The notes under the pieces are model-generated. The model did no database searches, had not been told where the DNA came from, and saw only the letters and a program-made list of their open reading frames with translations. This document shows positions 1 to 47,209 of a DNA stretch of 47,209 bases, piece by piece. How positions within the stretch are numbered: position 1 is the stretch's first letter; every line of letters starts with the position of its first letter. A program made the position numbers and the translations under genes. Origin of the DNA: Chitinophagaceae bacterium (lineage in GTDB: Bacteria > Bacteroidota > Bacteroidia > Chitinophagales > Chitinophagaceae); the NCBI GenBank assembly GCA_947455215.1, contig CANGNA010000030.1, forward strand, positions 1 to 47,209. Direction: 5' to 3'.

Positions 1-444
1 GCCTTAGCGGGTAAAGAGCAGGTTGCTTTTGTTATACTAGCCAGGTACCAGAATAAAAACGACATTGATATAATAGCGAACGCACTAAAAGCACACGAAA
101 GCTACAGCATAGAAGCAGTACGAGAATTTCCCGACCCATCATTCTATCCGTATGTAGTTAAACGGTTCGACCAGGAACTCGCAGAGTGGAAACCACACAC
201 TTATTTTAGCAAATGGAATGTTATACTACAGGCATTAGCCCGATACCCCAAACCAGAAACATATGACATCTTCAAACGAATAACGGAATTACAGGGAGAA
301 GAAAACAACGAAATTAGAAAATCGTTGTTGATAGCCATTACTAAGTTCCCGAACCCGTTGTATGAACCATTAAAGTTAAAGATAGGTCTCTCTTCTATTT
401 TTGATTTTGATATAAAGGATGAGATAAAAAGAGAGCAGTGGTAG
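1..444 (+). CDS. Hypothetical protein, C-terminal fragment (cut by left edge)
   Basis: Frame 1 is open from the first base to a TAG at 442-444, giving the last 147 residues of a protein whose start lies outside the window. The segment is rich in helix-forming residues with repeated short helical blocks (IIANALKAHESY, VILQALARYPKP, LLIAITKFPNP), a spacing that recalls HEAT-like helical repeats. No catalytic motif, membrane segment or sorting domain is visible. The family is not recognised and the function is unknown. The gene is followed by 137 nt without a gene. Coding status is well supported by the long open frame and sensible composition; the HEAT comparison is only inference. Confidence 0.7.
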   Translation, partial: ALAGKEQVAFVILARYQNKNDIDIIANALKAHESYSIEAVREFPDPSFYPYVVKRFDQELAEWKPHTYFSKWNVILQALARYPKPETYDIFKRITELQGEENNEIRKSLLIAITKFPNPLYEPLKLKIGLSSIFDFDIKDEIKREQW

Positions 445-581
445 ATACTGTTGAACGGCTCTCAACGGAGAATAGCTACTCGATCTCTAAAATGCAATAG
501 TGTGTGAGCTATCGCTTTCAATTATCAATTCATTGATTTAAACAATAACTCACTATCAGCAATTTATCCAAAATTGCAGCC

Positions 582-1151
582 ATGTATGAAAAGTTGGCTA
601 CCTATATCAAGACACGTTCTGATATAAGAGATGACGAGCTGAGTCATATTTTCAGCTTCTTTACGCTACTGAAGACGCGCCGCAATGAGCTATTGCTGCA
701 CGAAGGTGAGATATGCCGACATTACTATTTTGTAAATAAGGGCTGTCTGCGTCTGTTTACCACCAATTCTGAGGGTGTACAAACTACCCGTTATTTTGCC
801 TTCGAAGGTGCATTTGGCACGGCATTACCCAGCCTCATCACCCAGACACCAGCTTTTGAATGTGTACAAACCATTGAACAGTCTGAACTGTTGAAAATAT
901 CGCGCGACAGCTTTTTCAACCTGGTAGATACCGTACCCGCATTTGGTAAAATATACCGGCAGATACTGGAGCGGGGCTTTATTACCGCACAACAGCGCAT
1001 TTATGGTTTCCAGGGATTTGACGCTATGGAAAAGGTAAAATGGGTGATGAATTATCAACCCGACTTTTTGGTACGTGTATCCAACAAAATGGCGGCTTCA
1101 TATCTCGGCATAACGCCGTCAACGCTTAGCAGGATTAAATCGAAATTGTAG
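582..1151 (+). CDS. Crp/Fnr family transcriptional regulator
   Basis: This 189-residue protein has the two-part layout of the Crp/Fnr family. Residues about 20-115 form a cyclic-nucleotide-binding-like beta roll (LLLHEGEICRHYYFVNKGCLRLF). A C-terminal helix-turn-helix ends in NKMAASYLGITPSTLSRIKSKL. It most likely binds DNA as a dimer and responds to an effector that cannot be read from sequence; the cAMP-contacting residues of E. coli CRP are not evident. It lacks the Cys cluster of Fnr. The length is short but normal for Bacteroidota members of this family. ATG 582 is the first start in the open frame. The next gene begins 2 nt after its stop, so the two are probably co-transcribed. Confidence 0.9.
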   Translation: MYEKLATYIKTRSDIRDDELSHIFSFFTLLKTRRNELLLHEGEICRHYYFVNKGCLRLFTTNSEGVQTTRYFAFEGAFGTALPSLITQTPAFECVQTIEQSELLKISRDSFFNLVDTVPAFGKIYRQILERGFITAQQRIYGFQGFDAMEKVKWVMNYQPDFLVRVSNKMAASYLGITPSTLSRIKSKL

Positions 1152-1153
1152 CC

Positions 1154-1552
1154 ATGGAGATATGCCCGAAATGCGAGCGCGAGCTCAAAAGCGCCAACCA
1201 ATGGCATAACTGCGTAAAAGTAGATATCGGCGACCTGTTCAAAAACAAATCAAAGGAACTGGAGTATTTGTTTGACCAGCTATTGCTGGAGGTGACTGAG
1301 TGGGACGATGTTGCTGTCAGCGCCACCCAAAACTGCATAGTATTTGTACACAACCAAACGTTTCTCATCATCCGGCCAATGAGATCGCAACTGGATATTA
1401 AATTTTACTCTGCCGTAAAGCTGAACGACCCGCTGGTGCTGAAGAGCATTGCCTATTCCGGCCGGTACGAAAACCATATACGGGTAACTGCCGATGGACA
1501 TATCACACCTGCTGTATTCATGTATATTAAGCAGTCGTATAAATTATTATAG
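1154..1552 (+). CDS. DUF5655 domain protein
   Basis: A 132-residue soluble protein. It starts with a small Cys/His cluster (CPKCERELKSANQWHNC, residues 4-20) that could bind zinc. A mixed alpha/beta segment follows, with conserved-looking VAVSATQNCIVFVHNQTFLIIRP, typical of DUF5655 proteins. In other genomes this domain is found alone or fused to restriction-related or DUF4287 proteins, and its role is not established. It lies 2 nt downstream of the Crp/Fnr gene and is almost certainly in the same transcript. No signal peptide or membrane segment is present. The family call rests on remembered sequence pattern, not on a search. Confidence 0.75.
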   Translation: MEICPKCERELKSANQWHNCVKVDIGDLFKNKSKELEYLFDQLLLEVTEWDDVAVSATQNCIVFVHNQTFLIIRPMRSQLDIKFYSAVKLNDPLVLKSIAYSGRYENHIRVTADGHITPAVFMYIKQSYKLL

Positions 1553-1596
1553 CCCCGGAAAACGTTGACTTGGAGCAACGTTTGATAACCGGGCTA
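1550..1596 (+). terminator. Two-part hairpin after the DUF5655 gene
   Basis: TAGCCC(C)GG at 1550-1558 pairs with CCGGGCTA at 1589-1596, and inside it ACGTTG at 1562-1567 pairs with CAACGT at 1576-1581. The hairpin begins inside the stop codon of the upstream gene. It lacks a clean downstream U-run (TGCTGTTCTTTG follows), so it may be a weak terminator or an mRNA-stabilising structure. Confidence 0.45.
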
Positions 1597-1622
1597 TGCT
1601 GTTCTTTGTAAAAAAATCAAAC

Positions 1623-2012
1623 ATGGCAATTTCACTGCACACTGTAGGCATTACAGTAAAAGATCTTGGCGCATCGCTGTCGTTTTATCGCACACTTGGC
1701 CTGGCGATACCGGAAGGACAGGACAACGAGCACCACGTAGAATACACGGGCGAGAATGGCCTTAGCATTGGCTTTATTCCCGAAAGTACTATGCTACACA
1801 CCAACCCCGACTGGAAAGCCCCTACCGGCGACAACAGGATAAGCCTGCAATTTGCCTGCGCATCGCCGGCAGAAGTTGATGCGACCTACGCTCGTTTAAT
1901 GACAGCGGGATATACCTCATTCAAAGCTCCGTGGGATGCATTCTGGGGACAACGGTTTGCCCAGGTAATTGACCCCGACGGTAACAATATTGGCATGTTC
2001 GCTGAACTGTAA
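1623..2012 (+). CDS. VOC family (glyoxalase/bleomycin-resistance fold) protein
   Basis: A 129-residue protein with the vicinal-oxygen-chelate pattern: two beta-alpha-beta-beta-beta halves, beginning SLHTVGITVKDLGASLSFYRTLGL and ending with the typical GQRFAQVIDPDGNNIGMFAEL. Family members bind a metal and act as lyases, dioxygenases or drug-binding proteins; the substrate cannot be deduced here. ATG 1623 is preferred over an upstream in-frame codon at 1596, because the fold starts directly at MAISLHTVG and the upstream residues overlap the preceding hairpin. A bidirectional terminator follows. Confidence 0.85.
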   Translation: MAISLHTVGITVKDLGASLSFYRTLGLAIPEGQDNEHHVEYTGENGLSIGFIPESTMLHTNPDWKAPTGDNRISLQFACASPAEVDATYARLMTAGYTSFKAPWDAFWGQRFAQVIDPDGNNIGMFAEL

Positions 2013-2018
2013 AAAAAT

Positions 2019-2045
2019 AAAGGGAATCCGCACCGGATTCCCTTT
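2019..2045 (+). terminator. Bidirectional rho-independent terminator
   Basis: A perfect 12-bp stem, AAAGGGAATCCG (2019-2030) and CGGATTCCCTTT (2034-2045), has a 3-nt loop and is flanked by A-runs on the left and a T-run on the right. It lies between the VOC gene (+) and the convergent membrane-protein gene (-) and can serve both. Confidence 0.9.
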
Positions 2046-2070
2046 ATCGATATTTGTAGTTACTGCCAAC

Positions 2071-2838
2071 CTACCTTAAAAATGGCTTGCCATTGAGCGC
2101 CTGCACTAACGTGATAGTGGCGAGCAACAAGTAAGCAACAGCCAGTATATTGACGGCGATATTGTTCTTCAAAAAATACCACGCTACGAACGGCAGCAAC
2201 TGTAAAGCGTGCATCCCTATAAAATGTGCCACCCTCGGGTCTCCGAACTTACGGCTCCAGTTGAGTATGGGTATGCCGTGGTTACCATCGGGTCCTCCTA
2301 TCGTGTGCGATAACCTGCCGCCCATAAGTGCTCCCTCGAAAGAGAAGATAACGAAAATGATAATGGACCAACGAATGGCCAGTATGTAGTGTTCCGGCAG
2401 ATCCGGGAACGTATTGCTGAAGAAGAGCACCCCAACATATGCCGTATAGAGCGTAACGGCCGAGGCAGCAATACCCATCAAGGCGAACAATGCTGCATAT
2501 GTTGGTGTACTGGTATTGAAGTGCGAACGCTGTCCCTTTGCGGCCTGCAACGCTATATACACAATCTCGAACCCAAGCGCAACAACCGTGAACCAGCTAA
2601 ACAGTTTAGTATTGAATTGCGGCAAATAACTGCAGTACCACGCCATGGTCCAGCAATAGATGCCAATGGACATGGCAAATTTGAAGGGTTTATACCATAC
2701 ATTTACCTCATCAAGCAACAACCCCGACCAGCGGGTAAGCAACAAGAAGACAATGCCCGACACGATACAGACAAGCCCGAAGTAGAACAGCAGTTCGTTC
2801 CGGCTTTTGAGCTCGGACAAAAAAGAGGTAAGTATCAT
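2071..2838 (-). CDS. Multi-spanning membrane protein of unknown function
   Basis: A 255-residue protein with about seven hydrophobic segments (FYFGLVCIVSGIVFLLL, FAMSIGIYCWTMAWYCSYL, FSWFTVVALGFEIVYIAL, FALMGIAASAVTLYTAYVGVLFF, WSIIIFVIFSFEGALM, ALQLLPFVAWYFL, AVAYLLLATITLVQAL). It therefore sits in the inner membrane. The sequence GPDGNHGIPILNWSRKFGDPRVAHFIGMHALQLLP includes conserved-looking polar residues between membrane segments. I recognise the type from Bacteroidota genomes but know no function. ATG 2838 is chosen over a TTG two codons upstream. A full-consensus -7 box, TAATTTTG, lies 23 nt upstream. Confidence 0.8.
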   Translation of the reverse strand: MILTSFLSELKSRNELLFYFGLVCIVSGIVFLLLTRWSGLLLDEVNVWYKPFKFAMSIGIYCWTMAWYCSYLPQFNTKLFSWFTVVALGFEIVYIALQAAKGQRSHFNTSTPTYAALFALMGIAASAVTLYTAYVGVLFFSNTFPDLPEHYILAIRWSIIIFVIFSFEGALMGGRLSHTIGGPDGNHGIPILNWSRKFGDPRVAHFIGMHALQLLPFVAWYFLKNNIAVNILAVAYLLLATITLVQALNGKPFLR

Positions 2839-2861
2839 AAACAAGAACCTAAGATCAGCAA

Positions 2862-2869
2862 CAAAATTA
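2862..2869 (-). promoter_or_regulatory. -7 promoter element TAATTTTG
   Basis: On the minus strand TAATTTTG matches the Bacteroidota -7 consensus TAnnTTTG exactly. It lies 23 nt before ATG 2838 of the membrane protein, which predicts a leader of about 20 nt. No clear -33 TTG is visible. Confidence 0.65.
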
Positions 2870-2919
2870 GCGCTATTTTGTTCTAAATATTTTAATTTTA
2901 ATTAAACAAAATATTGGCT

Positions 2920-3510
2920 ATGACAGATATGCATAATGGGGTATCGGCGGTAGCTGCCCAAACACGCAAGGACTGGCGCAAGTGGCTGCAAAAGAACTGC
3001 AATAAAGAATCCTCAGTATGGCTGATCATGTATCATAAGAGCCATGATTTAGCGAGCGTTTATTACGACGAAGCGGTAGAGGAGGCCATATGCTTTGGCT
3101 GGATAGACAGCATAGCCCATAAGCGCGATGAGCACAGCAAATATCAATTCTTCGCACAACGTAAGCCCAAAAGCAACTGGAGCAAGGCCAACAGGGAACG
3201 CGCAGAACGTATGATAGCTAAAGGGCTGATGACACCAGCCGGAGAGGCAATGATAGCGCTAGCCAAAGAAACCGGCACATGGGAAGCCCTGATAGATGTA
3301 CAGAACTCTGTGATACCTCAAGACCTGCAGGAACTGTTCGACAATAATGCCACTGCCTATACTAACTTCCTCGCCTTCCCTCCCTCATCCAAACGAATAA
3401 TACTGGAATGGATACTGAACGCAAAAAAGCCGGAGACCCGGCAAAAGCGACTGGAAGAGACCGTAACACTCGCTGCTAAGAATATAAAAGCTAACCACTA
3501 CCGGCAATAA
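2920..3510 (+). CDS. YdeI/OmpD-associated family protein
   Basis: A 196-residue soluble protein with the hallmarks of the YdeI family: RKDWRKWLQKNCNKESSVWLIMYHK near the N-terminus, then EAICFGWIDSIAHKRDEHSKYQFFAQRKPKSNWSKANRERAERM, and a C-terminal helical part ending in ETRQKRLEETVTLAAKNIKAN. In enterobacteria YdeI is linked to resistance to cationic peptides; the molecular activity is not known. ATG 2920 is used rather than the TTG at 2914. The AraC-type regulator starts 5 nt after the stop, so the pair is probably one operon. A second protein with this C-terminal domain lies at 39343-39957. Confidence 0.85.
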   Translation: MTDMHNGVSAVAAQTRKDWRKWLQKNCNKESSVWLIMYHKSHDLASVYYDEAVEEAICFGWIDSIAHKRDEHSKYQFFAQRKPKSNWSKANRERAERMIAKGLMTPAGEAMIALAKETGTWEALIDVQNSVIPQDLQELFDNNATAYTNFLAFPPSSKRIILEWILNAKKPETRQKRLEETVTLAAKNIKANHYRQ

Positions 3511-3515
3511 CAGCA

Positions 3516-4337
3516 ATGGATATCATCCGGCCGTTGCATCCATTATTGCAACCTTATATCGACTTCTTTTATTTTTCTCCGTCTATCGGCGGGCCGGCTA
3601 GCTATGTAGCGTTTCCGCATGTTAATACCTGCCTATCGTTTTTCCGTAACTGCCAAATAACGATAAATGAAGACGAGATAGAAATTGGCACCACTGTGGC
3701 TGGCAATAACAATATATGTGCCTTTATTACCGGCAGGTATACATACCCCGTGTATGTGCGCTATAGCGCACCTATACAGGAGATAGCCATTGTTTTTAAA
3801 CCACTGGGGCTGCAGCATTTTATAGACCACCCCACCCGGCAGGTACACAGCGGAGCCGGAGCTGCATTTGAAGAAAAAAATTGGCTGAGCATGGCAGCTA
3901 CACTGGTAGACGGTAACGATGCCAACTACGTGGTAGACCAATTGGAGGCCTTTCTTGTACAACAATTCAGGCAAACAGATCTTACGGCAATGTATACAGC
4001 CTTATTGTTATTGGCGGATACTGAAGAAGACCACACTATAAATGAACTGGCCAAAGCATCAGCAATGAGCCGTAAAACACTGGAGCGGCACTTTTTAAAA
4101 GAGTTGGGCTGTACACCTGCATCATACCGGAGGATATTGCGTTTTCGGCGTTCGGTGGACCTGGGGCTCATTAAAAAAGAGATAGGTCAGCTTACAGCGA
4201 TAGCATATGACGCTCAGTATTACGACCAATCCTATTTTATACGCGAGTACAAAAAACTGACCCATAGCAATCCTAAAGCGTTCTTTGAGCGCATACGTAC
4301 TTTTGAAGCGAACAAAATAGTATGGATGCCGAAGTAA
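3516..4337 (+). CDS. AraC family transcriptional regulator
   Basis: A 273-residue protein. The N-terminal 150 residues form the sensing part seen in many Bacteroidota AraC proteins (RPLHPLLQPYIDFFYF, then FITGRYTYPVYVRYSAPIQEIAIVFKPLG). The C-terminal ~100 residues carry the two helix-turn-helix motifs: TINELAKASAMSRKTLERHFLKELGCTPASYRRILRFRRSV, then LTAIAYDAQYYDQSYFIREYKKLTHSNPKAF. It should be a cytoplasmic DNA-binding regulator; its inducer is unknown. It is tightly linked to the upstream YdeI-like gene, which it may control. Domain assignment is firm, target assignment is inference. Confidence 0.92.
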   Translation: MDIIRPLHPLLQPYIDFFYFSPSIGGPASYVAFPHVNTCLSFFRNCQITINEDEIEIGTTVAGNNNICAFITGRYTYPVYVRYSAPIQEIAIVFKPLGLQHFIDHPTRQVHSGAGAAFEEKNWLSMAATLVDGNDANYVVDQLEAFLVQQFRQTDLTAMYTALLLLADTEEDHTINELAKASAMSRKTLERHFLKELGCTPASYRRILRFRRSVDLGLIKKEIGQLTAIAYDAQYYDQSYFIREYKKLTHSNPKAFFERIRTFEANKIVWMPK

Positions 4338-4401
4338 GAATGTCTTAAAAGTCCAATTACGGTGTGTACCGCCAAATGATCTTTGCGTAAAAAAAGGTCT
4401 T

Positions 4402-4887
4402 ATGGAATGGAAAAAACTAAGTGAAATGGAATATGCACTGTGCTCAGGCAGTGACCAACTTGGCCGACTGGTGAAAGATAAGCCCGGCCACAGCACGTTT
4501 ACAGCTGAGCAGGAGTCATACCAATTACACCGTACCGGTACCTGGCGCAGTCATACTGTAATAACAGATATTCAGGGCAAACAAGTATTGGAACTGAAGC
4601 CCGAGAAATGGTACGCCAATAAATATATTTTCACCTACGATGGATGCACTTACTTACTTGGCTACCGCAATAACCCGCTATACGAAATAGTAGTGACTTG
4701 TGAAGGAAAGGAACTGCTGGCCTACGGACTGGCCCATGACCATACTGTCAACCGGCTGAGCATACGCATAATGGAACACAGCTCGCAGCCAATAGTACTG
4801 CATGCATTGCTGTGGCACTTGTTTGAACCGATAGCCCGCGAAAATTTCGGGGATAACGTAGTATGGCTATTGCTGATGTTAGCCTGA
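4402..4887 (+). CDS. Hypothetical protein, beta-rich
   Basis: A 161-residue cytoplasmic protein with no signal peptide. The middle is rich in predicted beta strands with an alternating pattern (TWRSHTVITDIQGKQVLELKPEKWYANKYIFTYDGCTYLLGY). This loosely recalls LURP-one/Tubby-C type barrels, and the C-terminus is hydrophobic (ALLWHLFEPI, VVWLLLMLA). No catalytic motif is visible. GATCTTTG at 4378-4385, one base off the -7 consensus, precedes ATG 4402 by 16 nt and supports an independent promoter. The function is unknown and the fold comparison is weak. Confidence 0.65.
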   Translation: MEWKKLSEMEYALCSGSDQLGRLVKDKPGHSTFTAEQESYQLHRTGTWRSHTVITDIQGKQVLELKPEKWYANKYIFTYDGCTYLLGYRNNPLYEIVVTCEGKELLAYGLAHDHTVNRLSIRIMEHSSQPIVLHALLWHLFEPIARENFGDNVVWLLLMLA

Positions 4888-4896
4888 TAGCTCCCA

Positions 4897-5334
4897 TTAC
4901 TTTATCCTCCCCGACAGCAACGCGATCACCCATCCCAGCACACCTACAGAAACCGCCGCACCGAGCACATCGGCGGCGGCAACTGCTATATTATTGTAGA
5001 AATTGCTGGACGCCAGCCAATACGAATCGGCCATAACGGCTACCAATACCCCAATGGTGGCACCTATGATGAGTCCCTTCATTCCGCGGTTAGTATTAGT
5101 GAGTACGGCTATAACATAGGTGATCAATACGGCATATGCTGCACATGACAGTGTCAGGTAAGACATGCTGAACTGCTCGCTGGTCTTTTTAAACCCAACC
5201 AGTTGCGTGGTGTTCTGTTCGGTATAGGCACCCAGGATAAAGTCGAAAATGAACCAGCCGAAAGCATAGTATACAACAGTACCCACAACCGTGAGGATAA
5301 GGAACTTTTTAAGTGATGTAGTATGACTATTCAT
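4897..5334 (-). CDS. Small membrane protein of unknown function
   Basis: A 145-residue protein with four hydrophobic segments (LKKFLILTVVGTVVYYAFGWFIFDFIL, LTLSCAAYAVLITYVIAVL, GLIIGATIGVLVAVMAD, AADVLGAAVSVGVLGWVIALLSG), so it is an inner-membrane protein. ATG 5334 (MNSHTTSLKK) is chosen over a start 21 codons upstream, because the longer N-terminus has no membrane-protein character and overlaps the probable promoter. TATATTTA at 5349-5342, one base from the -7 consensus, lies 7 nt ahead of this ATG. No family recognised. It converges on the gene ending at 4887, 9 nt away. Confidence 0.75.
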   Translation of the reverse strand: MNSHTTSLKKFLILTVVGTVVYYAFGWFIFDFILGAYTEQNTTQLVGFKKTSEQFSMSYLTLSCAAYAVLITYVIAVLTNTNRGMKGLIIGATIGVLVAVMADSYWLASSNFYNNIAVAAADVLGAAVSVGVLGWVIALLSGRIK

Positions 5335-5442
5335 CAGTTTGTAAATATAAAGGCTATTCGCCACAATTAAGACACAAGGCATCCGGCACGACAACACATT
5401 GAAAGCATGACGACCGTCATTCTGTCCCTTACATCGGCCAGC

Positions 5443-5450
5443 TAATTTTG
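5443..5450 (+). promoter_or_regulatory. -7 promoter element TAATTTTG of the U32 gene
   Basis: An exact match to TAnnTTTG ends 15 nt before ATG 5466, predicting a leader of roughly 12 nt. This favours ATG 5466 over the in-frame TTG at 5448, which lies inside the element. Confidence 0.7.
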
Positions 5451-5465
5451 CGGTTTTGTAAAATT

Positions 5466-6704
5466 ATGGGAATGGAATTAATGGCCCCGGTGGGATCGTG
5501 GGAGAGCTTGCAGGCAGCAATACAGGCAGGTGCCAATTCGATATACTTTGGTGTAGAGCACCTGAACATGCGCGTAAAGTCGGCTGCAGCGCTGACAATG
5601 GCCGATATACCCGAAATAGTGGACCGCTGCAGCGCCCACAATATGAGGGCGTACCTCACGCTGAACACTACCATGTATGATCACGACCGCCAGCTGATAT
5701 CGGCCATTATCGCCAAATGCAAGGAGGCTGGTGTAAGCGCCATTATAGCGGCCGACTTTGCCGTGATACAGGAGTGTAGAAAACAGGGTGTAAGTCTGCA
5801 CATCAGTACACAGGCCAATGTAACAAATATTGATACCGTAGCATTCTTTGCACCCTATGCCGACCTTATTGTGTTATCGCGCGAGCTAACCCTGACACAG
5901 GTAAAGAGCATAGTACGGGAAATAAAAGCCCGCGATATACGCGGTCCAAAGGGTGAGTTGGTGAAGATTGAGATATTTGCCCATGGCGCGCTGTGTATGG
6001 CAGTATCGGGTAAGTGCTACCTGAGCCTTGACTCTAACAACTCATCGGCCAACAGGGGCGCCTGTGTACAGAATTGCCGCCACCGGTATGTGGTGAAAGA
6101 CCTGGAAACCGACAAGGAACTGGAAATAGACCATGAATACATAATGAGCGCCAAAGACCTGTGCACCATAGACTTTTTGGACAAGATAGCAGATGCAGGC
6201 GTGGCTGTGCTAAAGATAGAAGGCCGTGGCCGGGCTGCTGACTATGTATACAACACAGTAAAATGTTATAGGGAGGCGATAAACGCTTTAGCAGACGGCA
6301 CCTATACACAGGAAAAAGTAAATACATGGCGCCAGGAATTGAGCACGGTGTATAACCGCGGCTTCTGGGACGGGTATTACCTGGGCCGCCAGTTAGGCGA
6401 ATGGAGCGACAGTGGCGGATCGCAAGCCACTAAAAAGAAGGTATTCTTAGGGCAAGCCACCAAGTACTATCCTAAGCTGGGCGTAGCTGAGTTCCTGTTA
6501 GAGACCGGCAGCCTGGAAGCTGGCGACGAACTACTACTTACCGGCCCTGTTACGGGCATAGTATCGCAAGTGGCCAGTACGATACATGGCAACAGCGGCC
6601 CCGTAGAGCGCGTAGAAAAGGGAACAAGCTTCTCGGTAGCCTTTGAGCAAAAGGTAAGGCCGGACGATAAACTGTACAAGATAATACCAACCGAATATGC
6701 CTAA
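5466..6704 (+). CDS. trhP: U32 family protein, probable tRNA U34 5-hydroxylation protein TrhP-like
   Basis: A 412-residue protein with the U32 signature EIFAHGALCMAVSGKCYLS at about residues 169-187, followed by SSANRGACVQNCRH. A C-terminal beta-barrel-like part (EAGDELLLTGPVTGIV) completes the long U32 form. The E. coli protein of this form, TrhP (YegQ), is needed for 5-hydroxyuridine at tRNA position 34, in a pathway that depends on prephenate and on iron-sulphur cluster assembly; older annotations call it a peptidase. Conserved cysteines 178, 185 and those of GACVQNC are consistent with Fe-S binding. It overlaps the ferredoxin gene by 8 nt. Assignment within U32 (TrhP rather than RlhA or UbiU/V) is by length and context and is moderately sure. 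Confidence 0.82.
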   Translation: MGMELMAPVGSWESLQAAIQAGANSIYFGVEHLNMRVKSAAALTMADIPEIVDRCSAHNMRAYLTLNTTMYDHDRQLISAIIAKCKEAGVSAIIAADFAVIQECRKQGVSLHISTQANVTNIDTVAFFAPYADLIVLSRELTLTQVKSIVREIKARDIRGPKGELVKIEIFAHGALCMAVSGKCYLSLDSNNSSANRGACVQNCRHRYVVKDLETDKELEIDHEYIMSAKDLCTIDFLDKIADAGVAVLKIEGRGRAADYVYNTVKCYREAINALADGTYTQEKVNTWRQELSTVYNRGFWDGYYLGRQLGEWSDSGGSQATKKKVFLGQATKYYPKLGVAEFLLETGSLEAGDELLLTGPVTGIVSQVASTIHGNSGPVERVEKGTSFSVAFEQKVRPDDKLYKIIPTEYA

Positions 6705-6921
6705 GATACTGCAGCACCGCAACAGGTGCATTGGCTGTAATCTTTGTTACGAGATATGGCCTGTGCGCTGGCGGCTATCAAGAACAGATGGCAAGTGTAC
6801 CCTGGTAGGCGGCATAGAGAAGACAGGTGTATGGCAGGCCACGGTATCGGCCGACGAACTGCCGATGAATGAACAGGCGGCAGCAGCCTGCCCCGTGAAG
6901 ATCATCAGGATAGTAAGATGA
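6697..6921 (+). CDS. Single-cluster [4Fe-4S] ferredoxin
   Basis: A 74-residue protein with CIGCNLC at residues 11-17 and CP at 65-66, the arrangement of monocluster ferredoxins (CxxCxxC plus a distant CP). The place where two-cluster ferredoxins have the fourth nearby Cys is occupied by Trp (WP), so only one cluster is expected; an extra Cys lies at 34. It would act as a small soluble electron carrier. Its start overlaps the end of the U32 gene by 8 nt, which implies translational coupling and a working link to the U32 enzyme. Confidence 0.85.
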   Translation: MPKILQHRNRCIGCNLCYEIWPVRWRLSRTDGKCTLVGGIEKTGVWQATVSADELPMNEQAAAACPVKIIRIVR

Positions 6922-6977
6922 GCCCTACGTACTATAATACGCGGCTAATTAACTATTTTTAGCCCTTTAAGGCAAAT

Positions 6978-8402
6978 ATGGTATTCAGCAGCATATACTT
7001 CCTGTTTTATTTTTTCCCGCTGTTCTTTGTTATCTACTACCTGCTGCCGGCTGCATTCAAGAATAAGTTCATCCTGGCTGCCAGCATCCTGTTCTATGCC
7101 TGGGGCGCTCCTAAGTTCATTTTTGTATTACTGGGCACTACTATAGTCGACTTCTTTGTGGTGCAGCAGATGGATAAACAACAAAGCAAAAGCCTCAGAA
7201 CGGCACTGCTCTGTGCCTCGCTATGCCTGAACCTGGGACTGTTGTTCTACTTTAAATATAGCAATTTCTTTATTGACAACCTGAACCTGGTGCTGCATCA
7301 ATTGGGTGTGGAGCAAATAAAATGGGCATCGCTGGTGTTGCCCATAGGCATATCGTTCTACACGTTCGAGACCATTACCTATGTGGTAGATGTATACAGG
7401 CGCGTACACAAGCCATTGAAGAACTTCTGGGACTATCAACTCTATATCATCCTGTTCCCCAAACTGATAGCAGGCCCCATCATCCGCTTTCATGATATAG
7501 CCGACCAGATATACGACCATACACAACATGAAACTATAGACAATAAGCTGAAGGGCTTTTACCGCTTCTTTATAGGGTTAGGTAAAAAGGTGCTGATAGC
7601 TAATGTGATGGGGGCCGCGGTGGAACAAATATTCACGCTTGCACCGGGCGAGCTGAACACCTATACTGCCTGGATGGGCGCTCTGAGCTACACCTTCCAG
7701 ATATATTTCGATTTCTCCGGATATTCGGATATGGCGATTGGCATAGGCCAGATGATGGGCTTCCGGTTCCCCGAGAACTTCAACAATCCCTACACAGCAA
7801 CATCGGTTACCGATTTCTGGCGGCGTTGGCATATCACCCTGGGATCGTGGATGCGGAACTACCTTTACATACCGCTTGGCGGCAACAAAGTGAGCACAAA
7901 CAGGATGTACCTGAACCTGTGGCTGGTGTTCCTGGCATCGGGACTATGGCATGGTGCTGCATGGGGCTATATCATCTGGGGGGCATACCATGGCACCTTT
8001 CTTGTGCTGGAGCGGCTGTTCCTGGGCAAGTGGCTAAGCAGGCTCGGCCGCTGGGGCTTCCTGTATACATTCCCGGTAGTAGTTATAGGCTGGGTGTTCT
8101 TCAGGCTGGAGCACCTGAAACCATCCCTAACCTATCTGCGTGCTATGTTTACCGTAAATACTGCAACTCCCGATGGGTGGCACGCCGACAAACAATATAT
8201 ATGGATATTGTGTACAGCTGTATTGTTTTCCTTCTTTACTTTAAGTAACATAGGCAAACGCATACAGGAGACAGTATACTTTAAGAAGAACAGCCTGGGT
8301 ATGCACTATGGGCTGATGGCTGCAAGCATATTGCTGCTGCTACTGGCAGCCGGCAAGATAACAGTATCAACCTTTAACCCTTTTATTTACTTCAGATTTT
8401 AG
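6978..8402 (+). CDS. MBOAT family O-acyltransferase (AlgI-like)
   Basis: A 474-residue polytopic membrane protein with about ten membrane segments, beginning IYFLFYFFPLFFVIYYLLPAAFKNK. It has AlgI-type blocks YFKYSNFFIDNL, FPKLIAGPIIRF, YFDFSGYSDMAIGIG and FWRRWHITLGSWMRNYLYIPLGG. The MBOAT catalytic histidine is His325 in GLWHGAAWGYIIWGAYHG. Family members move acetyl groups across the inner membrane for acetylation of an exopolysaccharide, peptidoglycan or another polymer. No alginate genes are nearby, so the acceptor is unknown. The SGNH-like partner begins 3 nt downstream, the usual two-part arrangement. Confidence 0.92.
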   Translation: MVFSSIYFLFYFFPLFFVIYYLLPAAFKNKFILAASILFYAWGAPKFIFVLLGTTIVDFFVVQQMDKQQSKSLRTALLCASLCLNLGLLFYFKYSNFFIDNLNLVLHQLGVEQIKWASLVLPIGISFYTFETITYVVDVYRRVHKPLKNFWDYQLYIILFPKLIAGPIIRFHDIADQIYDHTQHETIDNKLKGFYRFFIGLGKKVLIANVMGAAVEQIFTLAPGELNTYTAWMGALSYTFQIYFDFSGYSDMAIGIGQMMGFRFPENFNNPYTATSVTDFWRRWHITLGSWMRNYLYIPLGGNKVSTNRMYLNLWLVFLASGLWHGAAWGYIIWGAYHGTFLVLERLFLGKWLSRLGRWGFLYTFPVVVIGWVFFRLEHLKPSLTYLRAMFTVNTATPDGWHADKQYIWILCTAVLFSFFTLSNIGKRIQETVYFKKNSLGMHYGLMAASILLLLLAAGKITVSTFNPFIYFRF

Positions 8403-8405
8403 GCA

Positions 8406-9548
8406 ATGGAGAACAAGATAAAACACGGGCTTTTCTGGTTTGCCTTTGCCATACTGCTGCTACCACTGGCAGTACAGAAATTGCATTTTATAAAGAGCGG
8501 CGAATTAAAGGGAGGTTTTTCACGTGCGGCTAATGTTCAACTGACGGCACATGGCTGGTTCAGCGGGGAGTACCAACAACAAAAAGAAAAATACTGGAAC
8601 GATGAAGTCGGACTGCGACCCGACCTCGTGCGCTTCATCAACCAGGTAGATTACAGCTTCTTTGATGTTTGCCATGCAGGCTGGACGATAAAGGGCAAGA
8701 ATGGCTACCTGTTCCAGTGGCCATATGTAGACGCCTACTACGGCAATGACTTTGCAGGATATAAGCAGGTAAGGAAGCGCTGCTACCAGATGAAAGCAAT
8801 ACAGGACACTCTGGCGAAGCTGAACAAATCTTTCATATTGGCATACCTGCCCAGCAAGGCATCATCGTATCCCGAGTATTTTCCCGACAACAGGATAACC
8901 CAAAAGAAGATAACGAACTATGAGCTGTACAAAAAGGTGTGCGACAGCCTGGGCATCAACCAGGTAGATATGGATAAATGGTTCGTATCTATGAAAGGTA
9001 AGAGTGAGCATCCGCTGTTCACCAAACAAGGTATACACTGGACATGGTATGGTGCCGTAATAGGGGGTGACAGCCTGATGAGGTACATGGAGCAACTGCG
9101 TCATGTTCATGTGTCGCACCCCTACTGGAAAGACTACATACATACAACAAAACTAACCAACGGCGACAATGATGTGGCGCTGGAGCTGAACCTAATCTTC
9201 CCGGTGGCGACAGAATGGGTAGACTATCCGAAGATCATTGACGTACCGGGCACTGGCAAGAAGATAAACGCCATATATATAGGCGACAGCTATGCCCATA
9301 AAATGATAGAATTTGGCATCTTATACAAAATGAACAACCAGTGCGAGTACTGGGGGTATTTTGATGAGATGCACGATATCAACGGGCATAAGTTCGCCTA
9401 CATAAAAGACTACGATTGGGTAGATGCCATAAACCGTACCGACTGCCTGGTGCTATCTTACACACTGTTCAATTTCCGCGACCTGGGTAATGGCTTTATT
9501 GATAAGGCCTACAAACACTACTACCCTACCGGGCAATGGAGCAAATAA
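8406..9548 (+). CDS. AlgJ/AlgX-like O-acetyltransferase (SGNH/DHHW fold)
   Basis: A 380-residue protein with one N-terminal membrane anchor (GLFWFAFAILLLPLAV) and a periplasmic domain. Features of the AlgJ/AlgX group are visible: IKGKNGYLFQW, YLPSKASSYPEYFP, FTKQGIHWTWYGAVIGGDSL with His211, and IYIGDSYAHKM, which supplies the GDS serine. Such proteins take acetyl groups delivered by an AlgI-type MBOAT protein and place them on a polymer. The 3-nt spacing to the MBOAT gene makes an operon almost certain. It ends 3 bp from the convergent CoA-transferase gene. The acceptor polymer is unknown. Confidence 0.87.
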   Translation: MENKIKHGLFWFAFAILLLPLAVQKLHFIKSGELKGGFSRAANVQLTAHGWFSGEYQQQKEKYWNDEVGLRPDLVRFINQVDYSFFDVCHAGWTIKGKNGYLFQWPYVDAYYGNDFAGYKQVRKRCYQMKAIQDTLAKLNKSFILAYLPSKASSYPEYFPDNRITQKKITNYELYKKVCDSLGINQVDMDKWFVSMKGKSEHPLFTKQGIHWTWYGAVIGGDSLMRYMEQLRHVHVSHPYWKDYIHTTKLTNGDNDVALELNLIFPVATEWVDYPKIIDVPGTGKKINAIYIGDSYAHKMIEFGILYKMNNQCEYWGYFDEMHDINGHKFAYIKDYDWVDAINRTDCLVLSYTLFNFRDLGNGFIDKAYKHYYPTGQWSK

Positions 9549-9551
9549 CCA

Positions 9552-10856
9552 TTACACCTTGCTTACCATCTGCCCAAAGCGATCATAATATACACGCTCC
9601 AGCTCTTCTCTATTGGCAGGGTGTGCAATGCTGATGAGCAGGCTCGCGCGCTGCTCCATGTTCTTGCCAAACAGGTCCACTATGCCATGCTCGGTAGCCA
9701 CATAATGTATATGGCCGCGTGTGGTTACTACGCCTGCGCCTTCTTTAAGATTGCCCACAATGCGCGATGAACCATTCTTGGTAACTGATGGCATAGCAAT
9801 AATAGACTTGCCCCCGTCAGAAAGCGATGCACCCCTCATAAAATCCATTTGCCCGCCAATACCGGAGTATTGATATGTACCAATAGAGTCGGCACATATC
9901 TGGCCGGTAATGTCTATTTCTATAGCGCTGTTGATGGCGCACACCTTAGGATTCTGTTTGATAATGCCCGGATCATTTACATAGCCGGCGCTGAGACAGT
10001 TAACCGAAAGGTTATTGTCGATGTAATCATATACCTTCTTAGTACCCAATACAAACGTACTCACCGTGCGGCCGGGTAATATGTGCTTGCGCGAATTATC
10101 TATGGCACCGCTTTCGATCAACGATACTACCCCATCAGAGAACATTTCTGTGTGCACGCCAAGATGCTTCCTGTCGGCCAGGTATTTCAGTACAGCATCG
10201 GGTATAGCACCGATGCCCATTTGCAGCGTAGCACCATCTTCTATTATCGACGCTACATGCCTGCCTATCCTTTGCGTCGTATCGGTGATCTTATCGGAAT
10301 AATTCACTTCCGGCAGGTCGGCCTCTTCCCATATTGCAGCGGTGAACCGGCTTACGTGTATCAATCCCTCTCCTACCACGCGCGGCATTCTGGGGTTGAT
10401 ATGTGCTATGATCTTACTGGCATTCGCAGCAGCGCTAATAGCAATATCTGTTGATGTACCCAACGTACAATAGCCATGCTCATCGGGCGGAGATACCTGT
10501 AGTAAAGCCACATCGATCGGCAGTACCTTTCTATCGAACAACAATGTTATCTCACTCAGGAAAACGGGTACATATGCCCCTCTGCCCGAATTGACCCATC
10601 CTCGTATATTATCGGAAACGAACAGTGAGTTCCAGAAAAAGCTGTCTAATACTTCTGGCCTGTTCCAGTTGATAGTGCCATAAGTGCTGATGGCCGTCAA
10701 CTCTACATTGTGTATCTCCCCTGCCCTGTCTAAGAGCGCATTTAGCAGCTTTATTGGTGTGGATGCACCGCCATGTATAAAAACCCTGTTGTTACTCTCT
10801 ACTATCTTTACAGCTTCTTCTGCCGTGGTATATTGCACACCCGCTTTCACTATCAT
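9552..10856 (-). CDS. Acetyl-CoA hydrolase/transferase family protein (CoA-transferase)
   Basis: A 434-residue cytoplasmic enzyme of the Cat1/4-hydroxybutyrate CoA-transferase type. Visible marks are NNRVFIHGGASTPIKLL near the N-terminus, GATLQMGIGAIPDAVL in the middle, and GVHTEMFSDGV with the glutamate that forms the acyl-CoA thioester. The C-terminal RGHIHYVATEHGIVDLFGKNMEQRA follows. It should move CoA between short acyl groups or hydrolyse acetyl-CoA. ATG 10856 is chosen over an upstream in-frame start because a consensus promoter (-7 TATTTTTG, -33 TTG) lies immediately upstream and would place the transcript start at or next to this ATG. The gene is transcribed alone. Confidence 0.9.
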   Translation of the reverse strand: MIVKAGVQYTTAEEAVKIVESNNRVFIHGGASTPIKLLNALLDRAGEIHNVELTAISTYGTINWNRPEVLDSFFWNSLFVSDNIRGWVNSGRGAYVPVFLSEITLLFDRKVLPIDVALLQVSPPDEHGYCTLGTSTDIAISAAANASKIIAHINPRMPRVVGEGLIHVSRFTAAIWEEADLPEVNYSDKITDTTQRIGRHVASIIEDGATLQMGIGAIPDAVLKYLADRKHLGVHTEMFSDGVVSLIESGAIDNSRKHILPGRTVSTFVLGTKKVYDYIDNNLSVNCLSAGYVNDPGIIKQNPKVCAINSAIEIDITGQICADSIGTYQYSGIGGQMDFMRGASLSDGGKSIIAMPSVTKNGSSRIVGNLKEGAGVVTTRGHIHYVATEHGIVDLFGKNMEQRASLLISIAHPANREELERVYYDRFGQMVSKV

Positions 10857-10860
10857 GATA

Positions 10861-10891
10861 CAAAAATATGGTTTAGTGGCGTGCCCGTCAA
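10861..10891 (-). promoter_or_regulatory. Promoter TTG-N20-TATTTTTG, leaderless context
   Basis: On the minus strand TTG at 10891-10889 is followed after 20 nt by TATTTTTG at 10868-10861, a full match to the Bacteroidota promoter. Only 4 nt separate the -7 box from ATG 10856, so the mRNA should begin at or within 2 nt of the start codon. Confidence 0.75.
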
Positions 10892-10974
10892 TGACCACCA
10901 ACCGAAAACAAACTGACGACGGTCAGGCTATAAGCCGATGTACATATTGAATTTTGCTGATACAATCATACGAA

Positions 10975-11508
10975 ATGTTTCCTGTACAATTCTTTATCGC
11001 CGCTCTGTTAATGATCGCAACTTTGTTTCAACCTGGCAGTGCCGCAGCGCAGCATACTACCACGAAAGTGAACACATATGCTTATGTGCTGCACATACCC
11101 GCTTCTATGCATGTGGTATCAGACACCGCTATCAATGGTGTACATATTTATTACGACAGCACGAACGATATACTGCTGGCTGTATCGATATCTAAGAGTA
11201 TGTTTAAGAGTGTAGATGACTACCTGAACTGTTCCTGGCCCGACCTTGACAAGAACCTAAAGAAGATAAGCGAGGATTCTTCCTTTCACCTAATAAGCTG
11301 CATAAAGAATAAGAAAGCCACCATCCTTAGCTACACCGTGGATGCCCGGGTGAATAACTACCCATATTGCATATTATACTTCATTCACCGCGATGCGGTA
11401 GAACTGCAATTCTCTTTCTTTTCTAAAAGCACACAACAGGATAACAATGAAAAATATGCGGCCGATATTATGCGCACCATGCGGGTAAGGCGGTTAAAAA
11501 GCTACTAA
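10975..11508 (+). CDS. Secreted protein of unknown function
   Basis: A 177-residue protein with a clear signal peptide (FPVQFFIAALLMIATLFQPGSAAAQ) and a mature part that alternates strands and helices: YAYVLHIPASMHVVSD, GVHIYYDSTNDILLAVSIS, ILSYTVDARVNNYPYCILYFIHRDAVELQFSFFS, AADIMRTMRV. The pattern resembles small PsbP/DUF1795-like domains, but I cannot assign a family. It is exported to the periplasm or beyond. ATG 10975 is used; the TTG at 10954 overlaps a near-consensus -7 box (GAATTTTG, 10949-10956). No operon partner. Confidence 0.7.
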   Translation: MFPVQFFIAALLMIATLFQPGSAAAQHTTTKVNTYAYVLHIPASMHVVSDTAINGVHIYYDSTNDILLAVSISKSMFKSVDDYLNCSWPDLDKNLKKISEDSSFHLISCIKNKKATILSYTVDARVNNYPYCILYFIHRDAVELQFSFFSKSTQQDNNEKYAADIMRTMRVRRLKSY

Positions 11509-11512
11509 AGCA

Positions 11513-11544
11513 ATACAGCCCGCTACATAAGTAGTAGGCTGTAT
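11513..11544. terminator. Convergent-gene hairpin
   Basis: ATACAGCC (11513-11520) pairs with GGCTGTAT (11537-11544), with an inner CTAC/GTAG stem. It lies between the secreted-protein gene (+) and the convergent ornithine aminotransferase gene (-). U-runs are poor on both sides, so termination strength is uncertain. Confidence 0.55.
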
Positions 11545-11566
11545 AGTGTATAATATCCAGAAAAAA

Positions 11567-12796
11567 TTATCCTTTCAGGCTCTTGGCAATAATGCCTACA
11601 CACTCATCTACCTGCTCGCGAGTAATAAGCAAAGGTGGAGCAAAACGTATCTTATCGCCATGGGTTGGTTTGGCCAGCAAGCCATTATCCTTCATGCGCA
11701 TACACATTTCCCATGCAGCATCTTTATCCGGGTGGTTGATCACAATAGCATTCAGCAACCCTTTACCACGTACTATGGAGATCAGGTCGCTGTTGAGCGC
11801 CATCAATTCACGACGCAGATGAGCACCCTGTATAGCAGCATTCTCGGTCATCTGCTCATCCTTCAGTACCTGCAGCGATGCGATGGCCACCTTACATGCC
11901 AGCGGATTACCGCCGTATGTAGAACCATGCTCACCCGGCTTAATGGTCAGCATGATCTCGTCGTCGGCCAGTACCGCCGACACCGGCATGGTACCACCAG
12001 AGAGCGCCTTACCCAACAACAGAATGTCAGGACGAACCTCCTCATGATCGCAGGCCAGCATTTTGCCTGTGCGGGCAAGGCCGGTCTGTATCTCATCTGC
12101 AATAAGCAACACGTTAGCTTCCTTGCACAAAGCAGCTACCTGTGCCAGGTAACCCTCATCAGGCACCACTACACCAGCTTCGCCCTGTATAGGCTCTACC
12201 AGGAAAGCAGCAACGTTAGGATCCTGCAGCGCTACCTTCAGGGCCCGTGCATCGTTATATGGTATGGATTCAAAACCAGGAGTGAACGGACCGAAATCCC
12301 TGCGTGAATCGCCGTCTGTACTAAACGAAACAACACTAATGGTACGACCGTGGAAGTTTTGCTGGCAAGTGATGATCTTAGCCTTACCCGGAGCTATGCC
12401 CTTTACGTCATATCCCCAGCGGCGGGCTAGCTTAATGCCGGTTTCAACAGCTTCTACGCCGGTGTTCATCGGCAACACTTTATCGTAACCGAAAAAACGG
12501 GTGATAAACTCTTCGTATTCACCCAGCACATCGTTATGGAATGCGCGGGAAGTAAGAGTAAGATGCTGTGCCTGCTCCAGGAACACCTCTATAATGCGCG
12601 GATGACAATGGCCCTGGTTAATAGCAGAATAACCTGACAGGAAGTCGTAATAACGTTTGTCATCAACGTCCCACACAAATACACCTTTTCCTTTCTTCAG
12701 AACAACAGGCAGCGGGTGATAATTGTGGGCACCATACTGCTCTTCTTTTTCTAAATAATAACGGGTCTTTGATGTTATATTACTTGTCATCTGCAT
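11567..12796 (-). CDS. rocD: Ornithine aminotransferase
   Basis: A 409-residue class-III PLP aminotransferase. It shows the ornithine aminotransferase pattern: [16 protein letters not shown] at the N-terminus, [85 protein letters not shown], and the PLP lysine in [11 protein letters not shown]. It converts ornithine and 2-oxoglutarate to glutamate-5-semialdehyde and glutamate in arginine/proline metabolism, in the cytoplasm. The start is ATG 12796 or ATG 12790 two codons on. TAATTTCG, one base off the -7 consensus, lies 4 nt upstream of 12796, so a very short leader is likely. Confidence 0.95.
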
Positions 12797-12863
12797 GTCG
12801 CGAAATTACAGAATTTAGGGGAAATTGCCATATCCCGGCGCAGCGTGGCTAATACCCGGAAAG

Positions 12864-12890
12864 AAAAAAGCCGGAGATATATCCCGGCTT
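12864..12890 (-). terminator. Rho-independent terminator of the DUF2147 gene
   Basis: On the minus strand AAGCCGG (12890-12884) pairs with CCGGCTT (12874-12868), followed by a run of T residues. It lies 23 nt downstream of the DUF2147 stop codon. Confidence 0.85.
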
Positions 12891-12912
12891 AAAGATCAGT
12901 TTTAGCTATACA

Positions 12913-13359
12913 TTATTGTGTTCGTTCCCAAACAGTTGTCCGCCCTATAAGCGATATGCCCACATACCCGCGTACATCCAATTTATCGCCCCGGTAGGTG
13001 ATCTTACAACTGTAGGTCTTACCATTCTTGGGGTCGTATATATCCCCATCTTCATAGGTATCACCGTCTGATACTGAAAAGTGACGGAGTAGCTGCAGCC
13101 CCATTATCGGGCGTTTCCGGAGGGATGCCTTCGGATTCTTTTCATCCACTTTTGGCGCACCATTTCTGTTAGGCTCCTTCAGCCACACTATTTTGCCCCA
13201 AAATTTACCATCGGTGGCCTTAAATATCTCTACTTTGGCCGTTTTTTCTTCGTTATACCAAAGCCCTTCTATTTTATCCTTTTGTGCAAAAGCCGACAAT
13301 CTAAAGAAGGCCGACAGCACCAGGGTCATCACTACGAATATTGAAAACCGTTTCAGCAT
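12913..13359 (-). CDS. DUF2147 domain protein, secreted
   Basis: A 148-residue protein with a signal peptide (MLKRFSIFVVMTLVLSAFFRLSAFAQ). Its small beta-rich domain is typical of DUF2147: KIEGLWYNEEKTAKVEIFK, KFWGKIVWLKEPN, RPIMGLQLLRHFS, GDIYDPKNGKTYSCKITYRGDKLDVRGYVG, and a final W/R segment. The fold is lipocalin-like and the ligand is not known. The protein should be periplasmic. A clear terminator follows. TAAATTTA around 13391-13398, one base from the -7 consensus, is the best promoter candidate. Confidence 0.88.
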   Translation of the reverse strand: MLKRFSIFVVMTLVLSAFFRLSAFAQKDKIEGLWYNEEKTAKVEIFKATDGKFWGKIVWLKEPNRNGAPKVDEKNPKASLRKRPIMGLQLLRHFSVSDGDTYEDGDIYDPKNGKTYSCKITYRGDKLDVRGYVGISLIGRTTVWERTQ

Positions 13360-13416
13360 AATACAATCATTTACAGTTATTAATTACTATAAATTTACGC
13401 ACATCGTTTCATTTTG

Positions 13417-13869
13417 TCAAGCCTTGGGCGCAGGTATTTCCTCAGTATGGTCTGCACTGCGAGGTGCTGCGGCAAACAGTTGCGCCATACCCTCGGGCAA
13501 GCCTGTAAGCTTCCTCATATTCATATCTATCCACGCACCATCTACATTTATTATAGCTGCTTTTACTCCGTCACTCCGATACAATTCATGCCTGATAGAC
13601 CACCGCGAACCATCCGCCCGGCTCTTAGACACCTCGCAGGTCACCCGCACCGTCTCATCGGCCCCTATCTCCCTTAAGTACAACAACTCTTCCCGGAACA
13701 GTATCGGGCCAATACCCCGCTGCAACAGGTCAGCAGGCTTGATGCCTACCTTATGCAACATGTTCAGCCTGGCCTGTGCCGCAAAATCGGAATAGGCTGA
13801 ATGCCGCACGTGCATATTGGCATCTATGTGCGACCACATTACCTGTCCTTCGTAAAAAACATTATCCAT
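13417..13869 (-). CDS. Acyl-CoA thioesterase (4HBT hotdog fold)
   Basis: A 150-residue single-hotdog protein. The catalytic block of 4-hydroxybenzoyl-CoA thioesterase-like enzymes is seen as WSHIDANMHVRHSAYSDFAAQARLNML (Asp plus HV; the usual HVN is HVR here). Typical later parts are FREELLYLREIGADETVRVTCEV and AAIINVDGAWIDM. It should hydrolyse acyl-CoA or acyl-ACP thioesters in the cytoplasm; chain preference is unknown. ATG 13869 (MDNVFYEG) is preferred over ATG 13914, since the fold starts there and the longer form would run into the divergent promoter region. A divergent outer-membrane protein gene starts 52 nt away. Confidence 0.85.
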   Translation of the reverse strand: MDNVFYEGQVMWSHIDANMHVRHSAYSDFAAQARLNMLHKVGIKPADLLQRGIGPILFREELLYLREIGADETVRVTCEVSKSRADGSRWSIRHELYRSDGVKAAIINVDGAWIDMNMRKLTGLPEGMAQLFAAAPRSADHTEEIPAPKA

Positions 13870-13921
13870 GGTATGATGGTTGTGTACTGGAAAATTACGC
13901 AAAACAACGTACAATTGCCAC

Positions 13922-14656
13922 GTGACATTGAAAACTATAACACTGCTTTATACTTGCCTGCTGTTTGCTATTTGCGCGCACGCCCAATACAGCGATTCCG
14001 TGCACTATTATGCCAGTTTCGCATCTTCCGGGTCGATGAACCAAACCAATAATACCCGCACCTACCTGCTGAACAATGGGCTGAAACTGGGCATCCGAAA
14101 GCAAAAAATATCGCTGAATGCGACCAACACCTGGATATATGGTGAGCAGCAAAAAGTATTGAGCAATAATGATTATAATAGCACCCTTGATTTCGATGTT
14201 TACACCCGGCCACATTTCTTTTATTGGGGGCTTGGCAATTATACTGCCAGCTATTCGCTGAAGGTGAACAGCCAGTACCAGGCCGGTGCAGGTGCAGCCT
14301 ATAGCGTAGTAGACAAAAAGAACACGTATCTGAACCTGAGCGACGGTATCTTATACGAAAACAGCGACATAACGCTTACAGACAGCATGCGTGATAAGTA
14401 CACCACCTTCCGTAATTCGTTCAGGCTGGTGTTGCGCTTCAGCATAAAAGATCTCGTCAAGTTCAGCAGCACCAGCTTCCTGCAAAACTCACTATCCGAC
14501 CAAAACGATTATATCATCAAATCGAACATAACACTGGGCTTCAAGCTACGCAAATGGCTGACGCTGAATACCGCCTACGCCTATAACCGGTATAACCGCA
14601 CCGCACGGGAAAATACGCTCATCAGCTACGGGCTGACAATAGAAAAATATTTCTAA
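13922..14656 (+). CDS. DUF481 family outer-membrane protein
   Basis: A 244-residue protein with a signal peptide (TLKTITLLYTCLLFAICAHAQ) and a mature part of alternating amphipathic strands ending in an aromatic residue (LTIEKYF). This fits a small outer-membrane beta barrel of the DUF481 type (LKLGIRKQKISLNATNTWIYGEQQ, DFDVYTRPHFFYWGLGNYTASYS, RNSFRLVLRFSIKD). No ATG fits the signal peptide, so GTG 13922 is chosen. TACAATTG at 13910-13917, one base off the -7 consensus, ends 4 nt before it, as in several other genes here. The role is unknown. The gene ends at a bidirectional terminator. Confidence 0.82.
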   Translation: MTLKTITLLYTCLLFAICAHAQYSDSVHYYASFASSGSMNQTNNTRTYLLNNGLKLGIRKQKISLNATNTWIYGEQQKVLSNNDYNSTLDFDVYTRPHFFYWGLGNYTASYSLKVNSQYQAGAGAAYSVVDKKNTYLNLSDGILYENSDITLTDSMRDKYTTFRNSFRLVLRFSIKDLVKFSSTSFLQNSLSDQNDYIIKSNITLGFKLRKWLTLNTAYAYNRYNRTARENTLISYGLTIEKYF

Positions 14657-14659
14657 ACA

Positions 14660-14688
14660 AAAGGGCCGCAACAATGTTGCAGCCCTTT
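14660..14688. terminator. Bidirectional rho-independent terminator
   Basis: AAAGGGC (14660-14666) pairs with GCCCTTT (14682-14688), with an inner GCAAC/GTTGC stem. It is flanked by A-rich sequence on one side and TTTCT on the other. It lies between two convergent genes. Confidence 0.85.
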
Positions 14689-14709
14689 CTATCGCATTGA
14701 TCTTTAAGT

Positions 14710-15585
14710 TTACTGCTTAACTACCGGCATCACTTTACGCGCACCATTGTGTTCTATCACAACGTTGTACATACCATTTGCCCAGCCATTCATATTTACA
14801 GATGTGGTGGTTAAACCTTTTACACTAACATCGTTAGCGGCAACAAGCTTTCCTGTTACATCGTACATTTTCATGCTGTACACACCATCGTTACCGGCAC
14901 CAAACTGCAGGTTGAGTGTATTAACAACAGGATTAGGGTATGCGCTGATAGCAACGGTATTGCTCAGGTCGCCAACTGCTGTATGGTCCACCAGTTCTGT
15001 AATAGTGGTGTTGGTAGAATTCCATTTATCGGCAGATGATGCAGAACCATCGTCATTAACGGCATTGATCACGCCGAAAAACTCTACCGAACCGGTACCT
15101 GCTGCAGGAGCCGTCCAGTTGGCAGATACTGAGTAAGCAGAACCAAGTGAAGTAACAGAATCGGCCTTAGGTGTGTTATGACAAACAATGCCAAAACCAC
15201 CAATAGTGTTTATAGTAGCCTCTGCAGGTAATGCAGCAGATTGGAATGCGCCGGCCTGTGTGCCGCCGGTAACCTTAGCTGCTGCCAGCTGGAAACCAAA
15301 CTTATGCAGGTTGGCTGTGGCCAACGCACCACCATATAGTGTAACACGATAAGTATGGCCGGCCATATAGTGCGTTACAGGTGTACCTGCTGAATCCACT
15401 ACTATGCCCATAACAGCCAGTGTAGATGGACTAGATGAGGTACCGTGACAAGTTGCATCGCCACAACCAATAGTGCTGCCACCGGCGCCTGTGCGGTTAG
15501 AGGATGTGTAGCCATTAATGTTGCTCGAAAGCGTCAGGTAAGCGCCTGCCGCGATAAGGGGAAGGAGTAAAAAACTTTTTTTCAT
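14710..15585 (-). CDS. Choice-of-anchor V-like secreted protein with T9SS sorting domain
   Basis: A 291-residue protein. A signal peptide (KKSFLLLPLIAAGAYLTL) is followed by the typical GAGGSTIGCGDATCHG. There the two Cys and the His are spaced C-x4-CH rather than the CxxCH of cytochromes. A reeler-like beta-sandwich follows (AGHTYRVTLYGGALATANLHKFGFQL). The last ~80 residues are a type A T9SS sorting domain (ISAYPNPVVNTLNLQFG, MKMYDVTGKLVAAND, GMYNVVIEHNG). It is expected to be exported, moved across the outer membrane by T9SS, and anchored or released. Function unknown. Single-gene transcript. Confidence 0.85.
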   Translation of the reverse strand: MKKSFLLLPLIAAGAYLTLSSNINGYTSSNRTGAGGSTIGCGDATCHGTSSSPSTLAVMGIVVDSAGTPVTHYMAGHTYRVTLYGGALATANLHKFGFQLAAAKVTGGTQAGAFQSAALPAEATINTIGGFGIVCHNTPKADSVTSLGSAYSVSANWTAPAAGTGSVEFFGVINAVNDDGSASSADKWNSTNTTITELVDHTAVGDLSNTVAISAYPNPVVNTLNLQFGAGNDGVYSMKMYDVTGKLVAANDVSVKGLTTTSVNMNGWANGMYNVVIEHNGARKVMPVVKQ

Positions 15586-15729
15586 GATCGTTTTTTAATT
15601 GATGAAGGTTAAAAATTATGTAATGCAATATTATGTGTTTTTATGACTGCAAACATTTCTGTGACAATTATTTTTTATTACAGGTGTCTATTCATTAGCT
15701 ACAGCAATTCATAATAAGTCTTCATTAGT

Positions 15730-15737
15730 TACCTTTG
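15730..15737 (+). promoter_or_regulatory. -7 promoter element TACCTTTG of trmB
   Basis: An exact TAnnTTTG match ends 14 nt before ATG 15752. The same 14-nt string TACCTTTGCAGCCT recurs at 44417-44430. Confidence 0.7.
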
Positions 15738-15751
15738 CAGCCTTATATATT

Positions 15752-16471
15752 ATGGGGCACAAGAAACTGATCAAATTCCAGGCTATTGACACGTTCAAGA
15801 ACGTATTGCAATATCCTGAAGGAATGCCAAACAAGTGGAAAGAACATTTTAAGAATGACAACCCAATAACGCTGGAACTGGCCTGCGGTAAGGGAGAATA
15901 TAGCGTGGGGCTGGGCCGCCAACACCGCGACAGGAACTTTATTGGTGTAGATATTAAAGGCAATCGCATACACAACGGGGCCAAAATAGCACTCACCGAA
16001 GGACTTGATAACGTAGCTTTTCTTCGAACCCATATTGGCCAGATAACTAATTACTTTGGCAAAGGTGAAGTAGCTGAGATATGGATAGTGTTCTCTGACC
16101 CCTTCCTGAAAAAAGGAAAGGAGAAGAACAGGCTTACCCACTTCCGTTTTCTGCACCAATACCAGCAGATCATGAAGGCAGGTGGTATTATTCATCTGAA
16201 GACAGATTCTCCTGTACTGTATGAGTTCACCCTGGAAACAATAGCCGAGACCGGTTGTACCATTATAGAGAACATAGCCGATATTTATGGCAAGGGTCTG
16301 GCAACAGGTCCGCTGGCCATACAGACCTTCTACGAAAAAATGCACCTGGAAGATAAACGCACCATTTATTATGTATCGTTCAGGCTGCCGGAAACAGAGA
16401 TAGAACTAAAGGGCCGATTTAACCCTAACAAAGACGAGGCAGACGATGAGCCGGCAGCTGGAGGAGCATAA
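15752..16471 (+). CDS. trmB: tRNA (guanine-N7)-methyltransferase
   Basis: A 239-residue SAM-dependent methyltransferase that makes m7G46 in the tRNA variable loop. TrmB features are visible: LELACGKGEYSVGLGRQH (SAM-binding motif I), NFIGVDIKGNRIHNGAKIA, NVAFLRTHIGQI, WIVFSDPFLKKGKEKNRLTHFRFL and GGIIHLKTDSPVLYEFTLE. The PDPWP motif of the enterobacterial enzyme is SDPFLKKG, as is common in Bacteroidota. Cytoplasmic. The DUF5522 gene overlaps its end by 26 nt, so translation of the two is probably coupled. Confidence 0.95.
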   Translation: MGHKKLIKFQAIDTFKNVLQYPEGMPNKWKEHFKNDNPITLELACGKGEYSVGLGRQHRDRNFIGVDIKGNRIHNGAKIALTEGLDNVAFLRTHIGQITNYFGKGEVAEIWIVFSDPFLKKGKEKNRLTHFRFLHQYQQIMKAGGIIHLKTDSPVLYEFTLETIAETGCTIIENIADIYGKGLATGPLAIQTFYEKMHLEDKRTIYYVSFRLPETEIELKGRFNPNKDEADDEPAAGGA

Positions 16472-16652
16472 AGACTACTATATACTACCCGATGGCCGGC
16501 TGGTATTTACTGCCGGATACCTGGCCGAGCGGGGCTTTTGTTGTGGCAATGGCTGCCTGAACTGCCCATACGATTATATCAGAGTACCGGAGCCCAAACG
16601 TAGTGTTTTACTTGCCAACCGTAATGCCCATGAAAAACGAGACCAGGAGTAA
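16446..16652 (+). CDS. DUF5522 cysteine-rich small protein
   Basis: A 68-residue protein with the DUF5522 signature: KDYYILPDGRLVFTAGYLAERGFCCGNGCLNCPYDY. Four Cys in CCGNGCLNC could hold a metal. The function is not known. The start at ATG 16446 lies 26 nt inside trmB; homologues start about the same distance before KDYY, so the overlap looks real. The next gene starts inside this one. Confidence 0.85.
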   Translation: MSRQLEEHKDYYILPDGRLVFTAGYLAERGFCCGNGCLNCPYDYIRVPEPKRSVLLANRNAHEKRDQE

Positions 16653-16980
16653 AGAAAGTATTTACGATGCTATCTACGATGTAGTACGGGCCATACCTAA
16701 GGGAAGGGTGACAAGTTATGGTGCAGTGGCTGCCGCTATTGGAGCTGCGTCTGGAGCCAGGGTAGTAGGCTATGCCATGAACAATTGTTATGGCGTAAAG
16801 CCCAAGGTACCCGCCCACCGGGTAGTAAACCGGAATGGCCTGCTTACCGGCAAACACCACTTCTCCCCTCCCGAGAAAATGCAGCAATTACTGGAAAAGG
16901 AAGGCATAAAAGTGGTTGACGATAAGGTGCAAGACTTTGATAAGAAATTCTGGGATCCCATGAAGGGGTTGGAGATATGA
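16624..16980 (+). CDS. Alkyltransferase-like (ATL) DNA-binding protein
   Basis: A 118-residue protein (116 if ATG 16630 is used) homologous to the DNA-binding half of O6-alkylguanine-DNA alkyltransferase. It has ESIYDAIYDVVRAIPKGRVTSYGAVAAAIG, the Asn/Arg-finger region RVVGYAMNNC, and PAHRVVNRNGLLTG. The active-site cysteine of the PCHRV motif is replaced by alanine (PAHRV), so it cannot transfer alkyl groups. ATL proteins bind alkylated bases and flag them for nucleotide excision repair. It overlaps the DUF5522 gene by about 25 nt and forms the third gene of the trmB operon. Confidence 0.92.
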   Translation: MPMKNETRSKESIYDAIYDVVRAIPKGRVTSYGAVAAAIGAASGARVVGYAMNNCYGVKPKVPAHRVVNRNGLLTGKHHFSPPEKMQQLLEKEGIKVVDDKVQDFDKKFWDPMKGLEI

Positions 16981-17064
16981 CCTGCCTGCAAATTAAGAAA
17001 ATCCATATCTTGGTACACTTTTTGCAATATCCCTTTTAAAACAGAGGCAGCTTTGCTGCAATAT

Positions 17065-18729
17065 ATGACTGACATACACCCCCGATTGAAAAAAGGACTA
17101 GCCCTTCTGCTCCTTTTGTCTTTTACCTGCTTCACTTATTCCTGCAAGCACAAACAGAAACGTAAAAAGAACATTGTTGAAACCGGTTTCTCATACGACG
17201 AGTTCTCAGAAACACTGGAAAAACTGATGCCATCCGCAGATACCAGTGCACCAAAAAAAATAGGTACAACAGCGGCAGACATGCGCTACGCTTATCTCCA
17301 AAACGACTACCTGCCTATATGGTTGTCGCATGGCTATAAGCCCGATGCAACCGCTGAGCAATTCATTACAGAGTTAGCAGACATTAAATGGGATGGCATA
17401 AACCCCGAAGTTTACGGATTTACCGCCATCAACAAGCTGAAGGACAAACTGGGCCGCAAGGAAACTACACTTGCTGATGCAATAGCCTTTGACACTACCC
17501 TTACCCGTGCTTACCTGATGGCTGCTAAAGACCTGCTGATAGGCCGTATAGTACCAAAAACAGTAGACTCGCTGTGGTATCATGCCAACGACTCTACCTG
17601 GAATGCGCCTCAACTACTCACCGACATGCAGGTAAAATATACCTCGCTGAACGAGTTCCGCAGTACAGTACCTACTTACAAATTGCTGAACGAGGAATAT
17701 AAAAGACTGTCGGCGCTAAACAGGGATAGCAACTTTGTTATAGCCAACAACTATGTGAAAGAGTTATCTGCTATCAACGATAGTGAAGCAAAAGCGCAGG
17801 TAACCAGTGTAATAATGGCCGAAGCACCATGGATAACAACTGAAGCCAACGATACGATAAGCGAATGGAAACAGATGATACTGGCTTACCAGGATTTTAT
17901 AGGCGTAAAGCCTACCGGCAAGCCCGACAGTCTGACGATGGCTTACCTGGGCATGAATCCGGATACATTATTACCTAAACTTGCCGCTAACATGGAGCGC
18001 ATCCGCTGGATGCAAAAGGACTTTGGCGATATGTATATACTGGTAAACGTGCCGCTTGCACAACTGTTCTTCCGCATCAACGATACCAACGCCATGCATA
18101 TGCGGGTAGTTGTCGGTAAGCCTGTAAGGCAAACGCCATCCCTATTTGCTAAAATGTCTAATGTGGTATTGAATCCACAATGGGGTGTACCGTCCACCAT
18201 TTTGAAGCAAGATGTACTGCCGGGCATACAGAAGAGCGGTAACGACTACATGAAAAAGAAGGGTCTGAAAGCGTATGACAGGGCCGGGAACGTAGTCAAC
18301 GTAAAGAACATCAATGCCAAAAACTATAAGCGCTACAGCTACCGCCAGCCACCGGGCGATGATAATGCACTGGGGTATGTGAAGTTCAACCTGCCCAACC
18401 CGTGGGACATTTACCTGCACGACACACCGCACAGAGACGACTTTGTAAAGCGCGACCGTGCATTAAGCTCCGGCTGTATCAGGCTGCAACATCCGCAGGA
18501 AATGGCGGTATTTATATTATCACAGATAGAAAAGAAGAAATTCACACTGGAGCAACTGGATAGCATCATAGGGACCCATAAGACACAATGGCGTGTACTA
18601 TCTAACAAAATACCGGTGCATATTGCTTACCTCACCGCATTCGAAGATACCACCGGAAAGCATATCAACTTTGTGCGAGATGTGTACCACAGGGATGGTA
18701 AATTAATTGCTAAGCTGGCTGGCAATTAA
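17065..18729 (+). CDS. L,D-transpeptidase lipoprotein (YcbB-like)
   Basis: A 554-residue protein. The N-terminal LALLLLLSFTCFTYSC looks like a lipoprotein signal, so it probably sits in an envelope membrane facing the periplasm. A long scaffold domain (about residues 60-310, with YLPIWLSHGYKPDATAEQFI, NMERIRWMQKD) precedes the YkuD catalytic domain. That domain carries IYLHDTPHRDDF and SSGCIRLQHP with nucleophile Cys471. It forms 3-3 cross-links in peptidoglycan or attaches proteins. ATG 17065 is used rather than TTG 17053. Its stop codon overlaps that of a convergent second L,D-transpeptidase by 4 nt. Confidence 0.92.
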   Translation: MTDIHPRLKKGLALLLLLSFTCFTYSCKHKQKRKKNIVETGFSYDEFSETLEKLMPSADTSAPKKIGTTAADMRYAYLQNDYLPIWLSHGYKPDATAEQFITELADIKWDGINPEVYGFTAINKLKDKLGRKETTLADAIAFDTTLTRAYLMAAKDLLIGRIVPKTVDSLWYHANDSTWNAPQLLTDMQVKYTSLNEFRSTVPTYKLLNEEYKRLSALNRDSNFVIANNYVKELSAINDSEAKAQVTSVIMAEAPWITTEANDTISEWKQMILAYQDFIGVKPTGKPDSLTMAYLGMNPDTLLPKLAANMERIRWMQKDFGDMYILVNVPLAQLFFRINDTNAMHMRVVVGKPVRQTPSLFAKMSNVVLNPQWGVPSTILKQDVLPGIQKSGNDYMKKKGLKAYDRAGNVVNVKNINAKNYKRYSYRQPPGDDNALGYVKFNLPNPWDIYLHDTPHRDDFVKRDRALSSGCIRLQHPQEMAVFILSQIEKKKFTLEQLDSIIGTHKTQWRVLSNKIPVHIAYLTAFEDTTGKHINFVRDVYHRDGKLIAKLAGN

Positions 18730-19577
18730 TTAGCGTAAGTATTGGCAGTATCTGCTTTACCACTGGCTGAGTAATGCACTACCTGGAGTTTCAACACCTT
18801 TTTCTGTAACTGAGCTTGTGCCAATTCTTCAAAAGAATGGGTTTCCGGCAAGTGTTCAGTTACCTTATTCAGCCAGGCACATTTCTTAGAAAAACGCGCA
18901 TCATTGTGATAAATGAACAGGCAGGTACCGCCCTCTATAGCATTGATGATAGGTACCTTCAACTCATCGGGCACTGCAGGGCAACCCCAGCTGCGGCCAA
19001 GACGCAGATTGCCGGCTATGTATCCTTCATTCACATAATCGGCACCGTGTACTACTATACCGCGCTGTAATGCAGCATCGTTAAAGCCGCGGTCCATACC
19101 CTGCAGGCGCAATGATAAACCATGCTCGCCCTGGTAAGTATCGCCGGTCACATAGAAGCCCAGGCTGCTCTGATGAGAATTATTACTGTTAGAGAATTCG
19201 TTAGCATAGTCGCCACCGGAACCCTGCCCGTGTGCTACATAAGTATTGAACAAAACCTTACCGGTGGCCAGGTCTATGATCCACAATCTTTTGGCACTGG
19301 ATGCCAGGTTAAAATCGCAAATGCTGAGTATTTGTTTGTCCGCACTCAGCTGCCCGGCTTCTTTAAGGTTCAGGTAACCTTTATATGCGCTTGCAAAGGC
19401 ATCGTAAGAGAGCACTTCGCTGTTACTAAAATCTATGCCCTCGTAGGCTGAATGGACGCAACTTGCCAGGCGCATTTCCTGGCTAATACCCAAAGGCTCC
19501 CCTGCCCTTGCCTGCTGGAACGACAAAGTAAAAATGCTGGTCAGATATACACCAAGGCACACGATCGATTTGCTCAT
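18726..19577 (-). CDS. Murein L,D-transpeptidase catalytic domain family protein
   Basis: A 283-residue exported protein: signal peptide SKSIVCLGVYLTSIFTLSFQQARAG, then a single catalytic domain. That domain shows SSAKRLWIIDLATGKVLFNTYVAHGQGSGG, GEHGLSLRLQGMDRGFNDAA, GIVVHGADYVN and RSWGCPAV with Cys199 as the likely nucleophile. This is the short YkuD-related family often annotated as a murein L,D-transpeptidase catalytic domain protein. ATG 19577 is chosen over GTG 19589. A consensus -7 box lies 38 nt upstream. It converges on the YcbB-like gene with a 4-nt overlap at the stops. Confidence 0.88.
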   Translation of the reverse strand: MSKSIVCLGVYLTSIFTLSFQQARAGEPLGISQEMRLASCVHSAYEGIDFSNSEVLSYDAFASAYKGYLNLKEAGQLSADKQILSICDFNLASSAKRLWIIDLATGKVLFNTYVAHGQGSGGDYANEFSNSNNSHQSSLGFYVTGDTYQGEHGLSLRLQGMDRGFNDAALQRGIVVHGADYVNEGYIAGNLRLGRSWGCPAVPDELKVPIINAIEGGTCLFIYHNDARFSKKCAWLNKVTEHLPETHSFEELAQAQLQKKVLKLQVVHYSASGKADTANTYAN

Positions 19578-19615
19578 TACTGATCTCACTTCTTTACAAT
19601 AAATTCGGTAGACCC

Positions 19616-19623
19616 CAAAGATA
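19616..19623 (-). promoter_or_regulatory. -7 promoter element TATCTTTG
   Basis: An exact TAnnTTTG match on the minus strand ends 38 nt before ATG 19577 of the L,D-transpeptidase. No -33 element is evident. It is divergent from the sensor-kinase promoter about 110 bp away. Confidence 0.65.
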
Positions 19624-19726
19624 AAAAAGAGTGGTCATAAACCATTATATTATCGTTTTGTTTAACCAATATTTAACCCCGGTTATTACATAAAAATGAC
19701 AACTTAGCCACATTATTCGTAGGCAA

Positions 19727-19758
19727 TTTGCCATCTGGCTTAAAAAAAGGTAGATTTG
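19727..19758 (+). promoter_or_regulatory. Full-consensus promoter TTTG-N20-TAGATTTG of the sensor-kinase operon
   Basis: TTTG at 19727-19730 and TAGATTTG at 19751-19758, with a spacer of exactly 20 nt, match both halves of the Bacteroidota housekeeping promoter. It predicts a transcript start near 19762 and so excludes TTG 19728 as start codon. GTG 19785, which opens a clean signal peptide, becomes the best start. Confidence 0.85.
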
Positions 19759-19784
19759 TAAGCACACACCATACAAATAACCTT

Positions 19785-22760
19785 GTGAATAGGGCTAAAA
19801 TATTTATATTATCAATATTTTTTATTTTACCTGCATTTCAATCGCATGCACAGCTTTCTGCATATTATAAATTAGACATTTATGCAGATCTCCCTTCTAA
19901 TAATGTATATAATCTTACAGTAGACCGGAACAACTATTTATGGATAGCTACAGACCGTGGTGTGGTAAAATATAATGGCTATAAGCTCTCGTTCTTCGAC
20001 CTGAACAAGGGATTTATCAATAAGGATATCTGGAATGTTTTTGAGGACAGGGCAGGCAGAATGTGGCTGTACAACCTCAGCGATAACTTCAGCTATATAT
20101 ACAACGACGATGTTCATTATATAAGAACCAAGTATGCTTTAGGTGCACTGTACCCCAAGGCAATGTTTGACTATGAGAACGGGTTGGGTGTGGTCACCAG
20201 TTTCAGCAGCAGCGATCGCCTTAAGTTTTGCTTTATCCGCGAAGACTCGGTACTGTACGATGTAGACATAGACAAATACGGCAAATACCTGTACCCCGAC
20301 AAAAAGGGCAACCTGGTAATGTTTGCTCCCGATAACAACTTTTATAGCCTGGATGTACACAGCAGTAAACTAAAAGCCGAAAAGCTATCACCATTCCTGG
20401 TAACGGATGAAACATCGGCTGAAGTATTTGAAAAAATAAATGAGGCCGGCAGTAACAATATGGGCTACTGCCTGGCAGCTTACACACCCAACGATCATAC
20501 TATTTATGTTATTGATGGCACAACGTATACGGCTAAGAAAATAACCTTACCGGCTACCGACAATCTTAAATTACTATATGGTGCCAAGGGTCAGATAACT
20601 GCCATCACCAGCAGCCGCATACTATCATTTGATGCGCACATGACGCTAACCGATAGCATGCCTATACCCGATGGTATTGGCAGCTATGCAGCACAGAAAA
20701 TATCCTTTGTACTGCGCGACAATTTCTGGAAGAATGTGGTGGCCACTAACAGCGGTGGCGTTTATTTCCTGTCGCAAAAAGAATCTACCGACATCACCCC
20801 TGCTGAACCCACCGAGGATATCCGTTACCTCGGTAAAAGCGGTGATACGCTCTCTTTCTGGTACAATACCATTACTGGTGAGCTGCGCAAAGAAGTGCAC
20901 AATACAGTTGTTGCCCGGAAGATCGTCAACATACCAGGCCTGGCGCGGTGGACCGCCTACAAACCAGATCATTCGCTGCTCTTCTCTGACAAGCGCACTT
21001 ACCGCCTGGACAATAAGACACTGGAAATAACTGACCTGGGCACAACAGGCGGAGCAAAGGCTGCCATACCATATACCGACAGCGAAGTACTCTACATATC
21101 ATCAGCCAAAGACCTGCTGATAGGCCATGAAACGGGCAATAGGTTTACATACCATACCGTAGACCAGTACAAGTACAATGGTATCATTTACGATTCGCTG
21201 AAACAATTATTTATTGCATACAACAGCCGCAGAATGATCCTGATGAAAAACAACAGGATCACATCTGTTGTAGAGCGTAAAGACCTGGAGGCACGCAATA
21301 TCAACAGCATCGTTAAGGTGATGCCCGACAATGCCTATGGCAATACCATCATACAGGAAGGGGAACGAATGATCGCATCATCAGATTACCTGAAAACATA
21401 TAAAGAACTATTCTCCAGCTACATTTTTACCGATGCCAAGTCGCTGTTGTATAAGAAAACACTGATCGTTGCAGGCTCATTCGGCACCATATTCAGCAGG
21501 ATAAATGGTCCGGGCATTTTCTCAGAGCCACTGCTGTTCCCCAATACACGCTCGCTCAAGTATAAGATCGTGTACGACATGTATGTGGTAGATAATAAGC
21601 TGTTCATTGAAACAGACAAAGGTTACCTGCACCTGCAATTGCCCGATACCGGCGCACTCGACTATCCACCCCATAGCCAATTCGACGACTACAAACTGAT
21701 AGCCATCAATAATGGCAAACCGATCATCATCAAGCCGGAAGATACCCTGAACATCTACCGCAAGTCGAGGAAACTGCAGTTCGACCTGATAAAACCGATG
21801 GGTAATGGCGATGTGACCTACAACTGCCGGATAGAAGAAGACCAGATGCCCTGGACAGAAATTGAGGGCAGCAACGAACTTATCTTCCCCAAGCTGACAC
21901 CCGGCCGCCACTATACGCTGACCATAATAGCCAAAGACAAACAGTGGCAAAGCAACCCCATACAAGTAGTTTTATATATTGTACCGGAGTGGTGGGAGAA
22001 CGACGTGATCAATAAACTATTATGGGTAGGCGTGCTGTTGGCAATGGCAGGTAGCATATATATTATTGTCGTTATTACCATGCGCATAGTAAGCCGCAAC
22101 AACCAGCAGCGTAATGCCCGGCTGGAACTGGAACTACGCTCGGTATATTCCCAGATCAACCCGCACTTTATATTCAACTCACTTACTGCCGCCATGTACC
22201 TGATAAAAACGGGCAGGCTGAACGATGCTTACGACCACATTCACAAATTCTCGCACCTGTTGCGCTCTTATATCAAGTCGTCAAGGAACAGGCTCATCAA
22301 CCTGAATGAAGAGATAAAAAACCTGACCACCTATATAGAACTGCAACAGGCCAGGTTCAAAGACAAATTCGACTACCGCATCATCATAGCGCCGCAACTG
22401 AATACGAATATCAGCATACCTTCACTATTATTGCAGCCGATAGTTGAAAATGCCATATCGCACGGGCTGTTGCATAAAAAAAGTAAGGGTACGCTTACCA
22501 TGGAGTTCCGGGAAAAAGAGGACCATGTGCTGGAATGCCTGATAGATGACGATGGCATAGGCAGAGAAAAGGCAAAAGATATTAGATTTGAGAGCTCGGA
22601 GATAAAAGAGGAATCGTATGGCAGCGAGTTAATAAAAGACCTGATACAGGTTTTCAATAAATACGAGGCCATGAAGATAGAAATTGAGTATATTGACAAG
22701 ACAGCACCTGCCACCGGTACCACAGTGCTGTTGAGAATAAAATACCTGAAAAATGAATAA
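19785..22760 (+). CDS. Two-component sensor histidine kinase with periplasmic propeller, LytS type
   Basis: A 991-residue membrane sensor starting at GTG 19785 with signal peptide NRAKIFILSIFFILPAFQSHAQ. Residues about 25-640 form a propeller-like sensor (NVYNLTVDRNNYLWIATDRGVVKYNGYKLSFF). A Y_Y_Y-type beta domain follows (NGDVTYNCRIEEDQMPWTEIEGSNELIFPKLTPGRHYTLTIIAKD). One membrane helix comes next (LLWVGVLLAMAGSIYIIVVITM). The His_kinase domain has QINPHFIFNSL with His794, then LLQPIVENAISHGL and DDDGIGREKAK. It should sense an envelope or extracellular cue and phosphorylate the LytTR regulator, whose gene overlaps its end by 8 nt. Confidence 0.93.
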   Translation: MNRAKIFILSIFFILPAFQSHAQLSAYYKLDIYADLPSNNVYNLTVDRNNYLWIATDRGVVKYNGYKLSFFDLNKGFINKDIWNVFEDRAGRMWLYNLSDNFSYIYNDDVHYIRTKYALGALYPKAMFDYENGLGVVTSFSSSDRLKFCFIREDSVLYDVDIDKYGKYLYPDKKGNLVMFAPDNNFYSLDVHSSKLKAEKLSPFLVTDETSAEVFEKINEAGSNNMGYCLAAYTPNDHTIYVIDGTTYTAKKITLPATDNLKLLYGAKGQITAITSSRILSFDAHMTLTDSMPIPDGIGSYAAQKISFVLRDNFWKNVVATNSGGVYFLSQKESTDITPAEPTEDIRYLGKSGDTLSFWYNTITGELRKEVHNTVVARKIVNIPGLARWTAYKPDHSLLFSDKRTYRLDNKTLEITDLGTTGGAKAAIPYTDSEVLYISSAKDLLIGHETGNRFTYHTVDQYKYNGIIYDSLKQLFIAYNSRRMILMKNNRITSVVERKDLEARNINSIVKVMPDNAYGNTIIQEGERMIASSDYLKTYKELFSSYIFTDAKSLLYKKTLIVAGSFGTIFSRINGPGIFSEPLLFPNTRSLKYKIVYDMYVVDNKLFIETDKGYLHLQLPDTGALDYPPHSQFDDYKLIAINNGKPIIIKPEDTLNIYRKSRKLQFDLIKPMGNGDVTYNCRIEEDQMPWTEIEGSNELIFPKLTPGRHYTLTIIAKDKQWQSNPIQVVLYIVPEWWENDVINKLLWVGVLLAMAGSIYIIVVITMRIVSRNNQQRNARLELELRSVYSQINPHFIFNSLTAAMYLIKTGRLNDAYDHIHKFSHLLRSYIKSSRNRLINLNEEIKNLTTYIELQQARFKDKFDYRIIIAPQLNTNISIPSLLLQPIVENAISHGLLHKKSKGTLTMEFREKEDHVLECLIDDDGIGREKAKDIRFESSEIKEESYGSELIKDLIQVFNKYEAMKIEIEYIDKTAPATGTTVLLRIKYLKNE

Positions 22761-23502
22761 TAATACTAACTACTCTTGCATAATAGTTGACGACGAGGAG
22801 TATGCTATCGGGTTATTGGCAGAGAGCATTTCCGGGCTATATAATAATATAGAGATAGCCGGTAAGTATACCTCCTGGGACGAAGGCTTAGAAGCCATAA
22901 AGGCATCGAAAGCAGACATACTGTTCCTGGATGTATCTATCAACGGGCGCAACGGCATGGACATACTGAAGATGGTGCCCAATATAGACATGGAGATCAT
23001 CTTTGTTACTGCCTATTCTGAGTATGCCCTTGAAGCCTTTAAATACTCTGCTACAGGCTACCTTGTAAAGCCCGTTGGCGATAAAGACCTGAGCATTGCT
23101 ATAGATAAGGCCATAGAGCGCATAAAGAACAAAAAGACCGCCAAGCTGAATACCGGCACACCGCTGGCCAGTAACAAAGTGGCCATACCAAGTGGCAAGG
23201 GTGTTAACTACTTCGATGTAAATGAGATCATATACCTGGAAGCAGTGGCCAACTACACCAAGGTGGTAACGCGCAGCAGCGAGATACTGAGCTCGGCCAA
23301 CATTGGCAAGTACAGCTACCTGTCCGATGGCTATCCGTTCTTTGCAGCGCACCGTTCCTATATCATCAACCTGAACTGCGTGGTGCGGTATGAGAGTCCG
23401 GGCATAGTTATTATGACCAACAAGATGGAGATACCACTGTCCCGTAGTGTACGAGAAGATTTCCTGAACAGGTTCAACAATATCAACACAAGGCAGGAAT
23501 AG
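22753..23502 (+). CDS. LytTR family response regulator
   Basis: A 249-residue regulator. The receiver domain (residues 1-125) shows the acidic pocket IIVDDEEYA, the phospho-acceptor Asp60 in LFLDVSI, FVTAYSEYALEAF and the lysine of GYLVKPV. The LytTR DNA-binding domain follows (VNEIIYLEAVANYTKVVTR, FFAAHRSYIINLNCVVRYES, IPLSRSVREDFLNRF). It starts 8 nt before the kinase stop, so the two are translationally coupled and form a cognate pair. Likely targets include the M23 peptidase gene 21 nt downstream, but no binding site could be identified. Confidence 0.95.
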   Translation: MNNNTNYSCIIVDDEEYAIGLLAESISGLYNNIEIAGKYTSWDEGLEAIKASKADILFLDVSINGRNGMDILKMVPNIDMEIIFVTAYSEYALEAFKYSATGYLVKPVGDKDLSIAIDKAIERIKNKKTAKLNTGTPLASNKVAIPSGKGVNYFDVNEIIYLEAVANYTKVVTRSSEILSSANIGKYSYLSDGYPFFAAHRSYIINLNCVVRYESPGIVIMTNKMEIPLSRSVREDFLNRFNNINTRQE

Positions 23503-23523
23503 CGGCGGCTCCGCATCATAACT

Positions 23524-25251
23524 ATGCAATACAGACTATTATTTTTCCTTAGTTGTTTATCGCTGGCGGCTACAGCACAGAAGAAAGAGCCGGAGACAAG
23601 CTATCCTAAAGATTACTTCCGTAACCCGCTGAACATACCCATATTCCTGGCTGGCAACTTTGGCGAATGCAGGCCCGGGCACTTCCACAGTGGTATAGAT
23701 ATAAAAACACTGGGCAAGGAGAACCAGCCCGTGCACGCTGCGGCAGACGGCTACATATCGAGGATAAAAATGGAGAAGGGCGGCTTTGGACATGGGCTGT
23801 ATATCACTCACCCCAATGGCTACACCACCCTATATGCTCACCTTAACGAATTTACACCAGCCATACAGGCATATGTACGCAAACAGCAATATGCCAAACA
23901 GCGTTGGGATGTAGACCTGCAACTGACGCCAGATCAATTCAAAGTAAAGAAGGGAGAACAAGTGGCATGGTCGGGTAACACGGGTGCATCTACTGCTCCT
24001 CACCTGCACTTCGAGATACGCAACACTAAGACAGAGCATCCGCTGAACCCCGAACTATTTAGCTTACCTATAATTGATGAAGTGGAGCCGGTGATGCGCG
24101 AAGTAGCTGTGTATACCGGCAACATATACCAGGGCCAGCCTGTATATGTACCATTGAAAAAAATAGGAACGACCTGGAAACCTGTAAAGACAGAACAAAA
24201 CAGTGTAGATAAAGACACCATAATAGTAGATGCGACTGACCCGGTAGGCATTGGCATTAACGCCGATGACTATATGGATGGCAGCGACAACAGCCTTACC
24301 TTTTATACGGCAGTACTTTCTATGGACGATAAGGTACAGAGCACGATAACGCTGGATAACATAGGCTACGATGAAACGCGCTACATCAATGCCTATGCCG
24401 ACTACAAAACACATGAGCTGACCAAACGCTGGCTGCAATGCTTGTTCCAGCTGCCCGGCAATAACCTGAACACCATATTCTCTCAGCTGAATACCAACAA
24501 AGGCAGGCTGGCCATTACCGATGGTGCTACCCACAAAATAGATATAGTGCTTACCGACGATAGGGGTAACCAGTGCAAGGCAGGCTTTTACTTAAGGGCC
24601 AGCGGCAAGGCGGCACCGGTACCACAGGTAGCAGGTATCCACTTCTCTGCCAACAAATTGAACGCTGTAAAGGAACAAAACATCATGTTCACACTGGATG
24701 AACGCCAGCTGTACGATGATATAGACTTTGTTTACGACCATAAGACGGGCAACGATATTTACTCGGAGCTATTTACAGTGCATTACCCTTACGTACCTGT
24801 ACACCACCATTTCGACCTGTCAATAAAACCCAACAGACCCATACCCTTCGACCTGCGCAGTAAAGTTGTGCTGATATATGATGATGGCAAGACCACCGAA
24901 GGCAGTGCCGCCAGGGCAGATGATAATGGCTGGTACAAAACATCGGTACGCGATCTGGGCAAATATTGGCTGAACATAGACACCATTCCGCCGGTCATCA
25001 AAACAGCAACTAAACCGACAGCCAACCTGGCCAAAGCCAAACAGATACTATTTACTGTAAAAGACGCCACTACCTCTGTAAGATCTTTCAATGGGTATAT
25101 TGATGATAAGTGGGTATGCTTTGAGCAACACGGCAGCGCTTTCTTTTATAAATTTGATGAGCATTGTCCGCATGGCAAACATAAACTGGTGTTTACCGCT
25201 GCCGATGAGAATGGCAATAGCAGCACATACACACTAAATTTTACACGTTAG
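23524..25251 (+). CDS. M23 family metallopeptidase, exported
   Basis: A 575-residue protein with signal peptide MQYRLLFFLSCLSLAATAQ. The M23 (LytM) catalytic domain has the zinc ligands in GHFHSGIDIKT (HxxxD) and APHLHFEIRN (HxH), with VHAAADGYISRI and GYTTLYAHLNEF between them. A long C-terminal part of about 380 residues is beta-rich and of no recognised family. M23 enzymes cut peptide cross-bridges in peptidoglycan. It is the third gene of the sensor kinase operon and lies close to two L,D-transpeptidases, so it probably takes part in cell-wall remodelling. Confidence 0.92.
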   Translation: MQYRLLFFLSCLSLAATAQKKEPETSYPKDYFRNPLNIPIFLAGNFGECRPGHFHSGIDIKTLGKENQPVHAAADGYISRIKMEKGGFGHGLYITHPNGYTTLYAHLNEFTPAIQAYVRKQQYAKQRWDVDLQLTPDQFKVKKGEQVAWSGNTGASTAPHLHFEIRNTKTEHPLNPELFSLPIIDEVEPVMREVAVYTGNIYQGQPVYVPLKKIGTTWKPVKTEQNSVDKDTIIVDATDPVGIGINADDYMDGSDNSLTFYTAVLSMDDKVQSTITLDNIGYDETRYINAYADYKTHELTKRWLQCLFQLPGNNLNTIFSQLNTNKGRLAITDGATHKIDIVLTDDRGNQCKAGFYLRASGKAAPVPQVAGIHFSANKLNAVKEQNIMFTLDERQLYDDIDFVYDHKTGNDIYSELFTVHYPYVPVHHHFDLSIKPNRPIPFDLRSKVVLIYDDGKTTEGSAARADDNGWYKTSVRDLGKYWLNIDTIPPVIKTATKPTANLAKAKQILFTVKDATTSVRSFNGYIDDKWVCFEQHGSAFFYKFDEHCPHGKHKLVFTAADENGNSSTYTLNFTR

Positions 25252-25253
25252 TT

Positions 25254-25715
25254 ATGCAATTACAACAGGGCGATAAAGCCCCCGCTTTCACAGTTACAGA
25301 CCAGGACGGCAATAAGGTTTCCCTTAAAGATTTTAAAGGCCATAAGGTAGCATTGTACTTTTATCCCCAGGATAGCACCCCCACTTGCACGGTAGAGGCA
25401 TGTAACCTGCGCGATAATTTTGCAGAGCTGAAAGCCAAGGGCGTAATAATATTGGGCGTAAGTCCGGACGACCAGAAGAGCCATAAAAAGTTTGAGACCA
25501 AACATGCACTGCCCTTCCCATTGCTGTCTGACACGGAGCTGAAAATGCACAAGGCATATGATGTATGGCACGAAAAGACGATGTTTGGGCATAAATATAT
25601 GGGCACACTCAGAACGACTTTCCTTATCAACGAAAAAGGCAAAATAGACCATATCATAGAAAAAGTAAAGAGTAAGGAACACGCCAAACAGATAATAGAC
25701 ACCTGGAAATTATAA
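25254..25715 (+). CDS. bcp: Thioredoxin-dependent peroxiredoxin, BCP/PrxQ type
   Basis: A 153-residue peroxiredoxin with peroxidatic Cys45 and resolving Cys50 in PQDSTPTCTVEACNLRD, the atypical 2-Cys spacing of the BCP/PrxQ group. Other marks are GVSPDDQKSHKKFETKHALPFPLLSD and a C-terminal FLINEKGKI. It reduces hydroperoxides with electrons from thioredoxin, in the cytoplasm. It begins 3 nt after the M23 gene and is the last gene of that operon, an unusual partner for an envelope module. The next gene has its own promoter. Confidence 0.95.
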   Translation: MQLQQGDKAPAFTVTDQDGNKVSLKDFKGHKVALYFYPQDSTPTCTVEACNLRDNFAELKAKGVIILGVSPDDQKSHKKFETKHALPFPLLSDTELKMHKAYDVWHEKTMFGHKYMGTLRTTFLINEKGKIDHIIEKVKSKEHAKQIIDTWKL

Positions 25716-25776
25716 TATTAACGTGCCGTTGCGCACTTTTAGGTCGTCGCTTTCAACTTTTGACTTATTCATTCAT

Positions 25777-25784
25777 TACTTTTG
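25777..25784 (+). promoter_or_regulatory. -7 promoter element TACTTTTG of ftsY
   Basis: An exact TAnnTTTG match ends 19 nt before ATG 25804. TTTTG lies at 25758-25762 but only 14 nt from the -7 box, closer than the usual spacing. Confidence 0.68.
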
Positions 25785-25803
25785 CAGACGCTAAAAACAC
25801 ATC

Positions 25804-26781
25804 ATGGGGTTATTCGACAAACTCTTTAAACGCAATAAGGAGCAGGAAGAGGAAAAGGTAGCACTCGACGAAGGGCTTAAAAAAACCAAGGAGGGCTTCT
25901 TTGCCAAGCTGACCAAAGCCATTGCCGGTAAAGATTCCGTTGATGCAGAAGTGCTTGACCAGCTGGAAGATGCCCTGGTGAGCGCCGACGTAGGTGTGGA
26001 TACCACCGTAGCCATCATCAACCGCATAGAAGCACGTGTGGGCCGCGATAAGTATGTGGGCACCTCTGAGCTGAACCGCATATTGCAGGAGGAGATAATG
26101 GGCATGCTCACCGATGCCACCTCTGACGAATTTGCCACTTTTGATACCCCCGGCGGCAAGAAACCTTATGTGATACTGGTAGTAGGTGTGAACGGTGTAG
26201 GCAAGACCACAACCATAGGTAAGCTCTCTTACAACTTTAAGAAACGTGGCAAGAACGTATTGCTGGGTGCTGCCGATACCTTCCGTGCCGCAGCAGTAGA
26301 CCAGCTGACCATATGGAGCGACCGTGTAGGCGTACCCATTGTAAAGAAAGAAATGGGCAGCGACCCCAGCTCTGTAGCCTTTGATGCTGTAGAAAGTGGC
26401 ATAGCCCGCGATAGCGATGTAGTGATCATAGATACCGCAGGCCGCCTGCATAACAAGGCCCATCTGATGGAAGAACTGAGCAAGATACGCCGTGTAATAG
26501 GCAAGAAGATGCCCGATGCACCACACGAGGTATTGCTGGTATTGGATGGCAGCACCGGGCAAAATGCGCTGGAACAAGCCAAACACTTTACCGCAGCCAC
26601 ACAGGTAACTGCTATAGCTATAACCAAGCTGGACGGCACTGCCAAAGGCGGTGTAGTGCTGGCCATAGCCAACCAGTTCAAAATACCGGTAAAATATATA
26701 GGCGTGGGTGAGCGTATGGAAGACCTGCAGATATTCCGTAAAGAAGAATTTGTGGATAGCCTGTTCAGCTTAGAAAAATAA
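25804..26781 (+). CDS. ftsY: Signal recognition particle receptor FtsY
   Basis: A 325-residue SRP GTPase. The N-terminal acidic A domain is short (KRNKEQEEEKVALDEG), as usual in this phylum. The N domain follows, then the G domain with VGVNGVGKTTTIGKL (P-loop), GAADTFRAAAVDQL, DVVIIDTAGRLHNKAHLMEEL, TKLDGTAKGG and IGVGERMEDLQIF. It docks ribosome-SRP complexes at the inner membrane for co-translational insertion. A consensus -7 box precedes it and a strong terminator follows, so it is a single-gene unit. Confidence 0.98.
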   Translation: MGLFDKLFKRNKEQEEEKVALDEGLKKTKEGFFAKLTKAIAGKDSVDAEVLDQLEDALVSADVGVDTTVAIINRIEARVGRDKYVGTSELNRILQEEIMGMLTDATSDEFATFDTPGGKKPYVILVVGVNGVGKTTTIGKLSYNFKKRGKNVLLGAADTFRAAAVDQLTIWSDRVGVPIVKKEMGSDPSSVAFDAVESGIARDSDVVIIDTAGRLHNKAHLMEELSKIRRVIGKKMPDAPHEVLLVLDGSTGQNALEQAKHFTAATQVTAIAITKLDGTAKGGVVLAIANQFKIPVKYIGVGERMEDLQIFRKEEFVDSLFSLEK

Positions 26782-26804
26782 ACTGTTTAATGTATTGATA
26801 GGAG

Positions 26805-26831
26805 AGCCGGGATCAACACCCCGGCTTTTTC
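26805..26831 (+). terminator. Rho-independent terminator of ftsY
   Basis: AGCCGGG (26805-26811) pairs with CCCGGCT (26820-26826) over an 8-nt loop, followed by a T run. It lies 24 nt after the ftsY stop. Confidence 0.9.
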
Positions 26832-26872
26832 ATTTCATTTTTTGAGTAACTTTATACAGTAAAAGAACAGAA

Positions 26873-27079
26873 ATGAAAGTGTTGTTGGATATAAAAGATA
26901 GCAAGGCTGAATTTATGATGGAGCTATTGACAAGTTTCTCCTTCGTAAAAACAGAATCACTTACACCATCTAAAGCAGAATTTCTTCATGAACTGAAAGA
27001 ATCAGCTAAAGAAGTAGCAATGGCTAAACAAGGTAAAGTCAAACTCCAATCAGCCAGAGAATTTTTAGATGAGTTATAA
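26873..27079 (+). CDS. Antitoxin-like small protein, partner of RelE/ParE-type toxin
   Basis: A 68-residue, highly charged helical protein (KDSKAEFMMELLTSF, KAEFLHELKESAKEVAMAKQGKVK, SAREFLDEL). It has the size and composition of antitoxins that precede RelE/ParE toxins in Bacteroidota. The final helix probably wraps the toxin; no DNA-binding motif is obvious. Its end overlaps the toxin gene by 11 nt, the classic coupled order antitoxin-toxin. The call rests mainly on context. Confidence 0.8.
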   Translation: MKVLLDIKDSKAEFMMELLTSFSFVKTESLTPSKAEFLHELKESAKEVAMAKQGKVKLQSAREFLDEL

Positions 27080-27395
27080 AGTAGAAGTTACCGCTTACTT
27101 TAAGAAGCAGGCAAAGCATCTGCTAAAGAAATATCCATCTCTAAAAAATGAGCTCAACACCGTTGTAGGAACACTTGAAGCCGACCCTATACAAGGGGTA
27201 TCAATAGGCAACAACTGCTATAAAATCAGAATAGCAATAGCCTCTAAAAATAAAGGCAAATCAGGCGGAGGCCGATTGATCATACACGTCCAATTCTCGC
27301 ACGACCTCGTTTACATGATATCCATCTATGATAAGGCGGAGTTGGAAAACGTAACAGACTCCGAGTTAAAGGAATTACTGAAATATATCCCTTGA
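27069..27395 (+). CDS. RelE/ParE-superfamily toxin
   Basis: A 108-residue protein of the RelE/ParE fold: an N-terminal helical hairpin with YKVEVTAYFKKQAKHLLKKYPSLKNEL, then beta strands in NCYKIRIAIASKNKGKSGGGRLIIHVQF and LVYMISIYDKAELENVTDSELKELL. The basic helix and KxxKGKSGGGR strand fit the family, whose members cut mRNA on the ribosome or block gyrase; which activity applies here cannot be told. It starts 11 nt before the end of the antitoxin gene. Both genes appear intact. Confidence 0.87.
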   Translation: MSYKVEVTAYFKKQAKHLLKKYPSLKNELNTVVGTLEADPIQGVSIGNNCYKIRIAIASKNKGKSGGGRLIIHVQFSHDLVYMISIYDKAELENVTDSELKELLKYIP

Positions 27396-27423
27396 TAATT
27401 ACCCACTAACTCATCTTTTCATT

Positions 27424-28014
27424 TTACTTCTTCAGCCAGCCTGTAATGCTCATGCGGGGCTTGTTGGTCAGTAGCACCTCGTGGGTCAGTTCATTGCTTT
27501 TAAAAAATACGCTCCTGCCATTTTCAGGGGCTATGTTTTGCAGGCTGTCGGCATGGTGTATACATAGTTCGCCGCCATCGCCTTGTTGCCAGTCGGCATT
27601 CAGGTAGATGATCATCGAGTATTGCCGGCTATCGTTGTTGCGGAACTGGTCGAGGTGTTGTTTATAAAAACTGCCGGTGTCGTACATGGCATAGTGAAAC
27701 TCGTAACCCGTGATACCCGTATAGCAGGTACTGTTCAGGTGTTGCACGAAAAGGTCCATCAGGTCGAAGAAGTCGTTCTCATGTGCATTATTGTGCTTGC
27801 GGTCCAGCCAGTAGATCATATCGCTTCTTACGGCCTTGTTATGGGCTACATCTGTGTCGTTACCCGTACCTGCATGGCTGAATTCACCTGCGGCATACAG
27901 CCTCATCAGCTCACCCTTAAGGCCTGCAGCCTGCGCTACACTCAGAAAATCATTACCAATACCTACCTTATCCTCTATAAAACTATCTATGAGCGTATCA
28001 AATACCTGTTGCAG
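27424..28014 (-). CDS. 2OG-Fe(II) oxygenase (prolyl-4-hydroxylase-like), start codon not ATG/GTG/TTG
   Basis: The protein has the double-stranded beta-helix iron site: HxD in SFYKQHLDQFRN, the distal His in ELTHEVLLT, and the 2-oxoglutarate-binding Arg in KPRMSITGW. YSMIIYLNADWQQGDGGELCIH is typical of prolyl-hydroxylase-like enzymes. The first ATG is at 27906, but coding sequence plainly continues upstream (QQVFDTLIDSFIEDKVGIGNDFLS, then AQAAGLKGELMRL), matching the N-terminus known from homologues. The frame is closed by TAG at 28023-28021, and no ATG, GTG or TTG occurs after it. CTG 28014 sits where homologues have Met, giving 196 residues. The substrate is unknown. Confidence 0.85.
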   Translation of the reverse strand: MQQVFDTLIDSFIEDKVGIGNDFLSVAQAAGLKGELMRLYAAGEFSHAGTGNDTDVAHNKAVRSDMIYWLDRKHNNAHENDFFDLMDLFVQHLNSTCYTGITGYEFHYAMYDTGSFYKQHLDQFRNNDSRQYSMIIYLNADWQQGDGGELCIHHADSLQNIAPENGRSVFFKSNELTHEVLLTNKPRMSITGWLKK

Positions 28015-28184
28015 AAAGAACTATTGAATACCGGCATGTTACCGATGCGGTGAAGGTAGGCTATTACACACGCTGATCTCACTTATTCTGAATAAGTTAC
28101 AAATTAAAATAGGCTCAACCAGTTGTCAATCGGTACATGAAAATTATTGGCAAAAAGAAGCTTTGCCTTACTGAATTTTAGCTG

Positions 28185-29066
28185 CTAATGAAATAGAGGA
28201 GTAAATTTAAGTCCCTTAAACCTACTGCTTTCGAAAAATAATTTCATTTTCTTTGAAACAACAGGCAGGCGACATGCCGAAGCGCCCGAACCAAAATATT
28301 CATGGGTCAAAACAATATCAGGCTGACCTTCAAAAATGGCCCTTTCGAATCTAAGACCGCCTACTCGGGGAAAATGATTCTTTAGCCTGCCGCAGTAATT
28401 TGTTGTAACGTCTTTACCCGAGTTCTCTTCATTGTGTGCATTGCAGAAAAGTTGAGTGGCATTTGTGCTATTAAATCCCTGTGGCAGTACTGTGTTTATC
28501 TGTAATTGACTGATTCCTTCAACGGGTTTGCCGCTTCTATGCAATACCACAGGCATGAAGGCGATACCTTTCACGTCTTCCTTTTCCAATAATACCTTAG
28601 CTTCTTCCCGTACAAATACTACATCTAACAACCACTCTATTCCTAATATCTGGTACTTTATGGGCTTCGGGTCAGCGCTTAGGCGAATAGGTGCATTTTG
28701 AACAGCACCAACACCACATGTCGCACAATAATCCGACAGGTCGAATGACGCATTGAGATATCCGAAACCTTCTTCAGGTTGCGGGTACTGAGATCCCCCT
28801 GTTGATAGCCAGAACCATTCAGCACCAGCTATGTCTTTCTTGTCATACTCTGTTCCTATTTGTGGTTCCAGCCCCAACCTACGGGCAACAGCTGATTTTG
28901 CAGTAAAATCGGGTTGGTCTTCGTATAGGAGAAATTCTATGATAACTGAAGGATCAGATCCGGCATATTGCCTTTCCCTGAGCGAATATTTTATGCCTGC
29001 CGCATCCAGCGGCTTTACCAACTTATGTGCATTGTGATAGCAAAGGTACCGGTGCTGTATCCTCAT
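28185..29066 (-). CDS. Hypothetical protein with a CxxC motif
   Basis: A 293-residue soluble protein with no signal peptide. A possible zinc knuckle lies at DLSDYCATCGVG near residue 112. The C-terminal end (SKKMKLFFESSRFKGLKFTPLFH) recalls the C-terminus of DUF1629/Imm11-like immunity-type proteins, but this likeness is weak. It starts 15 nt after the menG stop and is probably co-transcribed with menG. The 170 nt between its stop and the oxygenase start hold no gene. I do not recognise the family with confidence and assign no function. Confidence 0.75.
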   Translation of the reverse strand: MRIQHRYLCYHNAHKLVKPLDAAGIKYSLRERQYAGSDPSVIIEFLLYEDQPDFTAKSAVARRLGLEPQIGTEYDKKDIAGAEWFWLSTGGSQYPQPEEGFGYLNASFDLSDYCATCGVGAVQNAPIRLSADPKPIKYQILGIEWLLDVVFVREEAKVLLEKEDVKGIAFMPVVLHRSGKPVEGISQLQINTVLPQGFNSTNATQLFCNAHNEENSGKDVTTNYCGRLKNHFPRVGGLRFERAIFEGQPDIVLTHEYFGSGASACRLPVVSKKMKLFFESSRFKGLKFTPLFH

Positions 29067-29081
29067 AACCAGCGTTGTGTC

Positions 29082-29834
29082 TTATTTATCAGCCGTATAC
29101 AAGCTGGTGATCCCAAACGTAAGCGGCCTTGCTTTGGCATTCTTAAAGCCGCAGCTGGTAAGGATGTTGCAGAAATCCTGGCCCTGCGGAAATGCCTTTA
29201 CAGACTCCGGCAGGTAGGTATATGCCCTGCTGTGCTTAGACACTAGTCGGCCCATTAATGGCAGTATGTATTTAAAATAGAAACCAAACAACTGCTTTAC
29301 CGGGAATGTGGTAGGATGAGAGAATTCCAGTACCACCACCCTGCCGCCCGGGCGCAATACACGGTGCATCTCAGAGAGGCCTGCTGCCAGATTCTCGAAG
29401 TTGCGGGCACCATAGGCACAGGTAACTGCATCAAAGCTGCCAGTCTCAAACGGTATGGCCTCGCTGTCGCCCGTTGTCAGGGTGATCATCTGGCTCAGGC
29501 CATTGTCGGCCACTTTTTTGCGGCCTACTTCCAGCATCTGGTCGGCAATATCAATGCCCTCTATCTTGTTCGGTTTCAGTTGTGCAGCAGCTATGGCCAG
29601 GTCGGCAGTACCGGTGGCCACGTCCAGTATACGCGTCGGATTCACCACACCTGCAGCAGCAATAGCCTTCTTGCGCCAGCCTTTATCTATGCCCATAGAC
29701 AGGAAATGGTTCAGAAAATCGTAGCGCCCGGCTATATTATTGAACATTTCGGCAACCTGGGCCTTCTTATTTAGGTTAGATCCCGCATCAGGAAGTATCT
29801 TTGCGGCTGGATTGATATCATTCGTCGACTGCAT
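29082..29834 (-). CDS. menG: Demethylmenaquinone methyltransferase
   Basis: A 250-residue class-I methyltransferase of the UbiE/MenG family. Marks are VAEMFNNIAGRYDFLNHFLSMGIDKGWRKKAI, RILDVATGTADLAIAAAQL (SAM motif), GIDIADQMLEVGRKKV, DSEAIPFETGSFDAVTCAYGARNF and LRPGGRVVVLEFSHP. It performs the last step of menaquinone synthesis, the main respiratory quinone of this phylum. ATG 29834 (MQSTNDINP) is chosen because the family homology starts shortly after, and a TACTTTTG promoter box ends 5 nt upstream; a longer open frame to 30065 is antisense to engB. Divergent from engB. Confidence 0.96.
   Translation of the reverse strand: MQSTNDINPAAKILPDAGSNLNKKAQVAEMFNNIAGRYDFLNHFLSMGIDKGWRKKAIAAAGVVNPTRILDVATGTADLAIAAAQLKPNKIEGIDIADQMLEVGRKKVADNGLSQMITLTTGDSEAIPFETGSFDAVTCAYGARNFENLAAGLSEMHRVLRPGGRVVVLEFSHPTTFPVKQLFGFYFKYILPLMGRLVSKHSRAYTYLPESVKAFPQGQDFCNILTSCGFKNAKARPLTFGITSLYTADK
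29796..29803 (+). promoter_or_regulatory. -7 element TATCTTTG for engB, inside menG
   Basis: An exact TAnnTTTG match on the plus strand lies 57 nt before ATG 29860 of engB and inside the first codons of menG. It is the nearest consensus box for engB, so the two divergent transcripts would overlap by about 30 nt. Confidence 0.55.
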
Positions 29835-29839
29835 CAATG

Positions 29840-29847
29840 CAAAAGTA
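29840..29847 (-). promoter_or_regulatory. -7 element TACTTTTG of menG
   Basis: An exact TAnnTTTG match on the minus strand, with TTG at 29872-29870 (22-nt spacer), ends 5 nt before ATG 29834. It implies a leader of only 2-3 nt. Confidence 0.7.
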
Positions 29848-29859
29848 CAACCAAACTCA

Positions 29860-30489
29860 ATGGAAATAACAACTGCAAAATATCTTATAAGTAACGAGAG
29901 TGTGGATGGCTGCCCTAAGCCCGACAAGCCGGAATACGCCTTCATAGGCCGCTCTAACGTGGGCAAGAGCAGCCTTATCAATATGCTTACCCGTAATGCC
30001 AAGCTGGCCAAAACATCGGGCACACCGGGCAAAACGGTACTCATCAACCATTTCCTGGTCAACAATGCCTTTTATATCGTCGATCTGCCGGGCTATGGTT
30101 TTGCCAAGCGCTCTATGAGCCAGCGCAAGGAATGGGAGAAAATGATAGAACGCTATCTGAAGGAGCGCACCAACCTGGTGACCGTATTTGTATTGATAGA
30201 CAGCCGCCTGGAGCCCCAGGCATTAGACCTTGCTTTCCTGCGCAAGCTGGGCGAATGGGGCATACCGTTCAACATCGCATTCACTAAGGCCGATAAAAGC
30301 ACACAGCGTGTAGCCCATAAGAATGGCCGCACCTTTATAGAGGCTATGAAGAAAGAATGGGAGTACATACCCCGCAGCTTTATGACAAGTGCCGAGAAAT
30401 TCCTGGGCCGTAAAGAAATGCTGGCCTACATAGCTGAGCTGAACGAAGAATGGGAAATACCAACTCCCGATGCACAACCGGGATCATAA
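29860..30489 (+). CDS. engB: Ribosome biogenesis GTP-binding protein EngB (YsxC/YihA)
   Basis: A 209-residue TRAFAC GTPase. Motifs are YAFIGRSNVGKSSLINML (P-loop), TSGTPGKTVLINHFLV (switch I), FYIVDLPGYGFAK (G3), FTKADKS (G4) and TSAEK (G5). EngB helps assemble the large ribosomal subunit. ATG 29860 is chosen because the family begins here; a longer frame to 29740 runs through the divergent menG start. The menG and engB start codons are 25 bp apart. Confidence 0.97.
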   Translation: MEITTAKYLISNESVDGCPKPDKPEYAFIGRSNVGKSSLINMLTRNAKLAKTSGTPGKTVLINHFLVNNAFYIVDLPGYGFAKRSMSQRKEWEKMIERYLKERTNLVTVFVLIDSRLEPQALDLAFLRKLGEWGIPFNIAFTKADKSTQRVAHKNGRTFIEAMKKEWEYIPRSFMTSAEKFLGRKEMLAYIAELNEEWEIPTPDAQPGS

Positions 30490-30569
30490 CACAGTATATT
30501 GGCTGCATGCAAAGCCATACCAAAGGCATTGGAGCAGCCGCACTTAAAGGTTTTAACTTTTGACTTGAA

Positions 30570-30728
30570 TTAGCTGCCGCGGGTATACCAATACCTGCCA
30601 CCGCCACGGTTGTAGCTATGTGCATTGAACCTATGCCTGCGCCATGGCGTACGTGTACTGGCAACGCAGCTTGCGAAGAAAGAAAATATCAATACCAGGG
30701 CTATCGCTTGAGTAAGTTTATTCCTCAT
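30570..30728 (-). CDS. Small lipoprotein, 52 residues
   Basis: Direct translation of the minus strand from ATG 30728 to TAA 30570 gives 52 residues. They consist of a signal sequence (RNKLTQAIALVLIFSFF), a lipobox ASC with Cys21, and a short basic, Gly/Tyr/Trp-rich tail (RTPWRRHRFNAHSY, GGGRYWYTRGS). Small lipoproteins of this layout are common in Bacteroidota and generally have no known role. It converges on engB (80 nt apart) and starts just beside the repeat region at 30750. Coding status is supported by the ideal lipoprotein signal. Confidence 0.8.
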   Translation of the reverse strand: MRNKLTQAIALVLIFSFFASCVASTRTPWRRHRFNAHSYNRGGGRYWYTRGS

Positions 30729-30799
30729 AGGCTTCAAAATTAATTAAATAATTCATTTTTCCTACAGTGCAGGTCTACTCTTTATAAACGGTTATGTTG

Positions 30800-30866
30800 G
30801 TGCGTACCAGTGCGTACTCTGCGTACCGTGGTACGCATGGTACGCATTGGTACGCATGGTACGCAC
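30800..30866. repeat. GCGTACC hairpin 1
   Basis: Three GCGTAC(C/T) heptamers are followed by four GGTACGC heptamers, each 2-3 nt apart. The ends GTGCGTACC (30800-30808) and GGTACGCAC (30858-30866) pair perfectly. Several pairing registers are possible because the heptamers are interchangeable. Confidence 0.9.
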
Positions 30867-30877
30867 GCTACAACAAC

Positions 30878-30916
30878 AACACTACATTATATAAAATACT
30901 ATAACTCGCAGGTTGG
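30878..30916. repeat. AT-rich linker, copy 1
   Basis: The stretch with ACTACATTA, AAATACTATA and CTCGCAGGTTG recurs at 31164-31213 and 31372-31417 with moderate divergence. In the third copy it stands next to a GCGTACC hairpin without a branched element, so the modules have been shuffled. Confidence 0.7.
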
Positions 30917-30922
30917 TGCCCC

Positions 30923-31046
30923 CGGGGAGTCTCTCGAAGTACCGCGGTGTGAGTTGACGAGGACTCCCCGGTGCCCACATGAGTGACCGGCCCGATATCG
31001 GCTAGTCCTCGCTACCCACCAACCCTCAGCACTGAGAGACTCCCCG
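30923..31046. repeat. Branched palindromic element, copy 1
   Basis: The outer stem is perfect over 13 bp (CGGGGAGTCTCTC 30923-30935 with GAGAGACTCCCCG 31034-31046). Inside are GTG-TGAG/CTCA-g-CAC, TTG/CAA, an 8-bp stem CGAGGACT (30958-30965) with AGTCCTCG (31004-31011), a hairpin CCGGT/ACCGG around CCCACAT, and the 10-bp palindrome CCGATATCGG (30992-31001). Confidence 0.88.
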
Positions 31047-31108
31047 AAGAAAGGAAATAATTCACTTTTCCTACAGTGCAGGTCTACTCTTTATAACCGG
31101 TTATGTTG

Positions 31109-31156
31109 GTGCGTACCAATGCGTACTCTACGTACCACGGTACGCACGGTACGCAC
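31109..31156. repeat. GCGTACC hairpin 2
   Basis: GTGCGTACC (31109-31117) pairs with GGTACGCAC (31148-31156). Two further heptamers lie inside on the left arm and one on the right. It is shorter than hairpin 1 by about two heptamers. Confidence 0.9.
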
Positions 31157-31163
31157 TATATAA

Positions 31164-31213
31164 TAACAACAATACAATACATTACATAAATAATATAACT
31201 CTCAGGCTGAATA
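31164..31213. repeat. AT-rich linker, copy 2
   Basis: Second copy of the linker between a GCGTACC hairpin and the branched element, with ATACATTACATAAATAATATAACTCTCAGG-type sequence; longer and more diverged than copy 1. Confidence 0.65.
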
Positions 31214-31224
31214 TTCTTGTGTCC

Positions 31225-31362
31225 CCGGGAGTCTCTCGAAGTAAGGCTGTGCGGGTTGGCGAGGATTCGCCGGTAACCACATTGGTTATCAACAACAGTA
31301 GCCCACCCTACATCGGCGAGTCCTCCCTACCCACCAAGCCACAGCACTGAGAGACTCCCCCG
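31225..31362. repeat. Branched palindromic element, copy 2
   Basis: Outer stem GGGAGTCTCTC (31227-31237) with GAGAGACTCCC (31349-31359). Inner stems are GCTGTG (31246-31251) with CACAGC (31340-31345), TTGG/CCAA, GAGGATTCGCCG (31261-31272) with CGGCGAGTCCTC (31314-31325), and hairpin GGTAACC/GGTTATC (31272-31290). The layout equals copy 1, while paired bases differ on both sides of two stems. Confidence 0.88.
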
Positions 31363-31371
31363 AAGACAGGA

Positions 31372-31417
31372 AACACTACATTAAAACAAAATACTATACT
31401 GTAATTCTCAGGTTGAA
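31372..31417. repeat. AT-rich linker, copy 3
   Basis: Third copy of the linker, with ACACTACATTA, AAATACTATA and CTCAGGTTGAAT, here upstream of hairpin 3 rather than between a hairpin and a branched element. Confidence 0.65.
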
Positions 31418-31432
31418 TATGCTCTTCTCTCC

Positions 31433-31489
31433 TGCGTACCGGTGCGTACTCTGCGTACTTTGGTACGCACAAGTACGCATGGTACGCAT
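31433..31489. repeat. GCGTACC hairpin 3
   Basis: TGCGTACC (31433-31440) pairs with GGTACGCA (31481-31488). Two GCGTACT heptamers and two (G/A)GTACGC heptamers lie between. It is preceded by CTTCTCTCC, as hairpin 4 is preceded by CTTCTTCC. Confidence 0.88.
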
Positions 31490-31522
31490 AATCTACAGTA
31501 ACACTATATTTATATGTATTTA

Positions 31523-31565
31523 AAATAATGACTATCAATTAAATAATGACTATCAATTAAATAAT
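31523..31565. repeat. 18-bp tandem repeat, two copies plus partial third
   Basis: AAATAATGACTATCAATT occurs at 31523-31540 and again, identical, at 31541-31558, followed by AAATAAT of a third. It lies between hairpins 3 and 4. Confidence 0.9.
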
Positions 31566-31582
31566 AATTTTCTACTTCTTCC

Positions 31583-31646
31583 TGCGTACCACGCGTACCA
31601 ATGCGTACCGTGCGTACTGTGGTACGCATGGTACGCACGGTACGCA
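31583..31646. repeat. GCGTACC hairpin 4
   Basis: TGCGTACC (31583-31590) pairs with GGTACGCA (31639-31646), with four left-arm and three right-arm heptamers. It lies 100 bp upstream of the Omp28-like gene, with no branched element. Confidence 0.88.
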
Positions 31647-31746
31647 TTAAAAACCATATCATCCCACCCAAGCTTTTTTATATAACTTACGTCTTATATA
31701 CGGCAGGGATAGGTATGTGCGCTCGTTAACATCATAACTTACAATC

Positions 31747-33684
31747 ATGAGATCACTCTTTACATCAGTTCTTTTATTGATAACCCTCGGCGCAGCCGCC
31801 CAAACTATCCTGTTCGAGGAAAAGTTCGACGAAATGCCATCGTACTCTATCACCGGCTGGCCTTACCAGTTTACCGGCGTGGTGCCCTGGCAATGTGGGC
31901 AACCCTTTTGGGTGGGGCCTTGCATGCACCCCCTTGGTGCGGCCATGGCTGAGAATGGCACCCTGAATAAGGTAGCCTGTTTTTGCGAATGCGGCATTTC
32001 TGACCCCAACGATAGCAATGTACTCACCTACACGCCCGCTATAGATCTAAGCGCAGACACAGGTGTATGGCTGAGCTACGATTCTTACTTTATTGCTTAT
32101 TCCGATGGCTGGGGAGACACCGAACGGGCAACCGTAGAAATATCTACCGATAACGGCGACACCTGGACCGTAGTAGAAAATGTTGCCCCCAGTGTACCCC
32201 TCGGTGCTTTCGACAAACACTATATCAACCTGCATGCTTACAACCATGCACCCAACATCCGCATAGGGTTCCGCTATGGCGATGATGGCGGACATATGAT
32301 GGGTTGGGCCATAGACAATGTACAGGTATTCATTCCCGCTCACCACGATATTGCCCTCAGATCGGTAACACCCATAGACACCATGCTCAGTTACCTGCAG
32401 GTGGGTAGTGCCCATCAGCACCAGCTGAAAATATTTAATGCAGGGCTCGACACCATACATTCATTTATATTGAATTACAATGACAATGGCGGCATTACCC
32501 ATAGTAGTACTTTCAGTGGATTGAACATCCCGGCGTTTGGCAGTTACACATGTACTTACCCTGCCCCGGACACCGTAAACACCACCGGCAGGCATACCAT
32601 AAGGTTCTGGGCATCGCTTACAGGAGACGGTAACCCGCACAACGATTCTGCCACCACAATTCTTACAGGCGTAGACTTTATGCCTGCCAAAAGGCTGGCC
32701 ATAGAAAGCGGCGAGGGAACATACAATGGCTGGTCGCCACGGAATATGGTGTACCTGCAATCGGTACCGGGGCTGGATATCTCTGCAACATTAATATCTG
32801 TACACGAAGCCGACCCGATGGAAGACACATCGTATCACGACTACCTGTTCTACCCCCACTGGAACTACGTGCCCTATATTTTGTTCGACAGGCGCAAGAG
32901 CATACCGCTGGATAGCTTTTACTACTATATCAATGTGCAAAAAGACTATTTCGGCTTTGCAGATGTACGGCTGACGTCGACCCTGGACGGGGAGAACCTA
33001 ACCGTGACGACCACCGTTACCCCGGCTATAGATTTGCATGGTGATTATAGATTAGCGTTGATACTTACAGAAGATAAAGTAACTAATCTCAACCATTTGT
33101 TCAATCAATACAACAACTACGCCGGCGGTGTACATGGGCCTATGGGTGGCTATGAATCCCTACCTAACCCGGTGCCAGCTGCCGAAATGGAGTACAATTA
33201 TGTAGCCAGGAGGGCAGTACCCGACCCCGACGGAGCTGCCGGGCTGCTGCCACCCAATATGACGACCGGGGAAACATATACCGGAATTATCTCCACAATA
33301 CTGGATCCGCTATGGAATACCGCCAACCTGAAAGCCAAAATATTGCTCATCCGCCATGCCGATTCTGTGATACTGAACAGTGCCGAGGTAAGATCGCCTG
33401 TGGGTATCAGGAATGTGAATGTGGCTACCATCAATGCAGCACTATACCCCAACCCCGCCAACGATAACTGTCACCTGCGCATAGACATGCCACAAAACGA
33501 AACAGTAAGCATACAGGTTACAGACCTTGCCGGGCGCACAGTGCTCAGCATTGCCCCGCAAATCCTTAATACGGGCATTGCCGAACTACCTATAACTACC
33601 GACCGAATGGCCAACGGCATTTACCTGGTGAATATACTGTCGGGCGATAAACACAAAAGCCTGAAACTGGAGGTGATGCACTAA
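31747..33684 (+). CDS. Omp28-related T9SS-secreted protein lacking the redox cysteines
   Basis: A 645-residue protein: signal peptide RSLFTSVLLLITLGAAAQ, a choice-of-anchor J-like jelly roll (about residues 20-200), a linking beta domain, and an Omp28-like thioredoxin-fold domain (about 315-550). The final ~80 residues are a T9SS type A sorting domain (ALYPNPANDNCHLRI, VTDLAGRTVLSI, MANGIYLVNIL). In Omp28 proteins the thioredoxin-like part carries a CGWC motif; here the aligned stretch reads GTYNGWSPRN with Asn327 and Ser330, so redox activity is not expected. Cell-surface or released protein. It overlaps the convergent barrel gene by 4 nt. Confidence 0.85.
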   Translation: MRSLFTSVLLLITLGAAAQTILFEEKFDEMPSYSITGWPYQFTGVVPWQCGQPFWVGPCMHPLGAAMAENGTLNKVACFCECGISDPNDSNVLTYTPAIDLSADTGVWLSYDSYFIAYSDGWGDTERATVEISTDNGDTWTVVENVAPSVPLGAFDKHYINLHAYNHAPNIRIGFRYGDDGGHMMGWAIDNVQVFIPAHHDIALRSVTPIDTMLSYLQVGSAHQHQLKIFNAGLDTIHSFILNYNDNGGITHSSTFSGLNIPAFGSYTCTYPAPDTVNTTGRHTIRFWASLTGDGNPHNDSATTILTGVDFMPAKRLAIESGEGTYNGWSPRNMVYLQSVPGLDISATLISVHEADPMEDTSYHDYLFYPHWNYVPYILFDRRKSIPLDSFYYYINVQKDYFGFADVRLTSTLDGENLTVTTTVTPAIDLHGDYRLALILTEDKVTNLNHLFNQYNNYAGGVHGPMGGYESLPNPVPAAEMEYNYVARRAVPDPDGAAGLLPPNMTTGETYTGIISTILDPLWNTANLKAKILLIRHADSVILNSAEVRSPVGIRNVNVATINAALYPNPANDNCHLRIDMPQNETVSIQVTDLAGRTVLSIAPQILNTGIAELPITTDRMANGIYLVNILSGDKHKSLKLEVMH

Positions 33685-34367
33685 AACACGTAGGCCACGC
33701 GAAGGTTGAACAGGTTGTTGAACTGGCCGGTGTTTCCATAACTGTACCCTATAGGGATGCGCTCTATAGGCCTGATGGATATTAACGAATACTGGTAGCG
33801 CATGTTCACATATAGCTGTTTATATATCTTACGGGTAAGCCCTACGGTAAAGTCTACGTCCGATGTATTGAACCTGTTGGCATCGGGCGATATCACCACG
33901 GGCTGATCGCTTACCACATATTCGTTGGAATTGATAAGGCGGGCATAGCTGGCACCCAGCTCCAGGTCGTATTTATGGCTCATAAAATGAAGCATTATGG
34001 GCACCTCTATATAGTTCACGTCCATGTAATACTTCCATATATACGTACCCCATGCCGCCGATTCTGTCACTACCACGGCCCTGCTGCCCTTGCGGCTATA
34101 CAACAGCTCCATGCTGATGCCGAAATGACTGGTGATATTGGCAATTACCTGTGCGCCTGTATTCAGTCCCACCTTGTGGTAACCGTAGTAAGAATCACCA
34201 TCTACCTGAGAGAAATTGAGCCCCAGCAACAGTGCCGCCGTAAACGTCTTATTATCCTTGCCCTCTTGCGTATACAGGTTGTCCTGCGCCCCAGCAGGTC
34301 TTACCAGCAGGCAACAAACAAGCAAGAGTATGGTTATACGGGCCAAAATGGTTGCAGAAATTTGCAT
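33681..34367 (-). CDS. Outer-membrane beta-barrel protein (PorT-like)
   Basis: A 228-residue protein with signal peptide QISATILARITILLLVCCLLVRPAGAQ and a mature chain of alternating amphipathic strands ending in an aromatic residue (NNLFNLRVAYVF). Typical strands are FTAALLLGLNFSQVDGD, HFGISMELLYSRKGSR, IEVPIMLHFMSHKYDLELGASYARL and LYVNMRYQYSLISIRPI. This is the PorT-type barrel family, which is large and mostly uncharacterised. ATG 34367 is chosen over a start 15 codons upstream because the signal peptide begins there. Confidence 0.85.
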   Translation of the reverse strand: MQISATILARITILLLVCCLLVRPAGAQDNLYTQEGKDNKTFTAALLLGLNFSQVDGDSYYGYHKVGLNTGAQVIANITSHFGISMELLYSRKGSRAVVVTESAAWGTYIWKYYMDVNYIEVPIMLHFMSHKYDLELGASYARLINSNEYVVSDQPVVISPDANRFNTSDVDFTVGLTRKIYKQLYVNMRYQYSLISIRPIERIPIGYSYGNTGQFNNLFNLRVAYVF

Positions 34368-34421
34368 AAAGTTACCATAACCGCATTGTTTATTGCTTAT
34401 CCGGGAAAGCAAGTCAGCTGC

Positions 34422-34945
34422 TTATTTATTATCGATCAAATTTTCAGCAAAAAGCGCAAACTCTGCCTCTACATTGTCTATATCAGGATTATTGACCGGA
34501 GTTAGATAACCTATATAGTTATGTACCATTCCGTTCTCCGATGGTGTCTCAACTTCTAAAGACCTTTTAAATACCGTATGCTTCGTATCGGAGCCGTTAT
34601 ACCAATTATGGAAGATAAGGTTTCTACCTTTTTGCTTTGCATCCGCAGTATCGCAATGGTATAACAACACCGTTCTATCGCCATAGGTAGCAACAAAATC
34701 AGCTATTATTTTAGATATGGTAACACCGATCAGTGGGTCGTGCACCCATAAACTATCAGACTTATACACCCTGGCAAAACCTACGCCATAACCACTCTGT
34801 AACAGATTGGGAAATCGCTCAACGTATTTTACGTATTGGTACGGATCAAAGTAAACAGCATACAAAGAACCGTTGCGTGTAGCGAAAAATAAGAGATGAT
34901 ATCTTCATCATCTTCTTCCATGGAATAGGAATAGAAGTCCTGCAT
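34422..34945 (-). pseudogene. DUF6169 family gene broken by a single-base frameshift
   Basis: Frame 1 starts at ATG 34945 and reads MQDFYSYSMEEDDED down to about 34901. The homologous protein then continues in another frame as YHLLFFATRNGSLYAVYFDPYQY to the stop at 34422. Loss of one T in GATTAT (now GATAT around 34899-34903) explains the break. The downstream part shows DUF6169 features: VTISKIIADFVATYGDRTVLLYHCD, AKQKGRNLIFHNWYN. Without correction the protein ends early. ATG 34945 overlaps the stop codon of the small upstream gene (TGATG). A sequencing error cannot be excluded. The role of DUF6169 is unknown. Confidence 0.8.
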
Positions 34946-35088
34946 CAGCGATGTGACTTATGAGCCATTATTTTTTTCATGGCCTTTTCTTCCAGCTTTT
35001 TTTTTATCTCTGCTTTCCGCCTGGCTATTTCATCAAAGAAAGAAATAGCCTCCTTATTGCCCGGAGATATCACAATTTTCTTTATCAC
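34945..35088 (-). CDS. Small charged protein (47 residues), antitoxin-like, coupled to DUF6169
   Basis: Translation of the minus strand from GTG 35088 to TGA 34945 gives 47 residues. They comprise a short strand-like start (IKKIVISPGN) and a long, very basic amphipathic helix (EAISFFDEIARRKAEIKKKLEEKAM, then KKIMAHKSHR). The stop and the DUF6169 start share one base (TGATG). AAGAG precedes the GTG. The gene contains a run of nine A. Size, charge and coupling resemble an antitoxin or regulator of the DUF6169 partner; that is inference. No family recognised. Confidence 0.7.
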   Translation of the reverse strand: MIKKIVISPGNKEAISFFDEIARRKAEIKKKLEEKAMKKIMAHKSHR

Positions 35089-35407
35089 CTCTTATATTTT
35101 TACACAAGTAAAATACGCTTGCTATCACTTACAAATAAACAACCGCTCCCTATTTAACACAAAATAAATAAATAAATAAATATATCTCTACCCAGCAACA
35201 TTCCCGCTCATTTTAGCCAGATATTCGCTTTTATTTAGCATACCCTAAAACTTATACTTAACATTTGACTACAGCGATTATAAAACTACACATATCCGCT
35301 TACTATGCCATAGCCCACAAAACCGGGCATGCATCAAATTAAGTATTCTACGGCAAAACGCCATGCACGGCTACTGCTAATTGCATATTAATCAGTAATT
35401 TTACTGC
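35089..35407. other. Intergenic region with an (AAAT)5 microsatellite
   Basis: 319 nt without a gene, between the divergent small-protein and MbnP genes. It is AT-rich. Five copies of AAAT lie at 35162-35181. TAATTTTA at 35396-35403, one base off the -7 consensus, lies 4 nt before the MbnP start. Nothing else is recognised. Confidence 0.75.
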
Positions 35408-36193
35408 ATGCGTTGTACAATATCAGCAGTAAAGTATGCTGCACTGTCGTTGGCACTGGTAGCAGCCGCCACTTCGTGCAGAACAAAGAGCAAACCCACA
35501 GATACAGTAGCTGTACCGGTGGTTACCCATGGCTCGCTCAAGGTTACATTTACCAATACCGTAGCTGGCAAGCAGGTAGTAAATGGCCCCATAATCTATA
35601 ATACGCTTGCGGGCAACAACTACAATATCACCATGCTCAAGTATTTCGTGTCCAACTTCACCCTGGTGAAAGACGACAATACAGAGCGTAATTTTGCCAA
35701 CTACAAACTGATAGACGGGCTGGACTCCACCACATGGAGCTTTACGCTGGATTCGGTAGCTAATGGTACTTACAAGGCAGTACGCTTCTACCTGGGGGTA
35801 GACTATGCGCATAACCATACGTTGAACCAGGGCGGCGACCTTGCACCTTCGAGTGGTATGATCTGGTCGTGGAATACCGGCTATATCTTCTTTAAGCACG
35901 AAGGTTCTTACCGCAACGATACTACTTCTGTAAACCTGCTGCCGCTGGTATATCACTATGGTACAGACTCTGCACTGGCCGTTGTCGATCTGCCTGTTGG
36001 TTCATTCGATGTAGCATCCAACACTAAGCAGCTCACGCTCAACTTCGATCTGAATACACTGTATGCCACACCTACACCGGTAAACTTTTACAGGAACAAT
36101 TCGCACCAGTCTACCGATACTACCGATAGGCCATGGATAGCCAACCTGAGAGGTAATTTCCCCCACGCATTCAGTTTTGTAAAAGTGCAGTAA
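35408..36193 (+). CDS. mbnP: MbnP family lipoprotein
   Basis: A 261-residue protein with a lipoprotein signal (YAALSLALVAAATSC). It shows the MbnP pattern: GSLKVTFTNTVAGKQVVNG, YNITMLKYFVSNFTLVKDD, GTYKAVRFYLGVDYAHNHT, then the hallmark GMIWSWNTGYIFFKHEGSY. In methanotrophs MbnP binds copper after its partner MbnH, a di-haem MauG-like enzyme, converts a tryptophan to kynurenine. The MbnH-like gene follows 2 nt downstream. Trp residues in WSW and RPWIANL are candidate sites; which is modified here is unknown. It probably handles metal in the periplasm or on the envelope. Confidence 0.88.
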   Translation: MRCTISAVKYAALSLALVAAATSCRTKSKPTDTVAVPVVTHGSLKVTFTNTVAGKQVVNGPIIYNTLAGNNYNITMLKYFVSNFTLVKDDNTERNFANYKLIDGLDSTTWSFTLDSVANGTYKAVRFYLGVDYAHNHTLNQGGDLAPSSGMIWSWNTGYIFFKHEGSYRNDTTSVNLLPLVYHYGTDSALAVVDLPVGSFDVASNTKQLTLNFDLNTLYATPTPVNFYRNNSHQSTDTTDRPWIANLRGNFPHAFSFVKVQ

Positions 36194-36195
36194 GT

Positions 36196-37260
36196 ATGAA
36201 CAGGAAGTCAGGAATCATTTTATCAATTATAGGTGCATTGGGTATAGTACTGGTCGTTAACGCCTGTAAAAAAGACCCCAACCCCGATTCGTTTGCCGGT
36301 GCAGTGCCTTACCCGCTGGTAATTCCTTCAGGCTTGCCGCAGATGCCCATCCCTGAAGGCAACCCGCTTACGGTGGAAGGTGTGGCACTTGGCCGCAGGC
36401 TGTTTTACGACAATATACTCTCTGCCAATAACACTATGGCCTGCGCCAGTTGCCACGTACAGTCGTACGGGTTTACAGACAATGGCAAGCAATATAGTGT
36501 TGGGATAGACAACATAAAGGGCACCCGCAATGCCATGCCGCTCTTCAACCTCGGCTACCAGAAAAAGTTCTTCTGGGATGGTGGTGCTGCCGACCTGGAG
36601 AGCCAGGTGATAGGCCCCATACAGAACCCTGTAGAGATGCATGCCGATCTGGCCAATGTATTGCATAAGCTGAACACACATGCCGAATATCCTGCGCTCT
36701 TCCGCAAGGCTTTCGGCAACACCGATACTATCACATCGGCACTGCTGATGCGGGCCATAGCACAGTTCGAGCGCACCATGCTCTCCGGCAATTCCCGCTA
36801 CGATAAGTATGTAGCTGGTACCGGCACCCTTACTGCACAGGAACTACGGGGCATGACCCTGTTTGAAGATGGCACCAAGGGCGACTGTACCCATTGCCAT
36901 ACTATGGGCGGCACCTTCTCCGACTTCGAGTTTCGTAATAATGGTGTAGATAGTATTTATACCGATGCTGGCCGATACCGCATCACCCTTATTGCTTCTG
37001 ATAGCGGTAAGTTCAAAACGCCATCGCTGCGCAACATAGCCGTAACAGCCCCTTATATGCACGATGGCCGCTTCACCACCCTGCAGCAGGTACTGGACCA
37101 TTATAATACCGGCTTCCATTACGGTCGCCAGTTAGACCCCGTATTGGCCACACAAGCCAAGAACAGGATGACCACCCAGGATATGCAGGATATCATCGCC
37201 TTCCTGAATACGCTTACCGATAGCACCTTCCTGAGCAATGCAGGGTTTACCAAACCATAA
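36196..37260 (+). CDS. mbnH: Di-haem cytochrome-c peroxidase/MauG-type enzyme (MbnH-like), lipoprotein
   Basis: A 354-residue protein with lipoprotein signal (GIILSIIGALGIVLVVNAC, Cys24) and two haem-c sites, CASCH at residues 83-87 and CTHCH at 231-235. Other family marks are GRRLFYDNILSANNTMACASC, GTRNAMPLFNLGY, FFWDGG, GPIQNPVEMH, AIAQFERTM, FKTPSLRNIAVTAPYMHDGRF. It is either a peroxidase or, given the MbnP gene just upstream, an MbnH-type oxidase that modifies tryptophan in MbnP. It acts on the periplasmic side. The 2-nt spacing makes an operon certain. MbnH assignment is from context; di-haem family membership is sure. Confidence 0.9.
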   Translation: MNRKSGIILSIIGALGIVLVVNACKKDPNPDSFAGAVPYPLVIPSGLPQMPIPEGNPLTVEGVALGRRLFYDNILSANNTMACASCHVQSYGFTDNGKQYSVGIDNIKGTRNAMPLFNLGYQKKFFWDGGAADLESQVIGPIQNPVEMHADLANVLHKLNTHAEYPALFRKAFGNTDTITSALLMRAIAQFERTMLSGNSRYDKYVAGTGTLTAQELRGMTLFEDGTKGDCTHCHTMGGTFSDFEFRNNGVDSIYTDAGRYRITLIASDSGKFKTPSLRNIAVTAPYMHDGRFTTLQQVLDHYNTGFHYGRQLDPVLATQAKNRMTTQDMQDIIAFLNTLTDSTFLSNAGFTKP

Positions 37261-37276
37261 CTGATACATTTTCCAT

Positions 37277-37936
37277 ATGCTGAAAACAAGCACACTCTCT
37301 TTTCTTAAAGGCCTTGCTGCCAACAATAACAAACCGTGGTTCGATGCCAACCGCGATGCATATGTTGAGGCCAAAGAAGACTTTGAAGTATTTGCCACCG
37401 CCATACTGAAAGAACTGGCCAAAACGGAGCCGGGCTTTGCAGAGCAAAAGGCTAAAGATTGTGTGTTCCGCATCTTCAGGGATGTGCGTTTTAGTAAAGA
37501 CAAAACACCTTACAAGCCCAACTTTGGTGCTTACTTCAGTAAGGGTGGCAAGAAATTTCCAGGTGCCGGCTACTATGTGCATATAGAACCGGGAGGACAT
37601 TCATTTGCCGGCGGTGGACTTTGGATGCCGGAGGCACCCATACTAAAAGCTGTGCGCCAGGAGATAGACTACAACCTGGACGAATTCAAAGGCATACTGG
37701 CCGATAAAAAGTTCAAAAAGGCATTCCCGCAACTTTCCGGCGAATCGGCCAAGAAGCCACCTGTAGGCTACACAGAGGATAACCCGGGCATCGAGTATAT
37801 CAAGATGAAGAGTTTTACCGTCATGCATCCCATAACTGATGATATGCTGGCAGGTAAGACCTTTGCCAAACAAACTACAGATCTGTTTACTACTATGCGC
37901 CCGCTGGTCGATTTCCTGAACAGGGCCGTAGAGTAA
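37277..37936 (+). CDS. DUF2461 (TIGR02453) family protein
   Basis: A 219-residue soluble protein with the DUF2461 pattern: STLSFLKGLAANNNKPWFDANRDAYVEAKEDFE at the N-terminus, DCVFRIFRDVRFSKDKTPYKPNFGAYFSKGGKK, GYYVHIEPGGHSFAGGGLWMP and a helical C-terminus. The function of this widespread family is not known. It follows the MbnH-like gene by 16 nt and may be in the same operon, though a link in function is not evident. Confidence 0.92.
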   Translation: MLKTSTLSFLKGLAANNNKPWFDANRDAYVEAKEDFEVFATAILKELAKTEPGFAEQKAKDCVFRIFRDVRFSKDKTPYKPNFGAYFSKGGKKFPGAGYYVHIEPGGHSFAGGGLWMPEAPILKAVRQEIDYNLDEFKGILADKKFKKAFPQLSGESAKKPPVGYTEDNPGIEYIKMKSFTVMHPITDDMLAGKTFAKQTTDLFTTMRPLVDFLNRAVE

Positions 37937-37957
37937 CCGTTTATAAATCAAACAACA

Positions 37958-39184
37958 TTGAGAAAGACCATATCACTGCTATTAGCCCTGCTTGCCCACT
38001 TCATCTGCCTGGCGCAGTACAACAAGGCCGATGAACACTATGAAGCTGCATTTAGAAAAGATAGCGTGGGCGATTATAAAGGATCTATTGCAGAACTGGA
38101 CACGGCTATAGCGCTGGACCCACATAACGCCGACTACTTCAACGAACGGAGTATTGCCAAATATTATGTAAAAGATACCGCCGGAGCCCTGGCCGATTGC
38201 ACCCGTGCTATAGAGCTGGACCCTAAAAACGGCGGATATTACATCAATCGCGGCAAAATAGAGATAGACCTGCTCAACGACACACTGGGCGCCCTGGCCG
38301 ACTGCAACAAAGCCATTGAATTAGATGACGACCAGGCTAGCTACTATTACAACCGCGGTGACACAAAAGCTATAATGGGCCGCTACGAAGAAGCTGTACT
38401 TGACTTTAATACAGCCATACAGCTGGAACACCACGAACCCGACTACTATAAACAACGTGCAACTGCGCTTAGTCAACTAGGCTTGTATAAAGTGGCCATA
38501 AAAGACATAAAAAAGGCTCTGAAACTGTCGCCCGACGATGCTGAATTATTCGATATCCGGGCACATGTGTATCACAACCAGGGAGAATACTACAAAGCTC
38601 TGCCCGACGCAATACGTGCCACAATGTTGGATACTGGCAACGATGAGTACTTCAACAGCCTGGGACTTATTGCTTACGATATTGACAGCTTTGCCATGGC
38701 CAACGCCGCATACACCAGCGCTATACAGATCGACAGCACATACTGGGGGTATTACAACAACAGGTCCTTCTCACTATTTATGACAGGGAATTATCTGCAG
38801 GCTATTGCCGATTGCAACAAGGCCATACTGCTGGCACCCGATACCGCCGACAACTACTATGCGCGGGGCTATATCAGGTTCTTTGCAGAGGGTTACCCGG
38901 AGGCGGTAAAAGACATTACAAAAGCTATACTTTTAGATGCTACCGAAAGCACGTACTATTCCTTTAGGGGGCGCATGCTGTTCAGTATGCTCGACTATAA
39001 CAAAGCCCTTACCGACCTGAACAAAGCCATAACCCTTGACGCTGCCAACGATGAGGCCTACTACTACAGGGGCCGTATAGCCATAGAGCGGAAAGACCAA
39101 ACCTCCGGCTGCGAAGATCTGACCAAAGCCGCACAACTGGGCAATGACGATGCCTCAGACGATCTTAAAAAATATTGCAAATAA
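37958..39184 (+). CDS. Exported tetratricopeptide-repeat protein
   Basis: A 408-residue protein starting at TTG 37958 with signal peptide RKTISLLLALLAHFICLAQ. The rest is about eleven TPR units of 34 residues (DYKGSIAELDTAIALDPHNADYFNERS, ALADCTRAIELDPKNGGYYINRGKI, ALADCNKAIELDDDQASYYYNRGDT). Such proteins act as scaffolds for protein contacts. There is no catalytic domain. No ATG lies between the preceding stop and the signal peptide, so TTG is the likely start. It should be periplasmic or outer-membrane-associated. Confidence 0.9.
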   Translation: MRKTISLLLALLAHFICLAQYNKADEHYEAAFRKDSVGDYKGSIAELDTAIALDPHNADYFNERSIAKYYVKDTAGALADCTRAIELDPKNGGYYINRGKIEIDLLNDTLGALADCNKAIELDDDQASYYYNRGDTKAIMGRYEEAVLDFNTAIQLEHHEPDYYKQRATALSQLGLYKVAIKDIKKALKLSPDDAELFDIRAHVYHNQGEYYKALPDAIRATMLDTGNDEYFNSLGLIAYDIDSFAMANAAYTSAIQIDSTYWGYYNNRSFSLFMTGNYLQAIADCNKAILLAPDTADNYYARGYIRFFAEGYPEAVKDITKAILLDATESTYYSFRGRMLFSMLDYNKALTDLNKAITLDAANDEAYYYRGRIAIERKDQTSGCEDLTKAAQLGNDDASDDLKKYCK

Positions 39185-39342
39185 ACAATTCGCCTTGATA
39201 AAAGCGAATCCGCAAATAGTGTATGTTGTTTCCGGCATTTACCTGTAACAACTATACCATATAAGCACAACAGGCGCCGACAAAGCAGTATTCCACTTTG
39301 TTATGTAACCTGGGGCTCTTATTGTTTTAGGTGTAACAAAGC

Positions 39343-39957
39343 TCAGCAATTCTGGTATTTCCAGTTGCGGGTTTTGCCTTCTGCCATCCATTCTATGGCT
39401 TGTGCAAGGCGTTTGTTGCGGGTAGCATCGGTCTTGGCCTCGGTTATCCATGCTACGTATTCCTTCTTGTTGCTGTAACTAAAACCATCGTATGTGATCT
39501 TTGCCGCTTTATTAGCTTTCAGGGCTTTCAGCAGATCGTCGGGTGTCACCAGATCTTTCTTTTCTGCTGCAGGCTTTTTAGTCACTTTTACACCTTCTTC
39601 ATTCAGTTGCATAGCTGCCTTGATATACTTCTTCAGTATAGCGTCTTTAGGAAGATCTTTGAGGCTGGTGATTTTACCGAGGTTGCCCATGCCGCCAGCA
39701 GCCACCTCTTTTAGTATACCGTCGGGGTCCGGCATCAGGGTAGACTTCCAGAAGCCAAAAGAGCAATGCTGTTGGAATGCCGCCATGCTGCATAGTATAG
39801 CGCCCTTGTACATAAAGTTGGGGAAGCTCCACTTCCAGGCCTCTTCTACATCCGGGCAGGTTTTGTGTATCAGTTCGCGCAGGTGGTTAAGCACGGGTTT
39901 AGCGAAATCGGCTGCATTATCTATATAGGCATCTATTTTGGGATCACGATTGGTCAT
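39343..39957 (-). CDS. DUF1801 plus YdeI-type two-domain protein
   Basis: A 204-residue soluble protein. The N-terminal half is DUF1801-like (DAYIDNAADFAKPVLNHLRELIHKTCPDVEEAWKWSFPNFMYKGAILCSMAAF), and the C-terminal part is a YdeI-type helical tail (LVTPDDLLKALKANKAAKITYDGFSYSNKKEYVAWITEAKTDATRNKRLAQAIEWMAEGK). The combination is common in Bacteroidota; the activity is not known. It lies 49 nt downstream of the Panacea-domain gene on the same strand. It shares its C-terminal domain type with the protein at 2920-3510. Confidence 0.88.
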   Translation of the reverse strand: MTNRDPKIDAYIDNAADFAKPVLNHLRELIHKTCPDVEEAWKWSFPNFMYKGAILCSMAAFQQHCSFGFWKSTLMPDPDGILKEVAAGGMGNLGKITSLKDLPKDAILKKYIKAAMQLNEEGVKVTKKPAAEKKDLVTPDDLLKALKANKAAKITYDGFSYSNKKEYVAWITEAKTDATRNKRLAQAIEWMAEGKTRNWKYQNC

Positions 39958-40006
39958 TGTGCAGAGCTTTACATCGTAATATTACCAATTTCCTGCAATA
40001 GTTACA

Positions 40007-40555
40007 CTACTCATCATCGGGCTGAACGATAGGATATTGATATTTAGCTACCACCAGCGACATCAGGTTATCGGGCACATTCATCTCTTCTGCCATTTTT
40101 ATCACGCTCATCACATTGCCTGCGTCGGCCTGCTGCCAGGCTATACCCATCGACATCTGCTGCAACTCTTCCAGGCTATACCCTTTATATTGCTGCAATA
40201 CAGAGAACAGGTTGTTGACCTCGGTCATGGTCAGGTAATCTGATTCATATCTTACCACTGCCCTTACATCGCCATCCTCGGCCATATCAAAGTAATGCCT
40301 TAGCCGGGCGCTGTTACTGCCCTCGGCCCTGTTGTTCAGCTCCAGGAACAACCAGAATATATTATATGGTACAGGCCCCTGCCGCATGGCCAGGTAAAAA
40401 TTGCCAAAGCCCAGTTTGCCATAAGCCGCCAGGTAACGCAGATCGGCAAAGTAGAACATAAGAAATACCTTGCTGGGGCTGGCCTTGCCGCCCAGGCTCT
40501 GCAACACAAAAAGCAACAGGTGTATACTCTTCTTTACCTCGAAATTAATAGCCAT
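40007..40555 (-). CDS. Panacea-domain (DUF4065, SocA-like) protein
   Basis: A 182-residue soluble protein with the Panacea pattern: HLLLFVLQSLGGKASPSKVFLMFYFADLRYLAAYGKLGFGNFYLAMRQGPVPYNIFWLFLEL near the N-terminus and a helical C-terminus. Panacea domains act as antitoxins that neutralise many unrelated small toxins, and SocA is an adaptor for proteolysis. No recognised small toxin lies next to it; the downstream gene encodes a DUF1801-YdeI protein. ATG 40555 is chosen over a start six codons upstream. Confidence 0.87.
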   Translation of the reverse strand: MAINFEVKKSIHLLLFVLQSLGGKASPSKVFLMFYFADLRYLAAYGKLGFGNFYLAMRQGPVPYNIFWLFLELNNRAEGSNSARLRHYFDMAEDGDVRAVVRYESDYLTMTEVNNLFSVLQQYKGYSLEELQQMSMGIAWQQADAGNVMSVIKMAEEMNVPDNLMSLVVAKYQYPIVQPDDE

Positions 40556-40922
40556 AAATACCGCCGAACACATGAATCAACATAACTGCCGGCGCAAACA
40601 CCACAGTTAGATGACGGGGTAAATTTATTATTGCCCGTCTCATTATCGGCAGGTTAAATATTAATTTAATGCTATCTTTCTATAACACCGCAAATATGGG
40701 TTATACAAACAGACCAGTATCAACGCAGGCTGCACCGCACTATTTCTAACACAACTACGTGTATATAAAGCAAGTATAACATCTTACTGACGACTGCCAA
40801 CCGTCCCCGGTACATAACAGCATTTTGGCAGATAACACAAAGGTGAAACAGGGTTCTCGGGGTAATAACAAATCGCCAATACTGCTATCTGACATTTGTG
40901 TCTCACGTTAAAACTATTTTTC
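40556..40922. other. Intergenic region between divergent genes
   Basis: 367 nt without a recognised gene. GACATTTG at 40889-40896 (one base off the -7 consensus) is the best promoter candidate for the large secreted protein. CATATTTG on the minus strand near 40699-40692 may serve the Panacea gene. No hairpins with U-runs or repeats were seen. Confidence 0.6.
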
Positions 40923-43900
40923 ATGAAACACATTAACACGGAGCGCCTCAGCGGCCTTCCATCGTTACTCAGAAGAGTGACCGGCTTAATGAACAGCGAC
41001 ACAAAGCAGTCGCGTTTATCTAAGACAATGACACTGGTTGGCGGCGCCATCATGCTGTCGTTACAATTATTGAGCGGCAAGGCCAATGCACAGGTCGCTA
41101 CTTACACGGGTACAGGCGGCACCAGCACCACTGTATCTTATGCTACTAACGCTACAGGCACCGCCCTGTTGCAGACAGGTCTTGGTTCGGCTACCCCATG
41201 CAGCACAGGCGGCCTTAGCGGCCTTACCAACAATGGTGTTACTACCTTCAGCACCAGCAATGGCCATGTGTATTTCACTGTTACTGCTAATCCCGGGTAT
41301 GTGTTGAATATTACCGGCTTCACCTGCAAACTGCGCAGGTCGGGCTCGGGCATCTCTAAAGTACGTATGGCCTACTACACTACCAGCAGCGCCACCACTA
41401 CCAACGATCTGGTAGATAAAGCACCGGATAACACCAGCTGCGGCGGCGGATCTACCGTGTTTTCCTGGAGCACAGGCACAGGCGGTGCATTGCCTACAGG
41501 CGTTACCTCATTTACTGCCGAGCTGTTCCCTTATGCGCCTATCTCATCGGGTGGTGTATTGCAGATAAACCAGATAACACTGGCAGGGACAGTTACAGCA
41601 GCTGCGCCAACCTGCCCTACCCTTGTGTCCGGCAGCGTTACCCCATCTACTGCAACAGTATGCGGCGGTGCTACAACTGCGTTGTCGCTTACAGGCGGCA
41701 CTACAGGGTCCAACATTGCGTACCAGTGGCAGTCGTCTCCTGATGGCAGCACCTGGACCAACATTACCGGTGCTACCAACCTTACCTACAGTGCAGCACC
41801 AACTACGCTTACTTATTACCAGGTAAATACTACCTGCATATTGTCTGGCGGCGCTACTACAAATTCATCAAGCGCAGCCGTTACTGTTAATGCGGCTCCA
41901 AATGCAGGTGCTATAGCAGGTGCAGGCTTTGTAGAAGCCGGCAACAATGTAACCCTTACCAACCCTACGGCTACCAGCGGTGCAGGTTTTGTTGGTGTAT
42001 GGGCAAGCAGCAGCACAGCTGTAGCTACTATCGACCCGCTCACAGGTGTGCTTACAGGCACTAACGTGGGCAACAGCACTATCAGCTATACTGTTACCAA
42101 TACAACAACAGGCTGCGATGCTACTACTACCACTACAGAAGCTGTTATTTATCCCGGCGACCTGGCTATCTATCTGGGTACAGGCGGTACCAGCACAGCA
42201 GTTACCGGCATACCGGGCGAAACTGTTGGCACACTGGCTGCTACCGGCTTCGGCACCAACAGCCCGTGTACTGCAGGTGGCTTGTCTGGTCTTACTATGC
42301 CTACTACTGTTACTACATATAACAGCGCTTCAGGTCCGTATATCTCTTATATCATTACACCGGGTGCAGGCAATGCACTTAACGTAACCCGCTTCTGGGT
42401 AAGCTCAAGGTCATCAGGCACAGGCCCCGACAGTGGCAGGCTGGCTTACCGCATAGGCGGCGGCGCATGGATAGACGAAGGTTTCAGCCATGTAATGACC
42501 ACCGGCGGCAGCTGCGGCGCACATAGCAATACCTGGAGTTGGACACCATCAGCCGCACTTATCGGCATCACTTCTAATATAGAGATCGCATTCTTCCCTT
42601 ACCATCCATCGGCCAGCACAGGTACTATACAGCTGCAGCAGCTGGAAGCTATCGGCACTATCTCTGCCAACACACCATGTACAGGCACACCGGCAGCAGG
42701 CTCTATAAGCCCGGCTACTACAGTAGCATGCGTTAGCGGCTATGCTAATATGACCTTTACCGGCACAACAGCCCCGGGCATCAGCTACCAGTGGCAGCAG
42801 AAGGTGAACGGTGCAGGTTTTACAGATATAGCAGGTGCTAATAACGTTTACTATACTTCTCCTGTTTACACAGTAGTGCCTACCAACATCATATACCAGG
42901 TGGTTACCACATGTACCAGCGGCAGCACTACACTTACTGCTACTTCTATTACCTCTTCTCTGGATATCACCCCACTGCCATCTGCAATCGATCCGCTGCC
43001 TGCATATCTGCTGGTAGGTTCAGGTAATGCTATTACGCTTACCCAGCCCGATGGTACCGGCAAATGGTTCACACAGTATCCTGCTATCGCTACTATCGAC
43101 AGCCTTACAGGCCTTATTACCGGCAACATAGCAGGCATCACTGCCGTTATCTACCGTGCTCCGGGCTTTGGCTGTGTAGTTACAGATACCATTAAGGTGA
43201 TACAGCCTAACACGCTTTCTGTATACCTGGGCAAGCGCGGCAACAGCACTACTGTTACACCAATAGCTACCCCTATCAGCGCTGCCGAGCTTTCTGCAGT
43301 AACACCGGTTGGTGCTTTCGGCACTGCAACACCATGCAGCCGTGGCGGTATCAGCGGCCTTACCGTTGCTACTTCATACACGTCATTCGCATCAGGCAAT
43401 CCACATGTATCTTATACAATGTCTGTACCTGCATCGGCAAGCGCGATAGATGTGACAGGTATCTACACTACAGTAAGGTCTTCTAACAGCGGCCCTGCAT
43501 CTTACAGCATAGCCTACAGGCTGAACGGCGGCAGCTGGATAGATGGTGGCGACTTTGGCACAGACATAGAGTCTTGCGGCGAAAGCACAGTTGACCAGAA
43601 CGTCACCCTTGGTTCACCAATAACCATGACCGGTACAGATGTGCTGGAAGTAGCTGTTTATCCTTACGCTTCAGTTAGTGGCACAGGCACCTTCCAGGTA
43701 AATACAATAGATATAGTTGGCGACGTAAAATGCCCGCAGGTATCTATAACAAACCCGGTTGATGGCAACACCTACGGTTCTGATTGCAATGGCCTTATAG
43801 CAACGGCTTCCATTACCGGCGGCACATGGAGTGTAGATAACGAAGGAGCTGCTGTGATCGATCCTGTTACCGGTGAGATGACCTTCTTTAATACAGATGA

Positions 43901-44261
43901 CGTAGTAAATGTGTTCTACACATCACCTTGCGGAAATGTCACATCTGTAAGCATCAACGTAACAGGCGACGGTACTTGCCCTGATGGCACTGGCGGCAAG
44001 CACAATAATGCTACTGCCGTTGCTACCGTTAAAAACAATGCAGATGTGATGCTGTACCCTAACCCTGCTACTACAACGCTTCACGTTGTGGCCGGCGAAA
44101 AGGTGAATATAGCTATCATGAGCATGGACGGCAAATTGCTGATAGAGCAGAAAGAAGCAGCCAATGTGAATGTGAGCAGCCTGGCTACAGGTGTTTACAT
44201 GGTAAAAGTGTACAACATGAATGGCACTGTTATCAAAACTGCGAAGTTCGAAAAGAACTAA
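40923..44261 (+). CDS. Large T9SS-secreted modular beta-rich protein
   Basis: A 1112-residue protein. The signal peptide is unusual, with about 35 residues before the hydrophobic core (LVGGAIMLSLQLLSGKANAQ). Three homologous modules of about 150 residues begin YTGTGGTSTTV, YLGTGGTSTAV and YLGKRGNSTTV, each with (C)xxGG(L/I)SGLT and a W/C-rich middle. They alternate with Ig-like domains (YQWQSSPDGSTWTNI, YQWQQKVNGAGFTDI) and Big_2-like domains (VATIDPLTGVLTG, IATIDSLTGLITG). The last ~75 residues are a T9SS sorting domain (VMLYPNPATTTLHVV, GVYMVKVYNMNG). Probably a surface adhesin or matrix protein. A terminator follows. Confidence 0.85.
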   Translation: MKHINTERLSGLPSLLRRVTGLMNSDTKQSRLSKTMTLVGGAIMLSLQLLSGKANAQVATYTGTGGTSTTVSYATNATGTALLQTGLGSATPCSTGGLSGLTNNGVTTFSTSNGHVYFTVTANPGYVLNITGFTCKLRRSGSGISKVRMAYYTTSSATTTNDLVDKAPDNTSCGGGSTVFSWSTGTGGALPTGVTSFTAELFPYAPISSGGVLQINQITLAGTVTAAAPTCPTLVSGSVTPSTATVCGGATTALSLTGGTTGSNIAYQWQSSPDGSTWTNITGATNLTYSAAPTTLTYYQVNTTCILSGGATTNSSSAAVTVNAAPNAGAIAGAGFVEAGNNVTLTNPTATSGAGFVGVWASSSTAVATIDPLTGVLTGTNVGNSTISYTVTNTTTGCDATTTTTEAVIYPGDLAIYLGTGGTSTAVTGIPGETVGTLAATGFGTNSPCTAGGLSGLTMPTTVTTYNSASGPYISYIITPGAGNALNVTRFWVSSRSSGTGPDSGRLAYRIGGGAWIDEGFSHVMTTGGSCGAHSNTWSWTPSAALIGITSNIEIAFFPYHPSASTGTIQLQQLEAIGTISANTPCTGTPAAGSISPATTVACVSGYANMTFTGTTAPGISYQWQQKVNGAGFTDIAGANNVYYTSPVYTVVPTNIIYQVVTTCTSGSTTLTATSITSSLDITPLPSAIDPLPAYLLVGSGNAITLTQPDGTGKWFTQYPAIATIDSLTGLITGNIAGITAVIYRAPGFGCVVTDTIKVIQPNTLSVYLGKRGNSTTVTPIATPISAAELSAVTPVGAFGTATPCSRGGISGLTVATSYTSFASGNPHVSYTMSVPASASAIDVTGIYTTVRSSNSGPASYSIAYRLNGGSWIDGGDFGTDIESCGESTVDQNVTLGSPITMTGTDVLEVAVYPYASVSGTGTFQVNTIDIVGDVKCPQVSITNPVDGNTYGSDCNGLIATASITGGTWSVDNEGAAVIDPVTGEMTFFNTDDVVNVFYTSPCGNVTSVSINVTGDGTCPDGTGGKHNNATAVATVKNNADVMLYPNPATTTLHVVAGEKVNIAIMSMDGKLLIEQKEAANVNVSSLATGVYMVKVYNMNGTVIKTAKFEKN

Positions 44262-44285
44262 AGTTTAATTACAAAAGGTATGGAT

Positions 44286-44316
44286 GGGCACTCCGCAAGG
44301 GGTGCCTATTCTTTTG
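44286..44316 (+). terminator. Rho-independent terminator of the large T9SS protein
   Basis: GGCACTCC (44287-44294) pairs with GGGGTGCC (44299-44306, one G-U pair) over a GCAA tetraloop, followed by TATTCTTTT. It lies 25 nt after the stop. Confidence 0.88.
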
Positions 44317-44696
44317 TATGAAAACACCAAAAAATATTGCTACCGATTTATTCACAATTAACGTTAGGAATTACCCTCAATTGACATTAAAATGTTAGAG
44401 TATATTTCCTTATACGTACCTTTGCAGCCTGGAATAAGGATAAATTCTATTTATACTTAATGATTGAAAACAGTAATGTTAATGAACAGAAAGTTGTGAT
44501 TAATGCTAAAATACTAAAATTCAATTGATTGAAAAATGAGAATTTATTCTATTAAAATAAGTGCACTATAAGGGAAAATGCTATTCATGTATTAGTAATT
44601 TTCTTTTAATGTTGAATGGCCAGAAGTTGCAAACGTAACAACGAATTTTGCAGCATATCGGCACCATAAGGTCACCTGAAATAAGTGAAGTAATTT
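44317..44696 (+). other. Long leader region of the nuclease gene with a possible 22-codon ORF
   Basis: AT-rich and without a sizeable gene. A consensus promoter box lies at 44417-44424. About 36 nt after it, ATG 44460 opens a 22-residue frame (MIENSNVNEQKVVINAKILK, then FN and stop) that could be a leader peptide or chance. GAATTTTG at 44643-44650, one base off the -7 consensus, is a nearer alternative promoter for ATG 44697. Confidence 0.5.
44417..44424 (+). promoter_or_regulatory. -7 promoter element TACCTTTG upstream of the nuclease gene
   Basis: An exact TAnnTTTG match within the 14-nt string TACCTTTGCAGCCT, identical to the one before trmB. It is about 270 nt from the nuclease start, which would leave an unusually long leader for this window. 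Confidence 0.55.
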
Positions 44697-47209
44697 ATGA
44701 AAAAACATATACCAGTGAAAGCGAGCCGGTTTTTGGCGGCATTATTAATACCAATCTTAAGTTTTTTTTGGGTTGAAAAAGCCATGGCCCAGACACCTGT
44801 ACCCATGGCCAGCCAGCCGGGCCTGAGCTATACGGAATCTTTTGGTTCCATATCTACCTGGGCCAACAACTTTACTGGATCGGGATCAGGGGAGAACAGG
44901 TGGAAAGGTATTGCTGCACAAAGCACTGGTTCCACAGCATTTGCTCCTAACCCGGTTATCATTAACCAGTTGGCCACAACTCTGTCCGGCAGTACTGTAT
45001 TTGCCACCAGCTCTACAGGAGGCGTGCAGAGGGGAGGAACAGGAAGTACAGCTTATATGATATTCCTGGCTACGGGAAGTAATGACAATACTTCCGCAAC
45101 AGCCGTAGACTTCTTTATGGACTTTACCGGGGTGAATGCCGGCACGCTCAGCTTTACCGCTGCGGAACTCGATAACGGCACATCCAGCAATCGCCAGGCT
45201 ACGCTTAAAGTATACTACAGCACTGACGGAACAACGTTTACCGAATTAACAGGCACCAATCTGCCCTATACTGTTTACGACCTGACGGCTTCATCAGCGA
45301 ATATTTCTGTGTCACTTCCATCGGCATTCAACAACGTTTCTACCGCAAGGCTTCGTTTTTATGTATATAATGGTGGTACTCCACCCACTACACCTGCCGG
45401 CAGCAGGCCAAAGATCACGATAGATAACCTTACGGTAACAGCTACCTCTTCCGGCTGCTCATCTGCCCCAACCAGTGTATCGGCAACACCATCCAGCACT
45501 ATTTTGTGTACGGGCGCTACACTTACGCTGACAGCAGCAGCTACCGGCGCTACATCCTATTCATGGAGCGGCCCTAACAGTTTCTCCTCCACCGCACAAG
45601 TGGCCAGCCTTACTGTAAGCACATTATCTGCAGGTACTTACACCTTATCCGCCACCAATGCATGCGGTACCACTACGGTATCATCGGTAGCCATCACCAT
45701 CAATACCCCACCAACAGGCGTGTCTGCCACACCATCCACAACATCTTTGTGCAGCGGGTCAACACTTACGCTTACAGGTGCGGCATCGGGTGCCATATCT
45801 TACTTATGGAGCGGCCCCAACAGCTACACATCTACTTTATTATCTCCGGCGGCATTTACTGTAGGCACAGCCTCGGGCAGCTATACACTCGCAGCCACCA
45901 ATAGCTGCGGTACTACTTCAGTAGCCACAACTGCTGTTACTGTACTCACATCGCCAACCGGAGTTAGTGCTACGCCATCGGCCTCTACACTTTGTTCGGG
46001 TGCAACACTCACACTTACAGGTGCCGCTACAGGTGCCACCACTTTTGCATGGGCAGGCCCGGGCGGCTTTACCTCTACGTTGCTTTCTCCTGCCGCATTC
46101 ACGGTAGGCACTGCATCCGCAGGCATATATACACTTACTGCCAGCAACAGCTGTGGCAGTGTTACAGCTACAACAGCAGCAATAACCATTAGTACCAGCC
46201 CAACAAGCGTTACCGCCACAGCATCGCCTACAACATTGTGCAGCGGCAGTACGGTAACACTCACGGGCACAGCTACAGGTGCAACGTCGTACGGATGGAG
46301 CGGACCTAACAGTTATGCTTCAACATTGCTAAACCCTGCATCCTTTACGGTATCCACGCTATCGGCGGGCATCTATACCCTTAGCGCTACCAACAGCTGC
46401 GGCACCACAACAGGCACCACAACGTCGGTTACTGTAAATGGTCCGCCATCAGCGCCAACATTTACCGGCACAGCTACAATAGCCTATGGCAACAGCACTA
46501 CGCTCTCGTTATCGGGCGGAGCCAATGACGTAGTATATTACTGGAACGGTGCAGGCACATCCAGCACTACGCTATCTGCCGGTGGTACGCGCAGCTTTAC
46601 AGTGGCGCCATCCAGCACCACTACTTATTCGGTAACAAGCGTTACCTCAACAGCCGGTTGTACCTTATCATCTATAACTAGTGTTACCGTAACTATTACT
46701 GTTACAGGTAGCCCGTCGGATACCATCCCGACAATGGATGACAACATGGCCATGGGTAATCCAAGCAGTGCGACCACATCAACATCAGACGTGAACAACT
46801 ACCTGATTGTGAAACCGCAGTATGCACTTTCTTATAATAACTCAAAGGGCGAGCCTAACTGGGTAAGCTGGCACCTGAGCACAGCATGGAAAGGCAGCGC
46901 AGCCCGTTGTAACTGCTTTGCGCAGGACTCTACCCTGCCAACAGGCTACTACAGGGCATCAACCAGCAACTACACGAGCACCGGCTTCGACCGCGGACAC
47001 ATGTGTCCTTCTGACGATCGTGACTTTAGCGATACTGACAACCTGGCCACCTTCAGGATGACCAATATATGCCCGCAGGCACCTAACCTGAACCAGATAA
47101 CCTGGGAAAGCCTCGAAAGTTATTGCCGGGCACTGATATATGCAGGCAATGAACTGTATATCATTTCGGGTGGTTATGGATCAGGAGGCACCGGCACTGC
47201 GGGTTCCGC
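44697..47209 (+). CDS. Secreted DNA/RNA non-specific endonuclease with Ig-like repeats (cut by right edge)
   Basis: The frame is open from ATG 44697 to the window end (837 codons, no stop). Signal peptide: SRFLAALLIPILSFFWVEKAMAQ. Residues about 40-255 form a jelly-roll domain (TESFGSISTWANNF to KITIDNLTVTA). Five Ig-like repeats of about 80 residues follow (about 45450-46705), each with LCSGSTLTLTG, YSWSGPNS and YTLSATNSCGTTT type motifs. From about 46720 comes a NUC1-family nuclease domain with YYRASTSNYTSTGFDRGHMCP (His768 in DRGH), then NICPQAPNLNQITWESLE with the metal-binding Asn and acidic residue. It should degrade DNA and RNA outside the cell; the C-terminus, perhaps a T9SS domain, is outside. 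Confidence 0.9.
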   Translation, partial: MKKHIPVKASRFLAALLIPILSFFWVEKAMAQTPVPMASQPGLSYTESFGSISTWANNFTGSGSGENRWKGIAAQSTGSTAFAPNPVIINQLATTLSGSTVFATSSTGGVQRGGTGSTAYMIFLATGSNDNTSATAVDFFMDFTGVNAGTLSFTAAELDNGTSSNRQATLKVYYSTDGTTFTELTGTNLPYTVYDLTASSANISVSLPSAFNNVSTARLRFYVYNGGTPPTTPAGSRPKITIDNLTVTATSSGCSSAPTSVSATPSSTILCTGATLTLTAAATGATSYSWSGPNSFSSTAQVASLTVSTLSAGTYTLSATNACGTTTVSSVAITINTPPTGVSATPSTTSLCSGSTLTLTGAASGAISYLWSGPNSYTSTLLSPAAFTVGTASGSYTLAATNSCGTTSVATTAVTVLTSPTGVSATPSASTLCSGATLTLTGAATGATTFAWAGPGGFTSTLLSPAAFTVGTASAGIYTLTASNSCGSVTATTAAITISTSPTSVTATASPTTLCSGSTVTLTGTATGATSYGWSGPNSYASTLLNPASFTVSTLSAGIYTLSATNSCGTTTGTTTSVTVNGPPSAPTFTGTATIAYGNSTTLSLSGGANDVVYYWNGAGTSSTTLSAGGTRSFTVAPSSTTTYSVTSVTSTAGCTLSSITSVTVTITVTGSPSDTIPTMDDNMAMGNPSSATTSTSDVNNYLIVKPQYALSYNNSKGEPNWVSWHLSTAWKGSAARCNCFAQDSTLPTGYYRASTSNYTSTGFDRGHMCPSDDRDFSDTDNLATFRMTNICPQAPNLNQITWESLESYCRALIYAGNELYIISGGYGSGGTGTAGS

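Follow-up and report, generated by a model that had tools for sequence, protein, structure and literature searches.

We have followed up two palindromic elements in a stretch of Chitinophagaceae DNA of 47,209 nt (the window, contig C30 of a genome of 4.2 Mb in 118 contigs), and each is very probably a REPIN, that is, two inverted REP hairpins with a short spacer forming a non-autonomous hairpin element of a RAYT (TnpA_REP, HuH/Y1) system. The cognate transposase would most likely be the product of the RAYT gene at C1:100462-101055 in the same genome. By analogy with studied RAYTs, the REPINs would be mobile, the RAYT would bind and cut them, and an unpaired T in the hairpin would have a role in this. 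The elements are a new sequence family within a known kind, and the hairpin design they share with repeats beside related RAYT genes may be undescribed.

Both elements lie within a 1.26 kb intergenic region whose bordering ORFs are both on the + strand. Two covariance models were used in the searches, R1 for the full element and R2 for the half-unit. The features of the region, with REPIN and REP denoting the predicted assignments, are as follows.

29740..30489, + strand: upstream ORF with the GTPase-type motif GRSNVGKSSL (ORF list), which we take to be EngB/YsxC-like; left border of the intergenic region.
30746..30911, + strand: direct-repeat segment S1, which lies to the left of REPIN 1 and recurs at 31055-31213.
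30912..31057, + strand: REPIN copy 1, two inverted half-units (R1 match 30921-31047).
30912-30983, - strand: left half-unit of copy 1 (R2 match).
30922..30971, + strand: left REP hairpin of copy 1, stem CCGGGGAGTC / GACTCCCCGG and loop, with an unpaired T at 30932 and a second stem CTC/GAG (sequence reading, consensus hairpin).
30986-31057, + strand: right half-unit of copy 1 (R2 match).
30998..31047, - strand: right REP hairpin of copy 1, unpaired base 31037, mismatches in the lower stem.
31055..31213, + strand: direct-repeat segment S2, between REPIN 1 and REPIN 2.
31215..31373, + strand: REPIN copy 2, inverted half-units 31215-31285 (-) and 31301-31373 (+) (R1 match 31223-31362; R2 matches).
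31227..31273, + strand: left hairpin (REP) of copy 2, in which T at 31234 is unpaired and the lower stem is imperfect.
31313..31363, - strand: right hairpin (REP) of copy 2, in which base 31352 is unpaired and the lower stem is imperfect.
31747..33684, + strand: downstream ORF of 645 aa (ORF list), right border; its C-terminal end presumably resembles a type IX secretion sorting signal.

A sequence-only reading had described two elements here, at 30923-31046 and 31225-31362, each closed by a long outer stem, and both observations were borne out. The arms of copy 1 (30923-30935 / 31034-31046) are perfectly complementary over 13 nt, and those of copy 2 belong to a 24-nt pair with 79% complementarity. 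The same reading held that inner stems had changed on both sides between the two copies while still pairing, a claim that does not survive an alignment of eight full-length copies. TGAG of copy 1 occupies alignment columns 31-34 and GCTGTG of copy 2 columns 25-30, so that these 5' arms are not the same stem, and between GGACT/AGTCC and GGATTCGCCG/CGGCGAGTCC only one side has changed (C to T), AGTCC being the same in both copies. Covariation in the long-range fold likewise fails to appear, two-sided changes being present in 2 of 39 pairs, in one sequence each, which 177 of 500 shuffles also reach; the RNAalifold covariation term for the eight copies is unfavourable (+1.99). Folding itself is strong on both strands. 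Values of z against dinucleotide shuffles are -4.2 and -7.3 on the + strand, where a few flanking bases were included, and -5.9 and -6.0 on the - strand for copies 1 and 2, respectively, the real fold being equalled by 1 of 200 shuffles for copy 1 on the + strand and by none in the other three tests. An Rfam scan of the whole window returned no family at gathering score.

The concern that two copies are too few to judge covariation was lifted by searches of the genome. The sequence of copy 1 gives 47 matches, many covering one half only, and its left half, when reverse-complemented, aligns with its right half. Thus, a single unit of about 70 nt, present twice in inverted orientation, makes up the element. 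At E<=0.001, R1 detects 10 full-length copies, 8 of which trained it, and R2 detects 59 half-units, 36 of which trained it. Twenty of the 59 half-units make 10 close inverted pairs, the remainder being isolated, grouped in direct arrays or located around the RAYT unit. Among 25 pairs of half-unit neighbours within 1 kb, the order is '-+' in 12, '++' in 9, '+-' in 3 and '--' in 1, the 12 '-+' pairs being the 10 REPINs, the RAYT unit and a deleted RAYT unit. All 10 REPINs therefore have their two REPs in the same '-+' order, inverted so as to make one larger hairpin. When 34 elements (10 REPINs and 24 single half-units) were compared with ORFs of at least 120, 150 and 200 codons, 7, 5 and 4 lay inside, respectively, versus 84, 80 and 70% of random window positions. 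The repeats are palindromic, numerous and largely extragenic, 27-30 of the 34 lying outside ORFs. One direct array (L148, C50:10696-11284) consists of four half-units with start-to-start distances of 173, 171 and 172 nt, and an ORF of at least 200 codons covers the midpoints of all four.

The half-unit folds as a hairpin for which RNAalifold gives TCGGCGAGTCCTC ... GAG-A-GACTCcCCGA; on the other strand this reads as a stem ending in GTC, an unpaired T, CTC ... GAG, and GAC followed by the returning stem. The consensus has a stem of 12-13 bp and a loop of about 27 columns, and 35 of 36 half-units retain the unpaired base, a T when read on the hairpin strand. In these 36 half-units, which are related by descent, 94.2% of cells are paired, 26 cells are changed on both sides and a single cell is changed on one side, to a G-T pair; none of 500 shuffles attains the observed number of paired or two-sided cells or the observed covariation score. 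Two counts weigh against this pattern: only 4 of the 13 pairs carry any two-sided change, which 284 of 500 shuffles reach, and one stem position is mismatched in 17 of the 36 half-units. Support accordingly lies in the two-sided cells and the covariation score and not in the number of pairs that change. The unit with real pair-preserving changes is thus the hairpin of the half-element, not the whole long-range fold. The foot adjoining the stem is [CT]GTC[CT] in 34 of the 36 half-units; the two exceptions are both halves of window copy 1. The GTAG or GT[AG]G foot of canonical REPs is absent from the stem base of the half-units, and this, like the deviating foot of window copy 1, counts against the REPIN reading.

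The RAYT gene (ORF L016 1260-1916) is located on a contig other than that of the window and is bordered by the same repeats, half-units at C1:100391 (-) and C1:101080 (+) standing in inverted orientation on its two sides. Nearby, between half-units C1:99601 and C1:99821, lies a remnant corresponding to RAYT residues 177-198 (77% identical), and this unit, with only the end of the gene left, links the gene to the short elements. Hence the alternative of the sequence-only reading that named a mobile hairpin DNA element is the likely kind, as the repeats are inverted REP-type hairpin pairs which also border a RAYT gene in the same genome. The protein matches the NCBIfam REP-associated tyrosine transposase model NF047646 with E 1.1e-17 and 64.2 bits, which falls short of the curated cut-off of 80 bits; its match to Pfam Y1_Tnp is weak (E 3.4e-4, 21.2 bits, below the cut-off of 23). 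Both shortfalls count against the REPIN reading. The protein contains NHIH and YIHNNP with a HuH-to-Y distance of 82. An AlphaFold2 model of a homologue that is 59% identical to it (L052; mean pLDDT 90.6) has as its best PDB match 4er8, a RAYT bound to a REP hairpin (E 2e-8), which a search by sequence alone finds weakly (E 0.028). The protein thus carries the HuH and Y residues and, as predicted from this model, a Y1 fold like that of 4er8. RAYT-like proteins or fragments are also encoded on C63, C53, C3 and C14, with 27-48% identity over the matched stretches; judged by identity, the C1 gene appears to be the only intact gene of its clade in the genome. The genome also holds another RAYT type (183 aa; L024 1334-2036) with small flanking hairpins of core GTC-TCCT-GAC and varying stems. 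This exact core occurs beside 2 of 19 loci with other Y1/RAYT genes, namely this one and L042, and the GTC..GAC top common to their hairpins and to the half-units suggests a related REP type.

Several REPINs stand between direct copies of the local DNA. In the window, S1 and S2 are identical at 135 of 151 aligned bases (89.4%) and meet both ends of REPIN 1 with offset 0; the two REPINs are themselves 83.5% identical over aligned bases. In total, 4 of the 10 REPINs are placed in this way, the edges of the copies meeting the element (offset 0; 11 nt on one side at C15), with the direct copies about 47-273 nt away. At 400 random window positions used as a control, a score of at least 20 at any offset occurred in 10 cases on the right and 7 on the left, with a maximum of 28. 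The REPIN at C7:45826 (scores 54 and 49) and window copy 1 (56 and 36) exceed this maximum on both sides, C15:11791 (32 and 20) does so on one side and window copy 2 (23 and 22) on neither. When 24 single half-units were examined in this way, 6 had such a copy to the right and 4 to the left, most of them belonging to direct arrays. Flanking direct copies were found at none of the other 6 REPINs, nor at the RAYT unit or the deleted RAYT unit. Among RAYT units of other species (19 loci, two lacking enough flank), none of the 17 whole units has a copy scoring at least 20 on both sides, L097 and L098 having one on the right only. REPINs at junctions of local direct copies of different lengths are seen at L001 352-1011, L002 483-830 and window 30746-31421, and a weaker copy of the end of S2 lies to the right of REPIN 2, at about 31375-31421. 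The junction copies may represent long target duplications or tandem slippage. For the window, a duplication of a segment together with its REPIN, giving rise to both elements, is a fair alternative on the present alignments, in which the two window REPINs share some changes against the other copies.

These direct duplications, at up to 4 of the 10 REPINs, are also what would be expected if the elements were passive repeats, such as terminators, protein-binding sites or slippage arrays, which never transposed. Such an explanation would equally accommodate the several copies in direct arrays (C50, C1) and the largely extragenic location, yet it leaves the dispersal over many contigs and the link to the RAYT gene without an account, and we regard it as quite improbable.

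The REPIN reading extends beyond the source genome, as related RAYTs elsewhere are flanked by hairpins of similar build. A scan of one genome per species gave at least 80 loci with relatives of the RAYT, a Bacteroidota taxon being named in the record title for 73 of the 80 listed. Of 83 loci, 30 passed when filtered by length and by the presence of the HuH and Y motifs, and 27 of the proteins were aligned; the invariance of H and Y in this alignment is partly by choice, because the loci were selected on these motifs. All 27 match the NCBIfam RAYT model at E<=0.001 (irrespective of the 80-bit cut-off), and the HuH-to-Y distance is 81-83 in 27 of the 30 filtered homologues.

Hairpins with a one-base 5' bulge were sought, with no sequence requirement, within 500 nt on each side of the 83 loci. 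They are present in 82 of 154 flanks compared with 7 of 154 after a single shuffle of each flank, these counts including four duplicate or partial loci; of the 82, 58 have GTC before the bulge and 69 have T as the bulged base. In an anchored search, from which the four duplicate or partial loci were dropped, GTC-T and three further pairs were required, together with at least 4 of 5 further outward pairs. Such hairpins occur in 66 of 147 flanks, compared with none in 1470 shuffled flanks and with 6 of 147 when the opposite strand was searched, and the 255 other anchors summed to 72, with the reservation that the loci in these flank counts are related by descent. The outward positions taken one by one are not part of the anchor, and their pairing is therefore an independent test: across 91 GTC-T anchors the first five are Watson-Crick paired in 81, 80, 78, 75 and 74, G-T pairs occupy 8 of 455 cells, and positions 1, 3 and 5 each show all four types of pair. 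Among 63 loci with both flanks, the hairpin is present on both sides in 20, on one side in 17 and on neither in 26. Loci with the hairpin on one side or on neither weigh against the REPIN reading, as does the upstream hairpin counted at L082, which looks like an unrelated long palindrome. The foot beside these other RAYTs is pyrimidine-rich, not GTAG. The flanks of related RAYTs, mostly from Bacteroidota, thus share one design, a free stem ending in GTC, an unpaired T, a second stem and a loop. A subgroup of RAYTs (L064, L073 and L084) has hairpins with GTT and an unpaired A in place of GTC and T. The closest RAYT homologue among the matches listed (L034, G003:C170; 59%) lies amid clustered hairpins whose stem is a different one (GGAGAGTC-T-CCCG), indicating that the stem differs between RAYTs within one genus. 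The exact pattern of the local hairpin has five matches in G003, all in the RAYT cluster, and five in G017, two of them beside the RAYT; wide dispersal is thus evident in the source genome and hardly elsewhere.

The association also holds when approached from the repeats. The sequence-only reading had proposed a search for copies in related genomes, and at E<=0.001 R2 found none in 28 relatives, 10 of them of the same genus. Across 194 other genomes of the family, R2, which was built from repeats of the source genome only, has matches in 13 at E<=1e-4 with stricter filters. The RAYT clade (E<=1e-20) is carried by 8 of these 13 genomes compared with 0 of 13 no-match genomes chosen from those not covered by earlier searches, or 3 of 39 when the 28 relatives are added (Fisher p 0.0002). 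By hand count, 8 of the 19 R2 matches in the eight RAYT-bearing genomes lie within 600 nt of the RAYT. Against the association count the 5 of 13 R2-match genomes, including G117, in which the clade was absent at E<=1e-20, and the three genomes G003, G017 and G019, in which the RAYT is present and R2 has no match. G117 (L170-L172) contains 19 R2 matches, to half-units in which GTC-T hairpins have GTCC-type feet, in the absence of the clade at that threshold; perhaps its RAYT was lost, or its half-units are served by another enzyme.

The same five genomes would be in keeping with the elements being MITE-like relics moved by some other transposase, the association with the RAYT being secondary, as would the inverted ends and the several other Y1/RAYT-type genes in the source genome. 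The position of half-units on both sides of the RAYT gene, the recurrence of the hairpin design beside its relatives in other species and the proximity of 8 of 19 R2 matches to a RAYT make this highly improbable. A structured non-coding RNA, cis-regulatory or trans-acting and kept for its fold, which the sequence-only reading had offered as the other alternative, is the least probable explanation, having in its favour the strong folding on both strands and the branched appearance of the elements, and against it the lack of an Rfam match at gathering score, a long-range fold free of covariation, changed pairs that swap Watson-Crick types with G-U intermediates almost absent (8 of 455 cells beside other RAYTs), the absence of copies from the 10 genomes of the same genus and half-units that also border a transposase gene. 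A structured RNA was therefore rejected as the main reading on the Rfam result, the pattern of pair changes and the missing long-range covariation, and the scarcity of G-U among the changing pairs fits DNA inverted repeats better than RNA.

How RAYTs recognise their own repeats has been partly worked out. The RAYT of E. coli processes single-stranded REP, the GTAG foot being crucial and a bulge in the stem being required for activity (PMC8266576). If the REPINs operate similarly, one DNA strand of each half-unit would fold into a hairpin with GTC/GAC at the end of its lower stem, a 5' unpaired T, a second stem and a loop, preceded in most cases by the foot [CT]GTC[CT] 5' of the stem. The RAYT would read this folded single strand through foot, stem and unpaired base, and its tyrosine would cut next to the hairpin, as proposed from the E. 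coli enzyme. By the same analogy, the marks of recognition would be the unpaired T, the GTC/GAC step and the foot, the stem sequence being the species-specific part. The short REPINs would correspond to the gene-bearing RAYT unit with the gene missing between its two hairpins, the unit in which just the final portion of the gene survives would be an intermediate form, and the inverted pair would have been moved or copied to new extragenic sites. In SELEX with the E. coli protein, bulge positions were selected only moderately (PMC8266576), which counts against a role of the unpaired T. The wider proposition, that a RAYT clade across Bacteroidota reads a free stem with GTC, unpaired T and second stem instead of GTAG and that REPIN insertions leave direct duplications of up to about 270 nt, we consider unlikely as a whole.

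The REPINs resemble the REPIN/REP systems of RAYT groups 2 and 3 (E. coli, Pseudomonas) in their inverted REP pairs, extragenic and dispersed location and repeat-bordered RAYT. They differ in the absence of a GTAG foot, a longer loop and a single unpaired T after GTC in place of an AA/GC mismatch, and the 59 half-units are fewer than the more than 100 copies per genome quoted as usual for REPs (PMC2817692). Another close group is subclass 2.6 of TnpA_Y1, reported from Bacteroidetes in a 2018 survey; its members have the motifs NH[LIV]H and YIH[QN]NP, with HuH and Y a median distance of 82 apart, and are flanked by 'atypical', weaker structures which lack GT[AG]G and have copies elsewhere in the genome (PMC6006769). 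The RAYT found here agrees in NHIH, the distance of 82, YIHNNP and its Bacteroidota origin; at the 'WQ' motif of the subclass, most members of its clade have F at the W position and few have W. The kind of element is therefore on record in the 'atypical' structures of that survey (PMC6006769). Thus, the earlier remark that no described element has these ends may be true of the sequence family and is untrue of the kind to which it belongs. In the main-text passages of the survey (PMC6006769), which lists the structures in a supplementary table, and in the titles and abstract openings of the related literature, no statement of the GTC-T design was found.

CGTC-tagged REPs, also reported from Bacteroidetes, share the [CT]GTC foot and occur mostly as inverted (head-to-head) dimers (PMC3733652). 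They have stems of 8-9 bp almost always starting with AT, loops of 4-5 nt and no known transposase (PMC3733652). Membership in this group was rejected: the tag fits, whereas the stem of 12-13 bp, the loop of about 27 columns and the attached RAYT do not. IS200/IS605 elements and their derivatives have the HuH/Y1 fold and subterminal single-strand hairpins with a 5' guide in common with the system described here (PMC6006769), from which they differ in that the two ends of a REPIN are inverted copies of one hairpin; the RAYT reaches 17.9 bits with the IS200 family model, far below the cut-off of 55. RAYTs have been described as domesticated single-strand-DNA transposases (PMC8266576).

The shared design, in which GTC, an unpaired T and two stems are kept while the lower stem varies freely, is readable beside dozens of RAYT genes and thus offers a direct, testable rule for recognition and for the co-evolution of RAYT and REP. 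It also allows such repeats to be annotated as what they are and not mistaken for structured RNAs.

The region around the window REPINs contains a second type of repeat. Four arrays of palindromic units (TGCGTACC / GGTACGCA) are located at 30801-30866, 31110-31156, 31433-31489 and 31583-31647, and the pattern GGTACGCANGGTACGCA occurs six times genome-wide, five times in the window and once beside another REPIN (C15).
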